DNA from: Opitutaceae bacterium
GTDB taxonomy: Bacteria; Verrucomicrobiota; Verrucomicrobiia; Opitutales; Opitutaceae
Length of the DNA stretch: 64,000 bases
Direction: 5' to 3'
Assembly (NCBI GenBank): GCA_030693515.1
Contig: JAUYAK010000003.1
Span: forward strand, 1-64,000
The number at the start of each line of letters is the position of its first letter. The first letter of the stretch is position 1. Shown one piece after another: positions 1 to 64,000 of this stretch. The position numbers were made by a program, and so were the translations under genes. The notes below the pieces were generated by a model. It saw nothing but the letters and a program-made list of their open reading frames with translations. It did not search any database and was not told where the DNA came from.

Positions 1-2969
1 ATGAAGAGCACTGGTCGTTCATCACGCCGAAGCGGCCCGTGGTGCCGGCGGTCGCGAAAGCGCAGACCAAAAACGTCCGCAATCCCGTCGACGCATTTGT
101 CATCGCCCGCCTCGCGCGCGAGAATCTGACGCCCGCCGCCGAGGCGGACCGCCGCACCTTGATCCGCCGCGTGACGCTCGATCTCACGGGCATCGTGCCG
201 ACGCCGGAGGAAGTGGAGGCGTTTGTCGCGGATAAGTCCGCCAACGCCTACGAACGCGTCGTCGACCGCCTGCTGGCGAATCCACGCTACGGCGAACACC
301 GCGCGCGCTACTGGCTCGACTACGTGCGTTACGCCGACACGCACGGCATCCACTTCGACAACTACCGGGCGATCTGGCCGTATCGCGACTACGTCATCCG
401 GGCGTTCAACCAGAACAAGCCTTTCGACACCTTCGTCCGCGAGCAGCTCGCCGGCGATCTGTTACCGGCCAAGACGCTCGATCAGCTCGCCGCCACCGGC
501 TTTGTGCGCAGCAACCTCACGACGAACGAGGGCGGCACCGTCCCCGAGGAGGTCTATGTCAACCAGACGCGCGATCGCGTGGAGGCGTTTGGCGCGACTT
601 TCCTCGGCCTGACCACCGGCTGCGCCGCGTGCCACGACCACAAGTTCGATCCGATCTCGCAGAAGGATCACTACGGCCTCGCCGCCTACCTCGGCAACAC
701 GGCCGAGAAACCTTGGGACCTCAACATCGCCGAGCCCGCGCCGGTGCTGCGCCTGCCCAAGGACGAGAACCGCGCCGCGGCGGAGTTCGTGCTCCGGTCG
801 CGCGGTGAGTTGCAGGAAAAACTCAACGCCCGGCGGGCCCGCGGCCCGGAGCTGGCCGCCGCGTGGATCGCCGCCGGCAACCGCCCGAAGCCGGTCGCGA
901 GCACCGCGCTCGAGTTGCGTCTGCGCCTCGACGAGAATCAGGGCGACGTGGTGAAGAACGCCGCGCCCGGCGCCAAGGTGCCGGAGTTCAAGGCCGACAC
1001 CAATCCGCTCGTCTGGGGCGAAAACACCTGGCTGTGGCCCTCGATGCGCATGGACATCTTCACCCGTCTCGCGCTTGGCGATCATGGCGACGTGGAGGCG
1101 GGCGACAAGTTTTCCGCCGGCGGCTGGCTGATGCTGCGCGCCAAGCCGGGTGGTGGCGTGCGCACCGGCACGGGCAGCGGCTCGCTGCTCGCCCGCATGG
1201 GCGACGACAAACGCCGCAGCGGCGCAGGCTGGGATCTTTACCAGGAAGGCACGCAGTTTTTTGTGAACCTCGTGCCCGACTGGAAAGCCGACGAACCCGC
1301 TGCCGCGATGCCGGCGGCGGACGACGCGAAGAAGTCGCCGGCCAAGAAAAACGCCAAGGCCGCCGCCCGTCCCGCGTCCGATGTGCGCAACACCGCCGCG
1401 GTGCCGGCCAAGCGCGGCATCCAGGTCGTGACCAAGGGCACCTTTCTCCGCGACGAATGGCTGCACGTCTTCTTCACCTACGACGGCTCGCGCAAGGCCT
1501 CGGGCGTGAAAATCTACGTCAACGGCAAGCCGGTCGAGACCGAGGTGCGGCTCGACACCCTGACGCCCAAGGACTCCATCCGCACCGATGCCGCGATGCA
1601 CCTCGGCCGTCGTGACGACTACCTGCCGATGCGCGAGACACGTTTCCAGGATGTGCGCTTCTACAAACGCGCGCTCGCGCCGGACGAGATCGCACGCCTC
1701 CCCTTCGAGGATATCGCCGCCGAGATCGTCGCGCGCCAGCCTGATCCGGCGCAGTGGACGACCGACGAGCGTTTCGTCGCTCTCGACCGGTTCATCTTCG
1801 GGGAAAAAGACGCCGATACCATGGCGCTCGCGTCCGCTATCGCGGCGCACGACACCGCCTTCGATGCGCTCACCGCCGGCGGCACCGCCACGCTCATCGC
1901 GCTGGAGAAGCCCACGCCCGCCTACGCCGATCTGCTCACGCGCGGCGACTACTACGCGCGGGCCGAACGCGTGGAGCCGATTTTGCCGCACTTTCTGCCG
2001 CCGCCGCCGAAGGGCGCGCCGAAGAACCGCCTCGGCCTCGCCGAGTGGCTGCTCGTGCCCGAGCAACCGCTGATGGCCCGCGTGACGGTCAACCGCATGT
2101 GGCAGGAGGTCTTTGGCCGCGGCCTCGTCGAAAGCGCCGGCGATTTTGGCATCATGGGCGACCGGCCGTCGCATCCTGAACTCCTCGACTGGCTCGCCGT
2201 CGAGTTTCGCGAGAGCGGCTGGGACGTGAAAAAGTTCTACCGCCTGCTCGTGCTGTCGGCCACCTACCGCCAGACCGCCCACGCCACCGCCGAGCGCGTG
2301 GCGGCCGATGCGACGAACAAGTTTTACGCGCGCGGTCCGCGCTTCCGCATGGACGGCGAGATGCTTCGCGACAGCGCGCTCGCCGCCGCCGGCCTGCTGG
2401 TGGACAAGATCGGCGGCCCTTCGGTGAAGCCCTACCAGCCCGCCGGCATCTGGGAGGAGGTCGCCATGCCCGAGTCGAACACCCGCACCTACGTGCCCGA
2501 CAAAGGCGAGGGCCTCTACCGCCGCAGCGTCTATACGTTTTGGAAACGCGCCTCGCCACCAGCGAGCATGGAGACCTTCGACGCCACCTCGCGCGAGGTC
2601 GTCTGCACGCGCCGCGCGCGCACCAACACCCCGCTGCAGGCCTTCATCACGATGAACGACCCGCAGTGGGTCGAGGCCGCGCGCAAGCTCGCCGAGCGTG
2701 CGCTCACCGCCGCCCCCGCACCCGCGGCGCGCCTCGACTTCCTGGCGCGCGCCACGCTCGGCCGCGTGCTCACCGCGAACGAGCGCAAGGTCCTCCTCGG
2801 CACCGCGGCGCAGTTCCGCGCGAAATTCGCCGCCGACCCCAAGCAGGCCGAGGCGCTCCTCGCCATCGGTGAGACCAACTCCGATCCCGCGCTCGCCCCC
2901 GCCGAACTCGCCGAGTGGACCGTCGTCGCGAGCCAGTTCCTCAACCTCGACGAGTTTCTGACCAAGTAG
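1..2969 (+). CDS. DUF1549/DUF1553 (PSCyt2-PSD1) protein with LamG-like insert, 5' partial
   Basis: The frame is open from base 3 with no stop, and the residues before the first GTG (base 39) read EEHWSFITPKRPV. This resembles the end of the cytochrome-like PSCyt1 region that usually precedes DUF1549, so the gene begins outside the window. Numbering from base 39: DUF1549 covers about residues 15-220 and includes a CAACH haem-type motif (C195, C198, H199). A LamG/concanavalin-like segment covers about 310-560. DUF1553 covers about 670-930. Such proteins are common in Planctomycetes and Verrucomicrobia, are normally exported, and are typically paired with a DUF1501 gene, as here. The biochemical role is not established. 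The stop codon lies inside a palindromic repeat. Confidence 0.9.
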   Translation, partial: EEHWSFITPKRPVVPAVAKAQTKNVRNPVDAFVIARLARENLTPAAEADRRTLIRRVTLDLTGIVPTPEEVEAFVADKSANAYERVVDRLLANPRYGEHRARYWLDYVRYADTHGIHFDNYRAIWPYRDYVIRAFNQNKPFDTFVREQLAGDLLPAKTLDQLAATGFVRSNLTTNEGGTVPEEVYVNQTRDRVEAFGATFLGLTTGCAACHDHKFDPISQKDHYGLAAYLGNTAEKPWDLNIAEPAPVLRLPKDENRAAAEFVLRSRGELQEKLNARRARGPELAAAWIAAGNRPKPVASTALELRLRLDENQGDVVKNAAPGAKVPEFKADTNPLVWGENTWLWPSMRMDIFTRLALGDHGDVEAGDKFSAGGWLMLRAKPGGGVRTGTGSGSLLARMGDDKRRSGAGWDLYQEGTQFFVNLVPDWKADEPAAAMPAADDAKKSPAKKNAKAAARPASDVRNTAAVPAKRGIQVVTKGTFLRDEWLHVFFTYDGSRKASGVKIYVNGKPVETEVRLDTLTPKDSIRTDAAMHLGRRDDYLPMRETRFQDVRFYKRALAPDEIARLPFEDIAAEIVARQPDPAQWTTDERFVALDRFIFGEKDADTMALASAIAAHDTAFDALTAGGTATLIALEKPTPAYADLLTRGDYYARAERVEPILPHFLPPPPKGAPKNRLGLAEWLLVPEQPLMARVTVNRMWQEVFGRGLVESAGDFGIMGDRPSHPELLDWLAVEFRESGWDVKKFYRLLVLSATYRQTAHATAERVAADATNKFYARGPRFRMDGEMLRDSALAAAGLLVDKIGGPSVKPYQPAGIWEEVAMPESNTRTYVPDKGEGLYRRSVYTFWKRASPPASMETFDATSREVVCTRRARTNTPLQAFITMNDPQWVEAARKLAERALTAAPAPAARLDFLARATLGRVLTANERKVLLGTAAQFRAKFAADPKQAEALLAIGETNSDPALAPAELAEWTVVASQFLNLDEFLTK

Positions 2970-3070
2970 GGCGGGTCTCCGACCCGCCCTCTCAACGCCT
3001 GCTCACCGCCATCGATCTTCGAATCCACTCCGGTTTACGACCGCCACAGGGCGGGTCACAGACCCGCCCT
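2968..3070. repeat. Paired REP-like palindromes (family R1, copies 1 and 2)
   Basis: Two short palindromes of the form AGGGCGGGTC-nnn-GACCCGCCCT lie at 2968-2990 (spacer TCC) and 3048-3070 (spacer ACA), about 80 bases apart between the DUF1553 and DUF1501 genes. The first overlaps the TAG stop of the upstream gene. Two more copies follow the DUF1501 gene, so the family is repeated locally. The paired layout resembles BIME-type REP elements. It could also act as an mRNA hairpin between the two genes. Confidence 0.85.
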
Positions 3071-3092
3071 ACCTCAAAACCCGATCACTTCG

Positions 3093-4640
3093 ATGCACTC
3101 CCCCGATTCCCACCTCTGTTCCGATCACTGCGGCGAACACCCGGCCGTCCTCGACCTGCCGCACGTCCCCGCCGACCTCAAGCGGGAGTGGCTGCGGCTT
3201 GAGACGCGCCGCCACTTCGTCGGCCGCGGCGTCAAGGCCCTCGGTGCGGCTGGCCTCGCCACGCTCTTCGGCCGCCACGCGCCCGAGATGCTCGCCGCCG
3301 GCGCGCCCGCGGGCGCCGGGCTGCCCGCGCACCTGCCGCATTACGCGCCCAAGGCCAAGCGCGCGATCTACCTCTTCATGGCGGGCTCGCCCTCGCAGTT
3401 TGAGACGTGGGACCACAAGCCCGTCCTCCAGAAAATGTTTGATCAGGACCTGCCCGAGTCCGTGCGCGGCGGGCAGACGCTCACCGGCATGACCGCGAGC
3501 CAGGCGCGCCTGCCCATCGCGCCCAGTATCTACAAATTCGGCCAGCACGGGAAATCCGGCCAGTGGGTGTCCGAACTCTTCCCCTACACGGCGAAGATTG
3601 TGGACGAGCTGTGCGTGATGAAGTCGCTCCACACCGAGGCGATCAACCACGAGCCCGCCATCCTCCAGCTCACCACGGGCAACATGTTTCCCGGCCGGCC
3701 CTCGATGGGATCGTGGCTCAGCTACGGCCTCGGCGCGGCCAATGACGAGCTACCCACCTTCGTCGTGATGACCTCAAAGATGCCGCACCGCACCAACGTG
3801 CAGGCGCTCTCCAACCGCCTCTGGTCCTCCGGCTTCCTCTCGCCGGAGCACGCCGCCGTCACGCTCCGCGGCGGCGCCGATCCCGTGCTGCACCTCAGCA
3901 ATCCCGCCGGCATCGACGGCGACGTGCGCCGCGCCATGATCAGCGGCGTCAACGATCTCAACCGCCAGCTCTTCGAGCGCGTCGGCGATCCCGAGATCAA
4001 CGCCCGCATCGCGCAATACGAGATGGCGTTTCGCATGCAGACCTCGGTGCCCGAGCTCGCGGACTTTTCCAACGAGCCCGCCTCCACGTGGGAACTCTAC
4101 GGCCCGAAAGCGAAGGAGCCCGGCACCTACGCCTACAACTGCCTCATGGCCCGCCGCCTCGCGGAGCGCGGCGTGCGCTTCACCCAGATTTTCCTCCGCA
4201 GCTGGGACCAGCACAGCCTGCTGCCCGACCGCATCAAGCTCATGGCCCAGGAATCCGACCAGGCCACCTACGCCCTCGTCACCGACCTCAAGCGCCGCGG
4301 CCTGCTTGACGACACCGTCGTGCTCTGGGGCGGCGAGTTTGGCCGCACTGTCTATTCGCAGGGCACGCTCACGCCCACCAACTACGGACGCGACCACCAC
4401 CCGCGCTGCTTCAGCATGTGGATGGCCGGCGGCGGCGTGAAGCCCGGCCTCTCCTACGGCGAGACCGACGATTTCTCCTACAACATCGTCAAGGACCCCG
4501 TCCACATCCGCGACCTTCATGCCACGCTGCTCCACCTCTTCGGCCTCGACCACAACCGGCTCAGCTTCAAACACCAGGGCCTCGACCAAAAGCTCACCGG
4601 CGTGCTGCCCGCCAAAGTCATCGATGCGATCCTGGCTTGA
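3093..4640 (+). CDS. DUF1501 domain-containing protein (sulfatase-like fold family)
   Basis: A 515-residue protein whose body matches the DUF1501 family (alkaline-phosphatase/sulfatase-like fold; enzymatic role unproven). Visible signatures are GGEFGRT followed by GRDHHPRCFS and a GGGVKPGLSYGETDDF stretch near the C-terminus. The N-terminal ETRRHFVGRG followed by a hydrophobic AlaGly segment looks like a twin-arginine export signal, preceded by about 35 extra residues. It sits directly downstream of the DUF1549/DUF1553 gene, the usual pairing in this phylum group, and probably acts with it at the cell surface. Start ATG at 3093; no strong Shine-Dalgarno is visible. Confidence 0.9.
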   Translation: MHSPDSHLCSDHCGEHPAVLDLPHVPADLKREWLRLETRRHFVGRGVKALGAAGLATLFGRHAPEMLAAGAPAGAGLPAHLPHYAPKAKRAIYLFMAGSPSQFETWDHKPVLQKMFDQDLPESVRGGQTLTGMTASQARLPIAPSIYKFGQHGKSGQWVSELFPYTAKIVDELCVMKSLHTEAINHEPAILQLTTGNMFPGRPSMGSWLSYGLGAANDELPTFVVMTSKMPHRTNVQALSNRLWSSGFLSPEHAAVTLRGGADPVLHLSNPAGIDGDVRRAMISGVNDLNRQLFERVGDPEINARIAQYEMAFRMQTSVPELADFSNEPASTWELYGPKAKEPGTYAYNCLMARRLAERGVRFTQIFLRSWDQHSLLPDRIKLMAQESDQATYALVTDLKRRGLLDDTVVLWGGEFGRTVYSQGTLTPTNYGRDHHPRCFSMWMAGGGVKPGLSYGETDDFSYNIVKDPVHIRDLHATLLHLFGLDHNRLSFKHQGLDQKLTGVLPAKVIDAILA

Positions 4641-5562
4641 AGTAGGGCGGGTCTGTGACCCGCCCCCGAATACTCAGGGCTCTCCGAGGGCGGGTCACAG
4701 ACCCGCCCTACTGCTGGCGTGCGTCGCCACATTTTTTTTCACGCCCGCGCTCCGCGCCGAGCCCTCCTTCTACTCCGCCCGCGTTGTGTCCATTCTCGAT
4801 CGTCACTGCACCGTCTGCCACGGCGCGGAGAAGCAGAAGGCCAAGCTGCGGCTCGATTCGTTCGAGGCCGTCCTGCGCGGCGCCGAGTCGGGCACGGTGG
4901 TCAAACCGGGCGACCCGAAGGGCAGCGAACTCCTTCGCCGCATCACCCTCAAGCCCGACGACGACGAGGTCATGCCCAGTGACGGCAAACCCCTCCTCAC
5001 CGCCGACGAGATCAAGGTCCTCGAACTTTGGATCGCCGCGGGCGCGAGCGCGACGACGACAGTCGCCGAGTTTCCCACCGCGCCGGCGCTGCGCGCCGCC
5101 CCGGTGGCGCAGGCTCCGCTCGCGCCGGACTGGCGGCCCCGCGCCGCCGCGATCGCCGCGTGGGAGAAAGCGACCGGCCTCCGGCTCCTCCCGCGCTCGC
5201 AAAACCCGACCGATGGCCTCGTGCTGCGCACCGCCAGCGCGCCGAGCCGTTGTGACGATGCCGCCCTCGCCCAGCTCGCGCCGCTTGCCCCGCTGATCGT
5301 GGAGGCCGAGCTGGCCCGCACCGCGATCACCGACGCCGGGGCCAAGGCCATCGCCGCGTGGGGCAACCTCCGCGCCCTCGATCTCACGCGCACCGCCGTC
5401 ACGTCCGCCGGCCTCGCGTCGCTCGCGCCCCTCAAACACCTCGAGGCGCTCAACCTCACCGATACCGCCGTGGACGACGCCGGCCTCGCCACGCTGAAAG
5501 CGCTGCCCGCGCTGAAACGCGTGTGGCACTTCGGCACCAAGGTCACGGAGTCGGGGCCCTGA
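4624..5562 (+). CDS. Exported planctomycete-type cytochrome c domain protein with LRR-like tail
   Basis: The core reads from a hydrophobic leader LLLACVATFFFTPALRAEPS into a PSCyt1-type domain with a CTVCH haem-binding motif, then an Ala/Pro-rich linker. At the C-terminus are three or four leucine-rich-repeat-like units (for example LRALDLTRTAVTSAGLASL). The start is uncertain. ATG at 4624 overlaps the DUF1501 stop, and that frame then runs straight through a REP pair (4644-4709), so the n-region of the signal peptide would be repeat-encoded. The only other nearby choices are CTG codons at 4711/4714. Third gene of the cytochrome/DUF1501 locus; presumably periplasmic or surface-exposed. Confidence 0.75.
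   Translation: MRSWLEVGRVCDPPPNTQGSPRAGHRPALLLACVATFFFTPALRAEPSFYSARVVSILDRHCTVCHGAEKQKAKLRLDSFEAVLRGAESGTVVKPGDPKGSELLRRITLKPDDDEVMPSDGKPLLTADEIKVLELWIAAGASATTTVAEFPTAPALRAAPVAQAPLAPDWRPRAAAIAAWEKATGLRLLPRSQNPTDGLVLRTASAPSRCDDAALAQLAPLAPLIVEAELARTAITDAGAKAIAAWGNLRALDLTRTAVTSAGLASLAPLKHLEALNLTDTAVDDAGLATLKALPALKRVWHFGTKVTESGP
4644..4709. repeat. Paired REP-like palindromes (family R1, copies 3 and 4)
   Basis: Palindromes at 4644-4665 (spacer TGT) and 4687-4709 (spacer ACA) are in opposite orientation. Together they form a larger inverted repeat of about 25-base arms beginning AGTAGGGCGGGTCTGTGACC. Same family as 2968-3070. The pair lies between the DUF1501 stop and the hydrophobic leader of the next gene and is open in that gene's frame. 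Confidence 0.85.
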
Positions 5563-5570
5563 TGCTCCGC

Positions 5571-5760
5571 GTGTAGGGCCTGAGCTTGCTCAGGCCGTTC
5601 CGTCCCGGGGCATCGACCAAGGTCGAGCCCTACGAAATCCAAGCAATGCGGCGAACGCCGGGCCCTACGCGGTGCCGGGTTTTCGTGTGTCATTGCGAGC
5701 CCGGCGCCGCCGGGTGCGGCAATCCAGCTGGTCAGGAATTTTTCGCCGCATCCGCCGCGT
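5571..5760. repeat. Cluster of palindromic intergenic repeats (family R3)
   Basis: Between convergent genes. It contains a perfect hairpin GGCCTGAGC-TT-GCTCAGGCC (5577-5596), a second small hairpin GACC-AA-GGTC within 5613-5626, and a GC-rich imperfect palindrome around CATTGCGAGCCCGGCG (about 5691-5728). No gene is visible. The two strong hairpins could also serve as transcription barriers between the converging genes. Confidence 0.65.
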
Positions 5761-5772
5761 CGTCAGCCGGCC

Positions 5773-6375
5773 CTACAGTTTCTCCGTAATCCTCTGCAGC
5801 AGCTCCGGGTAATCGTGCAGCGCGGGAAACTGCGGGAACTGCTTCACGATATTCTCCGGCGCGTGAAACAGGAAACCGTGGTCGGCCTGCGCGAGCATCG
5901 AGGTGTCGTTGAACGAGTCGCCCGCGGCGATGACCTGGTAGTTGAGCGACTGAAGCGCGGCGACGGCGTGGCGCTTCTGATCCGGCATGCGCAGCGCGTA
6001 GCCAGCGATGCGATCATCTTTCACGACCAGCCGGTGGCAGAATAGCGTGGGCCAACCCATCTGCCGGACGAGCGGCTGCGCGAACTGCTCGAAAGTATCC
6101 GAGAGGATGATGACCTGCGTGCGCTGGCGCAGCGCGTTGATGAAATCGAGGGCGCCCGGCAGCAGGGGCAGCGAGGCGATGACCTCTTGGATTTTGGAGA
6201 GGGTGACGCCATGCCGGTCGAGGATGCCGATGCGGTAGCGCATGAGCTGGTCGTAGTCCGGCTCGTCGCGCGTGGTGCGCCGCAATTCGGCGATCCCCGT
6301 GCGCTCGGCGACGGCGATCCAGATTTCGGGCGTGAGGACGCCCTCCATGTCGAGGGTGACGATGCTTTGCTTCAC
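5773..6375 (-). CDS. thrH: Phosphoserine phosphatase / homoserine phosphotransferase ThrH
   Basis: A 200-residue HAD-superfamily protein that follows ThrH closely: nucleophile motif TLDMEGVLTPEIW at the N-terminus, LILSDT-type motif II (VIILSDTFEQF), and AAGDSFNDTSML as motif III/IV near the C-terminus. ThrH dephosphorylates phosphoserine and can transfer the phosphate to homoserine. The frame is open up to 6450, but the family starts just before the nucleophile, so the GTG at 6375 (VKQSIVTLD) is preferred; ThrH proteins are about 205 residues. Stand-alone gene, convergent with the upstream cytochrome locus. Confidence 0.9.
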   Translation of the reverse strand: MKQSIVTLDMEGVLTPEIWIAVAERTGIAELRRTTRDEPDYDQLMRYRIGILDRHGVTLSKIQEVIASLPLLPGALDFINALRQRTQVIILSDTFEQFAQPLVRQMGWPTLFCHRLVVKDDRIAGYALRMPDQKRHAVAALQSLNYQVIAAGDSFNDTSMLAQADHGFLFHAPENIVKQFPQFPALHDYPELLQRITEKL

Positions 6376-6450
6376 AAGTGCCCCGAGTGAATCAGGCGCG
6401 TTTGGCCGGAGGCAAGCGCAGGGGTGAGGGACCGAATCAGGCCAAGACAT

Positions 6451-6556
6451 GAGCCACAGAGGCCACAGAGTTCAGGCACAGAGGGCACGGAGCAAGGCAG
6501 TGTGTTTGGCTCGGTGAACTCTGTGCCTGAACTCTGTGCTCTCTGTGACAAAAGAT
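6451..6556. repeat. CACAGAG-type imperfect palindrome (family R2, copy a)
   Basis: An intergenic element with an 18-base perfect inverted repeat, CAGAGTTCAGGCACAGAG at 6466-6483 against 6519-6536, flanked by GCCACAGAGGCCACAGAG on the left and CTCTGTGACAAA on the right. The same end sequences recur inside purL (16074-16126, 16756-16848) and around 43400-43650. It looks like a non-autonomous interspersed repeat. Confidence 0.8.
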
Positions 6557-6631
6557 TTCCACGAAAAGTGCGAGTGATACGGGCAAGCGTGGCGCTTGAC
6601 GGCACCCGGCACCCGCGCGATTTTCCCCACC

Positions 6632-6817
6632 GTGGAAGCACCGGCAACCAAGGTCATCGGCCAGTTGCGCAAGACGCCGTGGCAGCGGTTCGCGCGGTTG
6701 CAGCGGACGGCGGCGCGGCTCGCGCAGGGCCGCGGTCAGCCAAAGGGCGTCTTCCGTTTTGCTAGCCACGAGGAATGCGCGGCATGGACGGCGAGCCTGA
6801 ACCGGAACGCGAAGTAA
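6632..6817 (+). CDS. Small basic hypothetical protein
   Basis: A 61-residue frame rich in Arg and aromatic residues, ending GQPKGVFRFASHEECAAWTASL. The PKGVFRF...HEE..AW pattern looks like a conserved short protein of the kind seen next to toxin-antitoxin or restriction genes, but I cannot name the family. GTG at 6632 is chosen because the residues upstream of it look non-coding; a TTG at 6596 would add 12 residues. A TTGACG at 6596 could be a -35 box instead. It lies between a repeat and a broken membrane gene. Confidence 0.45.
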   Translation: MEAPATKVIGQLRKTPWQRFARLQRTAARLAQGRGQPKGVFRFASHEECAAWTASLNRNAK

Positions 6818-6885
6818 CGCGCGTCCCGCATGAGGCCGGCCAGAATCCGGAAGGAGAGTCTCGCGGTTGGTGCGTGCCCAATGTT

Positions 6886-7199
6886 TTACGAAGAGCCACG
6901 GCTGTGTGCAGTTGCTGGCTCCTGTAACTGTTTCGGCGTTTTTTTCTCAAACGCGTAGGTCAATAGGCCGAGCGAGAAAGCCAGAGTGGAAAACATCCAC
7001 AGGCTTTGAGGTATCCAAACACCCTGTCGTAAATTGATCTCGTCGGAGAAAATCCAGATGAGGGGCCCCCAACGATCTCGAATATCACGGCGGCCAGCAT
7101 CAAGCGGGGGCCTTTCTCGCTTCCTTTCTTTATTAGGATAATCGACGCCGTGAGAAAGACGACGATCTGGCTGATGAAAGCTGCGCCGTGAAAAGTCAT
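6886..7199 (-). pseudogene. Small multi-spanning membrane protein, single frameshift
   Basis: From ATG at 7199 the frame gives two hydrophobic segments (ISQIVVFLTASIILI and LMLAAVIFEIVGG). It then loses membrane character at a run of five Gs (7066-7070 on the plus strand as Cs). Shifting by one base there continues as PLIWIFSDEINLRQGVWIPQ, a third hydrophobic helix SLWMFSTLAFSLGLLTYAF, and a stop at 6886. The repaired product would be about 104 residues with three membrane spans. Either a recent pseudogene or a missing G from a homopolymer miscall. Function unknown. Confidence 0.65.
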
Positions 7200-7265
7200 T
7201 TGCTGAATGGTGCTATTCGGATTTGCAGGGCTTCTTTCGGCTCACTGTGAGGCATAGATCGCATT

Positions 7266-7697
7266 TTACGCTGCCAGCACGCGCTTGGTTGACCGGGGTG
7301 TTCTGCGGCGGAGGTTGGGCTTGGCGCGGCGCCGAGTGGGCGCGGGCTCCTGCAGCAGCACCTGCGGCGGAATGCCCAGGGCATCGATCAGATTGCGGAT
7401 CATCGCGAGGCTCAGGCGGCGGCGGCCGGACAAAACTTCCGATACTTTGCTGGCGCTGCCCAAGTGAGGAATGAGGTCTTTGGCCTTGAGGCCCTGCTGC
7501 TCCATGCGGAAGCGGATGGCGTCGATGGGCGAAGGCCGATCGATCGGAAAATGCGTCTCTTCGTAGAACTGGACCAGTGTGGCGAGCACCTCGGCCTCGT
7601 CGCCCTCACGGGTGCCGGGCGAGGCGTCGAAGATGACCTCAAGGCGGGTGAGGGCCGCGGCATGATCGGAGGCGGTTTTGATCGGTTTGATGGTCAT
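7266..7697 (-). CDS. higA: HigA-family antitoxin (HTH/Xre)
   Basis: A 143-residue protein with an Xre-type helix-turn-helix near residues 70-125 (GLKAKDLIPHLGSASKVSEV, then LSGRRRLSLAMIRNLIDALG) after an acidic N-terminal region, and a short basic tail. It starts at ATG 7697, two bases after the stop of the HigB-type toxin gene, so the pair is co-transcribed toxin first, the usual higBA order. The antitoxin should bind the toxin and repress the promoter, and a perfect palindrome sits just upstream of higB (8027-8047). Confidence 0.9.
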   Translation of the reverse strand: MTIKPIKTASDHAAALTRLEVIFDASPGTREGDEAEVLATLVQFYEETHFPIDRPSPIDAIRFRMEQQGLKAKDLIPHLGSASKVSEVLSGRRRLSLAMIRNLIDALGIPPQVLLQEPAPTRRRAKPNLRRRTPRSTKRVLAA

Positions 7698-7699
7698 GG

Positions 7700-7993
7700 T
7701 CAGATGGTCTCCGCGTTGATTTTGTCGTAGTCGGCGTGGGTGCCGATGAAGCGGATGAAGATACAGCCGGACTGATAGTTGATGCGCACGACGAGGCGGT
7801 AGGTGTTGCCCTTGAGGTCGAAGATCACGCGGTTGCCCGGAAGGACATCGGCTTGGCGGTGGCGGTTTTTGATGTCTTGAAACGAACGCCAGCGGGCCTG
7901 CCTGGCTTCGTGATACCATGCTTTGAGCGGAGTTTCAGCGGAAGCGTGAACCTGCCAGAAATCCCGCAGGGTCTTGATCGAGATGATCTGCAT
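7700..7993 (-). CDS. higB: HigB-family mRNA interferase toxin
   Basis: A 97-residue protein of the HigB toxin family (RelE-like fold). The visible family pattern is a central NRVIFDLKGNTYRLVVRINY followed by IFIRFIGTHADYDKI, where the His/Asp/Tyr cluster is conserved in HigB toxins. Members cleave ribosome-bound mRNA. It is the first gene of a two-gene operon with the HTH antitoxin at 7266-7697 (two-base gap). Confidence 0.9.
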   Translation of the reverse strand: MQIISIKTLRDFWQVHASAETPLKAWYHEARQARWRSFQDIKNRHRQADVLPGNRVIFDLKGNTYRLVVRINYQSGCIFIRFIGTHADYDKINAETI

Positions 7994-8026
7994 GGATGGC
8001 TGGCCGGTAGGAGGCTAGCAAAGTGG

Positions 8027-8047
8027 AACTTCCCATTATGGGAAGTT
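8027..8047. promoter_or_regulatory. Probable HigA operator (21-bp palindrome)
   Basis: A perfect inverted repeat with arms AACTTCCCAT and ATGGGAAGTT around a single central T, 34 bases upstream of the higB start. This is an A+T-richer island in G+C-rich sequence. Position and symmetry fit the autoregulatory operator of an HTH antitoxin. Binding is inferred. Confidence 0.75.
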
Positions 8048-8098
8048 AAATTTTAGCGGTCAACGGCGGTGGCTGCGAAGTCGCCGCGGGCTATATTC

Positions 8099-8773
8099 TC
8101 ACTCAAACTGCTTCCGAAATTCCGCGAGCTGGGCGCGCAGTTCGGCGACCTCGGTGCGGAGGGTTGCGGTCTCGGCTTCGAGTTTGGCGAGGCGATCGTT
8201 TTCGGCCCGGACGGCGAGGGTCGCGGGTTCCAGGGGCGGAGTTGTGGCGGATGCGGCGAGTTCGACGGGGCCGCCGAGGAGGTGGGCGTAGCGGGGCTCC
8301 TTGGTGCCGGGTTGGCGCGGGAGTTTGACGACGAGGGGCTGGGGCGTGCGGGTGGCGAGGGCGGTGAGTGCTTCCTCGACCTCGGCGAGCGACTCAAAGG
8401 GTTGGAAGCGCTCGGTGCGGGTGCGGAGTTCCGCGAGCGTCTGCGGGCCGCGGAGCATCAGCACGCAGAGGAGGCCGACTTCGCCGGGGGTGAGCAGGAG
8501 CGCCTCGGTGAGGGCGTGCTTGTATTTGGCAACGCGGCTCTCGGCGCCGGTGAAGACGGAGGCGAGGCGCTGGGCGCGCAGGCCGTCGAGCGCGCGGACG
8601 ACGGTCGTCTCATCGTAGGCCACGACGGGGTCGCGGTTTGTGAGCTGGTTGCAGGCGAGCGTGAGGGAATTGAGCGTGAGCGGATAGTAGTCGGGCGTGG
8701 TGACGGCCTTTTCCACGAGTGCGCCGAGCACGCGGAGCTCGGTGGGGTTGAGCAGAGGGAGCGGGTCGTCCAT
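8099..8773 (-). CDS. yceH: YceH/DUF480 family protein
   Basis: A 224-residue member of the UPF0502/DUF480 family, with the family opening LNPTELRVLGALVEKAVTTPDYYPLTLNSL followed by ACNQLTNRDP. The core is a pair of winged-helix modules, and the C-terminal ~35 residues form a coiled coil (heptads in LAKLEAETATLRTEVAEL). Cellular role is not well defined. ATG at 8773 is preferred over the longer GTG at 8788, because a GAGG lies just upstream of it and the GTG falls inside a palindromic repeat. Same strand as glnS, downstream of it. Confidence 0.9.
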   Translation of the reverse strand: MDDPLPLLNPTELRVLGALVEKAVTTPDYYPLTLNSLTLACNQLTNRDPVVAYDETTVVRALDGLRAQRLASVFTGAESRVAKYKHALTEALLLTPGEVGLLCVLMLRGPQTLAELRTRTERFQPFESLAEVEEALTALATRTPQPLVVKLPRQPGTKEPRYAHLLGGPVELAASATTPPLEPATLAVRAENDRLAKLEAETATLRTEVAELRAQLAEFRKQFE

Positions 8774-8784
8774 GGTGAGAGGCC

Positions 8785-8860
8785 TCACGCCACGGTCGCG
8801 GAGGACGCAAAGGTCGAAAAGAACAGATTCACCGTGGCGGCCTTTGCGACCGTGGCGTGA
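8785..8860. repeat. Palindromic repeat with 15-bp terminal inverted repeats (R6)
   Basis: Perfect 15-base inverted ends TCACGCCACGGTCGC (8785-8799) and their complement (8846-8860) enclose further symmetric sequence (AAAGG...CCTTTG). It fills the gap between the glnS stop and the yceH start and may act as an hairpin attenuator between them. Confidence 0.8.
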
Positions 8861-8873
8861 GATTCTGGCGCAG

Positions 8874-10685
8874 TCATTTCTTCGCCCACGTGTCCTTGAG
8901 CGAAATCGTGCGGTTGAAGACGAGTTTGCCCGGCGCGCTGTCCTTGGGGTCGAGGGCGAAGTAGCCGAGGCGTTCGAACTGGAAACGATCGGCGGGCGTC
9001 GCGCTCGCGAGTGAGGTCTCGAGCTTGGCGGTGACGACCTCGAGGGAGTGCGGGTTCACGACCTTCAGGAAATCCTCCTCGGTGCCCGGCTCGGCGACAT
9101 GGAAGAGCCGGTCGTAAAGGCGCACCTCGGCGTCGAGGCACTGCGTGGCGCTGACCCAATGGATGGTGCCCTTGACCTTGCGGTCCACATTCGGGCCGCC
9201 GGCGCGCGTGGTGAGATCGGCGGTGCAGCGGAGCTCGGTGATGGCGCCGGCGGCGTCCTTCACGATCTCGTCGAGCTTGATGATGCAGGCGTATTTCAGG
9301 CGGACCTCGCCGCCGGGCTTGAGGCGGAAATACTTCGGCGGCGGCACTTCGGCGAAGTCATCGCTATCGATGAAGACCTCGCGGGTGAGGGCGATCTGCC
9401 GGGTCGTCGGTTTTTCGTTCTGCGGATCGTTGGTGGCCTCGCAGGTGAGGGTCTCGCCGGCGGGAATGTTGGTGAGGATGATCTTGATCGGCTTGAGGAC
9501 GGCGAGGCGGCGCACGGCGAGGGCGTTGAGGTCCTGGCGGACGGCGTTCTCGAAGACGGCGATCTCGGTGACGGAGTCGAATTTGGTGACGCCGACGCCG
9601 GTGACAAACGCGCGGATGGCGCTCGCGGGGATGCCGCGGCGGCGCAGGCCGGAGAGCGTGGGCATGCGCGGATCGTCCCAGCCGGCGACGACCTTTTCGG
9701 TGACGAGCGTGAGGAGCTTGCGCTTGGAAACGAGGGTGTAGCCGAGGTGGAGCTTGGCGAATTCGTATTGGCGCGGGAGCGTGCGCGGCAGATCGAGGCT
9801 CTGGAGAATCCAATCGTAGAGCGGGCGGTGGACCTCGAATTCGAGCGTGCAGACGCTGTGCGTGATGCCCTCGAGGTAGTCGCTCAGGCAGTGGGCGAAA
9901 TCATAGAGCGGGTAGATGCACCACTGGTCGCCGGCGTGGTGGTGCGGGACGTGGCGGATGCGGTAGAGCAGGGGATCGCGCAGCCAGACGTTGGGAGCGG
10001 CCATGTCGATCTTGGCGCGGAGGGAGCGGGCGCCGTTGGGGAACTCGCCAGCGCGCATGCGCGCGAAGAGGTCGAGGTTCTCGGCGACGGGGCGGTCGCG
10101 GAAAGGGGAGTTGCGGCCGGGCTGGTCGGGCGCGCCGCGGTAGGCGTCGGTCTCCTCGGGGGAGAGGTCGCAGACGTAGGCGAGGCCGCGCTGGATCAGT
10201 GCGACGGCGTAGCCGTGGATCTGCTCGAAGTAGTCGCTGGCGAAGAAGGGCTCGGCGGAGCCGGTTGAGAGCTGAGAGTTGAGCGTGGAGGGCTCAACCG
10301 GTCCGAGGTAGAAATCGGGTTTGCCGTGGCTCGTGATGGCGGCGGGGTGGGCGCCCTTGGGCTTGAAGCCGAGGCAGGTGTCGGCCCAGCCGGCGATGAG
10401 CCACTGGACATCGGCCGTGATGGAATCGACGTATTCCACGTCCTCCTTGACGGGGTTGGTGTCGTCGAAACGGAGGTGGCAGACGCCGTCGTTTTCACGG
10501 GCGAGGCCGAAGTTGAGGCAGATGGATTTGGCGTGGCCGAGGTGGAGGTAGCCGTTGGGCTCGGGTGGGAACCGGGTGACGATCTTCGGGTAGCGCTTTT
10601 CCGCGACATGCTGCGCGACGATGTCGCGGATGAAATCGCTGGGGGCCGCAGGGGCGGCGCCCGGAACGTTGGGCTCGACGGACAT
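8874..10685 (-). CDS. glnS: Glutaminyl-tRNA synthetase
   Basis: A class I aminoacyl-tRNA synthetase of 603 residues, against about 550 for E. coli GlnRS. Visible motifs: PPEPNGYLHLGHAKSI (HIGH motif, H48/H51), DDTNP, and VSKRK as the KMSKS loop near residue 318, followed by the anticodon-binding beta-barrel. It charges tRNA-Gln. Part of the extra length is a low-complexity stretch at about residues 115-145 reading PVEPSTLNSQLSTGSAEP, where a palindromic repeat (10261-10301) has entered the frame just before the conserved ASDYFEQIHGYA segment. Start ATG 10685. Confidence 0.95.
   Translation of the reverse strand: MSVEPNVPGAAPAAPSDFIRDIVAQHVAEKRYPKIVTRFPPEPNGYLHLGHAKSICLNFGLARENDGVCHLRFDDTNPVKEDVEYVDSITADVQWLIAGWADTCLGFKPKGAHPAAITSHGKPDFYLGPVEPSTLNSQLSTGSAEPFFASDYFEQIHGYAVALIQRGLAYVCDLSPEETDAYRGAPDQPGRNSPFRDRPVAENLDLFARMRAGEFPNGARSLRAKIDMAAPNVWLRDPLLYRIRHVPHHHAGDQWCIYPLYDFAHCLSDYLEGITHSVCTLEFEVHRPLYDWILQSLDLPRTLPRQYEFAKLHLGYTLVSKRKLLTLVTEKVVAGWDDPRMPTLSGLRRRGIPASAIRAFVTGVGVTKFDSVTEIAVFENAVRQDLNALAVRRLAVLKPIKIILTNIPAGETLTCEATNDPQNEKPTTRQIALTREVFIDSDDFAEVPPPKYFRLKPGGEVRLKYACIIKLDEIVKDAAGAITELRCTADLTTRAGGPNVDRKVKGTIHWVSATQCLDAEVRLYDRLFHVAEPGTEEDFLKVVNPHSLEVVTAKLETSLASATPADRFQFERLGYFALDPKDSAPGKLVFNRTISLKDTWAKK
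10261..10301. repeat. In-frame repeat inside glnS (R5)
   Basis: A 41-base element bounded by the 9-base inverted repeat CCGGTTGAG / CTCAACCGG, with a core of GAGAGTTGAGCGT type. On the coding strand it reads STLNSQLSTG, low-complexity sequence unlike the surrounding synthetase. The frame is preserved. Confidence 0.7.
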
Positions 10686-10802
10686 AAGGCGCGACGTTGC
10701 GAAGCGGCCGGGCCTGAGGCAACGACGCAGTTGGGTCTTCAGCGCCGCCGCACCGAGGCTTGACGCTCGCCGAGCGGCTGCGCTTCATCGCCGACCTGCG
10801 CC

Positions 10803-10877
10803 GCGAGCGTAGCACAATGGATAGTGTAGTGGCCTCCGAAGCCATTGATCCGGGTTCGACTCCCGGCGCTCGCACCA
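10803..10877 (+). tRNA. tRNA-Arg (anticodon CCG)
   Basis: Cloverleaf folds by eye: acceptor stem GCGAGCG/CGCTCGC, D arm GCAC...GTGT, anticodon stem GTGGC/GCCAT with loop CTCCGAA (anticodon CCG, decoding CGG), T arm CCGGG-TTCGACT-CCCGG, discriminator A and an encoded CCA at 10875-10877. The variable loop is short (four bases). Divergent from glnS. Confidence 0.95.
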
Positions 10878-10935
10878 AGCTTTATGCGCCGGAGGCGGAG
10901 TTGCGCGGATTACGGTCCGGCCAGCGGGCGGCGGC

Positions 10936-11568
10936 CTACTTCAGGAACTTGATCAGAACGAAGCCGCCGATGAGCAGGAGCATGAAGAGGACCGTGAAAA
11001 GCTCGAGGTATTTTTCGAGCAGGCGCTTGATCGGCGGGCCAAAGTAATAGATCGCGCCTCCGACCAACGCGAAGCGCGCCGTGCGCCCGATGAGCGACGC
11101 GCCGAGCAGCGTCCAGATGGAAACCTGCTCGTGAAACACGCCGCCCGCGATCGTGAAGACCTTGTAGGGGACCGGCGTGAAGGCCGCAGTGAGGATCGCG
11201 ATAAAGGCGTTCTGGCCGTAAAGCTCGGCCACCTTGTTCCACGCGGCGCCGTAGTGCAGCAGATCGAAAATAATCCAGCGGCCGAACGGCTCGGCCGCGT
11301 AGCCGATGTAGTAGCCCGCCGCGCCGCCGAGCACCGAGCCGGCGCTGCACACGGCTACGAACTTGAAGGCCCGTTGGGGCGCCCCGAGGCACAGCGCCAT
11401 CAGCAGCACATCAGGCGGGATCGGGAAAAACGAGGACTCGACGAACGCCACCACAAACAGCGCGGTCGTCCCGTGCGGGGTGTCCGCCCAGTGCAGCACC
11501 CATTGATAGAGGCGTTTCAGCCAGTTGGGCTTGGCCGCGACCGGAGCGGTTTCGTGGGGGGTGGGCAT
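10936..11568 (-). CDS. DedA/YqaA-type (VTT domain) membrane protein
   Basis: A 210-residue polytopic inner-membrane protein of the DedA/SNARE-associated (VTT) superfamily, closest in layout to YqaA. Family marks are FVESSFFPIPPDVLLMAL and FTPVPYKVFTIAGGVF, the re-entrant loop signatures of putative lipid scramblases/transporters. Five or so hydrophobic segments are visible; the last is LFTVLFMLLLIGGFVLI at the C-terminus. Substrate cannot be told from sequence. Followed upstream by a terminator belonging to the next minus-strand gene, so it is probably its own transcription unit. Confidence 0.85.
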   Translation of the reverse strand: MPTPHETAPVAAKPNWLKRLYQWVLHWADTPHGTTALFVVAFVESSFFPIPPDVLLMALCLGAPQRAFKFVAVCSAGSVLGGAAGYYIGYAAEPFGRWIIFDLLHYGAAWNKVAELYGQNAFIAILTAAFTPVPYKVFTIAGGVFHEQVSIWTLLGASLIGRTARFALVGGAIYYFGPPIKRLLEKYLELFTVLFMLLLIGGFVLIKFLK

Positions 11569-11574
11569 GGTGGC

Positions 11575-11607
11575 AAAAAAAAGGCAGGCAGCGGAAACTG
11601 CCTGCCC
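11575..11607 (-). terminator. Rho-independent terminator of the small basic protein gene
   Basis: Read on the minus strand: stem GGCAGGCAG / CTGCCTGCC with a six-base loop, followed by a run of eight Ts (11582-11575). It lies 20 bases after the stop at 11627 and before the DedA-type gene. Confidence 0.85.
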
Positions 11608-11626
11608 AAAAGGGGACGGGTCCGAC

Positions 11627-11782
11627 TCAGACGTCGGGCTTGGTCTTGCGCAGGCCGACGATGCGATCGCCCGGCTTCCACTGGTTGCGCTTGCGGAGGA
11701 TCTCGAGGCGCTCGAAGCGCTTCAGGACGTTGCGTTTGACGACGAGGCCGGAGGGGCCTTGGAGGCTCTTGTGCTGTGACAT
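11627..11782 (-). CDS. PVC-type small basic protein
   Basis: A 51-residue, very Lys/Arg-rich protein (SGLVVKRNVLKRFERLEILRK, then GDRIVGLRKTKPDV). It matches the short basic protein described as a signature of the Planctomycetes-Verrucomicrobia-Chlamydiae superphylum, thought to resemble a ribosomal protein; function not established. ATG at 11782 is chosen because conservation begins at MSQHKSLQGPSG; the longer frame to 11848 has no such features. It has its own terminator at 11575-11607. Confidence 0.85.
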   Translation of the reverse strand: MSQHKSLQGPSGLVVKRNVLKRFERLEILRKRNQWKPGDRIVGLRKTKPDV

Positions 11783-11811
11783 GGCGGGTGAGGGACGACG
11801 GTTGCGACTGG

Positions 11812-12132
11812 TTAAAGGGTCGGAGAGTGTTCCGGCCCCGCGGCCCATGACAAGTATTTTTCCGCGACCCGTTCAGCGCGGACGGCGAGCCACTCCGGGG
11901 TGTCGTAGGGGTGGGCCGCCAGCACGTGGCGCTCAAGCTCGGCGAGCCGGGCGGGCAGGCACTTGAACGTCAGCCTAAACTCCTCGCTGCGCTCGACTTT
12001 GCCCGCCCAGCGATAGTGCGAGACGATGGGCCCCTCGACCTGCACGCAGGCGGCGAGCCCGGCGGCCACGGCCCCGGCGGCCAGCCGCTCGGCGTCGGCC
12101 CGGGTGGCGACGGTCGTCCACGCGATGAACAT
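11812..12132 (-). CDS. cutA: CutA divalent-cation tolerance protein
   Basis: A 106-residue CutA1-family protein: N-terminal TTVATRADAERLA, central LAACVQVEGPIVSHYRWAGK, and HPYDTPEWLAV near the C-terminus, all family landmarks of the trimeric ferredoxin-like fold. CutA is linked to copper/divalent-metal tolerance, but the mechanism is debated. ATG at 12132 gives the canonical start. Divergent from rpoZ. Confidence 0.95.
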   Translation of the reverse strand: MFIAWTTVATRADAERLAAGAVAAGLAACVQVEGPIVSHYRWAGKVERSEEFRLTFKCLPARLAELERHVLAAHPYDTPEWLAVRAERVAEKYLSWAAGPEHSPTL

Positions 12133-12244
12133 GGGGCGCAACGTCGGGCGTGCCGCGCAGCCGGGCAAGCCGGGAATTCGCAGTTGACGGGTTTCGGGCC
12201 GGGCGTTGGCCTTGCCGGTTCAAATTCCGCAGCCCTCGCCCAAC

Positions 12245-12442
12245 ATGAGAGACGAATACATCAAGGACGCACTCAAGGTCGTCAACGACCCCAACATCCT
12301 CATCAACGTGGTTTCCCGCCGCGTGAAGCAGCTCAAGCGCGGCAACCGCCCGCTCGTCGAGTCGCTCGAGAAGCTCTCCCCCGAGGACACCGCCCTGCGC
12401 GAAGTCATCGAGGGCAAGATCAGCCACGAACTCGCCACCTGA
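12245..12442 (+). CDS. rpoZ: RNA polymerase omega subunit
   Basis: A 65-residue protein beginning MRDEYIKDALKVVNDPNILI with the VSRRVKQLKRG helix and ...EDTALREVIEGKIS at the end, matching the short omega subunits of Verrucomicrobia. It stabilises assembly of RNA polymerase. ATG at 12245. A strong terminator follows at 12467-12507, so it is separate from smpB. Confidence 0.85.
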   Translation: MRDEYIKDALKVVNDPNILINVVSRRVKQLKRGNRPLVESLEKLSPEDTALREVIEGKISHELAT

Positions 12443-12466
12443 GCGCGCGCGGTCCCGGCCCTCCCA

Positions 12467-12507
12467 GGCGGCTCCGTTCTGCGGCGCAGAACCGGCCGCC
12501 TTTTTTT
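12467..12507 (+). terminator. Rho-independent terminator after rpoZ
   Basis: A long GC-rich stem (GGCGGCTCCGTTCTGC with its complement GCAGAACCGGCCGCC, one small mismatch region) and loop GGC, followed by TTTTTTT at 12501-12507. Confidence 0.9.
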
Positions 12508-12539
12508 GTCCCTGATTCCGCCCGTCCTCCCGTCCCTCC

Positions 12540-13016
12540 ATGGCCGCGCAGAAAAAAGACGCCACCCGCTTCACCGAGATCCGGAATGCGAAGGCCCTGC
12601 GCGACTACTCGGTCGATGATCGCTTCGAGGCCGGCATCCAGCTCCGCGGCACCGAGGTGAAATCGATCCGCGCCGGCAAGGCGCAGATCAGCGACGCCTT
12701 TGCCCGCATCGAGAAGGGCGAGGTCTGGCTGCACAACGCGCACATCGAGCAATACGCCTTCGGCAACATCCACAATCACGACGCCAAGCGGATCCGGAAG
12801 CTCCTGCTCCACCGCCGGCACATCGAGAAAATCCGCATCGCGCTCGAGACCGGCGGCCGGGCGCTCGTGCCGCTGCGGATGTATTTCAAGGACGCGCTGG
12901 TGAAGGTCGAGGTCGCGCTCGCCACCGGCAAGAAGCAGTATGACCGCCGCGAAGACCTGAAGAAGCGCGTCGTCCAGCGCGAGATCGACCAGGCGATGAA
13001 GCAGCGCCAGCGTTAG
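12540..13016 (+). CDS. smpB: SsrA-binding protein SmpB
   Basis: 158 residues with the SmpB core: NAKALRDYSVDDRFEAGIQL, GTEVKSIRAGKAQISDAF, LHNAHIEQYAFGN and the basic C-terminal tail VVQREIDQAMKQRQR. It binds tmRNA and is needed for trans-translation. The family's usual length is 150-165. No ssrA gene was noticed in the window. Convergent with the DUF2256/photolyase pair. Confidence 0.97.
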   Translation: MAAQKKDATRFTEIRNAKALRDYSVDDRFEAGIQLRGTEVKSIRAGKAQISDAFARIEKGEVWLHNAHIEQYAFGNIHNHDAKRIRKLLLHRRHIEKIRIALETGGRALVPLRMYFKDALVKVEVALATGKKQYDRREDLKKRVVQREIDQAMKQRQR

Positions 13017-13041
13017 GCTCAGACGGCCGGCGCGCGCGGCC

Positions 13042-13254
13042 TCAGGCCGGGCCAGATTGCGCCGCGGTGCCGCCTCGCAAAGAGCCCTGAGAGCGAACCG
13101 CCAACGGCCGGGCTTTGCCCCGCGCCCGGCACGCATCCGAGCAATATTTCACCTCGGCCCAGACCCGTTCCCATTTCTTGCGCCACACGAAGGGCCGGCC
13201 GCAGGCCACGCAGGCCTTGGCCGGCAGATCGGATTTCTTGCGCATTTTCGGCAT
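13042..13254 (-). CDS. DUF2256 zinc-ribbon-like protein
   Basis: A 70-residue protein with [18 protein letters not shown] followed by VKYCSDACR, the four-cysteine DUF2256 pattern, plus a C-terminal tail without features. DUF2256 genes are very often found beside cryptochrome/photolyase genes, as here: it starts seven bases after the photolyase stop. The specific role is unknown. ATG at 13254. Confidence 0.85.
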
Positions 13255-13261
13255 GGCGGTT

Positions 13262-14851
13262 TCAGGACGGCGAGGGCGCGGTCGCGCCGGGCGGTGCGCC
13301 GCCGTGGTCCGCAATCGCCTGGGCCCGCGCACGGATCGACGCGCGCTCCGCCGGCTTCAGCCGCGCGAGATTTTTCACTTGGAGCGCCATCCGCTGGTTC
13401 TTGGCGAGCAGCGGCTCCTGCCGGAGCAGAAAATCCCAATACAGGGTCGTGAACGGACACGCGTCCTCCCCGATCGATTTCGCCGGGTCATACCGGCAGC
13501 CTGCGCAGTAGTTGCTCATCCGCGCGATATACTTCCCGGTCGCGGCGTAGGGCTTCGAGGCCATGATCCCGCCGTCGCCATACTGCGACATCCCGAGTGT
13601 GTTCGGCAGTTCCACCCACTCCACCGCGTCCACATAGACGGCCAGATACCACTCGTGGACGCGCTGCGGCTCCACTCCGAGCAGCAGCGCATAGAGCCCG
13701 GTCACCATCAGCCGCTGGATATGGTGCGCATATCCGTGCGCCAGCGTCTGGCCGATGCTCTGGCGCAGGCAGTTCATTTCGCACTCTCCGGTCCAGTAAA
13801 AAGCCGGCAGCTTCGCCTTCGCTCCCAGTGCATTCATCCCCGCGTAGCGCGGCATGTGGTGCCAGTAGATGCCGCGCACGTATTCCCTCCATCCGAGGAT
13901 TTGCCGGATAAAGCCCTCGGCGCTCGCGAGGTTGACGCGGCCCGAGCGATACGCGCGCTCCGCCTCCGCCACTACTTCGCGGGGATTGATCAGTTTGAGG
14001 TTCAGCGCCGCCGCGAGCCGCGAATGAAAGAGCCACGGCTCGTCCGTCCACATTGCATCCTGAAACTGCCCGAAGTTCGGCAGCCGGTGCTCGATGAAAT
14101 CCGCCAGCGTCGCCCGCGCGTCCTCCGGCGTCACGGGCCAGGCAAACTTCCTAAGCTCGCCCGGATGGCTCGCGAAGCGCTTCTCCACGAGCGCCAACAC
14201 CGCGCGCGTTGTCGCGTCGGGTTTGCACAGGAGCGGCGGCCGCAGCCTCTCCGCCCGGGGGCCGCCCTGCTTGAAACTGCCGCGATTCTCCTGGTCGTAG
14301 TTCCATGCGCCGCCTTCCGGTTCGCCCGCCGCATTGAGGAGGACGCGATGCCGGCGCCGGACTTCGCGGTAGAAAAATTCCATCCGCAGCTGTTTCCGGC
14401 CTTTGGCGTGCGCCGCAAAGTCCGCCCGCGTCTGGAAAAAATGCCGATCCACCCGCACATCCAGCGGCCGCCCCGCGCGCCGCGCCAGCGCCGTCAGCGC
14501 CTCCTGCACGCGCCATTCCCCAGCCTCGGTCATCAGCAGTCGTTCCGGTTGCAACTCCGCCACGGCGCGCGCGAGTTCACCCTCAAGGGTCTGCGTGTTG
14601 CCTTCGTCGTCGAGCTCGGTGTAGCGCACACGGCGGCCGAGTTTCCTCTGCGCGTCGCGAAAATGCCGCATCGCCGCCAGAAAGACGGCGATCCGCGGCT
14701 TGCTGGTCCAGACGTGCTCCGATTCCTCCGCGACCTCCGCCATCCAGATCGCATCCTGCTTCGGGTCGAAGCCTTCGATCGCCGTGGATTCCGCGTCGAG
14801 CTGATCGCCCAGCACGATTACCAAATGACGCACGGTCGATGGGGTGGGCAT
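13262..14851 (-). CDS. Fe-S cluster photolyase/cryptochrome (PhrB-type, (6-4) photolyase family)
   Basis: A 529-residue deoxyribodipyrimidine photolyase-related protein of the FeS-BCP class. The start is set at ATG 14851 ([19 protein letters not shown], the family opening). The cysteines that hold the 4Fe-4S cluster in this class are visible: C in [11 protein letters not shown], the pair in [11 protein letters not shown], and C in [16 protein letters not shown]-binding features include [10 protein letters not shown]. It is predicted to repair UV (6-4) photoproducts with light. Followed by a DUF2256 gene in the same operon. Confidence 0.92.
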
Positions 14852-15060
14852 GGTCAACGGAGCGCGGTTCTGTCCCGGCCGGGTTGCTGCTGGTGGCAAA
14901 GCAAAATTGCGAGCCTCGGCCGGGCGCGATTCGCGCTTAGGCGCATGGTGCCAGTGCTAAACCACGTTGGCCGAATAAACGTGGTGGGTGGAGCCTTGGG
15001 GCGCGGCGAAGCGGGTTTCACCCCATACCGCTCCGTGCCGTTCCAGGCTATGATCAGCTC

Positions 15061-15258
15061 ATGCCTCTCATAAATGTGGTTCTTACTTTGGTCGTCGTCG
15101 GCGTTATCCTCTGGCTGATCAACGCCTACATCCCGATGCAATCGACGATCAAGAGCATCCTCAATATCGTCGTCGTGATCGCGGTCATCCTCTGGCTGCT
15201 CTACGGTTTTGGCGTCATCAGCGGCTCGGGCAGCGTGCATATGCCGGTGATAAAGTGA
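15061..15258 (+). CDS. Small two-helix membrane protein (Thivi_2564-like)
   Basis: 65 residues: MPLINVVLTLVVVGVILWLI, a short polar loop with YIPMQSTIKSILN, then VVVIAVILWLLYGFGV. This matches a widespread small two-span membrane family named Thivi_2564; no function is assigned. The 209 bases upstream, to the photolyase gene, hold no other gene I can see. Confidence 0.8.
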   Translation: MPLINVVLTLVVVGVILWLINAYIPMQSTIKSILNIVVVIAVILWLLYGFGVISGSGSVHMPVIK

Positions 15259-15295
15259 CGTTGCGGTGGGGCAGGAAGTGCGCCGCGTGCGCGAT

Positions 15296-19396
<4,101 letters not shown>

Positions 19397-19525
19397 CGAA
19401 AAGGAGCGGCGACGCTTCACGACATCACGGGCGCGGTCAAGGGGCGGGGCGGTCCTGCGCCGCCACGGTGAGCGGAATCCGTTCGACGTGCGGCGCGTGC
19501 TTCCGTTTGTTCCCTGCCTGTCGCC

Positions 19526-21946
19526 ATGAAACGGACCCTGTCTCCCCCTCGATTTCGTTGTCGCGCGGGGTGTTGGCTCTTGCACCCGGGATGGCGGCTG
19601 GCGGGGCTGGCTCTCATCGCGGGCGCGCTGGGCCTGGCACCGGCGCACGCGGCGGACGAGGACAGCAACGACGGCCCGGTGCGCTTTCACGACGTCAAGG
19701 GCTGGCGGGGCACGCTCGTCGCCACGGCTCGGCCGAGCAAGATGGCGCTTGATCTCATGGGCTCCACCCTGACCGGCAAAGGGGTCAAGTGGAACCTGGA
19801 CTACACTGTCTATGTGAACGTCGAGTTTGTCCTCACCGATTATGAGAGCGATCCCTCGGTGTGGAAAGGGCGGGTCGAGCGCGCGGATTATTCGAGCGGC
19901 TATCGCTGGGCCACCCAATCGTCCGGAGGGAAGACGGAATGCGTGTTCAACTCCGAGGGGCCGCTGGATTTTTCGGGTGATGCGCGGGTCGAGCTGCAGT
20001 TCCATCGGCAAAGAGGCTGGTCGGTGCGGATGCCCTCGGGCCGGCGCACCACGGAGCTGCGGGAGAAATGGACTTCGCCGGAGGGGAAGGTTTTCCCCTC
20101 CAGTTTCACTGGCCACACTTATGGGATGGGTTCGACCAAGACGCACCCCTACCCGAAGCAGGGCTTCATCCTTTTCGCCTCTGATGAGACGAAGGAGGGT
20201 TCATTTGCGGGGGTGGGCGGCTCCATGACCGCGACGCCGGCGCTGACCTGGGACTATACAATCTATCTGGAGCCCACCTCGATGACGGAGCTCCGCCTGG
20301 AGTTTGAGGACACGGCGGCGTATCGCGAATGGCGGCCCGACGCCAAGCCCGACGGCGGGCCGGGCACTCCGCTCGAAATCAAGGCCACGCTGGTCGCCGC
20401 CGACGGCAGCAGGCCCAAGGCCGATATCAAGAGCTTTGTCTGGGAACTCACCGGCACTTCGACGGAGCCCGGCATCGCGATGAACTATCCCGTCAACCCG
20501 CAGGATTTCGACTATGACTTGGAGCTCGAAGCGACTGGGCCGATGTCGGTCCTCGACAATGCCAAGCAGCGCGTGACGCGCGCGGTGCGCAGCGGATTTT
20601 CCGACACCGTCAAGATCGTGCCCCGCGACTGGGGCGGCTGGGCCACGCTGCAGGCGACGGCCATCCTCACCGACGGCCGCCGCGTGCAGGGCAAGCTCAA
20701 GGGCAAAAAGGAGACCGGTCTCCGGCTCCCGAAACGCGCGGCCGACTCAAAGATCGCCGATAGCTGGAAGGAGCGGAACAAGTCCGGCGCCGACAGTCTC
20801 GACGACGAGGACGAACCCGTGGGCGACGGCAACAAGGGCGACGGTTTTACGCTCTACGAGGAGTATCGCGGTTTCATCGTGGAGGGTCAGCACGTCGAGG
20901 GTGACCCGAAGAAGAAGGATTTCTTCGTGCTTAATCTCATCGGGGGCGACGCGGAGCCCGGTATCGATTTGTTTGCCTCTCTTTCGCAGCTGCGGGTCCA
21001 TTCGCGGCTGCGGCCCGAGGAAATGTCCGAGACGACGCGGCTGATGAACGGCAACAATTCGCAGGGCGCCCACCGGGTCGATCAGCACGGCGTGTGGGTG
21101 AAGACCTTTAGCAAGGCCACGCTGGGCGACACTGGAGCTCAAACACCCATGACCGAGGCCGGAGTCGCGGGCCGGCCCGGCATCACCAAGGGCATCGGCA
21201 TCCTCGCGCGCGACGACACGGAGAGCGCCTTCAACCAGCCCTTCAACCTGCCGCCGTCGGACACGACCTTCGCCTACGATCGGGCGATCGCGCATGAGCT
21301 GCTGCACTCCGTGGGTGCCGAGCATCACGGCAGCGGGGATTACCGGCAGATCATGGGCTACTGCTCGCCGCGGCATCCGTTGAACAAATTGGGCCGGCCT
21401 TACTACGGCTACAGCGCCGACGCCCCCATTATCCTGCTCGACGAAGACGGCCAGGACGTGGCCGCCAAGGACTTTCCCGATTACGTCAAATTCCGTGAGT
21501 TCATCGACATGATGATGCTCGATCGCTATCTCAAGGAAGGGCAGGACTACATCACCCGCAATGGTGTCGGTTACTCCGGCTTCAACACCCCGCAGCAATA
21601 CGCGGACTTCCACATCGAGCTGTTGCTCGTCTTTCCCTTCATGAGTTTGGACGGGACCGTCGGCGTCGAACGCGGCGAGCATTCCGGTCATCAGGATTGC
21701 GTCATGCGCTACTCGTTCGCGAAGTTCTACGAGGCCAAAGCGGCCGCCCAAAAAACCCTCTACGTCGTCACACCAGGGACGGAGCGAATCGGCCTGCAGC
21801 TATGCCAAGCCGCCGCCGGCACCGGGATCAACTCGCCCGGCCGCCGGCCGCAGTCGCGCTATGGCGATGCCGGCGCGGGCGGGGGAAACTGCGCCGCCCA
21901 AATCTGCCCGAACGACGCGATTCCGCCGCGAAAGGTGAAACCATGA
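19526..21946 (+). CDS. Secreted putative zincin metalloprotease, unit 1
   Basis: 806 residues with a long N-terminal signal peptide (hydrophobic [18 protein letters not shown]). The body is beta-rich (residues ~45-440), then an acidic [17 protein letters not shown] segment, a zincin site [13 protein letters not shown] (H590, E591, H594, H600) followed by IMGYC as a possible Met-turn, and a C-terminal cysteine region ending [11 protein letters not shown]. HExxHxxGxxH is the metzincin zinc-binding pattern; proteolysis itself is inferred. Paralogues at 28336 and 32445 share the zinc site, the [11 protein letters not shown] segment and the cysteine tail. Its stop overlaps the start of the next gene by ATGA. 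Confidence 0.7.
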
Positions 21947-23463
21947 ACCTTGCGATGCGATGGTTCGCGCCGGCCATGGTGGCGGCGGTGGTGTCGGCGC
22001 AGGCGGCCGTGCCGGCCGCCCCTCAGCTCTCGTTGTCCCTGCGCGGTGTCGCCGAGGGCGTGGCTCAGCCTGGCGAATCACTCCGGATTGTCGTGCGTGT
22101 GGCCGCCCCCCGAGCGAGCGCGGCCAAGATCACCCTCGCGCCCGCAAACGGCGCCTGGAGCGACGCGGTGAGCATCGAGCTTTGGCCGGCGGTGGGCGGC
22201 GCGGCCGTGGCGAAGGCGGAGGGCGTGGGGCGGCCGGAATCGCCTTCGGCCACGCTGGGCGCCGGCCGCATCGCCGGTGGTTTGTGGCGTTTCCCGTCGG
22301 AGGTGACGCAGCGCCTCGCTCCGGGCAGTTACCAGGTGCGCGCGCGCCTCGCGATTCGCGATGGCTCTGGCTGGAGGGGCGAGGTCGAGGCGGTGGCCCT
22401 CCCACTGCGCATCGTGGCGCCCTCCAGCGACCCCGATCGAATTACGCAGCTGACTGTGAATCGCGCCCACGATGAGCTCGTGCGCGGGCTGGTCGAGGCG
22501 GCGGCGGCCGTCCTCGATGCGCAGCTGGGTTCCATGCCGGACGATGTTCGTCTCCTGACTGCGCGCGCCGAGGTGGCGCTGCGGGCCGGCAACCCTGCCG
22601 CCGCGCTCATGTGCTTGAATCGCGTGCCGTCGGGAAAATCGGTCGGACCGCCTTCCTCGGAACGTGACGCGCTGCTTGTGCGCGTGAGGACGGCACTGCG
22701 CGAGATGTCAGGAACTACGTCCAAACCCCCGGCTTGGAGCTGGCCGCCCGCCAAGGTGATGGAACTTTCAGCCGAGAAAAAAGCGTCGGCCTTGAGAAAC
22801 GCTCTTCCGCGCACACCCCCGTCCGCGGCGAACACTCCGCCGGTTGCCAGCGGAGTGTCTGGCGGACCTGCTCGTCCTGTCCCGGCCACACCGCCTGTCG
22901 CAGCACCGGCCATCACGGCCAAAGCCCCTTCAACCGGCCCGAAAATCGGTGCGCCTTCGGCCGGGGTGGTCGTGCCCGCCGCCGAGCTCGACGATAAAAA
23001 AATCCGCGCCGATGCCGCCGGCCAGTGGGCGGCGAGCGCCAACGCCGGTTCCTCCTATAGCAAGCCCAACTACGGCCCGGCGAAAGCCACGGGCGCACCG
23101 GATGTTGGCGTGGCCGGCGACAGCATCGAGGCGTGGTGCCCAGGCCAGCAGAACGCCGGCACCGAATGGCTGGAGGTTGCATTTGCGCAGCCGACACGGG
23201 CCGCCGAGGTGCGGGTGCGGCAGAATCACAACCCCGGGGCGATCGTGAAGGTGGAAGCGTTTGAAGCGGACGGCACGGCGCACGTCTGGTGGGAGGGCAA
23301 GGATCCCTACGTCGCGCCGGCGATTCGCGACATCGCCTGGTTTGCCGTCCGCGTGCCACCGACCGATTACGCGGTCGCGAAGGTGAAGCTCACCCTCAAC
23401 CTCGCGGCGGTGCCCGGGTGGAAACAGATCGATGCGGTGCAGCTGGTGGGACAAGGCCGCTGA
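21943..23463 (+). CDS. Exported protein with C-terminal discoidin-like domain, unit 1
   Basis: 506 residues: signal peptide; N-terminal beta domain opening LSLSLRGVAEGVAQPGESL; a LRIVAPSSDP junction; a helical TPR-like stretch (~190-230); a Pro/Ala-rich linker; a conserved DDKKIRADAAGQWAAS helix; and a C-terminal beta-sandwich (~360-505) with TEWLEVAFAQP, NHNPGAIVKVEA and GWKQIDAVQLVG. The last resembles the galactose-binding/discoidin-like fold. Suggested role is binding glycans or cell-surface targets for its partner protease (inferred). ATG at 21943 overlaps the protease stop, implying translational coupling. Confidence 0.7.
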   Translation: MNLAMRWFAPAMVAAVVSAQAAVPAAPQLSLSLRGVAEGVAQPGESLRIVVRVAAPRASAAKITLAPANGAWSDAVSIELWPAVGGAAVAKAEGVGRPESPSATLGAGRIAGGLWRFPSEVTQRLAPGSYQVRARLAIRDGSGWRGEVEAVALPLRIVAPSSDPDRITQLTVNRAHDELVRGLVEAAAAVLDAQLGSMPDDVRLLTARAEVALRAGNPAAALMCLNRVPSGKSVGPPSSERDALLVRVRTALREMSGTTSKPPAWSWPPAKVMELSAEKKASALRNALPRTPPSAANTPPVASGVSGGPARPVPATPPVAAPAITAKAPSTGPKIGAPSAGVVVPAAELDDKKIRADAAGQWAASANAGSSYSKPNYGPAKATGAPDVGVAGDSIEAWCPGQQNAGTEWLEVAFAQPTRAAEVRVRQNHNPGAIVKVEAFEADGTAHVWWEGKDPYVAPAIRDIAWFAVRVPPTDYAVAKVKLTLNLAAVPGWKQIDAVQLVGQGR

Positions 23464-23561
23464 TGGCATTCAACGATTATCGCTAAGCTTCACGCCTTGG
23501 GGACCGGCCAGGTCGCCTAAAATCGGGTTGTAGTTACGCATGCTCACACTCTGTTAGTCCC

Positions 23562-25340
23562 ATGAAATCCCCTCGATCGCTTGGGTGGCTTCGTTGCGGC
23601 GCGACTTTTCTCGCCGGTCCGATCATCGCGTCGGGCGTGATGGCAGCCGACACGTCGCCACCGACCACGCCGCTCGGCGGCCTCGTCAAGAAATTCACTG
23701 AGAAACGCACCGCGCAAGCCGTCCCGGCCACGCAACCTGTAGCACAGCCGGTCGCTCGCCCCGTGGCGCAACCGATCGCGACCGCGGTCAACCCCGACCC
23801 CGCGGCGAAGAAGGCCGCGACGCGCAAGCCCTCGCCGCCGCTCGCGAGCCTGCCTGCCCCGAAGGCAGCCTCCGGGCCGCTACGCATCTTGATCGTGGAC
23901 GACGACTGGTCCGACAATAACCGACCCGGCAGCGACGCGCGTCTCTCGGGCTCAGACGAAATTTTTCGAGCGCTCGTGGCCGCCGCCGTCGGCGACGAGG
24001 CGTCAGCCTGGTCGGCTGAGATCGTGGAGACTTACAAGCATGGCCCGGCCTTCGAACGGTTGCGCGATTTCAACGTCGTCCTCTGGTATACGGGCGGCTC
24101 CTACGGAGGCGGCTCTGACAACGTCGCGGTGCTGAGCATCGAGGATGAAAAGACGGTCCGGCGTTATCTTCAGGAAGCCGGAGGCTCTTTCATTTTGGTT
24201 TCGCCCGGTTACGTGAACAACCTGTCCTATGGCTCCTCTTGGACGGAATCCGCTCACCCTTTCCTCAAGGACGTCGCAGGCATCGCGGGCTTCTCCGGCC
24301 TCGTGCAGCGGTTCGACGCCGGAAAGGTGCGGGCCCCTGACGGCTCAAGTTTCACCGTGATGCAGAAGGGCGCCGCTGAGCCACAGTTCAGCGCGGTGAA
24401 TCCCGATGGCGCGGCCATCGTGTTCACTTCGTCACTTGATCCCTTGAAAACCGCGAAGGAGCCCGTGCCCGTCGCCGTCGCGCATCCGTTTGCCGGCGGA
24501 CGCTTCGTCTATGTGGGGTTCACCTTTGAGAATGTTGCGGAGGAGGAGCGCGCGAAGGCGTTCAAGCTCCTGCTCGATGCCGCGACCGGCCCGCGTGCCG
24601 CCCCCGGGGCTGCCGCGCCGCGCGTCACACCGACCGTCGTCCAACGCAAGACCCCGCCGCAACGGATCGTGGGGGTAGTGGAGCCGGCGCCGCCCGTGCC
24701 ACCGCCCGTCCCCACACCAACAGTGCCAGAGGCAGAGGAGCCGAACCCCAAGCTCACGTTCACCGGCCTGACCTATTTCAAGACCGCAAAGATCAAAATC
24801 TTCACGGGCAATGACAACAAGGAGGCGCCGTCGACAGGAATCATCGAATTGCTTGTCAACGGCGGCGGACGCGACGGTGACGGCGTCACGGATCCCAATC
24901 GCCCGGAGCAACTGGCGCGTGGTTTTGTGCCGAATCAGGAATTCCGGGTTAATTCCACGTATGAATCCGTGATCGAACACACGCCGGGCGCTCGGAAAAA
25001 GCAGTATGAATATATCAAGGCCAACACCTGGGCCGAACAGGACCGCATTACACTCGAGCGCTGCCAGCACTATGGGCTTCGACTGGAGATCACCTACGAG
25101 CCGAACTTTGTCCTCGATGCGTGGAAGATCGACCGCGTGGAGCTCGAAATCGACTTCGGATTTTGGGAGTGGTGGCTTTACAGAGGAAACCGCGAGTTAG
25201 GGACGCAGACTCAACGATACCTGGTGTCAAAACCCGCCCCCGGGTTTCCGCGGGTAATCTCGTTCAACCGCAGCGCACTCCTTAACGACGCGAACAAGAA
25301 GCTGGTGCTCTTAACGGACGGGTTCTTTTTTCCGAAGTAG
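23562..25340 (+). CDS. Exported protein with class I amidotransferase-like domain
   Basis: 592 residues. After a signal peptide comes PLGGLVKKFTEKRTAQ, shared with the next gene, then a Pro/Ala-rich linker. Residues ~105-340 look like a ThuA/class I glutamine-amidotransferase-like flavodoxin fold (LRILIVDDDWSDNN, VVLWYTGGSY, YLQEAGGSFILVSPG). A second Pro-rich linker leads to a beta-rich C-terminal domain (~395-592). No catalytic cysteine is evident, so this may be a non-enzymatic structural use of the fold. I do not recognise a named family. It lies between units 1 and 2 of the protease locus. Confidence 0.6.
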   Translation: MKSPRSLGWLRCGATFLAGPIIASGVMAADTSPPTTPLGGLVKKFTEKRTAQAVPATQPVAQPVARPVAQPIATAVNPDPAAKKAATRKPSPPLASLPAPKAASGPLRILIVDDDWSDNNRPGSDARLSGSDEIFRALVAAAVGDEASAWSAEIVETYKHGPAFERLRDFNVVLWYTGGSYGGGSDNVAVLSIEDEKTVRRYLQEAGGSFILVSPGYVNNLSYGSSWTESAHPFLKDVAGIAGFSGLVQRFDAGKVRAPDGSSFTVMQKGAAEPQFSAVNPDGAAIVFTSSLDPLKTAKEPVPVAVAHPFAGGRFVYVGFTFENVAEEERAKAFKLLLDAATGPRAAPGAAAPRVTPTVVQRKTPPQRIVGVVEPAPPVPPPVPTPTVPEAEEPNPKLTFTGLTYFKTAKIKIFTGNDNKEAPSTGIIELLVNGGGRDGDGVTDPNRPEQLARGFVPNQEFRVNSTYESVIEHTPGARKKQYEYIKANTWAEQDRITLERCQHYGLRLEITYEPNFVLDAWKIDRVELEIDFGFWEWWLYRGNRELGTQTQRYLVSKPAPGFPRVISFNRSALLNDANKKLVLLTDGFFFPK

Positions 25341-25392
25341 CCACGCGGCGCTTCGCTGTCCCCGAAGATTCCTCCGGCAACTCTCCCGCAAC

Positions 25393-27198
25393 ATGACTCC
25401 CACCCGTTCCCGTAGCCCGGCCCGGCGCTTTGCTCCGCGTCTCCTCCTAGCATTTGCGTTGTCGCTGGCGCCGCTCTCCGCTTCCGACACGCCTCCGCCG
25501 CCGTCGTCGCCGCTCAGTGGCCTCGTCAAGAAGCTCGCCGAAAAACGCGCCGCGCAATCCGCCGCGAAGCCGACCAAGGAGCAGCTTCTGCGGCCCGAGT
25601 TTCGCTTCAAGGCCGCGCCCGGCTGGCTCCTTCTCCCCGATCTCGCCAAGCAGCTCACGACCAACGAAACCGAGCGCGCGGCGGTCTTCGACCTGCTGGA
25701 CGCGGGAGCGCGCGAGGCCCGGAAGCTCCTCGTCGCCGAGGCCGAGGGCGCCGATCGCGATGTGGCGGTGGCCACTTCGCTCTTCATCTCGCAGCTCTGG
25801 GGCATCGTGCGGCAAACGGAGCCGACCGAGGAGGCGGGCGATGCCTTGCACGCGCAGATTGTCGGCGTGCTGGCCGGGCCCGAAGTCGCCCGCATGAGCG
25901 ATGCGGACAAGCAGAAGTATTGGGAGTTCTGCGTCGGGTTTCCGGTCTTCGCGATGGGCATGAAGGAGGTCGCGACCGAACCTTCCGCGCAGGAGGATCT
26001 GCGCAAGATCGCGGCCGCCGGCTTCGAGTCGCTCATCGGCGTCGACCCCCGGCTCGTTGATCTTGGGGCGCAGGGGATGGTGGTGCGCGCGGGGCTCGAG
26101 GAAGCGGCGCGAAAAATGAAGGCAGACGAAGCCGCCGCGGCGAATCCCGCGCCCACGGCGGTGACGATCGTGCGCGCTCCGGTTCCGGCTGCGACGGTGG
26201 CCAGCGGGCCTGGAATTTCCGGCATCACCTACACGCCGCCTTCGGGCTGGACGCGCGAGAATGCCAGCTGGGCCACGATTTTTCGCGCGACGCTGGCCGA
26301 CGTGAACAAGGACGGCTCGCGCGATCCCAGCGGCGAGGGGCGTCATCAGGCGTCGATCTTTGTGCTGCCGCCGCGGGCGATGACGGGTGGCGCGCACGCG
26401 ACCTTCGATGCGGTCTGGCGCGAGCAGTTCGACTCCTTCGAGCTGGGCGACACGATTGTGCATTATCGCGCGCGGATCAAAAGCGGCCTCGTGATTCACT
26501 ACATGGGCCGGTTCTTCGACCGAAAGGTTCGGAATGAGCGATCGCTGAAAAACTACGCGGTGCTCTACCTCGTCGATCTGGGCGGCGGCCGGGTGCAGCC
26601 GATCACCGCGGTCGTCGAGCCTGTGAATTCGGGCATCGGCATGGCCTCGTTCAAGGAGTCGGCGGCGTTTAGTGCGCTCTGGTGGCCGCTCACCGCGCTG
26701 CTGGACTCCGTGCAGCCGGCGGGCGGACGCGCGCCGTTTCCGACGGGCGGGGTCTTCGCGGCGTCGGACCTGCAGGGCGATTGGAGCACGACGAGCAGCG
26801 CGTTCGGTGGATTTTATGTCAACAGCATGACGGGTGCGAGCGCGGGGGTGGCGACCCACTCGTCCTCCGGCGCGTTCCGCCTCGGGGCCGACGGCACCTA
26901 CGACTACTCGATCATGTTTGCGACGACCAACCCGCAGTTCGGGAATACCAGCGGTTCGGAAAAGCACTCCGGCCGCTATCGGCTCGACGGCGACATCGTG
27001 CTCATCGAGCCCTCGAAGCCCATCCCGTATAAATTCACCCGTTGCGCCGTTGGCATTGGCACCCGCCAGACGCCGGGGGGATTGAAACGCATGCTCGTGT
27101 TGGTCAGCGCCGACAGCAGCGGCGTCTTCCGTGCGCCCCAGCTCATGCCCAACTGGGATTTTTATGAGGGCACGATGACGTGGTATGTGGAAAAATGA
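25393..27198 (+). CDS. Exported hypothetical protein, helical N-domain and lipocalin-like C-domain
   Basis: 601 residues. Signal peptide, then PLSGLVKKLAEKRAAQ as in the preceding gene. Residues ~60-220 are helical (PGWLLLPDLAKQL, VATSLFISQLWGIVRQTEP) and recall the DUF6683 type, but I am unsure. Residues ~275-440 are a beta-rich domain opening TYTPPSGWTRENASWATIF, and ~470-600 a small barrel-like domain (LQGDWSTTSSAFGGFYVNS, SGRYRLDGDIVLIEPSK). No catalytic motif seen. Same strand as and close behind 23562-25340; probably co-transcribed. Confidence 0.6.
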   Translation: MTPTRSRSPARRFAPRLLLAFALSLAPLSASDTPPPPSSPLSGLVKKLAEKRAAQSAAKPTKEQLLRPEFRFKAAPGWLLLPDLAKQLTTNETERAAVFDLLDAGAREARKLLVAEAEGADRDVAVATSLFISQLWGIVRQTEPTEEAGDALHAQIVGVLAGPEVARMSDADKQKYWEFCVGFPVFAMGMKEVATEPSAQEDLRKIAAAGFESLIGVDPRLVDLGAQGMVVRAGLEEAARKMKADEAAAANPAPTAVTIVRAPVPAATVASGPGISGITYTPPSGWTRENASWATIFRATLADVNKDGSRDPSGEGRHQASIFVLPPRAMTGGAHATFDAVWREQFDSFELGDTIVHYRARIKSGLVIHYMGRFFDRKVRNERSLKNYAVLYLVDLGGGRVQPITAVVEPVNSGIGMASFKESAAFSALWWPLTALLDSVQPAGGRAPFPTGGVFAASDLQGDWSTTSSAFGGFYVNSMTGASAGVATHSSSGAFRLGADGTYDYSIMFATTNPQFGNTSGSEKHSGRYRLDGDIVLIEPSKPIPYKFTRCAVGIGTRQTPGGLKRMLVLVSADSSGVFRAPQLMPNWDFYEGTMTWYVEK

Positions 27199-27261
27199 GC
27201 ATCCCCGGTGCAAGCTCCGGGGCATTTGAGCCAACTCATGCCATCCGCCGGTTCGCCGTGT

Positions 27262-27372
27262 CCCGGGGAGCGCACCCGTCTCGGGTGCCGCTCTCGGCGG
27301 GACGCCGAGAGCGGTTCGGAAGGCTCGGGCGGGACGCCCGAGCCGGCCTGCGAGACGCAGGCGCTCCCCGGG
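27262..27372. repeat. Nested palindromic repeat (R7)
   Basis: Outer 12-base inverted repeat CCCGGGGAGCGC (27262-27273 and 27361-27372) enclosing two hairpins, CTCTCGGCG-GGA-CGCCGAGAG (27291-27311) and GGCTCGGGCG-GGA-CGCCCGAGCC (27322-27344). The 231-base gap 27199-27429 contains this element and no gene I can support. Confidence 0.85.
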
Positions 27373-27429
27373 AATCGCTGCCCGACCGTGCGGTTTGACC
27401 GCGCGGCGTAATCCCCACTCACCCTACCC

Positions 27430-28161
27430 ATGCCTGCGCCAAAACCAAAGGGACTCTGGCTGCTGCGGACCCTCGTCGTGGCCGGCGCGCTGCTGGCCGG
27501 CCTCGGAGGATGGCTGCTCACGACCGACTTTGCGGAGCGCGACGCGGCGCGGGTCGCCGAGCTTCCGCAGGTCCTGCCGGAGAAATTTCAGGGCTTGGTT
27601 CCCGGCCAGAGCGTCCTGCTCGAGGGCATGCTGGCGTCGTCCGAGCCGGTGGGGCCGCAGGGGTTCATCGTTTACCGCCGAGAACAGTTTAACGGCTTCG
27701 AGGAGTCGGGCGTAAACCAGGGCCAGCGAAAATGGCTCGGCCTCGGGACGGTGACCCCGGCCATCGCGATCGGCGCCGGCGCCGCGTCGGTCGCCGTGAG
27801 CAATCGCGACTACCGGCTGAACACTGAGCCGCACGTCTGGATGTCGGACGTGACTCCCCGCTACGTCTCGGTTTTCGATGCCACCGAGCGCCTGCTCGGT
27901 TTCAAGGCCGGCGATCGCGTGACGGTGGACGGCCGCGTCGTCGCGGGCCTGGGCGATCGGCGGGCGCCCCAGCGCATCGAGGCGACGGTGCTCTTCGGCG
28001 GCGGCGCGGCCGCCTACGTCGAGTCGGTGCGCGGCGGCGTGCTGGTCGTCAAGATCGTGGGCGCGGTGTTCCTCGGCCTGGGGGCGCTGCTGATGGGGGT
28101 GTGCGGATGGTGGCTGCGCTCGTTCCGGCAAAAAACGAATCGCAGGCGCGACGGAAAATGA
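27430..28161 (+). CDS. Two-span membrane protein with central extracytoplasmic domain
   Basis: 243 residues: N-terminal membrane helix (LRTLVVAGALLAGLGGWLL), a beta-rich central domain including VLLEGMLASSEPVGPQGFIVYRREQ and FKAGDRVTVDGRVVAGLG, and a C-terminal helix (VGAVFLGLGALLMGVCGWWL) with a basic tail. The layout recalls bacterial GIDE/TMEM43-like membrane proteins, but that match is weak and no function is claimed. It sits between the exported-protein pair and unit 2. Confidence 0.6.
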   Translation: MPAPKPKGLWLLRTLVVAGALLAGLGGWLLTTDFAERDAARVAELPQVLPEKFQGLVPGQSVLLEGMLASSEPVGPQGFIVYRREQFNGFEESGVNQGQRKWLGLGTVTPAIAIGAGAASVAVSNRDYRLNTEPHVWMSDVTPRYVSVFDATERLLGFKAGDRVTVDGRVVAGLGDRRAPQRIEATVLFGGGAAAYVESVRGGVLVVKIVGAVFLGLGALLMGVCGWWLRSFRQKTNRRRDGK

Positions 28162-28335
28162 TCGGGCGGCAGGCTGTGCGACCATGCCGCCGCCGAATCT
28201 CGCTTCCCGTCCGGCTTCCGCCGAAGTGATTCGGTGCTGCTGCCCGCCTGCGAACCTGGTCGCGGCCAACGGCAAAAAAGATCCCATGGTCGCGTGGGAT
28301 TGACGCCCGATGCGGGGCCCGGCTCAGTTCCCATC

Positions 28336-30888
28336 GTGCCTTTCACCCGCGCAATCACGGCTTCCATCCAGCTAGTCTCGGGTTGGAGTTTGAAGCGTCT
28401 GGCCCCGATGGTGTGCGGTGCCGCTCTCCTGCTGGGAAATGTCGGTTGGACGGCGGACAACGCCGAGGCCTGGCGCGCGGTCGCGCGCATCCGCGGTTCG
28501 GTGACGCTTGAGACACGGGAGTGGATCGAGGAGAAGGACGACAAGCTCAATGCCACCGAGGCGGTCACCGTGCGGTTCGTGCTGGCGCGCGATCGGAGTG
28601 ACGAGCCGGCGCAGATGGCTTTGCCACCCGGGCTGCCGGCGGAAGCCGCGGCTCTGCTGCGTTCCGCGCTGACGCAGCCCGACGAGCTGCCCGCTTCGAC
28701 CAGTTGGCGGGCGGAAAAGGCCGAGATCAGCGGCTCCAGAAGCAGCGCGGGCTATAACAAGGTCCAGGGAACGATCACACAGCAGGCGAGCTACAGCGGC
28801 ACGCCTGCGAAGTTGCAGGACTTTTTTCTCGTCCTCGATTTTGAGTCCGGCAAATGGCAGACCAGCTCACCGGGTTTCCTGCGCGACCAATATCCGATCA
28901 ACGTCGTGGCCGTCTCCGAGGTCCCGGGGTTGTCGGGCACGTGGTCGACCCTGACCAACATCGTGCCGAACGGGGTGTTCGACGGCACCGTCTCGGGCAA
29001 GCCCGGCGCGTTCGGCGGCCCGGTTTCCTTCACCAAGCCCAATCACCTCCCGCCGACCCGGGGCTATGTCATGACCGGCACGATCCGGTTGTGGCCGGAG
29101 TTCGACGATGTGGCCGTGGACGTGACGATCGAGGGCTACGACAAATGGCGGCCGCTCGGCACGATCGTGAAGCCCGGCACGCCGGGGAATTCCCTCGTCG
29201 CGCGCGCGACGCTCGTCCCGAAGGGTGGTCGCGTGGAGGATCTGCCGGCGGTGAAAACGTTTCGTTTTCAACTGCTCGACACTTCGCGCGAACCCGGTGT
29301 GTGCCTGAACTGGCCGCTCAACGCGAAGGACGACGACTACGATCTGCGCCTCGCGGCCGCGCCGCCCTTCCTCGGCACGCTCTCGGCCAAGGATCAAAGC
29401 AACGAGGTGGGCCTGACGGCGAAGGATGACCAGGGCCGGCCTTACGCCGAGACGAAGATCGACAGCTACGACTTCGGCGGCCGCGCTTCGCTGCGCGTGA
29501 TTTGCACGCTGACCGACGGCCGGGAGATCATCGGAGTCATGAAAGACGGAGGGCGGGGCGAAGACCTGATCCGGCTGCCCAAGATGAGCGGGGCGGGGTG
29601 GATCGCCACGGCCTGGAAAGAAGAGAAGGGCGTGGCGGCGCTGGCGGATGACGACGACAGTGAGAAGGTGGAAGGCCAGCCCATGGATGGCGACGGCTAC
29701 ACCCTGTATGAGGAGTATCGTGGCTGGGCGGAAAACGGGCAGCACGTCGAAGGCGACCCCAAGGCGAAAGAACTTTTTGTGCTGAACAGGATCGGCGCCG
29801 ATGCGATTGGGGGATTCAAATTGTTTGAGCGGGAGTCGAAGGTGAAGATCCGTTACCAGCTGCGCCCCGCGGAAATGTCGGAGGAAGCGCGCCTGATGAA
29901 CGGCAACCATCGCGATGCGCCGCATCGCGTCGATCAGCACGGGGTTTGGATCTTCAACGCGGACGGCACGGGCATTCCGGAGGCCGGCACGACGGGCATG
30001 ACCGCGGCCGACGCGGGGCGCGCCTTTCGCCCGGGCCGGGTGCGCTACATCGTGATCGAAACGCGCACGATCAGCGATGCGATCTTCGGCATGGCACGGA
30101 GTGTGGGTTTCTACAAATTGACCGAGCGCGACGCCGTGTTCGCCTACGATCGGGCGGTGGCGCACGAGTTGTTGCACGCCGTCGGAGTGGATCACCACGG
30201 TGAGGGCGAAGACGCCAACGAGTTCTATTTCGTGGCGGCCAGCGACCCGAACAATTCCACTCATCGCGCCGGCTTTTCGCCGCATCTACCCCAAACGTCG
30301 GATATCGATCTGAGAAAGATGCCCGGCTATATCTTTAGGGGCGATGAGCTGAAGCGGTGGGCGCCCGTGCAGCTGCTCTGGGAGGACACGGGGCGCAACT
30401 TGGCGGAGGAATTGGCGCCCATGTATGAGCGCAAACTGGCGGCGGAGCGCGCGCGGCGGGCGGCCAATCCACCGGCGCCCAATGAAGACCCGGGGCGATG
30501 GGCCACGCAGTATCCGCAGTATGGGAAGAGCGCGGCCTATTGGCAGGAATCGGCCGTTTATGATGCGGTCGCGTATAACAACGACGAGTTTAAGGTGCGC
30601 GCCACGATTGGCGAACCGGGCCAGGCGGACTCCGGCCACGAACTCTGCCTGATGCGTTATTATTTTGCCACGGCGTATCCGGTGAAGGGCCAGACGAAGA
30701 CGTATTATGTCGTGCGACCGGGCCAGAATCGCGCGGGCCGCACCATTTGTCGCGCGCCGGCCGGCACGGGCGCCAATGCCGCCTCGCATCAACCGCAGTC
30801 GCGGTTTGGCGATTCGTCGCCGGGCCGGGGCAATTGTTTCGCTCAAATCTGTCCCAACGATGCCATTCCTCCGCGCTCGCTTCATTAA
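28336..30888 (+). CDS. Secreted putative zincin metalloprotease, unit 2
   Basis: About 850 residues, paralogous to the product of 19526-21946. The signal peptide is LKRLAPMVCGAALLLGNVGW. The start is uncertain: GTG 28336 is chosen, and TTG 28390 gives a compact signal. Key features: [34 protein letters not shown], zinc site HELLHAVGVDHHG (H610, E611, H614, H620), and the tail CLMRYYFATAYPV...[16 protein letters not shown]. There is no obvious Met-turn after the zinc site, unlike unit 1, and the region between the site and the cysteine tail is longer. It overlaps the next gene by 29 bases. Confidence 0.68.
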   Translation: MPFTRAITASIQLVSGWSLKRLAPMVCGAALLLGNVGWTADNAEAWRAVARIRGSVTLETREWIEEKDDKLNATEAVTVRFVLARDRSDEPAQMALPPGLPAEAAALLRSALTQPDELPASTSWRAEKAEISGSRSSAGYNKVQGTITQQASYSGTPAKLQDFFLVLDFESGKWQTSSPGFLRDQYPINVVAVSEVPGLSGTWSTLTNIVPNGVFDGTVSGKPGAFGGPVSFTKPNHLPPTRGYVMTGTIRLWPEFDDVAVDVTIEGYDKWRPLGTIVKPGTPGNSLVARATLVPKGGRVEDLPAVKTFRFQLLDTSREPGVCLNWPLNAKDDDYDLRLAAAPPFLGTLSAKDQSNEVGLTAKDDQGRPYAETKIDSYDFGGRASLRVICTLTDGREIIGVMKDGGRGEDLIRLPKMSGAGWIATAWKEEKGVAALADDDDSEKVEGQPMDGDGYTLYEEYRGWAENGQHVEGDPKAKELFVLNRIGADAIGGFKLFERESKVKIRYQLRPAEMSEEARLMNGNHRDAPHRVDQHGVWIFNADGTGIPEAGTTGMTAADAGRAFRPGRVRYIVIETRTISDAIFGMARSVGFYKLTERDAVFAYDRAVAHELLHAVGVDHHGEGEDANEFYFVAASDPNNSTHRAGFSPHLPQTSDIDLRKMPGYIFRGDELKRWAPVQLLWEDTGRNLAEELAPMYERKLAAERARRAANPPAPNEDPGRWATQYPQYGKSAAYWQESAVYDAVAYNNDEFKVRATIGEPGQADSGHELCLMRYYFATAYPVKGQTKTYYVVRPGQNRAGRTICRAPAGTGANAASHQPQSRFGDSSPGRGNCFAQICPNDAIPPRSLH

Positions 30889-32428
30889 GCTGATCCCCCG
30901 GCTCGCCGGTTTGCTGGCCGCGGCCGGTCTCGCCGTCGCGTCGCTGGGTGGCTCCGAGGCGGTGGCACCGGAGGTCAGTATCTCCCTGCGCGGCGTGATT
31001 GGCGGAGTCGTCGAGGTGGGTGAGCCGCTCTTCGTCGCCGTCCGCATTGATTTGCCGCCGGGGCGGGCCCAGACCCTGCCGGCGGGTTGGCGCGACGCGA
31101 TGGCGATCGAAATCGCGGCTCGCGCCGGGGGCAGCGCGGCGGCCCGGGCGCGGGCGATCCCGGCGACGAACGAACCTCCGGCAAATGCCGATGAAGAGCC
31201 CTGGTTTGGCGAGGTGTGGTGGTTTTCGGCCGAGGACCTGAAGGCGGTGCGGCCGGGCGCCTATGTGGTTCGGGCCGCGCTTCGAATTCGCGAGGGCGAC
31301 CGCTGGAAAGGCGAAGCCTGGTCCGAGCCGGCGCCGCTCGAAATTGTCGCTCCCTCCCAAGACCCCAGGCGCAGGGAGCAAAAGACCATCGCACAGGCCC
31401 TCGCCGCAGTGGCCGAGGGTGCGCCCGCGCGGGCTGCGGCACTCTTGGACGACGCGCTGCGGGTGAGCCCGGACCGAATCCCCGTGCTGGTGGCGCGCAC
31501 GCAGGTGGCTTTGAGCATGGGGGATGTCCGGGCGGCGTCGTTTTGTCTGCGGCGCGCGCGGGCGCTGGCAGCCCGGGAGAAGGGCAAGCCCTCGATCACC
31601 TTGCACGCCCTGTCGGTGCAGATTGAGCAAGCGCTGGCCGATCCCGTGGTGCGCGACGCGCCGTCGGCTTGGGCCCAGCTTCCGGCCGGTGTGCTGGAGC
31701 CGGTGCGGCCGGTGGCGGGTCGGGCGGGCGAAACGAAGGATCAAGTGCCACTCGCGGTGTCGCCGACGGTTCCGACCAAGGTTGAGTCGGCCCCGCCGCC
31801 GGTCGCAAAGCCGTTGGCGGCCAAATCGTCGAAGGCGAGTTCCCTGCCACCGGCGGCCGCGAACCCGGCATACAATCCGTTGAAACCGTTCGAAGTCATC
31901 ACGGCGTCGTCGACGCTCGGGCAAATCGTGCCCGCCGCGGATCTCGACGACAAAAAGATCCGCGCCGATGCCGCCGGGCAGTGGGCGGCGAGCGCGACGG
32001 CGAGTTCGCAGTATGGCACGCCGCGTTATGCGCCGGCGCAGGCTACGGGGGCGCCGAGCGTCCCGCTCGGCATGGCCGGCGATAATCCCGACGCGTGGTG
32101 TCCCGCGAAAAAAGACGAAGGCATCGAGTGGCTGGAAGTGACTTTCGCGAAACCGGTCCCCGCCACGGAAGTGCGGGTCCTGCAAAACAACACCCCCGGC
32201 GCCATCGCGAAAGTCGAGGTTATCGAGCCCAACGGCACGGTGCACCTCTGGTGGGAAGGCAAGGATCCCTACATCGCGCCCGCCGTGCGCGAGATCGCGT
32301 GGTTTGTCGTGCGTGTGCCGAAGACCGCCTACGCGGTCGCAAAGGTAAAGCTGACGCTCAATCTCGCCGCCACGACTTCCGGCTGGAAACAGATCGATGC
32401 GGTGCAGTTGGTGGGGCAGGTGCCATAA
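30860..32428 (+). CDS. Exported protein with C-terminal discoidin-like domain, unit 2
   Basis: 522 residues. Signal peptide MPFLRARFIKLIPRLAGLLA..., N-terminal beta domain (VSISLRGVIGGVVEVGEPL), LEIVAPSQDP junction, TPR-like helices (~155-215), Pro/Ala linker, DLDDKKIRADAAGQWAASA, then the discoidin-like domain (IEWLEVTFAKP, NNTPGAIAKVE, GWKQIDAVQLVG). The last ~165 residues are almost identical to those of unit 3 (34884-36488), whereas the N-terminal parts have diverged strongly. ATG 30860 lies within the 3' end of the protease gene. Confidence 0.68.
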   Translation: MPFLRARFIKLIPRLAGLLAAAGLAVASLGGSEAVAPEVSISLRGVIGGVVEVGEPLFVAVRIDLPPGRAQTLPAGWRDAMAIEIAARAGGSAAARARAIPATNEPPANADEEPWFGEVWWFSAEDLKAVRPGAYVVRAALRIREGDRWKGEAWSEPAPLEIVAPSQDPRRREQKTIAQALAAVAEGAPARAAALLDDALRVSPDRIPVLVARTQVALSMGDVRAASFCLRRARALAAREKGKPSITLHALSVQIEQALADPVVRDAPSAWAQLPAGVLEPVRPVAGRAGETKDQVPLAVSPTVPTKVESAPPPVAKPLAAKSSKASSLPPAAANPAYNPLKPFEVITASSTLGQIVPAADLDDKKIRADAAGQWAASATASSQYGTPRYAPAQATGAPSVPLGMAGDNPDAWCPAKKDEGIEWLEVTFAKPVPATEVRVLQNNTPGAIAKVEVIEPNGTVHLWWEGKDPYIAPAVREIAWFVVRVPKTAYAVAKVKLTLNLAATTSGWKQIDAVQLVGQVP

Positions 32429-32444
32429 TTCAACGATCACTCTC

Positions 32445-34887
32445 ATGCTGACTTTCCCCTTTGGTGGCCGCCGTTCGGTCGTGGGAGGGCTTCGCGCCGC
32501 CGTGCTGGTCGGGCTCATGGCGTCGGAGAGCGCCGCTTTTGCCGCGGAGAACCCCGCCGGGCGCCCGCCGCTGGACTGGTCGGGCTGGGCCTCTGTGCGC
32601 CAGTTTGAAGGCACCGTCACGCTAAGCTATCGCCAGGAACACGAGGAGCGTTCGACGCTTAGCACCCAATCAGGCCAGTCTTGGGAAAGCGTCTCGCTGC
32701 GCTTCACGCTGGAGCGCGATCCGGACGATACCGAAGGCAACACGAGGGCGTGGCGTTGCATCCGGATGCGGGCGGAGGTGTCAGGCTCGAGCTGGATGCA
32801 TCGAGTCTCCACCGACGAAACCTTTTGGCGAACGGCTGAGAGCTTCGGTTACAAAGGCGATTTGGATCAAAGTCAGGAGATGACGTTGTGGTTGGATGTC
32901 GAAACGGGACGGTGGCGCCTGGCCACCCCCAACCGCACGGCCCAGCCCTACCAGGTGGCAGTGTCCGGCGTCGCCAAACACGCCTCGTGGAAACCCGCCG
33001 AAACGTCGGCGTCTTCCGAATCCCGGACACTTATCGAGGTCGGCAATTTCAACGGCAGTGCGGAGAAAACGGTCGGCGGATTGCAGGCCTCGAAGGTCAT
33101 CGATATGAGCGTGAACCTGCCCAACGGCAGCAGCCCCGGCTTCAGGGAGCAGCGGCTGCTGCTGCGGCCGATTATGGATGACTATGAGCTGGAGGTAACG
33201 ATCGCGGACTACGCCAAGTGGCGTCCGCGGGGCACGGTGGCGGCGCCGGACAAGCCGGGCAACAACCTGACGGCCAAAGCGACCGTGATGCGGAAAGGCG
33301 GCGGCGGACCGCCGGCGATCGTGAGTTCGATTCAGTTCGCGTTGCTGGACACCTCGCGCGAGCCGGGCGTGTGCCTGAACTGGCCGCTAGGCGCAAAGGA
33401 CCGCAATCCGGACCTCAAGCTCGGGCTGCCGCCGCTCTGCCCCGGCACGCTGTCGAAAGAGGATCAGCGCTTTGAGGTGACGTCGCCGCTGGCGGACGAG
33501 CAGGGGCGGCCGTATGCACTGGCGCAAATCGACAGCTATGATTTTGGCGGCCGGTCCAGCCTCTATGTGACCTGCAAGCTCGCCGATGGCCGCGAACTGG
33601 TGGGCGAGCTCAAGGGTGAAAGTGGCGAGCCCGGCCAGGATCTGATCCGGCTGCCGAAGATGGACGGGCCGGGTTGGATCGCCGAGGCGTGGAAAAAGGA
33701 AAAGGGCGTGGCCGGATTGGGGGACGACGACGACAGCGAAAAGGTGGAGGATCAGGAGGACAATGGTGACGGCTACACTTTGTATGAGGAGTATCGCGGC
33801 TGGGTGGAAAACGGGCAGCACCTCGAAGGTGATCCGAAGGCGAAGGATTTTTTTGTGCTGAACCTCATCGGCGCCGACGCGCGGCCTGGCATCGCGTTGT
33901 TCGAGCAAGTCTCAGCGCTGCGCGTGCACTCGAAGCTGCGGCGCAGCGAGATGTCGCAGACCGCGCGGTTGATGAACGGCAACCGGCGGGACGCGCCGCA
34001 CCGCGTCGATCAGCACGGGGTGTGGGTGAAGACCTTCACGCTGGCGGGACTGGGCGACACCGGCGCGGCCACGCCGATGACGAAGCGCGGTGTGGCGGGC
34101 CGCCCCGGAATTACGAAAGGCGTCGGCATTCTGGCGCGCGGCGATGCGCAGAGTGCGTTCAACAAACCTTACAACCTGCCGGCGCAGGATGCGATTTTCG
34201 CCTATGATCGCGCCATCGCGCACGAGTTGCTGCATTCGGTGGGGGTCGAGCATCATGGCGATGGCGACGAGCAGCTGTCCGTCTGGTGGGTGTCACCACG
34301 GCACCCGCGCAACAAGATTGGCCGGCCTTATTTTCGCGGGTCGAGCAATGCGTGGGGCGGGCGGGACGACGTTTACACGCTCCTCAATGAGAAAGGGCGA
34401 GGACTTGGCGATGAAGTTCATGGAGAGCTATGCGTCCGACCGGAAGGTCACCGAGGATTTTTATGGGGAGCAGATCAAGGCCGAGGCCCGCGATTACGTG
34501 AAGAAATACGTCGTGGGCATGGAAAACCCCAGGTTCAAGACTGCGGAGGAATACTACGACTACATGCTGGAGGATAAAATTACCCGCATGTTCCTCGCCG
34601 AAATCGTCGGCATGCCGCAGGGCCCGCACTCAGGCGATCAGGACTGTCTGATGCGCTATTATTTTGCCACCTTCTATCCGAAGAAAGGGGCGGTCGAAAC
34701 CTATTACCAGGTGACGCCAGGCACGGAGCGAATCGGCATGGACCTGTGCCGCTCGGGCACGGGCACCGGCATCAACGCCGCATCGCATCAGCCGCAGGCA
34801 CGCTACTTCAACGCGGCCGGCAGCGCGGGCAACTGCTTCAAGCAAATCTGCCCGAACGACGCCGTGCCGCCGCGGAAAACAAAATGA
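32445..34887 (+). pseudogene. Secreted putative zincin metalloprotease, unit 3, one frameshift
   Basis: From ATG 32445 the frame gives a signal peptide and a body colinear with units 1 and 2, including [25 protein letters not shown] and zinc site [13 protein letters not shown] (H593, E594, H597, H603). At GAGAAAGGGCGAGGAC (34391-34406) it leaves the homologous frame. Dropping one G from GGG (34395-34397) restores EKGEDLAMKFMESY and carries on to the shared cysteine tail (CLMRYYFATFYPKKG...GNCFKQICPNDAVPPR) and the TGA at 34887. Either a fresh inactivation after the zinc site or a homopolymer error. The TGA overlaps the next gene's ATG. Confidence 0.7.
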
Positions 34888-36488
34888 AAACGCCCGTCCA
34901 TACGGCGCCCTTTCGCGCTGTTCTCCCTTGGCCGCTTTTGGCCATCAGCTTATGGGCCTTGCTGGCGGGACGCATTGGCGGCGCAACGAGCGGGCCTGGG
35001 GCCAGTCCCGAATTGTTCGTGTCGCTGCGCGGCGTGGTCGATGACGCGCTCGAACAAGGTGAGCCGCTGCAAGTCACTGTGCGCGTGGAGGCGTCGCGGC
35101 AAAGCGGCGGCACGACCGTGCTGGCACCGGCCAGCGGGACCTGGGCGGACGCCATTGCGGTCGAACTCGTTGCCGCCGGCGGCAGCACCGTGCTCGCGCG
35201 GGCGGCCGCGGTGGGCCGACCGGATTTGCCGCACGCCATGGTCGATCGCGCTCGCGTGGCGGGTGGGATGTGGATGTTTCCGCCGGGCACGACGCAGCGG
35301 CTCGCGCTGGGCGATTACCGGGTGCGCACCCGGCTGGTGCTGCGCACCGGTGAGGGCTGGCAGGGCGAGGTCGCCGCGGAGGAAGTGCCGCTGCGAATCG
35401 TGGCGGCCGCGATGACCCCGGAACGCGTGGCCGCGCGTGCCGTCGTGCAGGCCCGGGCGGCACTTGACGCCAACGCCCTGGAGGACGCGGCGCGCGGGCT
35501 GGATGGCCTGCTCGCGAAAACGCCGGATGATTTTGCGGCGCTCTGCCTCCGCGCCGAGATCGCGGAGCGGGCCGGCAATCTCCACGCGGCGATGGTCTGC
35601 GTGAACCGCGCCGCGCTGTTGATTTCCCGGGAGGACGGCGGACTGCCGCCGTTGGGCTTTGGCGAACTGCGCGCGCGCATCATGGCGGCACGGCTCGCAC
35701 AGACCGGCCCCGTGGCGAATCCGCCGGCGTGGTCCTGGCCGCCGGCCAATGTGCTCAAGCTGCCGGAAAAGGCGTTGTCGGAGGCGCAGTCGCCCCGCAC
35801 CGAGGTCCCGCCACTCGGCGTGGCGAAAAGCCAGCCGGTTGTGGTCGAACGTAACGCGGCCGCGCCTGTGGCGGTTTCAAGTGCGGTCACCGCGGCGGCG
35901 CCCACCCCGAAAATCACAGTGCCCGTGGCGACGCTACCCGTCGCCCCGACCGTTCCGGCGGCTGCCGGCTCACGCAGCGTCGGCGTGGTGCTGCCGGCCG
36001 CGGATCTCGACGACAAAAAGATCCGCGCGGACGCCGCCGGGCAGTGGGCGGCGAGCGCGACGGCGAGTTCGCAGTATGGCACGCCGCGGTATGCGCCGGC
36101 GCAGGCCACGGGGGCGCCGAGCGTCCCGCTCGGCATGGCCGGCGACAATCCCGACGCGTGGTGTCCCGCGAAAAAAGACGAAGGCATCGAGTGGCTGGAA
36201 GTGACCTTCGCGAAACCCGTTTCTGCCACAGAAGTGCGGGTGCTCCAGAACAACACCCCCGGCGCCATCGCGAAACTCGAGGCCATCGAGCCCAACGGCA
36301 CGGTGCACGTCTGGTGGGAAGGCAAGGACCCCTACATCGCGCCCGCCGTGCGCGAGATCGCGTGGTTTGTTGTCCGGGTGCCGAAGACGGCCTATGCGGT
36401 CGCAAAAGTGAAGATCACGCTCAACCTCGCCGCTACCGCCTCGGGTTGGAAACAGATCGATGCGGTGCAGCTGGTCGCGGCGCCATAG
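34884..36488 (+). CDS. Exported protein with C-terminal discoidin-like domain, unit 3
   Basis: 534 residues with the same order of parts as 21943 and 30860: signal peptide, LFVSLRGVVDDALEQGEPL beta domain, TPR-like helices, PPAWSWPPANV (also in unit 1), Pro/Val linker, DLDDKKIRADAAGQWAASA, discoidin-like domain. Its N-terminal half is closer to unit 1, while its C-terminal domain is nearly identical to unit 2, so the gene looks like a mosaic. ATG 34884 overlaps the protease stop (ATGA). Confidence 0.68.
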   Translation: MKTPVHTAPFRAVLPWPLLAISLWALLAGRIGGATSGPGASPELFVSLRGVVDDALEQGEPLQVTVRVEASRQSGGTTVLAPASGTWADAIAVELVAAGGSTVLARAAAVGRPDLPHAMVDRARVAGGMWMFPPGTTQRLALGDYRVRTRLVLRTGEGWQGEVAAEEVPLRIVAAAMTPERVAARAVVQARAALDANALEDAARGLDGLLAKTPDDFAALCLRAEIAERAGNLHAAMVCVNRAALLISREDGGLPPLGFGELRARIMAARLAQTGPVANPPAWSWPPANVLKLPEKALSEAQSPRTEVPPLGVAKSQPVVVERNAAAPVAVSSAVTAAAPTPKITVPVATLPVAPTVPAAAGSRSVGVVLPAADLDDKKIRADAAGQWAASATASSQYGTPRYAPAQATGAPSVPLGMAGDNPDAWCPAKKDEGIEWLEVTFAKPVSATEVRVLQNNTPGAIAKLEAIEPNGTVHVWWEGKDPYIAPAVREIAWFVVRVPKTAYAVAKVKITLNLAATASGWKQIDAVQLVAAP

Positions 36489-36625
36489 GTCAACGGAATA
36501 TTTCCGCCGCACCCCTTAAGACGCGGCGAGCGGAGAAAGCCGTTGACCATCGCCGACCCATCCCCGGAATCGGCGTTTTTGCGGCTCGTGACATCACCAC
36601 AACCAATTTTCCGACGGACCACGAC

Positions 36626-38539
36626 ATGAGCGAGCGCATCACCCACGAATGCGGCGTCGCTCTGGTGCGGCTGCTGAAGCCGCTCTCCTACTACCAGGAG
36701 AAATACGGCAATCCGCTCTGGGGGTTCACCAAGCTTTTCCTCCTGATGGAGAAGCAGCACAATCGCGGCCAGGACGGCGCGGGCGTGGCCTGCGTGAAAC
36801 TCGACATGCCGGCGGGCGCGCCGTTCATGTTCCGCGAGCGCAACATCGAGCCCGCGCCCCTCGATCGCATCTTTCGCACGATCACCGCCGGCTACGACGA
36901 GCTGGTCAAGGCCGGGAATGTCTTCCCGGAGTTCCCCGACACCGTGAAGCAGCGTTTCGATTTTGGCGGCGAGCTCCTGATGGGCCACCTCCGCTACGGC
37001 ACCAGCGGCGGCTACGGGCTCTCCTCGTGCCATCCGTATTTCCGGCGCAGCTCCTGGCCCACGCGCAATCTCGCCCTCTGCGGCAATTTCAATCTCACCA
37101 ACACGGGTGAACTCAACCAGTCGCTCATCGCGATGGGCCAGCACCCCATCTTCGCGACGGACACGCAGGCGATCCTCGAGAAAATCGGCTTCTTCCTGGA
37201 TCAGGAGCACGAGGAGATCTACCGCTTCCTGCGCGGGCGCGACCTCGCGGGCGAGGATCTCTCGCGGCGCATCAGCGAGGACCTCGACGTCGCGCGCGTG
37301 CTCACCCGGGCCGCGCAGAAATGGGACGGCGGCTACACGCTCTGCGGCCTCATCGGCAACGGCGACGCCTTCGTCGCGCGCGATCCCTCGGGGATCCGCC
37401 CCTGCTTCTGGTTTCAGAACGACGAGGTCGTGGCCTTCGCCTCCGAGCGCGCGCCGCTGATGACGGTGTTCGATCTCGCGGTCGAACAGGTGCGGGAAGT
37501 TGAGCCCGGGCACGTGGTCGTGATCAAGAAGCGCGGCACGGTAAACTCGGCGCCTTTCACCGCGCCGCTCCCGCGTGCGTCGTGCTCTTTCGAGCGGATC
37601 TATTTCTCGCGCGGCAACGATCTCGACATCTACCGCGAGCGGCAGGCCCTCGGCGGCCAGCTTGCGCCCCAGGTCCTGCAGTCCATCAACCACGAGTGGG
37701 GCAACACCGTTTTCAGCTTCATCCCCAACACCGCCGAAACCGCCTTCTACGGCCTCATGTCCGCGCTGCGCACCCGGCGCCGCGACGAGGTGAAGGCCGC
37801 CATCCTCCAGGCCAGCCGCGAAGGCCGGCTCGACGAGGCGCTGCTCGACGACCTCATCCTCCGCAACTGGCCGCGCGGCGAGAAGGTCGTGAGCAAGGAC
37901 ATCAAGGCGCGCACCTTCATCGGCCAGGAGACGATGCGCAACCAGCTCGCGAGCCACGTCTACGACATCACCTACGGCTCCCTGCGCGCCGGGGTGGACA
38001 ACCTCGTCGTCGTCGACGACTCGATCGTGCGCGGCACCACGCTCAAGCGCTCCATCCTCCGCATCCTCGCGCGCCTCGATCCGAAGAAAATCGTGATCGT
38101 CTCCACCGCCCCGCAGATCCGCTACCCGGATTGCTACGGCATCGACATGGCGGAACTCGGCAAATTCATCGCCTTCGAGGCGGCCATCGCGCTGCTCCGC
38201 GAGCGCGGCCAGACCGCGCTGCTCGCCGAAGTCTATGAACAGTGCCGCGACGAAGTCGCGCGCGGCGGCTCCGCCAACCACGTGCGCCGGCTCTACGATC
38301 CGTTCAAGCCCGAGGAGATTTCGCTCAAGATCGTGCAACTCGTGCGGCCCAAGGCGCTCGAGTGGCAAGGCGAGTTCGAGATCATCTTCCAATCGATCGA
38401 GAGCCTGCACCTCGCGGTGCCGCACCACCGCGGCGACTGGTATTTCACCGGGAAATATCCCACGCCCGGCGGCTATCGCGTGGTGAACCAGGCCTACGTG
38501 AATTACTACGAGAAGAATGAGGGCCGCCGGGCCTATTGA
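36626..38539 (+). CDS. purF: Amidophosphoribosyltransferase (long PurF)
   Basis: 637 residues, longer than the ~500-residue E. coli enzyme and like the extended form seen in Bacteroidetes and Verrucomicrobia. The glutaminase Cys follows MSERITHE (CGVALVRLL), implying removal of a short propeptide. EKQHNRGQDGAG and GHLRYGTSGG belong to the Ntn domain, and LVVVDDSIVRGTTLKRS is the PRPP-binding motif of the transferase domain. First committed step of purine synthesis. ATG 36626 is chosen because the Cys must be near the N-terminus. Followed after ten bases by an ORF6N gene and then purM. Confidence 0.93.
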   Translation: MSERITHECGVALVRLLKPLSYYQEKYGNPLWGFTKLFLLMEKQHNRGQDGAGVACVKLDMPAGAPFMFRERNIEPAPLDRIFRTITAGYDELVKAGNVFPEFPDTVKQRFDFGGELLMGHLRYGTSGGYGLSSCHPYFRRSSWPTRNLALCGNFNLTNTGELNQSLIAMGQHPIFATDTQAILEKIGFFLDQEHEEIYRFLRGRDLAGEDLSRRISEDLDVARVLTRAAQKWDGGYTLCGLIGNGDAFVARDPSGIRPCFWFQNDEVVAFASERAPLMTVFDLAVEQVREVEPGHVVVIKKRGTVNSAPFTAPLPRASCSFERIYFSRGNDLDIYRERQALGGQLAPQVLQSINHEWGNTVFSFIPNTAETAFYGLMSALRTRRRDEVKAAILQASREGRLDEALLDDLILRNWPRGEKVVSKDIKARTFIGQETMRNQLASHVYDITYGSLRAGVDNLVVVDDSIVRGTTLKRSILRILARLDPKKIVIVSTAPQIRYPDCYGIDMAELGKFIAFEAAIALLRERGQTALLAEVYEQCRDEVARGGSANHVRRLYDPFKPEEISLKIVQLVRPKALEWQGEFEIIFQSIESLHLAVPHHRGDWYFTGKYPTPGGYRVVNQAYVNYYEKNEGRRAY

Positions 38540-38548
38540 GGAGCGAGC

Positions 38549-39136
38549 ATGGCGCGAGCACGCACAAAGCCAGAGCCGGCGCTGCCGCGGATCTTCACGG
38601 TGCGAAAAATGAAGGTCGTGCTTGATGCTGATCTGGCGGGGCTCTACGGGGTGCTGACCAAGCGGCTTAACGAGGCGGTGAAGCGCAACCCGACGCGTTT
38701 TCCGGTAGTGTTCAGCTTTATCCTCACCGAGGATGAGGTTGAAAACTTGAGGTCGCAATTTGCGACCTCAAGTTCTCAGGGTGACTCGGTTTTAAGGTCG
38801 CAATTTGCGACCTTAAAAACCGACGGCCGCGGCAAGCACCGCAAGTATCTCCCTCGCGTCTTCACCGAGCATGGCGCGCTGATGGCCGCGAACGTCCTCC
38901 GCAGCGAGCGCGCCGTGCAGATGAGCCTTTATCTCGTGCGCGCGTTCATCGAGATGCGCGACGCGATCCTCGCCAACTCGGGTATCCTCCGCCGTCTTTC
39001 CGAGATTGACCGTCGGCTGATCGAGCACGACTCGGTGTTGCGTGAGCTCGTCGAGCGACTACAGGTGCTGCTCGACGCCCCGCCGGTCGAGGAGCCCGCG
39101 CCGCCCAAGATCGGGTTTCACCAAGGCAACCGTTAG
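38549..39136 (+). CDS. ORF6N domain protein
   Basis: 195 residues. The ORF6N DNA-binding domain (phage/accessory type, related to KilA-N) covers ~10-135: MKVVLDADLAGLYGVLTKRLNEAVKRN, FSFILTEDEVENL, KYLPRVFTEHGALMAANVL, VRAFIEMRD. Then a coiled-coil tail (LRRLSEIDRRLIEHDSVLRELVERL). GAGGAGCGAGC gives a good ribosome site before ATG 38549. Odd feature: LRSQFAT occurs twice within 20 residues, and both copies are encoded by perfect palindromes (38744-38774, 38790-38818). It is wedged between purF and purM, so acquired or lineage-specific. Confidence 0.88.
   Translation: MARARTKPEPALPRIFTVRKMKVVLDADLAGLYGVLTKRLNEAVKRNPTRFPVVFSFILTEDEVENLRSQFATSSSQGDSVLRSQFATLKTDGRGKHRKYLPRVFTEHGALMAANVLRSERAVQMSLYLVRAFIEMRDAILANSGILRRLSEIDRRLIEHDSVLRELVERLQVLLDAPPVEEPAPPKIGFHQGNR
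38744..38774. repeat. 31-bp perfect palindrome inside the ORF6N gene (copy 1)
   Basis: Fifteen-base arms AACTTGAGGTCGCAA / TTGCGACCTCAAGTT around a central T. Shares the core AGGTCGCAATTTGCGACCT with the next palindrome. Confidence 0.9.
38790..38818. repeat. 29-bp perfect palindrome inside the ORF6N gene (copy 2)
   Basis: Fourteen-base arms TTTTAAGGTCGCAA / TTGCGACCTTAAAA around a central T, with further symmetry (CGG/CCG) after a one-base bulge. Same core as 38744-38774, in frame with it. Confidence 0.9.
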
Positions 39137-39155
39137 TCGTTCGCTTCATCTTTCC

Positions 39156-40262
39156 ATGGCCCTTTCCTACGAATCCTCCGGTGTCCGCTACGATCAGCTT
39201 GATGCGTTCAAGCGCGCCTGCCAGCAGGCCGCGAAGACGACCGCCGGCCTCCTCGCGTCGCACGGTTACGCTGAGCCGGCGAACACCCGCGGCGAGAGCG
39301 CCTACCTCATCGAGGCGGCGGATCATTTTCTCGCGCATGTCGAGGAGGGGCTCGGCACCAAGAACCTTGTGGCCGACGCCGTCTATGCGGCGACCGGGAA
39401 ATGCTTCTACCGCGAGATCGCGATCGATACCGTCGCGACCATCGTCAACGACCTCATCACCTGCGGCGCGCTGCCGATCTCGGTGGCGATGCACGCGGCG
39501 GTGGGCGATTCGGGCTGGTTTGCCGACACGACGCGCACCAATGCGCTCGTCGCGGGCTTCGCCGAGGGCTGCCGCGCGGCGGGCGCGGTGTGGGGCGGGG
39601 GCGAGACGCCCACGCTCGGCGGTGTGGTCGAGCCCGAGGCGATCGTGCTCGCCGGATCGGCCATCGGGAAAATCTCACCGAAGAACCTGCGCATTACCGG
39701 CGAGGTGCGCGACGGCGACGCGATTCTTTTTTTCGCGAGCTCGGGCGTGCAGACCAACGGCCTCTCGCTCTGCCGCCGCGTGGCCGCCCAGCTCCCGCGC
39801 GGCTACGAGACGCCCATCGGGCACGGCGATCCGCGCTCGTTCGGCGAGGCGCTGCTCGCACCTTCGGTGATCTACGTGGCCTTCGTGCGCGAGTGTCAGC
39901 GGCAGGGCCTCAAGCTGAACTACGTCGCGCATGTGACCGGCCACGGCTGGCGCAAGCTGATGCGCCTCGACGAGCCGTTCGTCTATGAGATCACGGCGCC
40001 CCGGCCCGCGCCGGCGTTGTTCCAGTTTCTCGAAGAGGCCGGACCGATCGAGCGGCGCGAGATGTATGCGACCTTTAACATGGGTGTGGGCTTCGCCGCC
40101 TACGTCGCGCCGGAGCACGCTGACGCTGCGCTCGCGATTGCCCGTGCCACCGGCTACGAGGCGTGGCAGGCGGGCCGGGTGAAAAAGGACGGCGCGCGCA
40201 AGGCCGTCGTCGTGCCCTCGCTGGGCCTGGAATTTGGCGGCGAGACGCTGCAGGTCCGCTAA
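39156..40262 (+). CDS. purM: Phosphoribosylformylglycinamidine cyclo-ligase (AIR synthase)
   Basis: 368 residues of the PurM/PurL ATP-dependent fold: GLGTKNLVADAVY, CGALPISVAMHAAVG, GGGETPTLGGVVEPEAIVLAGSAIG, and the C-terminal AHVTGHGWRKLMRL and TFNMGVGFAAYV. It is the divergent PurM type rather than the E. coli-like one. It converts FGAM to AIR, the step after PurL. ATG 39156 starts 19 bases after the ORF6N stop. Confidence 0.93.
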   Translation: MALSYESSGVRYDQLDAFKRACQQAAKTTAGLLASHGYAEPANTRGESAYLIEAADHFLAHVEEGLGTKNLVADAVYAATGKCFYREIAIDTVATIVNDLITCGALPISVAMHAAVGDSGWFADTTRTNALVAGFAEGCRAAGAVWGGGETPTLGGVVEPEAIVLAGSAIGKISPKNLRITGEVRDGDAILFFASSGVQTNGLSLCRRVAAQLPRGYETPIGHGDPRSFGEALLAPSVIYVAFVRECQRQGLKLNYVAHVTGHGWRKLMRLDEPFVYEITAPRPAPALFQFLEEAGPIERREMYATFNMGVGFAAYVAPEHADAALAIARATGYEAWQAGRVKKDGARKAVVVPSLGLEFGGETLQVR

Positions 40263-40384
40263 AATTTGCGGGTCGAAGCTGCCGCATTCTTGCACTTCGG
40301 CTGGGCTTTCGGCCCGGGCAGAAACTACGCTTGAAAAAAGGTTGGCGGCGCGCGCGCCGGACGCTGTCATCCGCGCTTCCAGCA

Positions 40385-40759
40385 GTGACAACTCCCGATG
40401 AATCATTCGCCGTGCTCGAAGGCGCGCTCTACGGGCTTGGCCCGTTTGGGAGCCGCTTGATCCGGCATGAGCCGCTCGCGACTGCGGTCGTGGAATTTTG
40501 CCGCAAGCCGCTGCGCACTTATGTGCGCGAGCATCCCTACGGCCTGCTCCCGGGCCTGCCGAATCTCTACTGTCTCGACGGCGCCCATCGCCTGATGTGG
40601 ATGGCAGAGTGGCCGCTGCCGGATGATCCGTGCGCGCGCATCGTTGACGAAGCAAACGGCGAACTCGTCGCGGAATCCGCCAGCGGCGTCGTCGTGGTGC
40701 TTGAGGCGGCGACCGGCCGCTTCATTGCCTCGTCCGCCCCGACGCAGGCGGCGGGTTGA
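40385..40759 (+). CDS. Hypothetical protein
   Basis: About 124 residues from GTG 40385 (TTG 40331 would add 18 basic residues). Sequence such as AVLEGALYGLGPFGSRLIR, YVREHPYGLLPGLPNLYCLDG and RLMWMAEWPLPDDPCARIV looks like a genuine globular protein, and codon use agrees with the neighbours. I do not recognise the family. It lies between purM and the sugar operon on the same strand. Confidence 0.5.
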   Translation: MTTPDESFAVLEGALYGLGPFGSRLIRHEPLATAVVEFCRKPLRTYVREHPYGLLPGLPNLYCLDGAHRLMWMAEWPLPDDPCARIVDEANGELVAESASGVVVVLEAATGRFIASSAPTQAAG

Positions 40760-40866
40760 GCGGACGAGAATAAAATCGTCGGGGCGCGATTGTGGGCGCA
40801 GCCGGCGCGTCGCGCGTTGACGCGCGCAGGAAAACCCCGCCAGTTTCGGCGACTCTCCCGAACCCC

Positions 40867-41580
40867 ATGCGGCCCATCGTCCAAATCTCGCTCGACCTCA
40901 TTGACCGCGCCGAGGCGCTCGCCACGGCGGAAATGGCGTTGCGCGCGGGCGTGGACTGGCTGGAGGCGGGCACGCCCTTCATCCTTGCCGAGGGCGTGCA
41001 CGGCGTCCGCGCGCTGCGGGAGCGGTTTCCCACGACGCCCATCGTGGCTGATCTCAAAATCATGGATGGCGGTTACCTTGAGGCCGAGATGATGGCCAAG
41101 GCCGGCGCGACGCATGTCGTCGTGATGGCGCGGGCGCACGAGGAGACGCTGAAGGTCGTCGTCAAGGCGGGCCGCGACTACGGGGTGAAAGTGATGGGCG
41201 ATAATCTGGGGTTTCCCAACATGATCGATGGCGCCAAAATCATCGAGGACCTCGGGTGTGATTTTGTGATTCATCACATCGGCTACGACGAACGCCGCGG
41301 GATTGCGGCGGCGGGCCGGCGGATGCCGAACCCGCTCGACCAACTGCGCGAAATCGTGGCCGCCGTGAACGTGCCGGTGCAGGCCGTGGGCGGTCTCACG
41401 CTAGAGCAGGCCGTGCGCACGCCCGAATTTGGCGCGCCGCTCGTCGTCATCGGCGCGCCGCTGGCGGTGGACGCGGATGCGTTTCGCACCGCCGATGGCA
41501 ATCTCGAGGGCACGCTGCGCATCATCTGCGACCGCGTGCATGGCTTCGGTGACGTGAAAGTTGGAAAGGACCGGAAATGA
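40867..41580 (+). CDS. OMP decarboxylase-family protein (hexulose-6-phosphate synthase/keto-gulonate-6-phosphate decarboxylase type)
   Basis: 237 residues with a TIM-barrel OMPDC-suprafamily signature: SLDLIDRAEALATAEMAL at the N-terminus, the D-x-K-x-x-D metal/catalytic motif at D62-K64-D67 (ADLKIMDGG), and VQAVGGLTLEQA near the C-terminus. It probably catalyses a metal-dependent decarboxylation or aldol reaction on a sugar 6-phosphate (3-keto-L-gulonate-6-P or hexulose-6-P); sequence alone does not decide which. Its TGA overlaps the ATG of the dehydrogenase gene. First gene of a probable sugar operon. Confidence 0.8.
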   Translation: MRPIVQISLDLIDRAEALATAEMALRAGVDWLEAGTPFILAEGVHGVRALRERFPTTPIVADLKIMDGGYLEAEMMAKAGATHVVVMARAHEETLKVVVKAGRDYGVKVMGDNLGFPNMIDGAKIIEDLGCDFVIHHIGYDERRGIAAAGRRMPNPLDQLREIVAAVNVPVQAVGGLTLEQAVRTPEFGAPLVVIGAPLAVDADAFRTADGNLEGTLRIICDRVHGFGDVKVGKDRK

Positions 41581-42602
41581 AATCCCCTGCCGTCGTCAAT
41601 TTCTCCTCCACGCCCCACAGCGTGGAGCTGCGCGAATTCGCCCGCCCGGAGCCAGGTGCGGACGATGTGATCCTCGCGGTCGAGGCCGTGGGGGTGTGCG
41701 GCAGCGATTTGCACCAATGGACCGGACATCATAGCTGGCCCGTGAACTATCCCGTCGTGCTGGGCCACGAATTTGGCGGACTCATCGCGTCGCTCGGCGC
41801 CAATGTCAAAGGCTGGAGCGAAGGCGACCGTGTCGTCAGCGAAACCGCCGCGGTGATCGACGCCAACAGCCCGCTCACGCGGGCCGGCCTCTACAACCTT
41901 GAGCCCAAGCGCAAGGGCTTCGGCTACGGCGTCGATGGCGCGATGACGCGCTACGTGCGCGTGCCGGCGCGCTGCCTGCACCGCGTGCCGGCCGGCCTCG
42001 CGATGGAGCACGCCGCGCTCACCGAGCCGTGCTGCGTCGCCTACAACGCCGTCGTGAACAACTCAAAAGTGCGCCCTGGCGATCGCGTGATCGTGCTCGG
42101 GCCGGGGCCGATCGGGATTTTGTGCGCGGCGATGGCTAAACTGGCGGGCGCGGAGGTCGCGCTCGTGGGCCTTGAGCGCGACAAGACCCGGCTCGAAGTG
42201 GCCAAGGCCTACGGTTGCTCCGTGATCATCGGCGACGCCAGCGCGTGGGCCCGCGAGCGCGACGGTCTCGGTGCCGACGGCGTGATCGATGCGGCCGGCG
42301 CCTCCGCGGCGCTGAAGACCGCGCTCGAACTCGTGCGTCCCGCCGGCTGGATCAGCAAGGTGGGTTGGGGTCCGCAGCCGCTGAACTTCTCCCTCGATCC
42401 GCTCGTGCAGAAGAACATCACGCTCCAGGGCAGCTTCAGCCACAACTGGCCAATTTGGGAGCGGGTGCTCGCGCTGCTCGCCTCCGGCCAGCTCGACGTC
42501 CGCCCCATCCTCGGCGGCGTGTGGGCGCTGGAGAGCTGGCACGAGGCGTTCGAGAAAATGCACGGCGGCGAAATCGTGAAGGCCGTGCTCAAACCCGCCT
42601 GA
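41577..42602 (+). CDS. Zinc-binding alcohol/polyol dehydrogenase (MDR), lacking structural-zinc cysteines
   Basis: 341 residues. Catalytic zinc ligands are present: C41 (GVCGSD), H64-E65 (GHEFGG), and E150 (ALTEPCC). The Rossmann motif is VLGPGPIG (~170-176). The four-cysteine structural zinc loop of typical sorbitol/threonine dehydrogenases (around residues 92-115) is replaced by NSPLTRAGLYNLEPKRKGFG, with no cysteine. Predicted to oxidise a sugar alcohol or acid with NAD(P). It follows the OMPDC-family gene with an ATGA overlap and precedes an SDR gene by eight bases. Confidence 0.88.
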   Translation: MKSPAVVNFSSTPHSVELREFARPEPGADDVILAVEAVGVCGSDLHQWTGHHSWPVNYPVVLGHEFGGLIASLGANVKGWSEGDRVVSETAAVIDANSPLTRAGLYNLEPKRKGFGYGVDGAMTRYVRVPARCLHRVPAGLAMEHAALTEPCCVAYNAVVNNSKVRPGDRVIVLGPGPIGILCAAMAKLAGAEVALVGLERDKTRLEVAKAYGCSVIIGDASAWARERDGLGADGVIDAAGASAALKTALELVRPAGWISKVGWGPQPLNFSLDPLVQKNITLQGSFSHNWPIWERVLALLASGQLDVRPILGGVWALESWHEAFEKMHGGEIVKAVLKPA

Positions 42603-42610
42603 TTTCCGCC

Positions 42611-43393
42611 ATGCGTCTGAAAGACAAAGTCATCATCGTCACCGGCGGCACGAGCGGCATCGGCCAGGCGATGGCGGAGCGTTGCGTGGCCGAGGGCGCG
42701 CGCGTGCTGGTGCATGGCATCGAGCGCGCCGACGGCGAGGCCGTCGTGAAAAAACTCGGCGCGGCCCGGGCCGCGCTCCATCTCGACGACCTCGTGGATC
42801 CGGCGAGTCCGGCGCGGATCGTGGCTGCGGCCCTCGCGGCGTTTGGCCGCATCGACGGTCTCGTGAACAACGCCGCGATTGTCGCGCGCACGAACCTCGA
42901 GACGACCACGGTGACGTTCTTCGATCGTCTGATGGCGGTGAACCTCCGCGCCCCGGTGTTTCTCATCCAGGCGGCACTGCCGCACCTCAAGGCCTCCGAG
43001 GGCAGTGTGCTCAACATCGGCTCGATCAACGCGCACAGCGGGCAGGCAAACCTCCTCGACTATAGCCTGTCCAAGGGCGGCCTGCAGACGCTCTCGCGCA
43101 ATCTCGCCAACGCGCACTGCAACGACCGCGTGCGCTTCAACCACCTCAACGTGGGCTGGGTCCTCACCGACCGTGAATACCACCATCAGATCGAGCACGG
43201 CATGGCGGCGGACTGGCACAAAACCCTGCCGCAGCAATTCGCGCCTTCGGGCCGGCTCATCATGCCCGAGGAGATCGCGAGCATGGCCGTCTACTGGCTC
43301 GGCGACGAATCACGGCCGATCAGCGGCTCGGTCGTCGAGCTGGAGCAGTATTCGATCATCGGACGGAATCCCAACAAGGGCAGCGGGAAGTGA
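42611..43393 (+). CDS. Short-chain dehydrogenase/reductase
   Basis: 260 residues with complete SDR hallmarks: TGGTSGIG at 11-18, NNAA at 86-89, catalytic S138, Y151 and K155 (YSLSK). NAD(P)-dependent oxidoreductase, presumably on a sugar or sugar-acid intermediate of the same pathway as the neighbouring dehydrogenase. ATG 42611 eight bases after the preceding stop. The next gene is separated by a 260-base repeat region. Confidence 0.9.
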   Translation: MRLKDKVIIVTGGTSGIGQAMAERCVAEGARVLVHGIERADGEAVVKKLGAARAALHLDDLVDPASPARIVAAALAAFGRIDGLVNNAAIVARTNLETTTVTFFDRLMAVNLRAPVFLIQAALPHLKASEGSVLNIGSINAHSGQANLLDYSLSKGGLQTLSRNLANAHCNDRVRFNHLNVGWVLTDREYHHQIEHGMAADWHKTLPQQFAPSGRLIMPEEIASMAVYWLGDESRPISGSVVELEQYSIIGRNPNKGSGK

Positions 43394-43399
43394 TTGTTA

Positions 43400-43650
43400 C
43401 GACACAGAGGTCACAAAGCGCGGAGTGAGTTCACGGAGAAAGACCAGCATCCCATGACTATCAGACTATTCCGAAGTGCGGCTGGCTCTCCGAGCCGGCC
43501 TGGGTGGAAGGGGGACTTGCACGCGGGAAGCCAGGCCGCTTGCGGAGCAGCGGCTCCACCTGCCGTATCTCCAGACCTCAAGGGTCGTCGGCCTAAGACA
43601 GATGCTCCGTGTCCTCCGGTTCGATCCCAGTGCCCTCTGTGACCGGTTCG
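43400..43650. repeat. R2-type repeat interrupted by another repeat
   Basis: ACACAGAGGTCACAAAG at 43402-43418 and GTGCCCTCTGTGAC at 43630-43643 look like the two ends of an R2 (CACAGAG) element. Between them about 130 bases (43465-43600) form a different GC-rich element with GGCTCTCCGAGCC-like symmetry. The whole gap 43394-43653 between the SDR and isomerase genes is repeat with no gene. Confidence 0.6.
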
Positions 43651-43653
43651 TCT

Positions 43654-44541
43654 ATGCCGAAACTCGCCGCATTCCCGAAAGCGTTCATGCGCCAGCTCTG
43701 CAAGGACGGCACGATGACCTTGCGTGAGTGGGTCGATCTCGCCGCGCCGCTGGGGCTCGACGGGCTTGAGTATTACAGCGGCATGCTGGAGCTCGCCGAC
43801 GCCGCCCACTGGTCGCGCGCGCGCCGCGACGTCGAGTCGCGTGGTCTCGTGATTCCGATGCTGTGCTGCTCGCCGGATTTTTCGCATCCCGACGCCGCGT
43901 TCCGCCGCGCGGAGATCGAAAAGGAGAAAAACTGGATTCGCATGGCGGCGGCGCTCGGCGCTCAGTTCTGCCGCGTGCTCTCGGGCCAGCGCCGGCCGGA
44001 GCTGGGCCGCGAGGAGGGCCTGTCGCTGGTCGCGCAGAGCATCGAGGCGTGCCTGCCCGAGGCGGAGCGCTGCGGCGTGACGCTGATCATCGAGAACCAC
44101 TACAAGGACGATTTTTGGAGCTACCCGGAGTTTGCGCAGAAGATGGACGTCTTCTGCGACCTCGTGGAGCGCATCCGGCATCCGCGCTTCGGGGTGAATT
44201 ACGATCCGAGCAACGCCTTCCTCGCCGGCGATGATCCGCTGGAGCTGTTGCAACGCGTGAAACACCGCGTGGTCACGATGCACGCGAGCGATCGCACGCT
44301 CATCTCGGGCACGCTGGAGGATTTGCGACGCGAGGAGGGTGGGGCGGAAGGCTACGCGAAGCGGCTCCGCCACGGGGAAATTGGCCAGGGCCTCAACGAC
44401 TACGATGCGATTTTCTCGACCCTGCGCGGCGTCGGCTTTGACGGCTGGGTGAGCATCGAGGATGGCGTCGATGGCATGGCGCAGCTCGAGGCGAGCGTGC
44501 GCTTCGTGCGTGCGAAGCTCCGGCAATATTGGCCGGCGTGA
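43654..44541 (+). CDS. Sugar phosphate isomerase/epimerase-type TIM-barrel protein
   Basis: 295 residues of the xylose-isomerase-like (AP endonuclease 2) family: LAAPLGLDGLEYYSG, LIIENHYKDDF (Glu metal ligand), FGVNYDPSNAFLAG, VVTMHASDRT, and FDGWVSIEDGVDGM (C-terminal Glu ligand). Probably isomerises, epimerises or dehydrates a sugar derivative in the same pathway as the three upstream enzymes. ATG 43654 is chosen because the codons before it belong to repeat sequence. Confidence 0.85.
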   Translation: MPKLAAFPKAFMRQLCKDGTMTLREWVDLAAPLGLDGLEYYSGMLELADAAHWSRARRDVESRGLVIPMLCCSPDFSHPDAAFRRAEIEKEKNWIRMAAALGAQFCRVLSGQRRPELGREEGLSLVAQSIEACLPEAERCGVTLIIENHYKDDFWSYPEFAQKMDVFCDLVERIRHPRFGVNYDPSNAFLAGDDPLELLQRVKHRVVTMHASDRTLISGTLEDLRREEGGAEGYAKRLRHGEIGQGLNDYDAIFSTLRGVGFDGWVSIEDGVDGMAQLEASVRFVRAKLRQYWPA

Positions 44542-44652
44542 AAGTTTTCGTTTGCGTGGCGAAAAATTCCCGCGACCGTCTGCCTGTCTTGACCCCGTAG
44601 TCCCCGCCGGGCGCCGACCATCGGCGCGGCCCAACCTGCAACCCCATCCCCC

Positions 44653-47600
44653 ATGAAGATACGTTTCCCTCGTTTTGTTCGGTCTGCGCTGGTGTGCGCC
44701 TTGGCCTTCTTGGTTCCCGCTGCTGCGATGCGTGCGGCTGATGCCGGTGTCATCGCCGGTGCCGTGAGCAATGCCCAGTCCGGCAACATGCTTGAGGGTG
44801 CCCGTGTTGAAATCCCCAGGCTCGGGCTCTCCACGCTGACCGACGGCACGGGCCGCTATACGTTTGGCAGTGTGCCCGCCGGCACGCACGAGGTGGTCGT
44901 CACCTACATCGGCCTCGACAAGCAAAACGCCGTGGTCGCTCTCTCCGGTGGGCAGCGCGCCGGGCGCGATTTCCTGATGACCTCCGGCATCTACAAGCTG
45001 GATGCTTTCAAGGTCACCGGTGAGCGCGAGGGCAACGCCGCGATGATCACCGAGAAAAAGAACGCGGATAACGTGAAGGACGTGATCGCGATGGATTCGT
45101 TCGGCTACCTGCCCAACATGAGCGCGGGCGAGGTTGTGATGCGCCTGCCTGGCGTCGCCGGCAGCCCGACCGACGAGGGCCTGGCCTATCGCTTCAACAT
45201 GCGCGGCATGGACCCGACGCTCAACAATGTGACGGTGGACGGCCAGTCGATGACGACGCTCGGCACCAACCGCAGCTTCGAACTCCAATCGATCACGGGC
45301 ACGATGTTCGACGCGCTCGAACTCATCAAGGGCCACACCCCCGACAAGGGCGCGGACTCCCTGGGTGGCACGGTGAATTTCAAGACGCGCTCCACCTTCT
45401 CCATGCGCGAAAAGCGCCGCACGACCTACAACTTCAGCACCCGCGTGGCCGCACCCTTGTTTGCGCAGACCCCGCTCCGCGAGCAGCATCGCGCGCACCC
45501 GATCCTCAACGTCGCGCACCAGGAAGTTTTCGATGTGTTCGGCGAGTCGCGCAACCTGGGCGTCTCGGTGAATCTTTTCTACTCGGAGAATGCCGTCGGC
45601 GGCTTCGCGAATATCTTCGACTACACGAACATCGCCAATGGCCCGGCGCCGGTCTGGGACTACCAGACGTGGGACAATATCAATAACCGGAAGCAGATGA
45701 GCCTTAACCTGAAGGCCGACTACCGGTGGTCGCAATACACCAAGTTTTCCCTCGGCGTGACGGGCAACGACAACTTTGAGCGCATGCGCCGCCGCGTGAC
45801 GGTGCGCGCCTTCACCGGCAACAACACCACCGTGCCGAACGCCACGACGACGGGTGTCGTCGCGGGCGCGTTCAACGATTTCATCACTGTCGTGCGCCCG
45901 GTCGCCGCCGCCAACATCGACGTCACGATGGACGGCCCGCTCAACTACTACGTGCGCATGCGCCGGGTCGATGCGAGCGGCGAGCACAACTACGGGAACC
46001 TCCTCATCGAGTATGCCGGCAGCCTCGCCACCACGCATCTCAACAACGGCAACGGCAAGGGCGGCACGATGAACATGCGCATCATCAGCGGCATCAATCC
46101 GACCACGGGTGCGTTCACCTACGGCGGCGCCGGCTGGATTCTTGATCGGTCGCAGGATATGTTGCACCCGCGATTCCTGCCGAACGGCGGGCCCGACTTC
46201 ACCAACCCCGCCAACTACCGTCCGCGCCCGACCGACGGCCTCGTGCAGAACCGCAATGAAAACGATCAGTTCCTGAAGCAGTTCCGTTTCGACGCGCGCT
46301 ACACGCTGCCCATTGCGACTCCCCTGAACCTCAAGACAGGGTTTCATTGGCGTGAACTGCGCATGGACGAGTGGGGCGGCGATCGGCACCGTTGGACCTA
46401 CGCCCCCGGCGGTCCGGCGCTGCCGCACGATCCGACCTATGTCAGCTACGACCGCTCGAAGACCGGCCGCGCGATTCCGATCTGGCAGTCGCACATGTTT
46501 ACGACCGATGGGCGGCCGACGAATCCCAATCTCTGGGTGGAGGACCTCTATTACAACCAGCAGCAGAAATACACCGCCACCCGCTGGCTCACCGAGGAGA
46601 TTCCCGCCTACTACTTTATGGCGCAGGGCCGGCTCGGCTCCGAGGGCTTCCTCCGCCGCACGGGCTACCTGGGCGGCGTGCGCTTCGAGACTACCAAGAC
46701 CAATGCCCGCGGCTGGGTGCGCGGGCGCACGCTCAGCACCGCTGCGCAAATTGCAGCCTCGCCCAATCCGGCCGCACTGGCCGATCAGGATTACGCCGGC
46801 AATTTCCGCACGAATCCCGGCGAATACACCAAGCGCTTCCCGAGCATCCACGCCTATCACGACATCACGAAGGATCTTAAATTCCGGATGAGCTATTCGA
46901 CCAGCTACGGCCGCCCGCCCATTGGGAATCTTCTTCCGGGTGAGACGCCCAACGAGAACACCACGACGGTCACCGTCAACAACCCCGGCCTCGGGCCCTA
47001 CACGGCGACGAATTGGGACGCCACGCTCGAGTATTATTTCGAACCGGTCGGCAGCCTCACCTTCGGCTGGTTCCACAAGGATATCCGCGACTTCATCATC
47101 GCCTCGGACGTCGGCACCATCGGCGATGGTCCGAACAACGGCTTCGGCGGCAGTTACAGCGGCTGGACCGAGCGCACCAATATCAACGGTGGTGACGCCG
47201 TCGCGCAGGGCATGGAGTTTGCCTACAGCCAGCAGTTCACGTTTCTGCCCGGCCTGCTGAAGGGCCTCGCCTTTTCCGCCAACTACACGCGCATCCTTAC
47301 GCATGGCATGCGCGAGGGCACCCGCTACCTCACGAGCCGGGAGGTGGTGAACTTCATCCCGCACGCGGCCAACGTCACGCTCACGTGGCGCCATCGGAAG
47401 TTTAATGCCCGCGTGCTCTACAACTTCACCGGCGAACACATCACCACCTTCAACGCCGTCAATCCCGCGCTGAACCAATACCGTTTCTCGGCCAAGACCG
47501 TGAACGTCGGCGTCGGCTACCAAATCCGCCCCACGGTGGGCTTCAGCTTCGATGTGGCGAATGTGTTCAACGAACCCCAGAGCTTCTACATCGGTTACAA

Positions 47601-47667
47601 GGACCGGGTGCGGCGCAACATCATCAACTTCGTCACCGTCACCGCCGGTGTGAACGGCCGCTTCTGA
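44653..47667 (+). CDS. TonB-dependent receptor
   Basis: 1004 residues. Signal peptide (ALVCALAFLVPAAAMRAA), a carboxypeptidase regulatory-like domain (~32-110: GAVSNAQSGNMLEGARVEI, GRYTFGSVPAGTHEVVVTY), a possible TonB-box region (KLDAFKVTGER), plug domain (~130-240: FNMRGMDPTLNNVTVDGQS, LGGTVNFKTRS) and an outer-membrane beta-barrel ending in the terminal aromatic F of VNGRF. Imports a large substrate using TonB energy. It stands 111 bases downstream of the isomerase, suggesting uptake of the carbohydrate or carbohydrate-derived compound handled by the upstream enzymes; no SusD-like partner is present. Confidence 0.93.
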   Translation: MKIRFPRFVRSALVCALAFLVPAAAMRAADAGVIAGAVSNAQSGNMLEGARVEIPRLGLSTLTDGTGRYTFGSVPAGTHEVVVTYIGLDKQNAVVALSGGQRAGRDFLMTSGIYKLDAFKVTGEREGNAAMITEKKNADNVKDVIAMDSFGYLPNMSAGEVVMRLPGVAGSPTDEGLAYRFNMRGMDPTLNNVTVDGQSMTTLGTNRSFELQSITGTMFDALELIKGHTPDKGADSLGGTVNFKTRSTFSMREKRRTTYNFSTRVAAPLFAQTPLREQHRAHPILNVAHQEVFDVFGESRNLGVSVNLFYSENAVGGFANIFDYTNIANGPAPVWDYQTWDNINNRKQMSLNLKADYRWSQYTKFSLGVTGNDNFERMRRRVTVRAFTGNNTTVPNATTTGVVAGAFNDFITVVRPVAAANIDVTMDGPLNYYVRMRRVDASGEHNYGNLLIEYAGSLATTHLNNGNGKGGTMNMRIISGINPTTGAFTYGGAGWILDRSQDMLHPRFLPNGGPDFTNPANYRPRPTDGLVQNRNENDQFLKQFRFDARYTLPIATPLNLKTGFHWRELRMDEWGGDRHRWTYAPGGPALPHDPTYVSYDRSKTGRAIPIWQSHMFTTDGRPTNPNLWVEDLYYNQQQKYTATRWLTEEIPAYYFMAQGRLGSEGFLRRTGYLGGVRFETTKTNARGWVRGRTLSTAAQIAASPNPAALADQDYAGNFRTNPGEYTKRFPSIHAYHDITKDLKFRMSYSTSYGRPPIGNLLPGETPNENTTTVTVNNPGLGPYTATNWDATLEYYFEPVGSLTFGWFHKDIRDFIIASDVGTIGDGPNNGFGGSYSGWTERTNINGGDAVAQGMEFAYSQQFTFLPGLLKGLAFSANYTRILTHGMREGTRYLTSREVVNFIPHAANVTLTWRHRKFNARVLYNFTGEHITTFNAVNPALNQYRFSAKTVNVGVGYQIRPTVGFSFDVANVFNEPQSFYIGYKDRVRRNIINFVTVTAGVNGRF

Positions 47668-47685
47668 CGCGCCCGTCCGGGGGCT

Positions 47686-48093
47686 TCAGCGCAAGGCCGG
47701 CGGCGCACCCGCGCCCGCCGGCCACACGCGGATAATCTCCTCGGCCACGCGCCGCCAGGTGAGCGGCTTCGTCAGCACGCTCCGGATGGCGGGCACGGCG
47801 CTCACGCGGGCCGCTTCCCCCGCGAGATCGCGGCCGCTCAGGATCACGAAGACCGTGTCCGGGACCAGCGGCGCCGCCCGCTTCGCCAGTTCCAAGCCAT
47901 CAAGGTCCGGCATGTTGTAGTCCGACACCACCACGCCCGGCGCGAGGCCGGGGAGCGCAGCGAGCGCCTCAAGCGGCTTCGAAAATCCGATCACCGGGCA
48001 GTCCAGCCGCTCCGTCAGGAGCATTTTCATCAGATCGAGGAACGATTGCTCGTCGTCGATCAGCACAAGGGGGCGTTTGGCGGGGTGGCTCAC
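47686..48093 (-). CDS. Stand-alone response regulator receiver protein
   Basis: 135 residues, one receiver domain: acidic pair D13-D14 (LIDDEQSF), phospho-acceptor D58 (VVVSDYNMPDLDG), and K109 (SVLTKPL). There is no output domain, so it would act through protein interaction or as a phosphorelay component. No histidine kinase is nearby. Convergent with the TonB receptor. Confidence 0.9.
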   Translation of the reverse strand: MSHPAKRPLVLIDDEQSFLDLMKMLLTERLDCPVIGFSKPLEALAALPGLAPGVVVSDYNMPDLDGLELAKRAAPLVPDTVFVILSGRDLAGEAARVSAVPAIRSVLTKPLTWRRVAEEIIRVWPAGAGAPPALR

Positions 48094-48175
48094 GCGCCCA
48101 CATTACGGTTCACGGCGCGTGAGGCAATCCGCGACCATGCGCGTGGCCTGGGTGAACACCTCCTCGTCCGTGCCC

Positions 48176-48368
48176 TCAGCCCGTGCCGAGAATTCTCGCC
48201 TGCCGTTCGATGCCCGCAAAAATCGGATCGCTCACCCGGCCGGGAAAGCCTTTGGGCAGCAGCTGGTCCACCTGCGACAATGCCTCCGGGACTTGGGCCA
48301 GGACCTCGTGAACCAATCCTTCGGGGTCGGCCAAGCCCGCTTGTTTCGCCACTGCCGATTAGTGCCAC
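48176..48368 (-). pseudogene. C-terminal remnant of a HipA-like toxin gene
   Basis: A minus-strand frame of ~63 codons ends at TGA 48176 and reads KQAGLADPEGLVHEVLAQV, VDQLLPKGFPGRVSDPIFAG and ERQARILGTG. This looks like the C-terminal helices of HipA-family kinase toxins; the family call is moderate. No start or kinase core is present: the frame is cut on its 5' side by a MITE-like element beginning about 48373. In the 513-base gap 48094-48606 I see only this remnant and that element. Confidence 0.45.
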
Positions 48369-48373
48369 GGCTG

Positions 48374-48495
48374 GGCAGTGGTATAGTTTGCATTTCGTAG
48401 GCAGCCCGCTTGCGATCGCTCAGTGTTGAGTAGACGGGCGCGGGCAAGCTCGCTGCCTGCCCGGCAGTCGTTCGTTTCCAAACTATACCACTACC
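48374..48495. mobile_element. MITE-like element with ~15-bp terminal inverted repeats
   Basis: Left end GGCAGTGGTATAGTTTG (48374-48390) is the near-complement of the right end CAAACTATACCACTACC (48479-48495); the inner 14 bases AGTGGTATAGTTTG match exactly. The element is ~122 bases, non-coding, with inner symmetry (GGCAGCCCGCTTGC / GCAAGCTCGCTGCC). GGCT occurs just outside both ends (48369-48372, 48496-48499) and may be a target duplication. Confidence 0.65.
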
Positions 48496-48606
48496 GGCTT
48501 GCGGTTGAGGTGGGCCTGAAGGTTGAGGTGCTGCATCGCCGGGGAGGGCTCGGTTCGACCGAGCGGGCGCTTGCCTCGCCCCGCGCGCACCCGCGAACAT
48601 CCCCCG

Positions 48607-49074
48607 ATGCTTCACGTGGTGCTCTTCCAGCCCGAGATCGCGCCCAACACCGGCAACATCGGCCGCCTGTGCGCGCTCACCCGCTCGCGCCTGCACCTCA
48701 TCCACCCGCTCGGCTACGTGATTAACGACCGCAATCTCCGCCGCGCCGGCATGGACTACTGGAAGCAGCTCGACGTGCACGAGCACGCGGACTGGCCGGC
48801 CTTCCGCGCGAGTCCGCACGGACCGCAGCGCCTGTGGCTCTTCACGACGAAAACGGAAACCAGTTTCTGGGATGTCCGCTTCGCCGCGGGCGACGGCCTC
48901 GTCTTCGGCAACGAAAGCTCCGGCGCCCCCGCCTGGCTGCACGACGAGGTCGGCGCCGCGCAGCGCGTGACGATCCCGCACGCCAATCCCACGCTGCGAT
49001 CACTCAATCTCAGCACCGCGGTGGGCGTCGCGACCTACGAGGCGCTCCGGCAGGTCGGGCTGCCCCCGGCCTGA
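48607..49074 (+). CDS. trmL: tRNA (cytidine(34)-2'-O)-methyltransferase TrmL
   Basis: 155 residues of the small SPOUT family: LFQPEIAPNTGNIGRLCA at the N-terminus, GLVFGNESSGAP (motif 2), and RSLNLSTAVGVATYEALRQ (motif 3), which form the trefoil-knot SAM site. Methylates the wobble ribose of tRNA-Leu isoacceptors. ATG 48607; length fits the family. Confidence 0.95.
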   Translation: MLHVVLFQPEIAPNTGNIGRLCALTRSRLHLIHPLGYVINDRNLRRAGMDYWKQLDVHEHADWPAFRASPHGPQRLWLFTTKTETSFWDVRFAAGDGLVFGNESSGAPAWLHDEVGAAQRVTIPHANPTLRSLNLSTAVGVATYEALRQVGLPPA

Positions 49075-49124
49075 GCGGGCTTGCCAGCGCTTCGTCACGC
49101 TGCGGTAGTCGCTCGCGTCACCCC

Positions 49125-51347
49125 GTGCGCACCCTCGCCCTGCTCGTGCTGCTCCTGACTGGTCTCGTCTCGCCCGCCGTCCGCGCGGCCGACACGCCGG
49201 CACCGCGTCTGCTCGAAAAGCGCGTCGAGGGACTGTTTCGTCCGCCCGCCGGCGAACGTTCGGCCCTGTCCCTCGACGGCAAGTTCATGGCCTACACGCA
49301 GCACGCGCCCGGCGAGCTGCTCATCATCATCCTCGACCTTGAGCGGCGCGTGGTGACCGCGCGCATCAGCGCCGACGAGGATCGGCCGATTTTGCACTCC
49401 AGGGAAAAGCGTCGCGCGCGCCTGCGCTACCTGGAGTGGACCGAAGGCAGCCGCCTCATCTTCGCGCCGGAGATTGAGATTATCGGGCCGCCGGTGAAGA
49501 CGCCCTTGCCGGACACGTTTCTCCTTTCTTCGGCGGAGGAGACGGGGTCTCGCTTTCAAGTTCCGCCGCTCGAGCCCACCGTGATCGCGCCGGTGATGGC
49601 CGTGGATCACGATGGCCGCAATCCGCTCCAGCTGGCCGATGCAAAGACGTTTCAAACCATGCGGACCGATCCCAGTGCCGCGGATATGCCTCCTCGGATG
49701 CGCCGCGCACCGCCGCTCATCCGGGGGTTCGCGGCCGGGGATCGCACGCACCTGCTCGTCGAGATTCAGGGCTACACGGGCTACGGGGCTTTCCCCGAGA
49801 TGATCCCGACCAAGCTCTTTCGCGTCCATGTGCGCACCGGAAAAATCACCGAGGCGCACAGCGAGCCCGGCAACGGCCAGATCGCCTACGATCTTGCCGG
49901 CCAGCCGCGCCTCGCCCGTGAGAGCAAACGCGGGCAAGGCTCCGCGTTTCTTGCGCGCGCGCCGGACTCCGGCCGGTGGACGAAGCTCCCCGAGCCGCCC
50001 GGTGCCGGTCCACAGGGAAGCTTCGCGGTGACGCCGGAAACCTATTTCGGCGAGCGCGCGATCCCGCTCGGTTTCGATGCCGATCCCGCGGTGATGATCT
50101 ACGCGTCGAACGCGGGGCGCGACACGTTTGGCGTCTATGGCGTCAACCTGAAGACGCGCCAGCGCACCGAGCTCTCGCTCGAGCACCCGGAGCGCGATCT
50201 CGTGGCGCTCGATGCCTCGGCGGCGGACCGCGTCCTCGTCCTTGATCGGCACCATCACACCGTCGCCGGAGTGCGGGTGCCGGGCTCGCGCCCGCTCACG
50301 GTGTGGATGGACGCGGAGTTGGCCGAGGTGCAGCGCGCCGCGGAGGCCAAATTTCCGTCGCGCAGCGTCGAACTGCGCGATTGGGACGAGGGGCGCCACC
50401 GCTTCCTCGTGCAGGTGACGGGCGGAACCGAACCGGGCCGCGCCTTCCAGTTTCAGCGGCACGAGGATCTGATGGTCGAGCTCATGCGCAGCGCACGGTG
50501 GCTGCCCGCGGCCGAACTGCACGCGACGGACTACTTCGAGTTCGCCGGTCCCGGCGGCGCGCCGCTCAGCGGTTTTCTCACACGCCCGCGCGCGCCGCGG
50601 CTGAACCCTCCGCCGCTCATCATGTGGTTTGCCCCGGGGCTGCCGCCGCAGCCGCACGCCGAGTTCGATGCCCAGGCGCAGGTGCTGGCCGACATGGGGT
50701 TCATGGTCTGCCGCCTCAACCAGCGGGGTGTGGCGGGCCAAGGCGCGCGCCACCGCGAGGCCCTGCGCCGTGATCCCGCCGGAGCGCCGGCGGTCGATGC
50801 GCTCGCCGCCATCGACTGGATTGCCGCGCGGCACCGCGTGGACCGCAAGCGCGTCGCCGTGCTGGGCGAGGGGCTGGCGGGGCACTTTGCGCTGCGGGCT
50901 GCGCAGCTGCATCCGGAGGCGTTCCGCTGCGCCGTGGTCTTTGAGCCGATCATCAACCTCTGGACTTGGGTGCAGCCTCCGCCCGATGCGGCGGGGCCGC
51001 CGAGCTTCACGCAGGAGGTGAACCGCATCTTCCTCCAAGGTGGCGGCGCGCGGCTGCCCGAGCTCGCGGCGACTGCGCACGCCGCGGCCTGGCGGTCGCC
51101 GGTCTTTGTGGCCACGCGCGGCGACCGCCACAGCGCGACCGATCAGCAGATTGCGGCCGGGGTGGCGCAGATGAAATCGCAGCTGAGCCGGCGCGACATC
51201 CCGTGGGTGGCCGTCCAGTTCAACACGGACTACGTGGAGGGATTGCCCGGAGCGCGCACGCGGCTCTATCGCGAGCTGGAGGAGTTCTTCAACCTGCACC
51301 TCTACAACTACGACGTGAAGATTGGCCCCACGCGGGTCGTGCGATGA
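49125..51347 (+). CDS. S9 prolyl-oligopeptidase-like exported protein, catalytic Ser apparently lost
   Basis: 740 residues. Signal peptide (TLALLVLLLTGLVSPAVRA) from GTG 49125; a propeller-like N-terminal part to ~residue 470; an alpha/beta-hydrolase region from ~480 (APLSGFLTRPRAP, MGFMVCRLNQRGVAGQGARH, AVDALAAIDWIAARHRVDRKRVAVLG). The nucleophile elbow expected as GxSxG reads GEGLAG (G581-E582-G583), so the Ser position is Gly. Probably a non-catalytic or altered S9-family protein. Its TGA overlaps the ATG of the next gene. Confidence 0.75.
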   Translation: MRTLALLVLLLTGLVSPAVRAADTPAPRLLEKRVEGLFRPPAGERSALSLDGKFMAYTQHAPGELLIIILDLERRVVTARISADEDRPILHSREKRRARLRYLEWTEGSRLIFAPEIEIIGPPVKTPLPDTFLLSSAEETGSRFQVPPLEPTVIAPVMAVDHDGRNPLQLADAKTFQTMRTDPSAADMPPRMRRAPPLIRGFAAGDRTHLLVEIQGYTGYGAFPEMIPTKLFRVHVRTGKITEAHSEPGNGQIAYDLAGQPRLARESKRGQGSAFLARAPDSGRWTKLPEPPGAGPQGSFAVTPETYFGERAIPLGFDADPAVMIYASNAGRDTFGVYGVNLKTRQRTELSLEHPERDLVALDASAADRVLVLDRHHHTVAGVRVPGSRPLTVWMDAELAEVQRAAEAKFPSRSVELRDWDEGRHRFLVQVTGGTEPGRAFQFQRHEDLMVELMRSARWLPAAELHATDYFEFAGPGGAPLSGFLTRPRAPRLNPPPLIMWFAPGLPPQPHAEFDAQAQVLADMGFMVCRLNQRGVAGQGARHREALRRDPAGAPAVDALAAIDWIAARHRVDRKRVAVLGEGLAGHFALRAAQLHPEAFRCAVVFEPIINLWTWVQPPPDAAGPPSFTQEVNRIFLQGGGARLPELAATAHAAAWRSPVFVATRGDRHSATDQQIAAGVAQMKSQLSRRDIPWVAVQFNTDYVEGLPGARTRLYRELEEFFNLHLYNYDVKIGPTRVVR

Positions 51348-52996
51348 ACCGTGTCGCGAAGAAATTGTTGGCAGGAGCGCTCACGCTGGCCGCGCTGGCG
51401 GCGGCCGAGGCGCCGCCCGGGCCGGCGGTCGAGCTGCCCCCGATGATCGTCGAGGAGGCGGCGACCCTGCCGCCCTGGCTCTACGTGCGCGCCGACGGCA
51501 CGGAATACCTCTCGCGTTGCAAGGAGACCACCACCCGCGGCTACGTCGAGATGCGGCGCAGCCGGATGCTGTGGGTGCGGGCGCTCATCCCGGCGGACCT
51601 GCTCGCGCGCTCCGATGTGCCCGGGGTCACGGTGCTCGTGAGCCAGCGCCTCAAGCCCTCAAACAACAGCGAGGTAATCGGAGAGGTGATGCAGCTCCAA
51701 GGCGGGGCGCGGCCCGACGGCGGCTACCGGCGGGCCACCACCGCGCCCAACATGATGCTCTCGGACTCCGACGCCGTCGGGGTCTTCGCCTACATCGACG
51801 AGTCCAACTTCGAACGCCGCAATCTCACGATCTCGTCGGATTTTGTGCGGTATCTGCTCGCGCGCCGCACGCCGGCGCCGCCGCGCTGGCTGATCGACGG
51901 CATCATGGCCGCCTACAACGCCGTGCTCTTCGAGGAAACCCCGATCACGCTCGGGCGGCTGTCGTGGCACTCCGTCGAGGAGCTGCGCGCGCTGGCGAAG
52001 GATTCTGGCGCACCCCGCACGCTGCTGCCGATGGGTGAACTTTTCGCGGGCACGGGCGGCGCGGCGCGCCACCCCAAAATCGCGCAGATGCAGGCGGCCC
52101 TCCTGGTGCGCTGGGCGCTCGATCCGCGGAACGCGCAGCGCGACGCGTTTTGGAAATTTGCGGCGCAAGCCTGCGCTGCTCCGGCGAGCGAGGCGATGCT
52201 GCGCGAGGTGCTCGGCTTTGGCTTCGCCGATTTGCGCGACCGGCTGAGCGATTACCTGCCGACCGCGCTGCGCGAGCCCCTGCACTTGCCTTTGGAGCGT
52301 TCCGCGGCGCTGCCTGCTTTGGAGATTCGCCGCGCCACGCCCAACGAGATCGCCCGGCTGCGCGGCGAGTGGGAGCGGCTCGCCGTGCCGCTGGTGCGTC
52401 GGCGCCATCCCGATCACGCGGCCCGCTATTTGGAACAGGCCCGGCGCACGCTCCGGCGCGCCTACGACAGCGGTGACCGCGACCCGCGCCTGCTGGCCTC
52501 GCTCGGGCTCTGTGAAATCGATGCCGGCGAATTGCCGGCGGCCCGGGACTTCCTCGATGCCGCGGTGGTCGCGGGCGTGGTGCGCCCGCGGGCGGCCTAC
52601 GAACTCGCGCGCCTGCGCTGGGGCGACCTCGTCCGGGGCCAGCCGGCCACGCGGCACTTCGCGGCGGAGGAAATCGCGCCCGTGCTCGAGCCGTTGCGTC
52701 TGGGTTTCGATCAGGCACCCGCCATCGCCGAACTGATCGAACTGTGGGCCGACGCGTGGACGCGCACCACGGCCCGGCCCAGCGAGGCGGATGTCCAGCG
52801 TCTGGTCCGCGGCGCGGAGCAGTTCATTGCAGAACCGCGCGTCGGCCTGCGGGTGGCGCGGGCGCTCGGCCGCCACGGAAAAACCGCCGAGGCGAGGGCG
52901 GTGCTCGGCGCGGCTTTCTTGCACGTCCGCGACGATGCGATGCGCGCGCAGTTGGCGCAGATGTTCGCGGCGCTGAAAACCGATCCGAAAAAATAG
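51344..52996 (+). CDS. Exported hypothetical protein with helical-repeat C-terminus
   Basis: 550 residues: signal peptide (KKLLAGALTLAALAAAEA), a middle part with RWLIDGIMAAYNAVLFEE (resembling the pseudo-active region of gluzincin-type peptidase families but with no HExxH), and a C-terminal third of TPR-like helices (DPRLLASLGLCEIDAGELPA, LRVARALGRHGKTAEARAVL). No named family recognised. Translationally coupled to the S9-like gene through ATGA. Confidence 0.65.
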   Translation: MNRVAKKLLAGALTLAALAAAEAPPGPAVELPPMIVEEAATLPPWLYVRADGTEYLSRCKETTTRGYVEMRRSRMLWVRALIPADLLARSDVPGVTVLVSQRLKPSNNSEVIGEVMQLQGGARPDGGYRRATTAPNMMLSDSDAVGVFAYIDESNFERRNLTISSDFVRYLLARRTPAPPRWLIDGIMAAYNAVLFEETPITLGRLSWHSVEELRALAKDSGAPRTLLPMGELFAGTGGAARHPKIAQMQAALLVRWALDPRNAQRDAFWKFAAQACAAPASEAMLREVLGFGFADLRDRLSDYLPTALREPLHLPLERSAALPALEIRRATPNEIARLRGEWERLAVPLVRRRHPDHAARYLEQARRTLRRAYDSGDRDPRLLASLGLCEIDAGELPAARDFLDAAVVAGVVRPRAAYELARLRWGDLVRGQPATRHFAAEEIAPVLEPLRLGFDQAPAIAELIELWADAWTRTTARPSEADVQRLVRGAEQFIAEPRVGLRVARALGRHGKTAEARAVLGAAFLHVRDDAMRAQLAQMFAALKTDPKK

Positions 52997-53007
52997 CCTG
53001 TCGGAGG

Positions 53008-53283
53008 CTATGCTTCGGCGGTGGTGGGATCGATTATTTCGCGGACGATCGAAATGCGGTTCGCAGGGAATCCGCCCTGCTGGGCGTGTTCCCGCACCTG
53101 CTGCTCATTGTCCGCGATGTAAACGCAGTAAATTTTATCGTCGGTCACATAGCTGTGCTGCCATTGAACCGCCGGGCCGAGCTTGCGCAGCACGCCGCAC
53201 GATTTCTGAGAGATGCCTTTCAGTTGATCCGGCGTAAGTTTTCCGGCGCCGGGGATTTCGCGTTCGATGACGTATTTGGGCAT
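53008..53283 (-). CDS. DUF4242 family protein
   Basis: 91 residues beginning MPKYVIEREIPGAGKLTPDQL, with SYVTDDKIYCVYIADNEQQVREHA, the ferredoxin-like DUF4242 pattern (some members bind nickel). ATG 53283 is preferred over the longer frame because family similarity starts at MPKYVIERE. Function not established. Confidence 0.85.
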   Translation of the reverse strand: MPKYVIEREIPGAGKLTPDQLKGISQKSCGVLRKLGPAVQWQHSYVTDDKIYCVYIADNEQQVREHAQQGGFPANRISIVREIIDPTTAEA

Positions 53284-53390
53284 GATAGCGTCCTTGATCT
53301 TTGTGGTTAGGCACCAATGCTGCGCCGCGAGGCGGGCATAGGCTGATACGCTCACGACGCCTGTGCCAGTTGGCGGTGTAAAGTCTGAAA

Positions 53391-54672
53391 TTAGCCGCCT
53401 GAACCCGAGCCACTGCCGCCGCCCTTGGCGGGCTTGTCGATGCGGGCAATGACGCCGGCCGCCTTCAAGAAGTCAGGATCGATTTCCAGGCCCATGTCGG
53501 GCGTGGTCGGGGCTTTGGTTTGCCGTCCACGATTTTGAAATCGGGTTTGAACCACGTGGGCGCTTTCGGCGGCGCGCGCCACGGATATTCCATGAACGGC
53601 CCGGTGTTATTCGTGCACGACGAGAACTGCACGATGTTGACCGAGGTCGCGCCGGTCTGCGTGTTGTGCGGGACGATGGTGCAGCCGAATTTTTCCGCGA
53701 TACGCGCGCCGCGCTTGGTGCGGATGAGTCGGCCGATATAGTTGATGTCGGGTTGGGCGATTTTCATCACACCGTTGCGCAGCGTCCAATCGAACTGCCA
53801 CAGGGAGCAGTTCTGTTCACCGTAGGCGATCGGGATGTGCAGCGCATCGGCGACGGCCTGCGTCTCGCCGAGGTCCTCCAGCATGCGGCCGATGCGGATG
53901 CCGTGGGGCGCGTCGTAGGAGCCGTTGGCGTCGGCGCGCAGGATGACTTTGTCGCCGAGTTTTTCACGGGCCAGCTTGAGGAGCTTTTCGGTGCGGCTGG
54001 GATAGGCGTCGAGGTTGCAGCTCATGCGGCCACCGATTTTGAACTTCACGGATTTTGCGCCTGTCTCCGCGACACCGCACACGTAGACGTCCACCTCCTG
54101 CCGGCGGTGAGAATGCGATCCGAACCGGAGAGATAGAAGGGGATCTCGGTTTTGACGATGCCGCCGAGCAACGCGCCGACGCGCTTGTGGGGGGACCTTT
54201 CCGAGAAGATCGAGGAGGCTTTGCTCAAGGTAGGCGACGGGGCACCAGAACGGGAGGCCGGCGAGCTTGTAGTTGGCGCGATAGACGTCGTTGATGAGAG
54301 TCTTGAGCTGGCGGGCGTCCTTGCCGATGAACCGGGGCGCGACGAGGCGCTCGAAGATCGGCAGGAAGTCCTCGACCTGCTTGGTCCCCGTGATGCCGAC
54401 GGCGTCGGCGGTCGAGCGCGTGCGGACGAAAAAAATGGAGCCGTTTTTGAGTATCTCGATCGATGCGAGCTTCACCGGCGATTTGATCAGCCCGGGCAGG
54501 TCGAACATCGGCTGCTCAGCGTCGCGGATGAGCAGAAGCGCGCCGGCGGTGGGCGCTGCAGAAGCGGCAACCGCCGCGGGAGCCGTTGGGCCGCGGGCGG
54601 ACGAAGAAGGAGGCGAGGCGCCACGGAGGCGGCGCCGGTGTATTTGAACCCGTCGCGGCGGGAGAGGTGCAT
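53391..54672 (-). pseudogene. Mandelate racemase/enolase-superfamily dehydratase, decayed
   Basis: Recognisable pieces lie in different frames. MHLSRRDGFKYTG (Tat-type leader, 54672) is followed by ALLLIRDAEQPMFDLPGLIKSPVK in another frame, then KRVGALLGGIVKTEIPFYLSG in a third, then AETGAKSVKFKIGGRMS to YPWRAPPKAPTWFKPD. The end, KAPTTPDMGLEIDPDFLKAAG, is again shifted. The stretch after LRADANGSYDAPHGIRIGRMLEDL jumps to GETQAVADALHIPIAYGEQ, apparently losing ~15-20 residues that hold the FFEEP metal-ligand strand. At least four frameshifts plus a deletion: clearly inactive. Confidence 0.85.
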
Positions 54673-54721
54673 GGGGTTGGATGCTAGGACGCCTGAAAAG
54701 CGGGGATGGCCCGCACCCGCG

Positions 54722-55705
<984 letters not shown>

Positions 55706-55824
55706 TTTTTGAAACCACTAATGCACACTAATGAATGGGAATACTCGGAATCCTAAAGCAGGATGAAGAGTGGCGGTGTGAAGTCCCGATCACGGCCTCA
55801 GAGGAGTGACCATTGCCGGTCAAT

Positions 55825-56799
<975 letters not shown>

Positions 56800-56802
56800 T
56801 GC

Positions 56803-56839
56803 GGATTTACGATTGGGGATTTACGATTTCCGATTGGGG
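56803..56839. repeat. Short direct repeats GGATTTACGATT / CGATTGGGG
   Basis: GGATTTACGATT occurs at 56803-56814 and 56817-56828, with CGATTGGGG at 56810-56818 and 56831-56839, in the gap between the oppD-type start and the stop of the upstream fusion gene. A+T-richer than its surroundings. Confidence 0.7.
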
Positions 56840-56844
56840 CGGCG

Positions 56845-58809
56845 CTAGGAGACTGTGGAGGAGAGGGATGCGCGCAAGGCTGCGGCGACTGTATCGGGTG
56901 TGAGATCGGAGAGGTCACCACCGCCGGTGAGCGGGCAACCGGGCGGCTGAAGGATGCGTGCGGGGGAGGAGAAGACCGGACCGGTGCGCAGGGGATTCGT
57001 CGGGCCGAAGAGCGCGAGCAGCGGGATGCCGAGGGCGTTGGCGAGGTGCATGCCACCGGTGTCATTGGTCACGAGCAGGCGCGCGGCGCGGAGTTGAGCC
57101 ACGAACGCCGGCAGATCGGTTTTCCCCGCGAGATTCTCCACGCGGTCGGGACTGAAGCCCTCGGCGATGGCGGTGGTGATGGAGCGATCATTGGCCGTGC
57201 CGAGGAGGACGAAACGTTCTTTGGGTAGCGACTCTATGAGCGCGCGCCAGTGCGGGATGGGCCAGCGTTTGGCGGGGGTGTTCTCTGAACCGCAAATCAG
57301 CGCGATCGTCGCGGTGGCGGGCGCACTCGTGGGCTGGAGCGGAGTGACATCAAGCGGGGCCGCGAGGCCGAAATGGCGGAAGAACTTTTCCCAAAGCTCC
57401 AGCTGAGGGTGAGTGCGCTCGTCGAAGTCCGCCGACACGGCGTAGGCATGGGACAGGAGTGGCCGCGACTTGCCGGGCCGCACGAGGCCGAAGCGCTGGC
57501 GGCAACCCGTGAGCCGGGCCTCAAGATCGCCGCGGAGAGAGTTGGTTAAAAGCAGCCACACATCGGGGAACTCGTGGCGGAGTTTTCGGAAGTGGAAAAA
57601 ATAGCCGAGGCCCTGCGGCGGGAGCGGGTGGTAGCGGTCGGCGACGCCCCACGATTCGAGCAGGGGGAGAAACTGTTTCTTGCCGACGAGCGTGATCTCG
57701 GCGTCGGGCCGCGAGGCGCGGAGCGCGCGGAGCAGGGGCAGCGCGATCACGACGTCGCCGAGCCAGTTGGGCAGGCGAATCCAGACGCGCGTGCGGCGGG
57801 GGAGGGCGGTGCGGCCGCGCGCGGCGAGATCGGCGGCGAGGAGATCGCGCTTGGCCTCGAGTCGGAAACGCTTCTCCGGCATGTCCTGATTGCGCCAGCG
57901 ATCGTGGGCCCAGAGCCAGGAGGCGCAGAGGTTGTCGTCGGCGCGGAGGAGGTCTTCGAGCCAGCGGTTCAGGCCGATGGTGACGGTCGCCCCGGAGCCA
58001 TCGTGTGCGATGTCCGCGGCGCCGATCTCAATGCGCCAGAAGGCGCGGCGGCGGGGAAAGAGGCCGACCACGCGCGCGTTGAACTTTTCCGCCATCAGGC
58101 CCGGCAGCTCGGTGGTGGAGCAGACGCGGCCGAAAAGCGTGGTGAGCGCGCCCTGCAGGCCCGCGTTTTGATCGAAGAGCACGCCGACCATGCCGCGTCG
58201 GCGGAGGATTTTCAGCGCCTCGGCAAAGCCCTCCTTGCGGGAGAGCAGCTTCATGCCGAAGCGCTCGCGCGACGCTTTGACGAAGGCGTCGGTGGCCGGG
58301 TGGTCGAGCGGCCGGTAGATGATGCCAAACTCGGGGAACGTGCCCGGCACGAGCAGCGGCTGCGCGGTCTGCGCCTCCCAATAGGCGAGGTGCGGGGAGC
58401 AGATGAGCGTGGGCGCCGGATCACGGGCGTGGCGCGCGTGGACGGCCAGCAGCTCCGGGGACCCGGTGAGAATCGCGCGCCAGCGGGTCGCGTCGAGATA
58501 CGGCGTGGCGAGCGACAGCAAGCCGGTCTCGATGAGCCGCCGGCAGCTCTCGCGGCCGATGGCGCGGCGCCAGGCGGCGGATTTTTCGGGAAAAGCGTGG
58601 TGGAGGTTCGACAGGATCAACCGACGGCGGCGGGGCAGGAGGAAGAAAATGAAGTCGCCCAGCCCCGCGGCCAGCGCGCGCAGCCCCGGCTCAGGGGTGG
58701 CGGCGGTGAGCCGGCCTAAAAACTTGAGCAAAGGGAGGAGCACGCGAAGCGGGTTGATTGCCGGGCCGCGGCAGGCGAGGCAAACCAACAGATGGCACCG
58801 GGGCATCAA
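56845..58809 (-). CDS. Fusion of LpxL-type acyltransferase and family 9 glycosyltransferase
   Basis: 654 residues made of two lipopolysaccharide-synthesis domains. Residues ~20-320 are a lauroyl/myristoyl acyltransferase (LpxL/HtrB type): ICSPHLAYWE carries the H-x4-E catalytic pair near residue 140, with GVLFDQNAG and LWAHDRW downstream. Residues ~340-654 are a heptosyltransferase-like GT9 domain: RVWIRLPNWLGDVVIALPLL, LICGSENTPAKRWPIPHW, VTNDTGGMHLANALGIPLLALFGPTNP. The two normally occur as separate proteins; together they could acylate lipid A and add a core sugar at the inner membrane. Start taken at ATG 58809; a GTG ~23 codons in is possible. Confidence 0.88.
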   Translation of the reverse strand: MMPRCHLLVCLACRGPAINPLRVLLPLLKFLGRLTAATPEPGLRALAAGLGDFIFFLLPRRRRLILSNLHHAFPEKSAAWRRAIGRESCRRLIETGLLSLATPYLDATRWRAILTGSPELLAVHARHARDPAPTLICSPHLAYWEAQTAQPLLVPGTFPEFGIIYRPLDHPATDAFVKASRERFGMKLLSRKEGFAEALKILRRRGMVGVLFDQNAGLQGALTTLFGRVCSTTELPGLMAEKFNARVVGLFPRRRAFWRIEIGAADIAHDGSGATVTIGLNRWLEDLLRADDNLCASWLWAHDRWRNQDMPEKRFRLEAKRDLLAADLAARGRTALPRRTRVWIRLPNWLGDVVIALPLLRALRASRPDAEITLVGKKQFLPLLESWGVADRYHPLPPQGLGYFFHFRKLRHEFPDVWLLLTNSLRGDLEARLTGCRQRFGLVRPGKSRPLLSHAYAVSADFDERTHPQLELWEKFFRHFGLAAPLDVTPLQPTSAPATATIALICGSENTPAKRWPIPHWRALIESLPKERFVLLGTANDRSITTAIAEGFSPDRVENLAGKTDLPAFVAQLRAARLLVTNDTGGMHLANALGIPLLALFGPTNPLRTGPVFSSPARILQPPGCPLTGGGDLSDLTPDTVAAALRASLSSTVS

Positions 58810-58879
58810 GTAAGGTCTAGCGCTGCGACAGTCTGGAGCTTTTAGTTCGTTTCGCGGGAGTCACTGACAGTCCCCTCCC

Positions 58880-58907
58880 TTGACGCGGGTGCGGGGCCCG
58901 CTAGGTT
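58880..58907 (+). promoter_or_regulatory. Possible sigma-70 promoter of hicBA
   Basis: TTGACG (58880-58885), a 16-base spacer containing GCGGGGCCCGC symmetry, and TAGGTT (58902-58907). The -10 ends only six bases before the hicB ATG, so transcription would start at about the start codon (leaderless). Confidence 0.4.
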
Positions 58908-58913
58908 GCGGCC

Positions 58914-59123
58914 ATGAACTACGGCGTCACGCTCGTCGAATCCGATGAAGGCTGGGCAGTGTGGTGCGATCAGTTGCCCGGCTGCTGTTCGCAGGGCGCG
59001 ACCCGCGCCGAGGCTGTGGCCAATATCCGCGAGGCCATCGCTGAATATCTCGCCGCGCGGGCCGAAGAAATTCGCGGCGATGCGGCCGTGCGCTCGGTGG
59101 CTCACGAAACCGTGGTGGTCTGA
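58914..59123 (+). CDS. hicB: HicB-family antitoxin
   Basis: 69 residues with the HicB partial RNase H-like fold: YGVTLVESDEGWAVWCDQLPGCCSQGATRAEAVANIREAI. Neutralises HicA; short HicB forms without an added DNA-binding domain are common. Six bases upstream of the hicA start, antitoxin first. Confidence 0.88.
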   Translation: MNYGVTLVESDEGWAVWCDQLPGCCSQGATRAEAVANIREAIAEYLAARAEEIRGDAAVRSVAHETVVV

Positions 59124-59129
59124 ACGTCT

Positions 59130-59342
59130 ATGCCGAAGCTGCCCGGCATCGGTCAGAAGGATGCAGTGCGAGTGCTGGAAAAATGCGGCTTCCGCGTGGT
59201 GCGGCAGGGCAAGCATCTCACCATGTCCAACGGCACTGTGATGCTGCAAATCCCGCGGCACAATCCGGTCAACGCCTACACGATGGGCTACATCGCCAAG
59301 CTCGCGGGTCTCACGCCCGATCAATTCCGCGCGAAACTCTAG
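59130..59342 (+). CDS. hicA: HicA-family mRNA interferase toxin
   Basis: 70 residues of the dsRBD-like HicA family: GIGQKDAVRVLEKCGFRVVRQGKHLTMSN with the catalytic His in GKH, and IPRHNPVNAYTMGYIAKLAGL at the end. HicA toxins cleave mRNA without needing ribosomes. Paired with hicB. Confidence 0.92.
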   Translation: MPKLPGIGQKDAVRVLEKCGFRVVRQGKHLTMSNGTVMLQIPRHNPVNAYTMGYIAKLAGLTPDQFRAKL

Positions 59343-59469
59343 CGCGCGTTCACTCGGCAATCGCGGTTGCAGTGCCCGCTTTGCATTTCGCGTTTGATTT
59401 CGCGCCGCGCCCCGCCTGAAACATGCAGCCTTCGCACGGTGGAACCCTCTGCTGTCCCACCGTGTTGCC

Positions 59470-60426
59470 ATGACCGAACTCCTCATCATCAAGCCGTCGT
59501 CCCTCGGCGACATCGTGCACGCCCTGCAGGTCGCAACCTCGATCAAGGCGCAGGTGGCGCATGTGCGCATCTCGTGGGTCGTGCGCGAGATTTTCGCGCC
59601 CATCGTGCGCGCCTGCGCGGCGGTCGATCAGGTGTATGTCTTCGAGCGGGCGGCCGGGGCCAAGGGTTTCCTGCGGCTCGCGCGGGAGATCCGGCAGAAG
59701 CAGTTCGACTACGTCTTCGACATGCAGGGCCTGCTGCGCACCGGCCTGATGACGCAGCGCGTGCGCGCGCAAAAGAAGATCGGCCGGTCGGACGCGCGCG
59801 AGTTCTCGAGCGTGTTTTACGACGAGAAGGTGCCGCTTCCGCCCGGCGGCAAACGCAGCCACGCGCTCGACATCCTCCTTCAGTTCTGTCCCGCGATCGG
59901 CGCCAAGCCCGAGCTGCAGGGCGCGCTCAAGTTTCGCGAGGTGGACAGCCTCAACCTGAGCTTTGCCGATACGCGCGGCGGCGGGAAGCCCATCGTGATG
60001 TTTGTGGACAGCCGGCGCGCGGAGAAGACGTGGGGCGGTTTCAAGGAATTGACGGAGCTGCTGCTGCGCGAGGACCGGACCCGCAAGGTCGTGTGGGCCG
60101 GCAGCAGCTACGTGCATGATCGGGGGGCGTTTCCCCCGGCGCAATTTTTCAACCTCACCAACAACACGAGCCTCGTCTCCCTGCCCGCGCTCGTGAAGCG
60201 CGCGGACTGGGTGATCGCCAACGACAGCGGGCCGATGCACCTCGCGGCGGCGCTCGGCGTGCGGGTGCTGGGCATCTTCGGCCCGACGGATCCGCGGCTC
60301 TTCGGGCCCTATCCGCCCAACGCGCCGGGCAACGTCGTCGTGCAGGCGCCCGTGGGCGATCTGAAGCTGCTCTCGGCCAAGGAGGTCTATCAGCGCTTCC
60401 AGCGGGCCCAAGCGCGGTTCAAGTAG
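59470..60426 (+). CDS. Family 9 glycosyltransferase (heptosyltransferase I-like)
   Basis: 318 residues: LIIKPSSLGDIVHALQVATSI at the N-terminus (acceptor-side loop of WaaC-type enzymes), DYVFDMQGLLRTGLMT, and the donor-site ADWVIANDSGPMHLAAALGVRVLGIFGPTDP. Transfers a heptose or similar sugar to lipopolysaccharide inner core. It lies near, but on the opposite strand from, the acyltransferase-GT9 fusion. Confidence 0.9.
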   Translation: MTELLIIKPSSLGDIVHALQVATSIKAQVAHVRISWVVREIFAPIVRACAAVDQVYVFERAAGAKGFLRLAREIRQKQFDYVFDMQGLLRTGLMTQRVRAQKKIGRSDAREFSSVFYDEKVPLPPGGKRSHALDILLQFCPAIGAKPELQGALKFREVDSLNLSFADTRGGGKPIVMFVDSRRAEKTWGGFKELTELLLREDRTRKVVWAGSSYVHDRGAFPPAQFFNLTNNTSLVSLPALVKRADWVIANDSGPMHLAAALGVRVLGIFGPTDPRLFGPYPPNAPGNVVVQAPVGDLKLLSAKEVYQRFQRAQARFK

Positions 60427-60498
60427 GCTGCGGGCGGCGTGACCGCTGATTTTGTCTTTGCCTTCGCTTCCGCGCGCTCCTCTGTTTCCGGCCAACCG

Positions 60499-61158
60499 AT
60501 GAGCAATCCAAACGCTGGCGGCGACCCGAACAACGAGTGGGAAGATCGCGGTGATGTGGCGTGGAACGAATTCGACTGGGAGCGCTACCTGCGCGAGCAG
60601 GACGCCGAGGTGGATCGCTACGTGCAGTTCTATGAAGCGTGCAAGGATCCCGCCACCCGGATCGACGATGTCGCCGAGCGGATGGAGTGGGGCGAGGCCG
60701 GCTGGGTGGAGGAAGACGAGGCCGACGACGAGGAGGAGGACGACGACGACGATGTCTACACGCTCCACAAGAATCCAATCTACATCGCGACCAAGGGTAT
60801 CTATCTGGTCCTGACCCGCTCATGGCGGAAACTCGCCGACGATCCCGCCCGCGTGCCGCCGTCGCTAGCGCTGGCGCTGTTCGATTCGTTCCAACGCGGT
60901 CAGGACCTCGCCATGCAGGCCGTCCATGCGCTCGACTTTGGCGACTACGCGATGGCCGTGAGCCTCTTCAAGCGGGCGCTGAGCGCGCTCAACGCCTCCT
61001 TTGCGCTCATCAACGCGGATGCGGTGGGCCGTCTGCCGCAGTTGAGCGCGTGGCGCGAGGAAGCCCAGCCCCGTTTCTTCGACTTGCGCGAGGTCTGGCT
61101 GCGCGTGATCGCCGAGTGCCGCGAGGAACTCGAGCGCCCGATCGACGAGGAGGAGTGA
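60499..61158 (+). CDS. Acidic hypothetical protein
   Basis: 219 residues from ATG 60499. Residues ~1-45 are polar (EDRGDVAWNEFDWERYLREQ) and ~70-95 extremely acidic (EEDEADDEEEDDDDD). The rest is helical with SLALALFDSFQRGQDLAMQAV and YAMAVSLFKRALSALNASF, TPR-like in feel. No signal peptide; no named family recognised. Same strand as the GT9 gene and the transporter that follows. Confidence 0.65.
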   Translation: MSNPNAGGDPNNEWEDRGDVAWNEFDWERYLREQDAEVDRYVQFYEACKDPATRIDDVAERMEWGEAGWVEEDEADDEEEDDDDDVYTLHKNPIYIATKGIYLVLTRSWRKLADDPARVPPSLALALFDSFQRGQDLAMQAVHALDFGDYAMAVSLFKRALSALNASFALINADAVGRLPQLSAWREEAQPRFFDLREVWLRVIAECREELERPIDEEE

Positions 61159-61300
61159 GGTTGGCGCCGGACCGGGCGCAGTGGATCAGTCGAATCCGAT
61201 CAGACCTGTGGCAGCGGGTTTATCCCGCCGCAAAACTGATAGACGACCGGACCCGGCGGCGGCTTGACCGAGCCGCGACGCCGCCCCAGCGTTCGCGCGC

Positions 61301-62632
61301 ATGTCCCCACCCCGCGACGCGCCCACGAGCATTCGTGGCGCCCTCAGGTTCATCGGCCCCGGCCTGATTCTCACCGCTTCGATCGTCGGCTCTGGCGAGC
61401 TCATCGTGACCCCCAAGCTCGCGGGCGAGGTCGGCTTCGATCTGCTGTGGCTGATCATCTTTGGCTGCATCGTGAAGGTCTTCGTCCAGATCGAGATTGG
61501 GCGCTTCACGCTCGCGCACCAGAAGACGCCGCTCGTGGCCTTCAACGAGGTGCCCGGCCCGCGCGCCCGGGTATCATGGCTCGTGTGGCTTTGGCTGCTG
61601 ATGTTTATCTGCTCCATCAGCCAGATGGGCGGCATCGTGGGCGGCGTGGCCGAGACGCTCGCGGCCGGGGGCTGGCAGGTGCCCAAGCCCCTGCTTGCGC
61701 TCGGGGTGGGCGTCTCCTGCGCCGTGCTGCTCGTGATTGGCAGCTACAAGTGGATCGAGATCAGCTCCACCGCGATGGTCGCGGGCTTCACGATCGCGAC
61801 GTTTGTCGCGGTGGGTGCGCTGCAGTGGACCGGCTTTCGGATCGAGCCGGCGGATATCGCGCGCGGCCTGAGTTTCCGGCTGCCGGACAATTTTGCCACG
61901 GCGTTTGCCGCTCTGGGCATTATCGGCGTCGGCGCCTCCGAGCTAATTTACTATCCCTACTGGTGCCTGGAAAAAGGCTACGCCGCCAATACCGGCAAGC
62001 CCGATGGCAGCGCCGCGTGGTTCGACCGCGCGCGGGGCTGGATGCGCGTGATGCGCATCGACGCGTGGTTCTCGCTGTGCATTTACCTTTCGGCGACGGT
62101 GGCCTTCTACCTCCTCGGCGCGGCGGTGCTGCATTCGCAGAAGATGAAAGTCACGGACAAGGGCATGATCGACACGCTCGCGCAGCTGTTCCTCGGGAGC
62201 CTCGGTTCGTGGAGCCTCTGGATGTTTCTCACCGGGGCCTTCTTCGTGCTCTTCTCGACGGCGTTTGCGGCTTCGGCGGCCAACGCCCGGCTCGCGGCGG
62301 ATGCAATCGGAGTCTTCGGCCTCAAGAAATACCGCGACGACGCCGACCGCGGGTGGTGGGTGAAATTCTTCAGCGCGGGCCTGCCCCTCTACGCGGCGGC
62401 GCTCTACATGATCTGGCCGAAGCCCGTGGCGCTCGTCTTCATCGGCGGCGTGGGCCAGGGCATCCTGCTGCCTTTCCTCGGGCTGGCCGCGTTGCACTTC
62501 CGCTATCACCGCACCGATCCGGAGCTGCGGCCGGGCCATGGGTGGACGGTCACGCTCTGGGTGGCGGTGGCGGCGCTGATGCTCGGCGGCGTCTATCAGG
62601 TCTGGGACTTGGTCGGACCATGGATGAGATAA
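61301..62632 (+). CDS. Nramp-related membrane transporter with non-canonical metal site
   Basis: 443 residues with about eleven hydrophobic segments and the overall layout of the Nramp/LeuT-fold family (FIGPGLILTASIVGSGELIV in TM1, GIIGVGASELIYYPYWCLEKG in TM6). Canonical Nramp metal-binding residues are missing: the TM1 DPGN motif is GSGE, and the TM6 MPH-type motif is absent, with GASEL in the region. It may therefore carry a different cation or another substrate, as seen in divergent Nramp-related clades; the substrate is not predictable here. Confidence 0.8.
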   Translation: MSPPRDAPTSIRGALRFIGPGLILTASIVGSGELIVTPKLAGEVGFDLLWLIIFGCIVKVFVQIEIGRFTLAHQKTPLVAFNEVPGPRARVSWLVWLWLLMFICSISQMGGIVGGVAETLAAGGWQVPKPLLALGVGVSCAVLLVIGSYKWIEISSTAMVAGFTIATFVAVGALQWTGFRIEPADIARGLSFRLPDNFATAFAALGIIGVGASELIYYPYWCLEKGYAANTGKPDGSAAWFDRARGWMRVMRIDAWFSLCIYLSATVAFYLLGAAVLHSQKMKVTDKGMIDTLAQLFLGSLGSWSLWMFLTGAFFVLFSTAFAASAANARLAADAIGVFGLKKYRDDADRGWWVKFFSAGLPLYAAALYMIWPKPVALVFIGGVGQGILLPFLGLAALHFRYHRTDPELRPGHGWTVTLWVAVAALMLGGVYQVWDLVGPWMR

Positions 62633-62636
62633 CCGC

Positions 62637-64000
62637 TCAGTCCGCCACCATTTCGGTGATGAGCCGGCGATAGGTGGCGCGCGCGTGGTCGTAGGCGGCG
62701 CGCGCATCGGCCAGCTCGGCGGGCTTGATGAAGCGCTCCTTTTGCGACCAGCACTGATCCACGCCGGCGAGGCACCACTCGGCGCTGCGCCGCGAGGCCC
62801 GGATCGGCTTGTCGCCGACGAGAACGAAAATCGGATTCGTGTGCGACGAGGGCAACACGCGCACGGCGATCCAGCTGCTGTGGGTGATGTCGGCGTCAAA
62901 CTCGACGTCGCGCAGCGTGCCGTCGGCGAGGACGTTTTTCCTCGCGACCGGGTAGCCGTTGACGAGCAGCTCGACCGGCACTTCGCGCGTCATGCCGATG
63001 CGGGCCCGTTCAACGTCCCAGTAGGGCTTGGCGTTGGCGGGGCGTTGCTTGATTTCGAGATCGGGCTCGACGGGCAGGTAGGCGGCGACGCGGACACGCG
63101 TGCGGATTTTGCCGGGCCCGGCGAGATGCAGCTCGCTCTCGCGCTCACCCATGCGCGCCGTGGCGCCGACGTGCGTGGCGGCGAAGTCGAGAAGGTGGCT
63201 CTTGCCGTCGCCGACATAGTTGCGGCCGGCCTGGATGCCCTCGCACCACTCCTCGTAGGTCCATTTCTCCGGCAACTTCACGTAGCTGCGGCCGAGGCCG
63301 ACGCGCTCGCCGTAGATGCACGGAAAATCCGTCTCGCCGCTGATGCGCGTGCGGAAGCCGACGTTGAGCGTGTGATACCAGATGTTGAGTTCCCAGAGAT
63401 AAGGCGTGTCCACGGTCGAGATGAAATCGACTGCAGGCACCAGCGCGCCTTCGGGGCCGGGCACGCGGTGCGTGACATCGACGATGTATTCGTTGGCCCC
63501 GATGCCGTTGAAGGGCGGCACGACGTAGTTGGGCAGCTCCGTCGTCGCCATGCGCAGGTCTCCGGAATTCTTGCTATTGGCGGAATCGCGGCTGCCGGGT
63601 GCGAGCGGCTGCAGGCCCCAGCCCGAGTGCGCGGGGCCGACGACCGCGCCCTGGCGCTTGGCCCAGCGCAGCGTGTTGAGGCCGAGGGTGGGCCAGTGCG
63701 CCGTCGAGTCGCCCCCGGGATACATCTGGTCCTTCAGGCGCAGCAGGCAAAGGTGTCCGCTTTGGTGTGACCCGAAGCCGCTCACCTCGATGTCGTAGCG
63801 GAGCACGTAGGGAAACGTGGAGACCTGGTCGTCCACGCCGGTGAAAAATTGCTTCTGGTAATCGAAGCACGGGCCCCACGTGAGGTTGGCGCCGACCTTG
63901 AGATCTTCGCCGAGGCAGTGGCGCATCATATCGGGCGCATGCACGCCTTCGGTCGGATTGGTGTAGTGCGCGCAACCCGCTGCGTGGATGTGGTGGTCGC
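62637..64000 (-). CDS. CehA/McbA-type PHP-domain metallohydrolase, 5' partial
   Basis: The frame runs off the right edge. Beyond the first in-window GTG (63944) it continues as DHHIHAAGCAHYTNPTEG, with an HxH metal motif typical of PHP phosphoesterase-like domains. Downstream: NLTWGPCFDYQKQFF, a GFGSHQSGHLCLL segment, NTLRWAKRQGAVVGPAHSGWG (further metal ligands), and a beta-rich C-terminal part (~300-400 of the visible protein). Related CehA/McbA proteins hydrolyse esters or carbamates, but most are uncharacterised. Signal peptide and true start are outside the window. Confidence 0.75.
   Translation of the reverse strand, partial: DHHIHAAGCAHYTNPTEGVHAPDMMRHCLGEDLKVGANLTWGPCFDYQKQFFTGVDDQVSTFPYVLRYDIEVSGFGSHQSGHLCLLRLKDQMYPGGDSTAHWPTLGLNTLRWAKRQGAVVGPAHSGWGLQPLAPGSRDSANSKNSGDLRMATTELPNYVVPPFNGIGANEYIVDVTHRVPGPEGALVPAVDFISTVDTPYLWELNIWYHTLNVGFRTRISGETDFPCIYGERVGLGRSYVKLPEKWTYEEWCEGIQAGRNYVGDGKSHLLDFAATHVGATARMGERESELHLAGPGKIRTRVRVAAYLPVEPDLEIKQRPANAKPYWDVERARIGMTREVPVELLVNGYPVARKNVLADGTLRDVEFDADITHSSWIAVRVLPSSHTNPIFVLVGDKPIRASRRSAEWCLAGVDQCWSQKERFIKPAELADARAAYDHARATYRRLITEMVAD

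Follow-up and report, generated by a model that had tools for sequence, protein, structure and literature searches.

Paired genes for an exported metzincin-like protein and a co-inherited partner at a purL-purF site of an Opitutaceae bacterium

The window analysed here, a 64,000-nucleotide stretch of contig JAUYAK010000003.1 from an Opitutaceae bacterium, carries between purL- and purF-like genes three genes for metzincin-like proteins (A), each followed by the gene of a partner (B), both predicted to be exported (Table 1). A sequence-only reading of this DNA had already laid out these three units, and their coordinates and order were borne out on the window sequence, together with the ATGA stop/start overlaps of units 1 and 3, the 29-base overlap of unit 2 and, by eye, the signal-like N-termini. 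The zincin motif also stands, as a HELLHSVG-type site in A1 and A3 and as HELLHAVG in A2. The cysteine tails QICPNDA(I/V)PPR are indeed present in all three units, but that of A3 sits in another frame: this gene, previously taken as one protein, is not one open frame, and a frameshift near 34390 leaves the Met-turn and the tail in a different frame from the zinc motif. The shift goes from frame 0 to +1, close to an A/G run, and because of this direction the −1 slippery reading of programmed frameshifting does not fit. It may be a real indel or an assembly error; the relative searched (G288) has no unit 3. The count of three units was itself incomplete, since a fourth A/B pair, with a 1-base TGATG overlap, lies on contig C122 of the same genome, outside the window locus.

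Table 1. Genes and segments of the A/B array, in window positions
Feature	Position	Strand	Basis
A1, exported metzincin-like protein, 806 aa	19526..21946	+	sequence, model
B1, exported partner, 506 aa; ATGA overlap with A1	21943..23463	+	sequence, model
B1 discoidin-like domain	22993..23460	+	fold matches, domain alignment
A2, second metzincin-like protein; GTG start; HELLHAVGVDHH; CLMRY	28336..30888	+	sequence
B2, partner of A2; start 29 bases within A2	30860..32428	+	sequence
B2 segment, 94% identical to B3 segment	31929..32228	+	sequence comparison
A3 upstream reading frame, signal region to zinc motif; out of register after about 34390	32445..34577	+	
A3 downstream reading frame (+1), CLMRY and QICPNDAVPPR; matches A1 residues 641-805	34390..34887	+	
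B3, partner of A3; ATGA overlap with stop of downstream A3 frame	34884..36488	+	
B3 segment matching B2 31929-32228	35992..36291	+	sequence comparison

According to its sequence and predicted model, A1 comprises an Ig-like domain (about 254-402), a 12-residue segment (438-449), the zinc motif (590-601) and, in the C-terminal part, the Met-turn CVMRY (725-729) followed by the cysteine tail. The model, with large N-terminal beta and Ig-like regions, is confident at the active site (pLDDT 92-97 by blocks), and helices 474-487 and 583-595 are placed at high pLDDT. Relatives were found at 35 loci with the patterns GDG[FY]TLYE and DPK[KA]K[DE][FL]F, so the search itself accounts in part for the conservation of these two stretches, but not for that of the His and Met-turn columns, which the patterns did not include. 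In a 44-row alignment, H590, E591, H594, H601, C725, M727 and Y729 are invariant in all 43 rows covering each, so that the Met-turn is recognized by the Cys, Met and Tyr of CxM(R)Y, 28-163 residues after the first His. The HExxHxxGxxH motif fits A1-A3, whereas across the family His +11 is better conserved as the third His than H600 at +10 (41 of 43 rows, with Glu in the other two); Gly +7 is found in 33 of 43. Ten rows were left out of this alignment, namely A4 of C122, L035, L038, two later L062 copies, one of L064, the cut second gene of L052, two L067 frames and the L037 remnant. Six complete genes outside it keep H590, E591, H594, H600, H601, C725 and Y729, and in four of them the Met-turn Met is replaced by Ile or Val; A4, the window genome's own fourth copy, has Ile. 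The later Mucilaginibacter copies of A retain HExxH with HH. The conserved columns support the earlier proposal that A has an active site of zincin type, in most cases together with a Met-turn. That A might instead be a catalytically dead protein of zincin fold, with a structural or binding role in a surface complex without proteolysis, would suit its large N-terminal beta and Ig-like regions, its lack of a match to any known family and the copies without the Met-turn Met; with H590, E591 and H594 kept in all 43 covering rows and in the six complete genes outside the alignment, we regard this as quite improbable.

Regarding the family of A, a PDB profile search gave matches aligned at the active site, 20 of the 22 being proteins that we take to be metzincins, with an astacin as the best (E 0.0052). 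In this respect A resembles the astacins (M12A). Astacins carry a Glu at +11, where A has its invariant His. The weak Pfam and NCBIfam matches of A members are largely metzincins or other metalloproteases, and no model of either collection reaches its cut-off with the A and B proteins of the window. Pfam Astacin was matched by A2 only, with 10.8 bits under a cut-off of 22.5, whereas Peptidase_M43 was absent for every window A protein at E 1, was not among the 13 families matched by the 44 A members at E 0.1, and was found in none of 115 genomes of the phylum. A PDB sequence search with A1 alone returned nothing. Fold searches with whole A proteins gave no metzincin among the best 50 matches of each; these matches, to Ig-like and other domains, are filled by the Ig-like region and say nothing on the protease domain. 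Profile-profile comparison (hhalign) of the zincin region gave 39.7% with relatives of Reprolysin_4 and 45.3% with M48 gluzincins, and since the two are not separated, it backs the term zincin and not metzincin. No paper on the A/B family was found in the open-access literature searched. Altogether, A appears to be an unnamed family of exported metzincin-like proteins with predicted proteolytic activity.

The partner, as seen in the model of B1, starts with a predicted all-beta domain (about 30-157) followed by TPR-type helices (164-254), a low-confidence linker (about 295-334) and the discoidin-like domain (about 350-506). The predicted fold of this last domain matches PAPP-A, CBM32 and other discoidin-type structures at Z 12.4-16.9: PAPP-A and PAPP-A2 reach Z 16.6-16.9 (for PAPP-A, Z 16.9, rmsd 2.8, 143 aligned residues and 18% identity), and CBM32-type sugar-binding modules up to 14.3. 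By this fold the domain resembles F5/8 type C and CBM32 modules, although B1 and B3 stay under the corresponding Pfam cut-off (PF00754, 15.2 and 16.0 bits against 28.2) and B2 is not listed; at E up to 1, PF00754 was matched by 11 of 16 discoidin domains scanned, the best at 0.0013. In PDB sequence searches, B1 alone gave nothing and its discoidin domain alone chance matches only, and the best match of a profile of the 16 domains was factor VIII (E 0.052). PAPP-A is absent among the 25 matches listed for that profile, and the link to it is not seen by sequence. The discoidin partner of the sequence-only reading thus holds for the B1 fold match and for the C-terminal domains of B1, B2 and B3, which align with one another, but the common core of the B family is Ig-like plus TPR, with the discoidin domain confined to some pairs. 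Lipobox-like N-termini occur in several other B proteins (L042, L044, L045, L054 and L061 by script; L037 and L057 by eye). The script flagged no lipobox in any A; by eye, the A genes L068 and L070, which have no B, show lipobox-like N-termini. Export-type N-termini and lipoboxes alike are read from sequence.

Across bacteria, A/B loci were found in records whose titles point to about six phyla, with pairs almost wholly from MAGs. B lies directly downstream of A in 24 of 43 testable A frames, a set that leaves out four A genes cut at contig ends and L035-L037, counts the two frames of the broken gene L067 separately, and includes two genomes with two loci each (L058 and L059; L039 and L048). 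The idea that the two families might almost never be adjacent in other genomes fails on this count. A stop/start overlap (ATGA, TGATG or TAATG) was read by eye in at least 14 of the 24 pairs, and the distances of A and B correlate over 26 pairs (r 0.804; 0 of 2000 permutations), an agreement of trees that partly reflects shared genome ancestry. The earlier view of a conserved partner, often with overlapping stop and start, in a pair predicted to be exported is supported. The labels 'Gammaproteobacteria' (L042) and 'Deltaproteobacteria' (L044) may be binning errors, because both loci group with Opitutaceae-type pairs. On the other hand, 19 of the 43 frames have no adjoining B, and L049/G075, an Opitutaceae A, has no B beside it and none was found elsewhere in that genome; B is thus not essential to every A. 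A match to B was absent in 10 of 13 genomes searched (among them L060, cut at a contig end), and 28 of 288 genomes gave a match to the B profile, most of them through its TPR part alone.

The cassette occupies the same purL-purF site in several Opitutaceae-type records, as would be expected if A and B were independent genes that remain side by side because this site is inherited. We consider this extremely improbable in view of the pairs at other sites (C122, and L035 between other genes) and in records of other phyla, the many stop/start overlaps and the matching trees of A and B. A third component was also sought. No match to P0008-P0010 turned up at the other A-B loci searched. In G288 a TPR-like protein (sub-threshold TPR) follows B1, in L042 a TPR protein follows B, and these two have no detectable similarity; 20 flanking genes at nine other loci share no theme beyond purL/purF.

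The locus had been described as triplicated and expanded to three versions, which is misleading, as A2, A3 and A4 are only 33-45% identical to A1 and belong to an old array of variable copy number. In the A tree, the nearest relative of each of the four copies of the window genome is found in another record (L038/L039/L040 for the first, L044/L042 for the second and third, L051 for the fourth). Moreover, two A matches were found in G288, of the A1 and A4 types only, and the 13 kb with units 2 and 3 had no blastn match there. On these grounds a recent triplication is rejected, the units being old paralogs that vary in copy number at a common purL-purF site. Between B2 and B3, the two segments of Table 1 are 94% identical, against 32-63% in the ten 40-codon windows upstream of them. 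It is conceivable that the array is a self-diversifying locus for protease targeting, in which variable-number units swap discoidin segments by gene conversion and re-aim stable proteases, with a zinc motif one residue longer (the invariant +11 His) than in classical metzincins, at new surface targets, but we hold this proposal as a whole to be improbable.

The statement that no described system has this pairing was too strong in a wider sense. PMC8235301 describes in Listeria the Mtz-Tim pair, in which a metzincin is secreted and cleaves its lipoprotein partner; the two 'nearly always come in pairs', their genes are under a phage-type switch, and the partner is TIMP-like. In both systems adjoining genes encode a secreted metzincin-type protein with HExxH and its exported, sometimes lipoprotein, partner. 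They differ in that B consists of Ig-TPR(-discoidin) parts and A carries large N-terminal domains. The main rival to a localising scaffold is a Listeria-like partner: B would be the cognate inhibitor of the protease, or a substrate freed on cleavage, with A silent until B is cut or titrated. Besides the published precedent, some B proteins are lipoprotein-like, the B1 linker could be cut, and pairing and co-inheritance fit equally well. B is, however, a multidomain protein and not a small TIMP-like one, and so many A genes without an adjoining B, or in genomes without a B match, are odd for a needed brake. We see this alternative as plausible, if rather unlikely.

Pappalysins (M43; PAPP-A, PAPP-A2) offer another comparison. 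As judged by sequence, they share with A a metzincin-type active site, the Met-turn and the Tyr at Met+2, which is their 'tyrosine switch' position (PMC11674741), and PAPP-A has in the same chain as its protease a part that matches the B1 discoidin-like domain. Here, in contrast, the protease and the discoidin-like domain belong to separate proteins, and A has no Pfam M43 match. The central M1/M2 region of PAPP-A is reported (PMC9489782) to be a scaffold that binds the substrate anchor peptide jointly with the protease domain.

We give about an even chance to the reading in which A, from a metzincin-like family not described so far, works as a secreted zinc protease, and B is a dedicated exported partner that binds it and places it on a surface. 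B would be made from the gene next to A, often with overlapping stop and start, would hold A through its Ig-like and TPR core, and would place it by means of a tail or anchor that can be exchanged: a discoidin-like domain, probably glycan- or protein-binding, in Opitutales-type pairs, and possibly a lipid in some others. Pairs with neither discoidin domain nor lipobox would need another anchoring route. Once placed, A might cut extracellular or cell-surface proteins. Zinc binding, proteolysis, contact between A and B, translational coupling and the role of B as localiser are thus what we infer, next to the conserved active-site residues, the adjacency and the co-inheritance of the two families observed here.

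What is gained is an unnamed family of putative exported proteases of metzincin-like type, together with a partner gene that is closely coupled to theirs and inherited along with it. One can now test whether bacteria realise the one-chain design of PAPP-A in two chains, a protease and a discoidin scaffold, and whether tandem arrays may retarget a protease through a swapped binding domain of its scaffold.

The contig that carries the window is 142 kb long and is one of 130 in a 6.65 Mb genome. The three A-B units of the window, each pairing a protease-like gene (A1-A3) with that of an exported partner (B1-B3), are flanked by a minus-strand purL-like gene and a plus-strand purF-like gene. The sequence-only reading of these units held for the coordinates, the apparently signal-like N-termini of A1-A3, the HELLH motif followed by HH, the cysteine tails and the stop/start overlaps, but not for A3 as one intact frame: register is lost near 34390, and the C-terminal part continues in a different frame with 46% identity to A1 residues 641-805. 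A fourth A-B pair, starting with A4, is found on contig C122 of the same genome, where one base is common to stop and start (TGATG). Two of the proteins encoded between units 1 and 2 (23562-25340 and 25393-27198) have a PL(G/S)GLVKK motif in common near the N-terminus, and a literature search found no paper using the term DUF6683.

Features of the window (plain coordinates) and of other loci (L-numbers)
Feature	Position	Remarks
A1-B1	19526-23463	unit 1; ATGA stop/start overlap
Exported-looking protein	23562-25340	one of three other genes between units 1 and 2; ThuA matched weakly
Exported-looking protein	25393-27198	second of the three; DUF6683 match, E 3.9e-21
243-aa protein	27430-28161	third of the three; hydrophobic N-terminus and hydrophobic segment near C-terminus; no Pfam match above cut-off
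A2-B2	28336-32428	unit 2; 29-base stop/start overlap
A3-B3	32445-36488	unit 3; ATGA stop/start overlap
A3 frameshift	34386-34420	near a short run of A/G; either an assembly error or a true mutation
Discoidin-coding segments	B2 31929-32228; B3 35992-36291	nearly identical
A4	L014:1899-4388	contig C122
TPR-like 671-aa exported-looking protein	L075:9381-11396	between B1 and purF in relative G288, replacing units 2 and 3; sub-threshold TPR matches
First B of two-pair array	L043:3192-5058	split across two frames, resembling A3
Second-pair remnant (G088)	L037:5260-6314	CVMRY-bearing A end, and B-like start whose GGC resembles a lipobox
Short proteins	L088:1408-2109; L089:1126-1968	same discoidin-like domain, without B core

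No Pfam or NCBIfam model reached its cut-off in the window A proteins. Scanning 44 aligned A members gave weak matches. Apart from a few unrelated ones, these fell to zincin families, namely Reprolysin_3/4/5, DUF4953 Met-zincin, matrixin, M66, M54 and Zincin_1 in Pfam, and archaemetzincin, serralysin and others in NCBIfam. In this alignment of 44 rows (42 genes and two pieces of A3), 43 rows cover each scored position and all of them have H590, E591, H594, H601, C725, M727, Y729 and C760 (A1 numbering). Position 600 is His in 41 of them (Glu in the other 2), and position 597 is Gly in 33. Six complete genes outside the alignment (A4, L035, L038, two of L062 and one of L064) all keep H590, E591, H594, H600, H601, C725, Y729 and C760; two of them also have Met at position 727, where the other four have Ile or Val. 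The Met-turn Met of A4 is replaced by Ile; its relative L051 has Met. In Mucilaginibacter, loci L062 and L064 have A-like genes in tandem and no B; the later copies keep HExxH and HH, with Ile or Val for the Met-turn Met. The distance from the first His to the Met-turn was measured in 42 rows. It is 28-44 residues in the seven rows where it is shortest and reaches 163 in A2, so that A2-type proteins carry an insertion. Against PDB sequences, the A profile gave 22 matches with E no higher than 1, led by astacin (E 0.0052); 20 of them, which we take to be metzincins, aligned at the active site. Since profile-profile comparison did not separate metzincins from M48 (39.7% vs 45.3%, with 0.1% for an Ig-region control), and since the predicted Ig-like region (about 254-415) filled the listed rows of whole-model fold searches, the family is termed metzincin-like.

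The purL-purF site is shared among loci, with variable copy number, as follows from tblastn searches of 17 loci with the purL- and purF-like proteins of the window (Pfam was used for L045 and L050). A or A-B cassettes lie between both genes in L038/L075, L043 (two pairs), L045, L049/L036 (solo A) and L050; in L039 and L052 they adjoin purL close to where the contig ends. The relative G288 is 91% identical around unit 1, and the 13 kb of the window with units 2 and 3 have no match in it. At least two A matches, some of them fragments, occurred in 11 of 18 genomes searched, all chosen as A holders.

Units 2 and 3 may also have exchanged sequence. In 40-codon windows, B2 and B3 share 32-63% DNA identity over the first ten; in three discoidin-domain windows that follow, identity is 98, 90 and 92%, ending at 77%. 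Fourfold-degenerate sites agree at 45/56 among the first 100 domain columns vs 38/85 upstream. The opposite pattern is seen between B1 and its G288 orthologue (85-95% upstream, 68-70% in two discoidin windows), the G288 copy being nearer B2 and B3 in those windows (77-86%). Such patterns fit gene conversion between units at the discoidin segment, as a lead rather than proof, whereas the generally higher conservation of this domain within B, and the fourfold agreement of B1 with B2 or B3 (27/43 and 25/43 in the domain vs 36/91 and 57/112 upstream), speak against it.

The B1 model (mean pLDDT 81.7, pTM 0.51) predicts an all-beta domain at about 30-157, TPR-type helices at 164-254 and, after a low-confidence linker, a discoidin-like domain; no Pfam or NCBIfam cut-off was reached over the shared core of the window B proteins. 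Fold searches with the predicted discoidin-like domain gave PAPP-A and PAPP-A2 as best matches (Z 16.9, 16.9 and 16.6), followed by CBM32-type and related modules (Z about 12-14), a PAPP-A link that sequence search did not detect. More distant pairs retain the Ig-like and TPR core of B, the discoidin domain being absent or replaced, and several B have putative lipobox-like N-termini. We give an even chance to B being a dedicated scaffold for protease A, whose variable tail or anchor would localise A. PMC9489782 describes how, in PAPP-A, the central M1/M2 region is packed against the protease and contributes to binding of the substrate anchor peptide. That arrangement may represent a one-chain analogue of the proposed scaffold.

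A scan of genome contigs yielded 35 loci; B comes next on the same strand after 24 of the 43 A frames having at least 300 bp downstream (four further A genes truncated by contig ends stand outside the 43). From their titles, we take the paired records to represent Verrucomicrobiota, Pseudomonadota, Desulfobacterota, Acidobacteriota, a Phycisphaerales and a Fimbriimonadaceae record. Among 288 sampled genomes of the phylum, A is present in five; B adjoins it in G000, G088 and G012, the last B being a weaker match with one stop, and G075 and G095 have A without adjacent B. Tree distances of A and B correlate over 26 pairs (r 0.804; maximum of 0.39 in 2000 permutations), which shows co-inheritance rather than contact, because shared genome ancestry contributes. 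The 19 A without B include the second A in tandem A-B-A sets (L054, L057), the first in an A-A-B set (L047), a lone A of Opitutaceae (L049) and a distant group that includes Mucilaginibacter. B searches covering 13 genomes (those of loci L049, L060 and L062-L072) found no match in 10, and discoidin-only or TPR-only matches in the remaining three. In the main alternative, which we hold to be less likely than the scaffold, B would be an inhibitor or released substrate of A, as reported for Listeria Mtz-Tim, in which Mtz cleaves the lipoprotein Tim (PMC8235301). The unpaired genes argue mildly against an obligatory brake. Two A without B (L068, L070) have, by eye, lipobox-like N-termini of their own, as if anchoring themselves. 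The open-access literature searched gave no paper on the A-B pair; metzincin-plus-partner pairs as such are already known.
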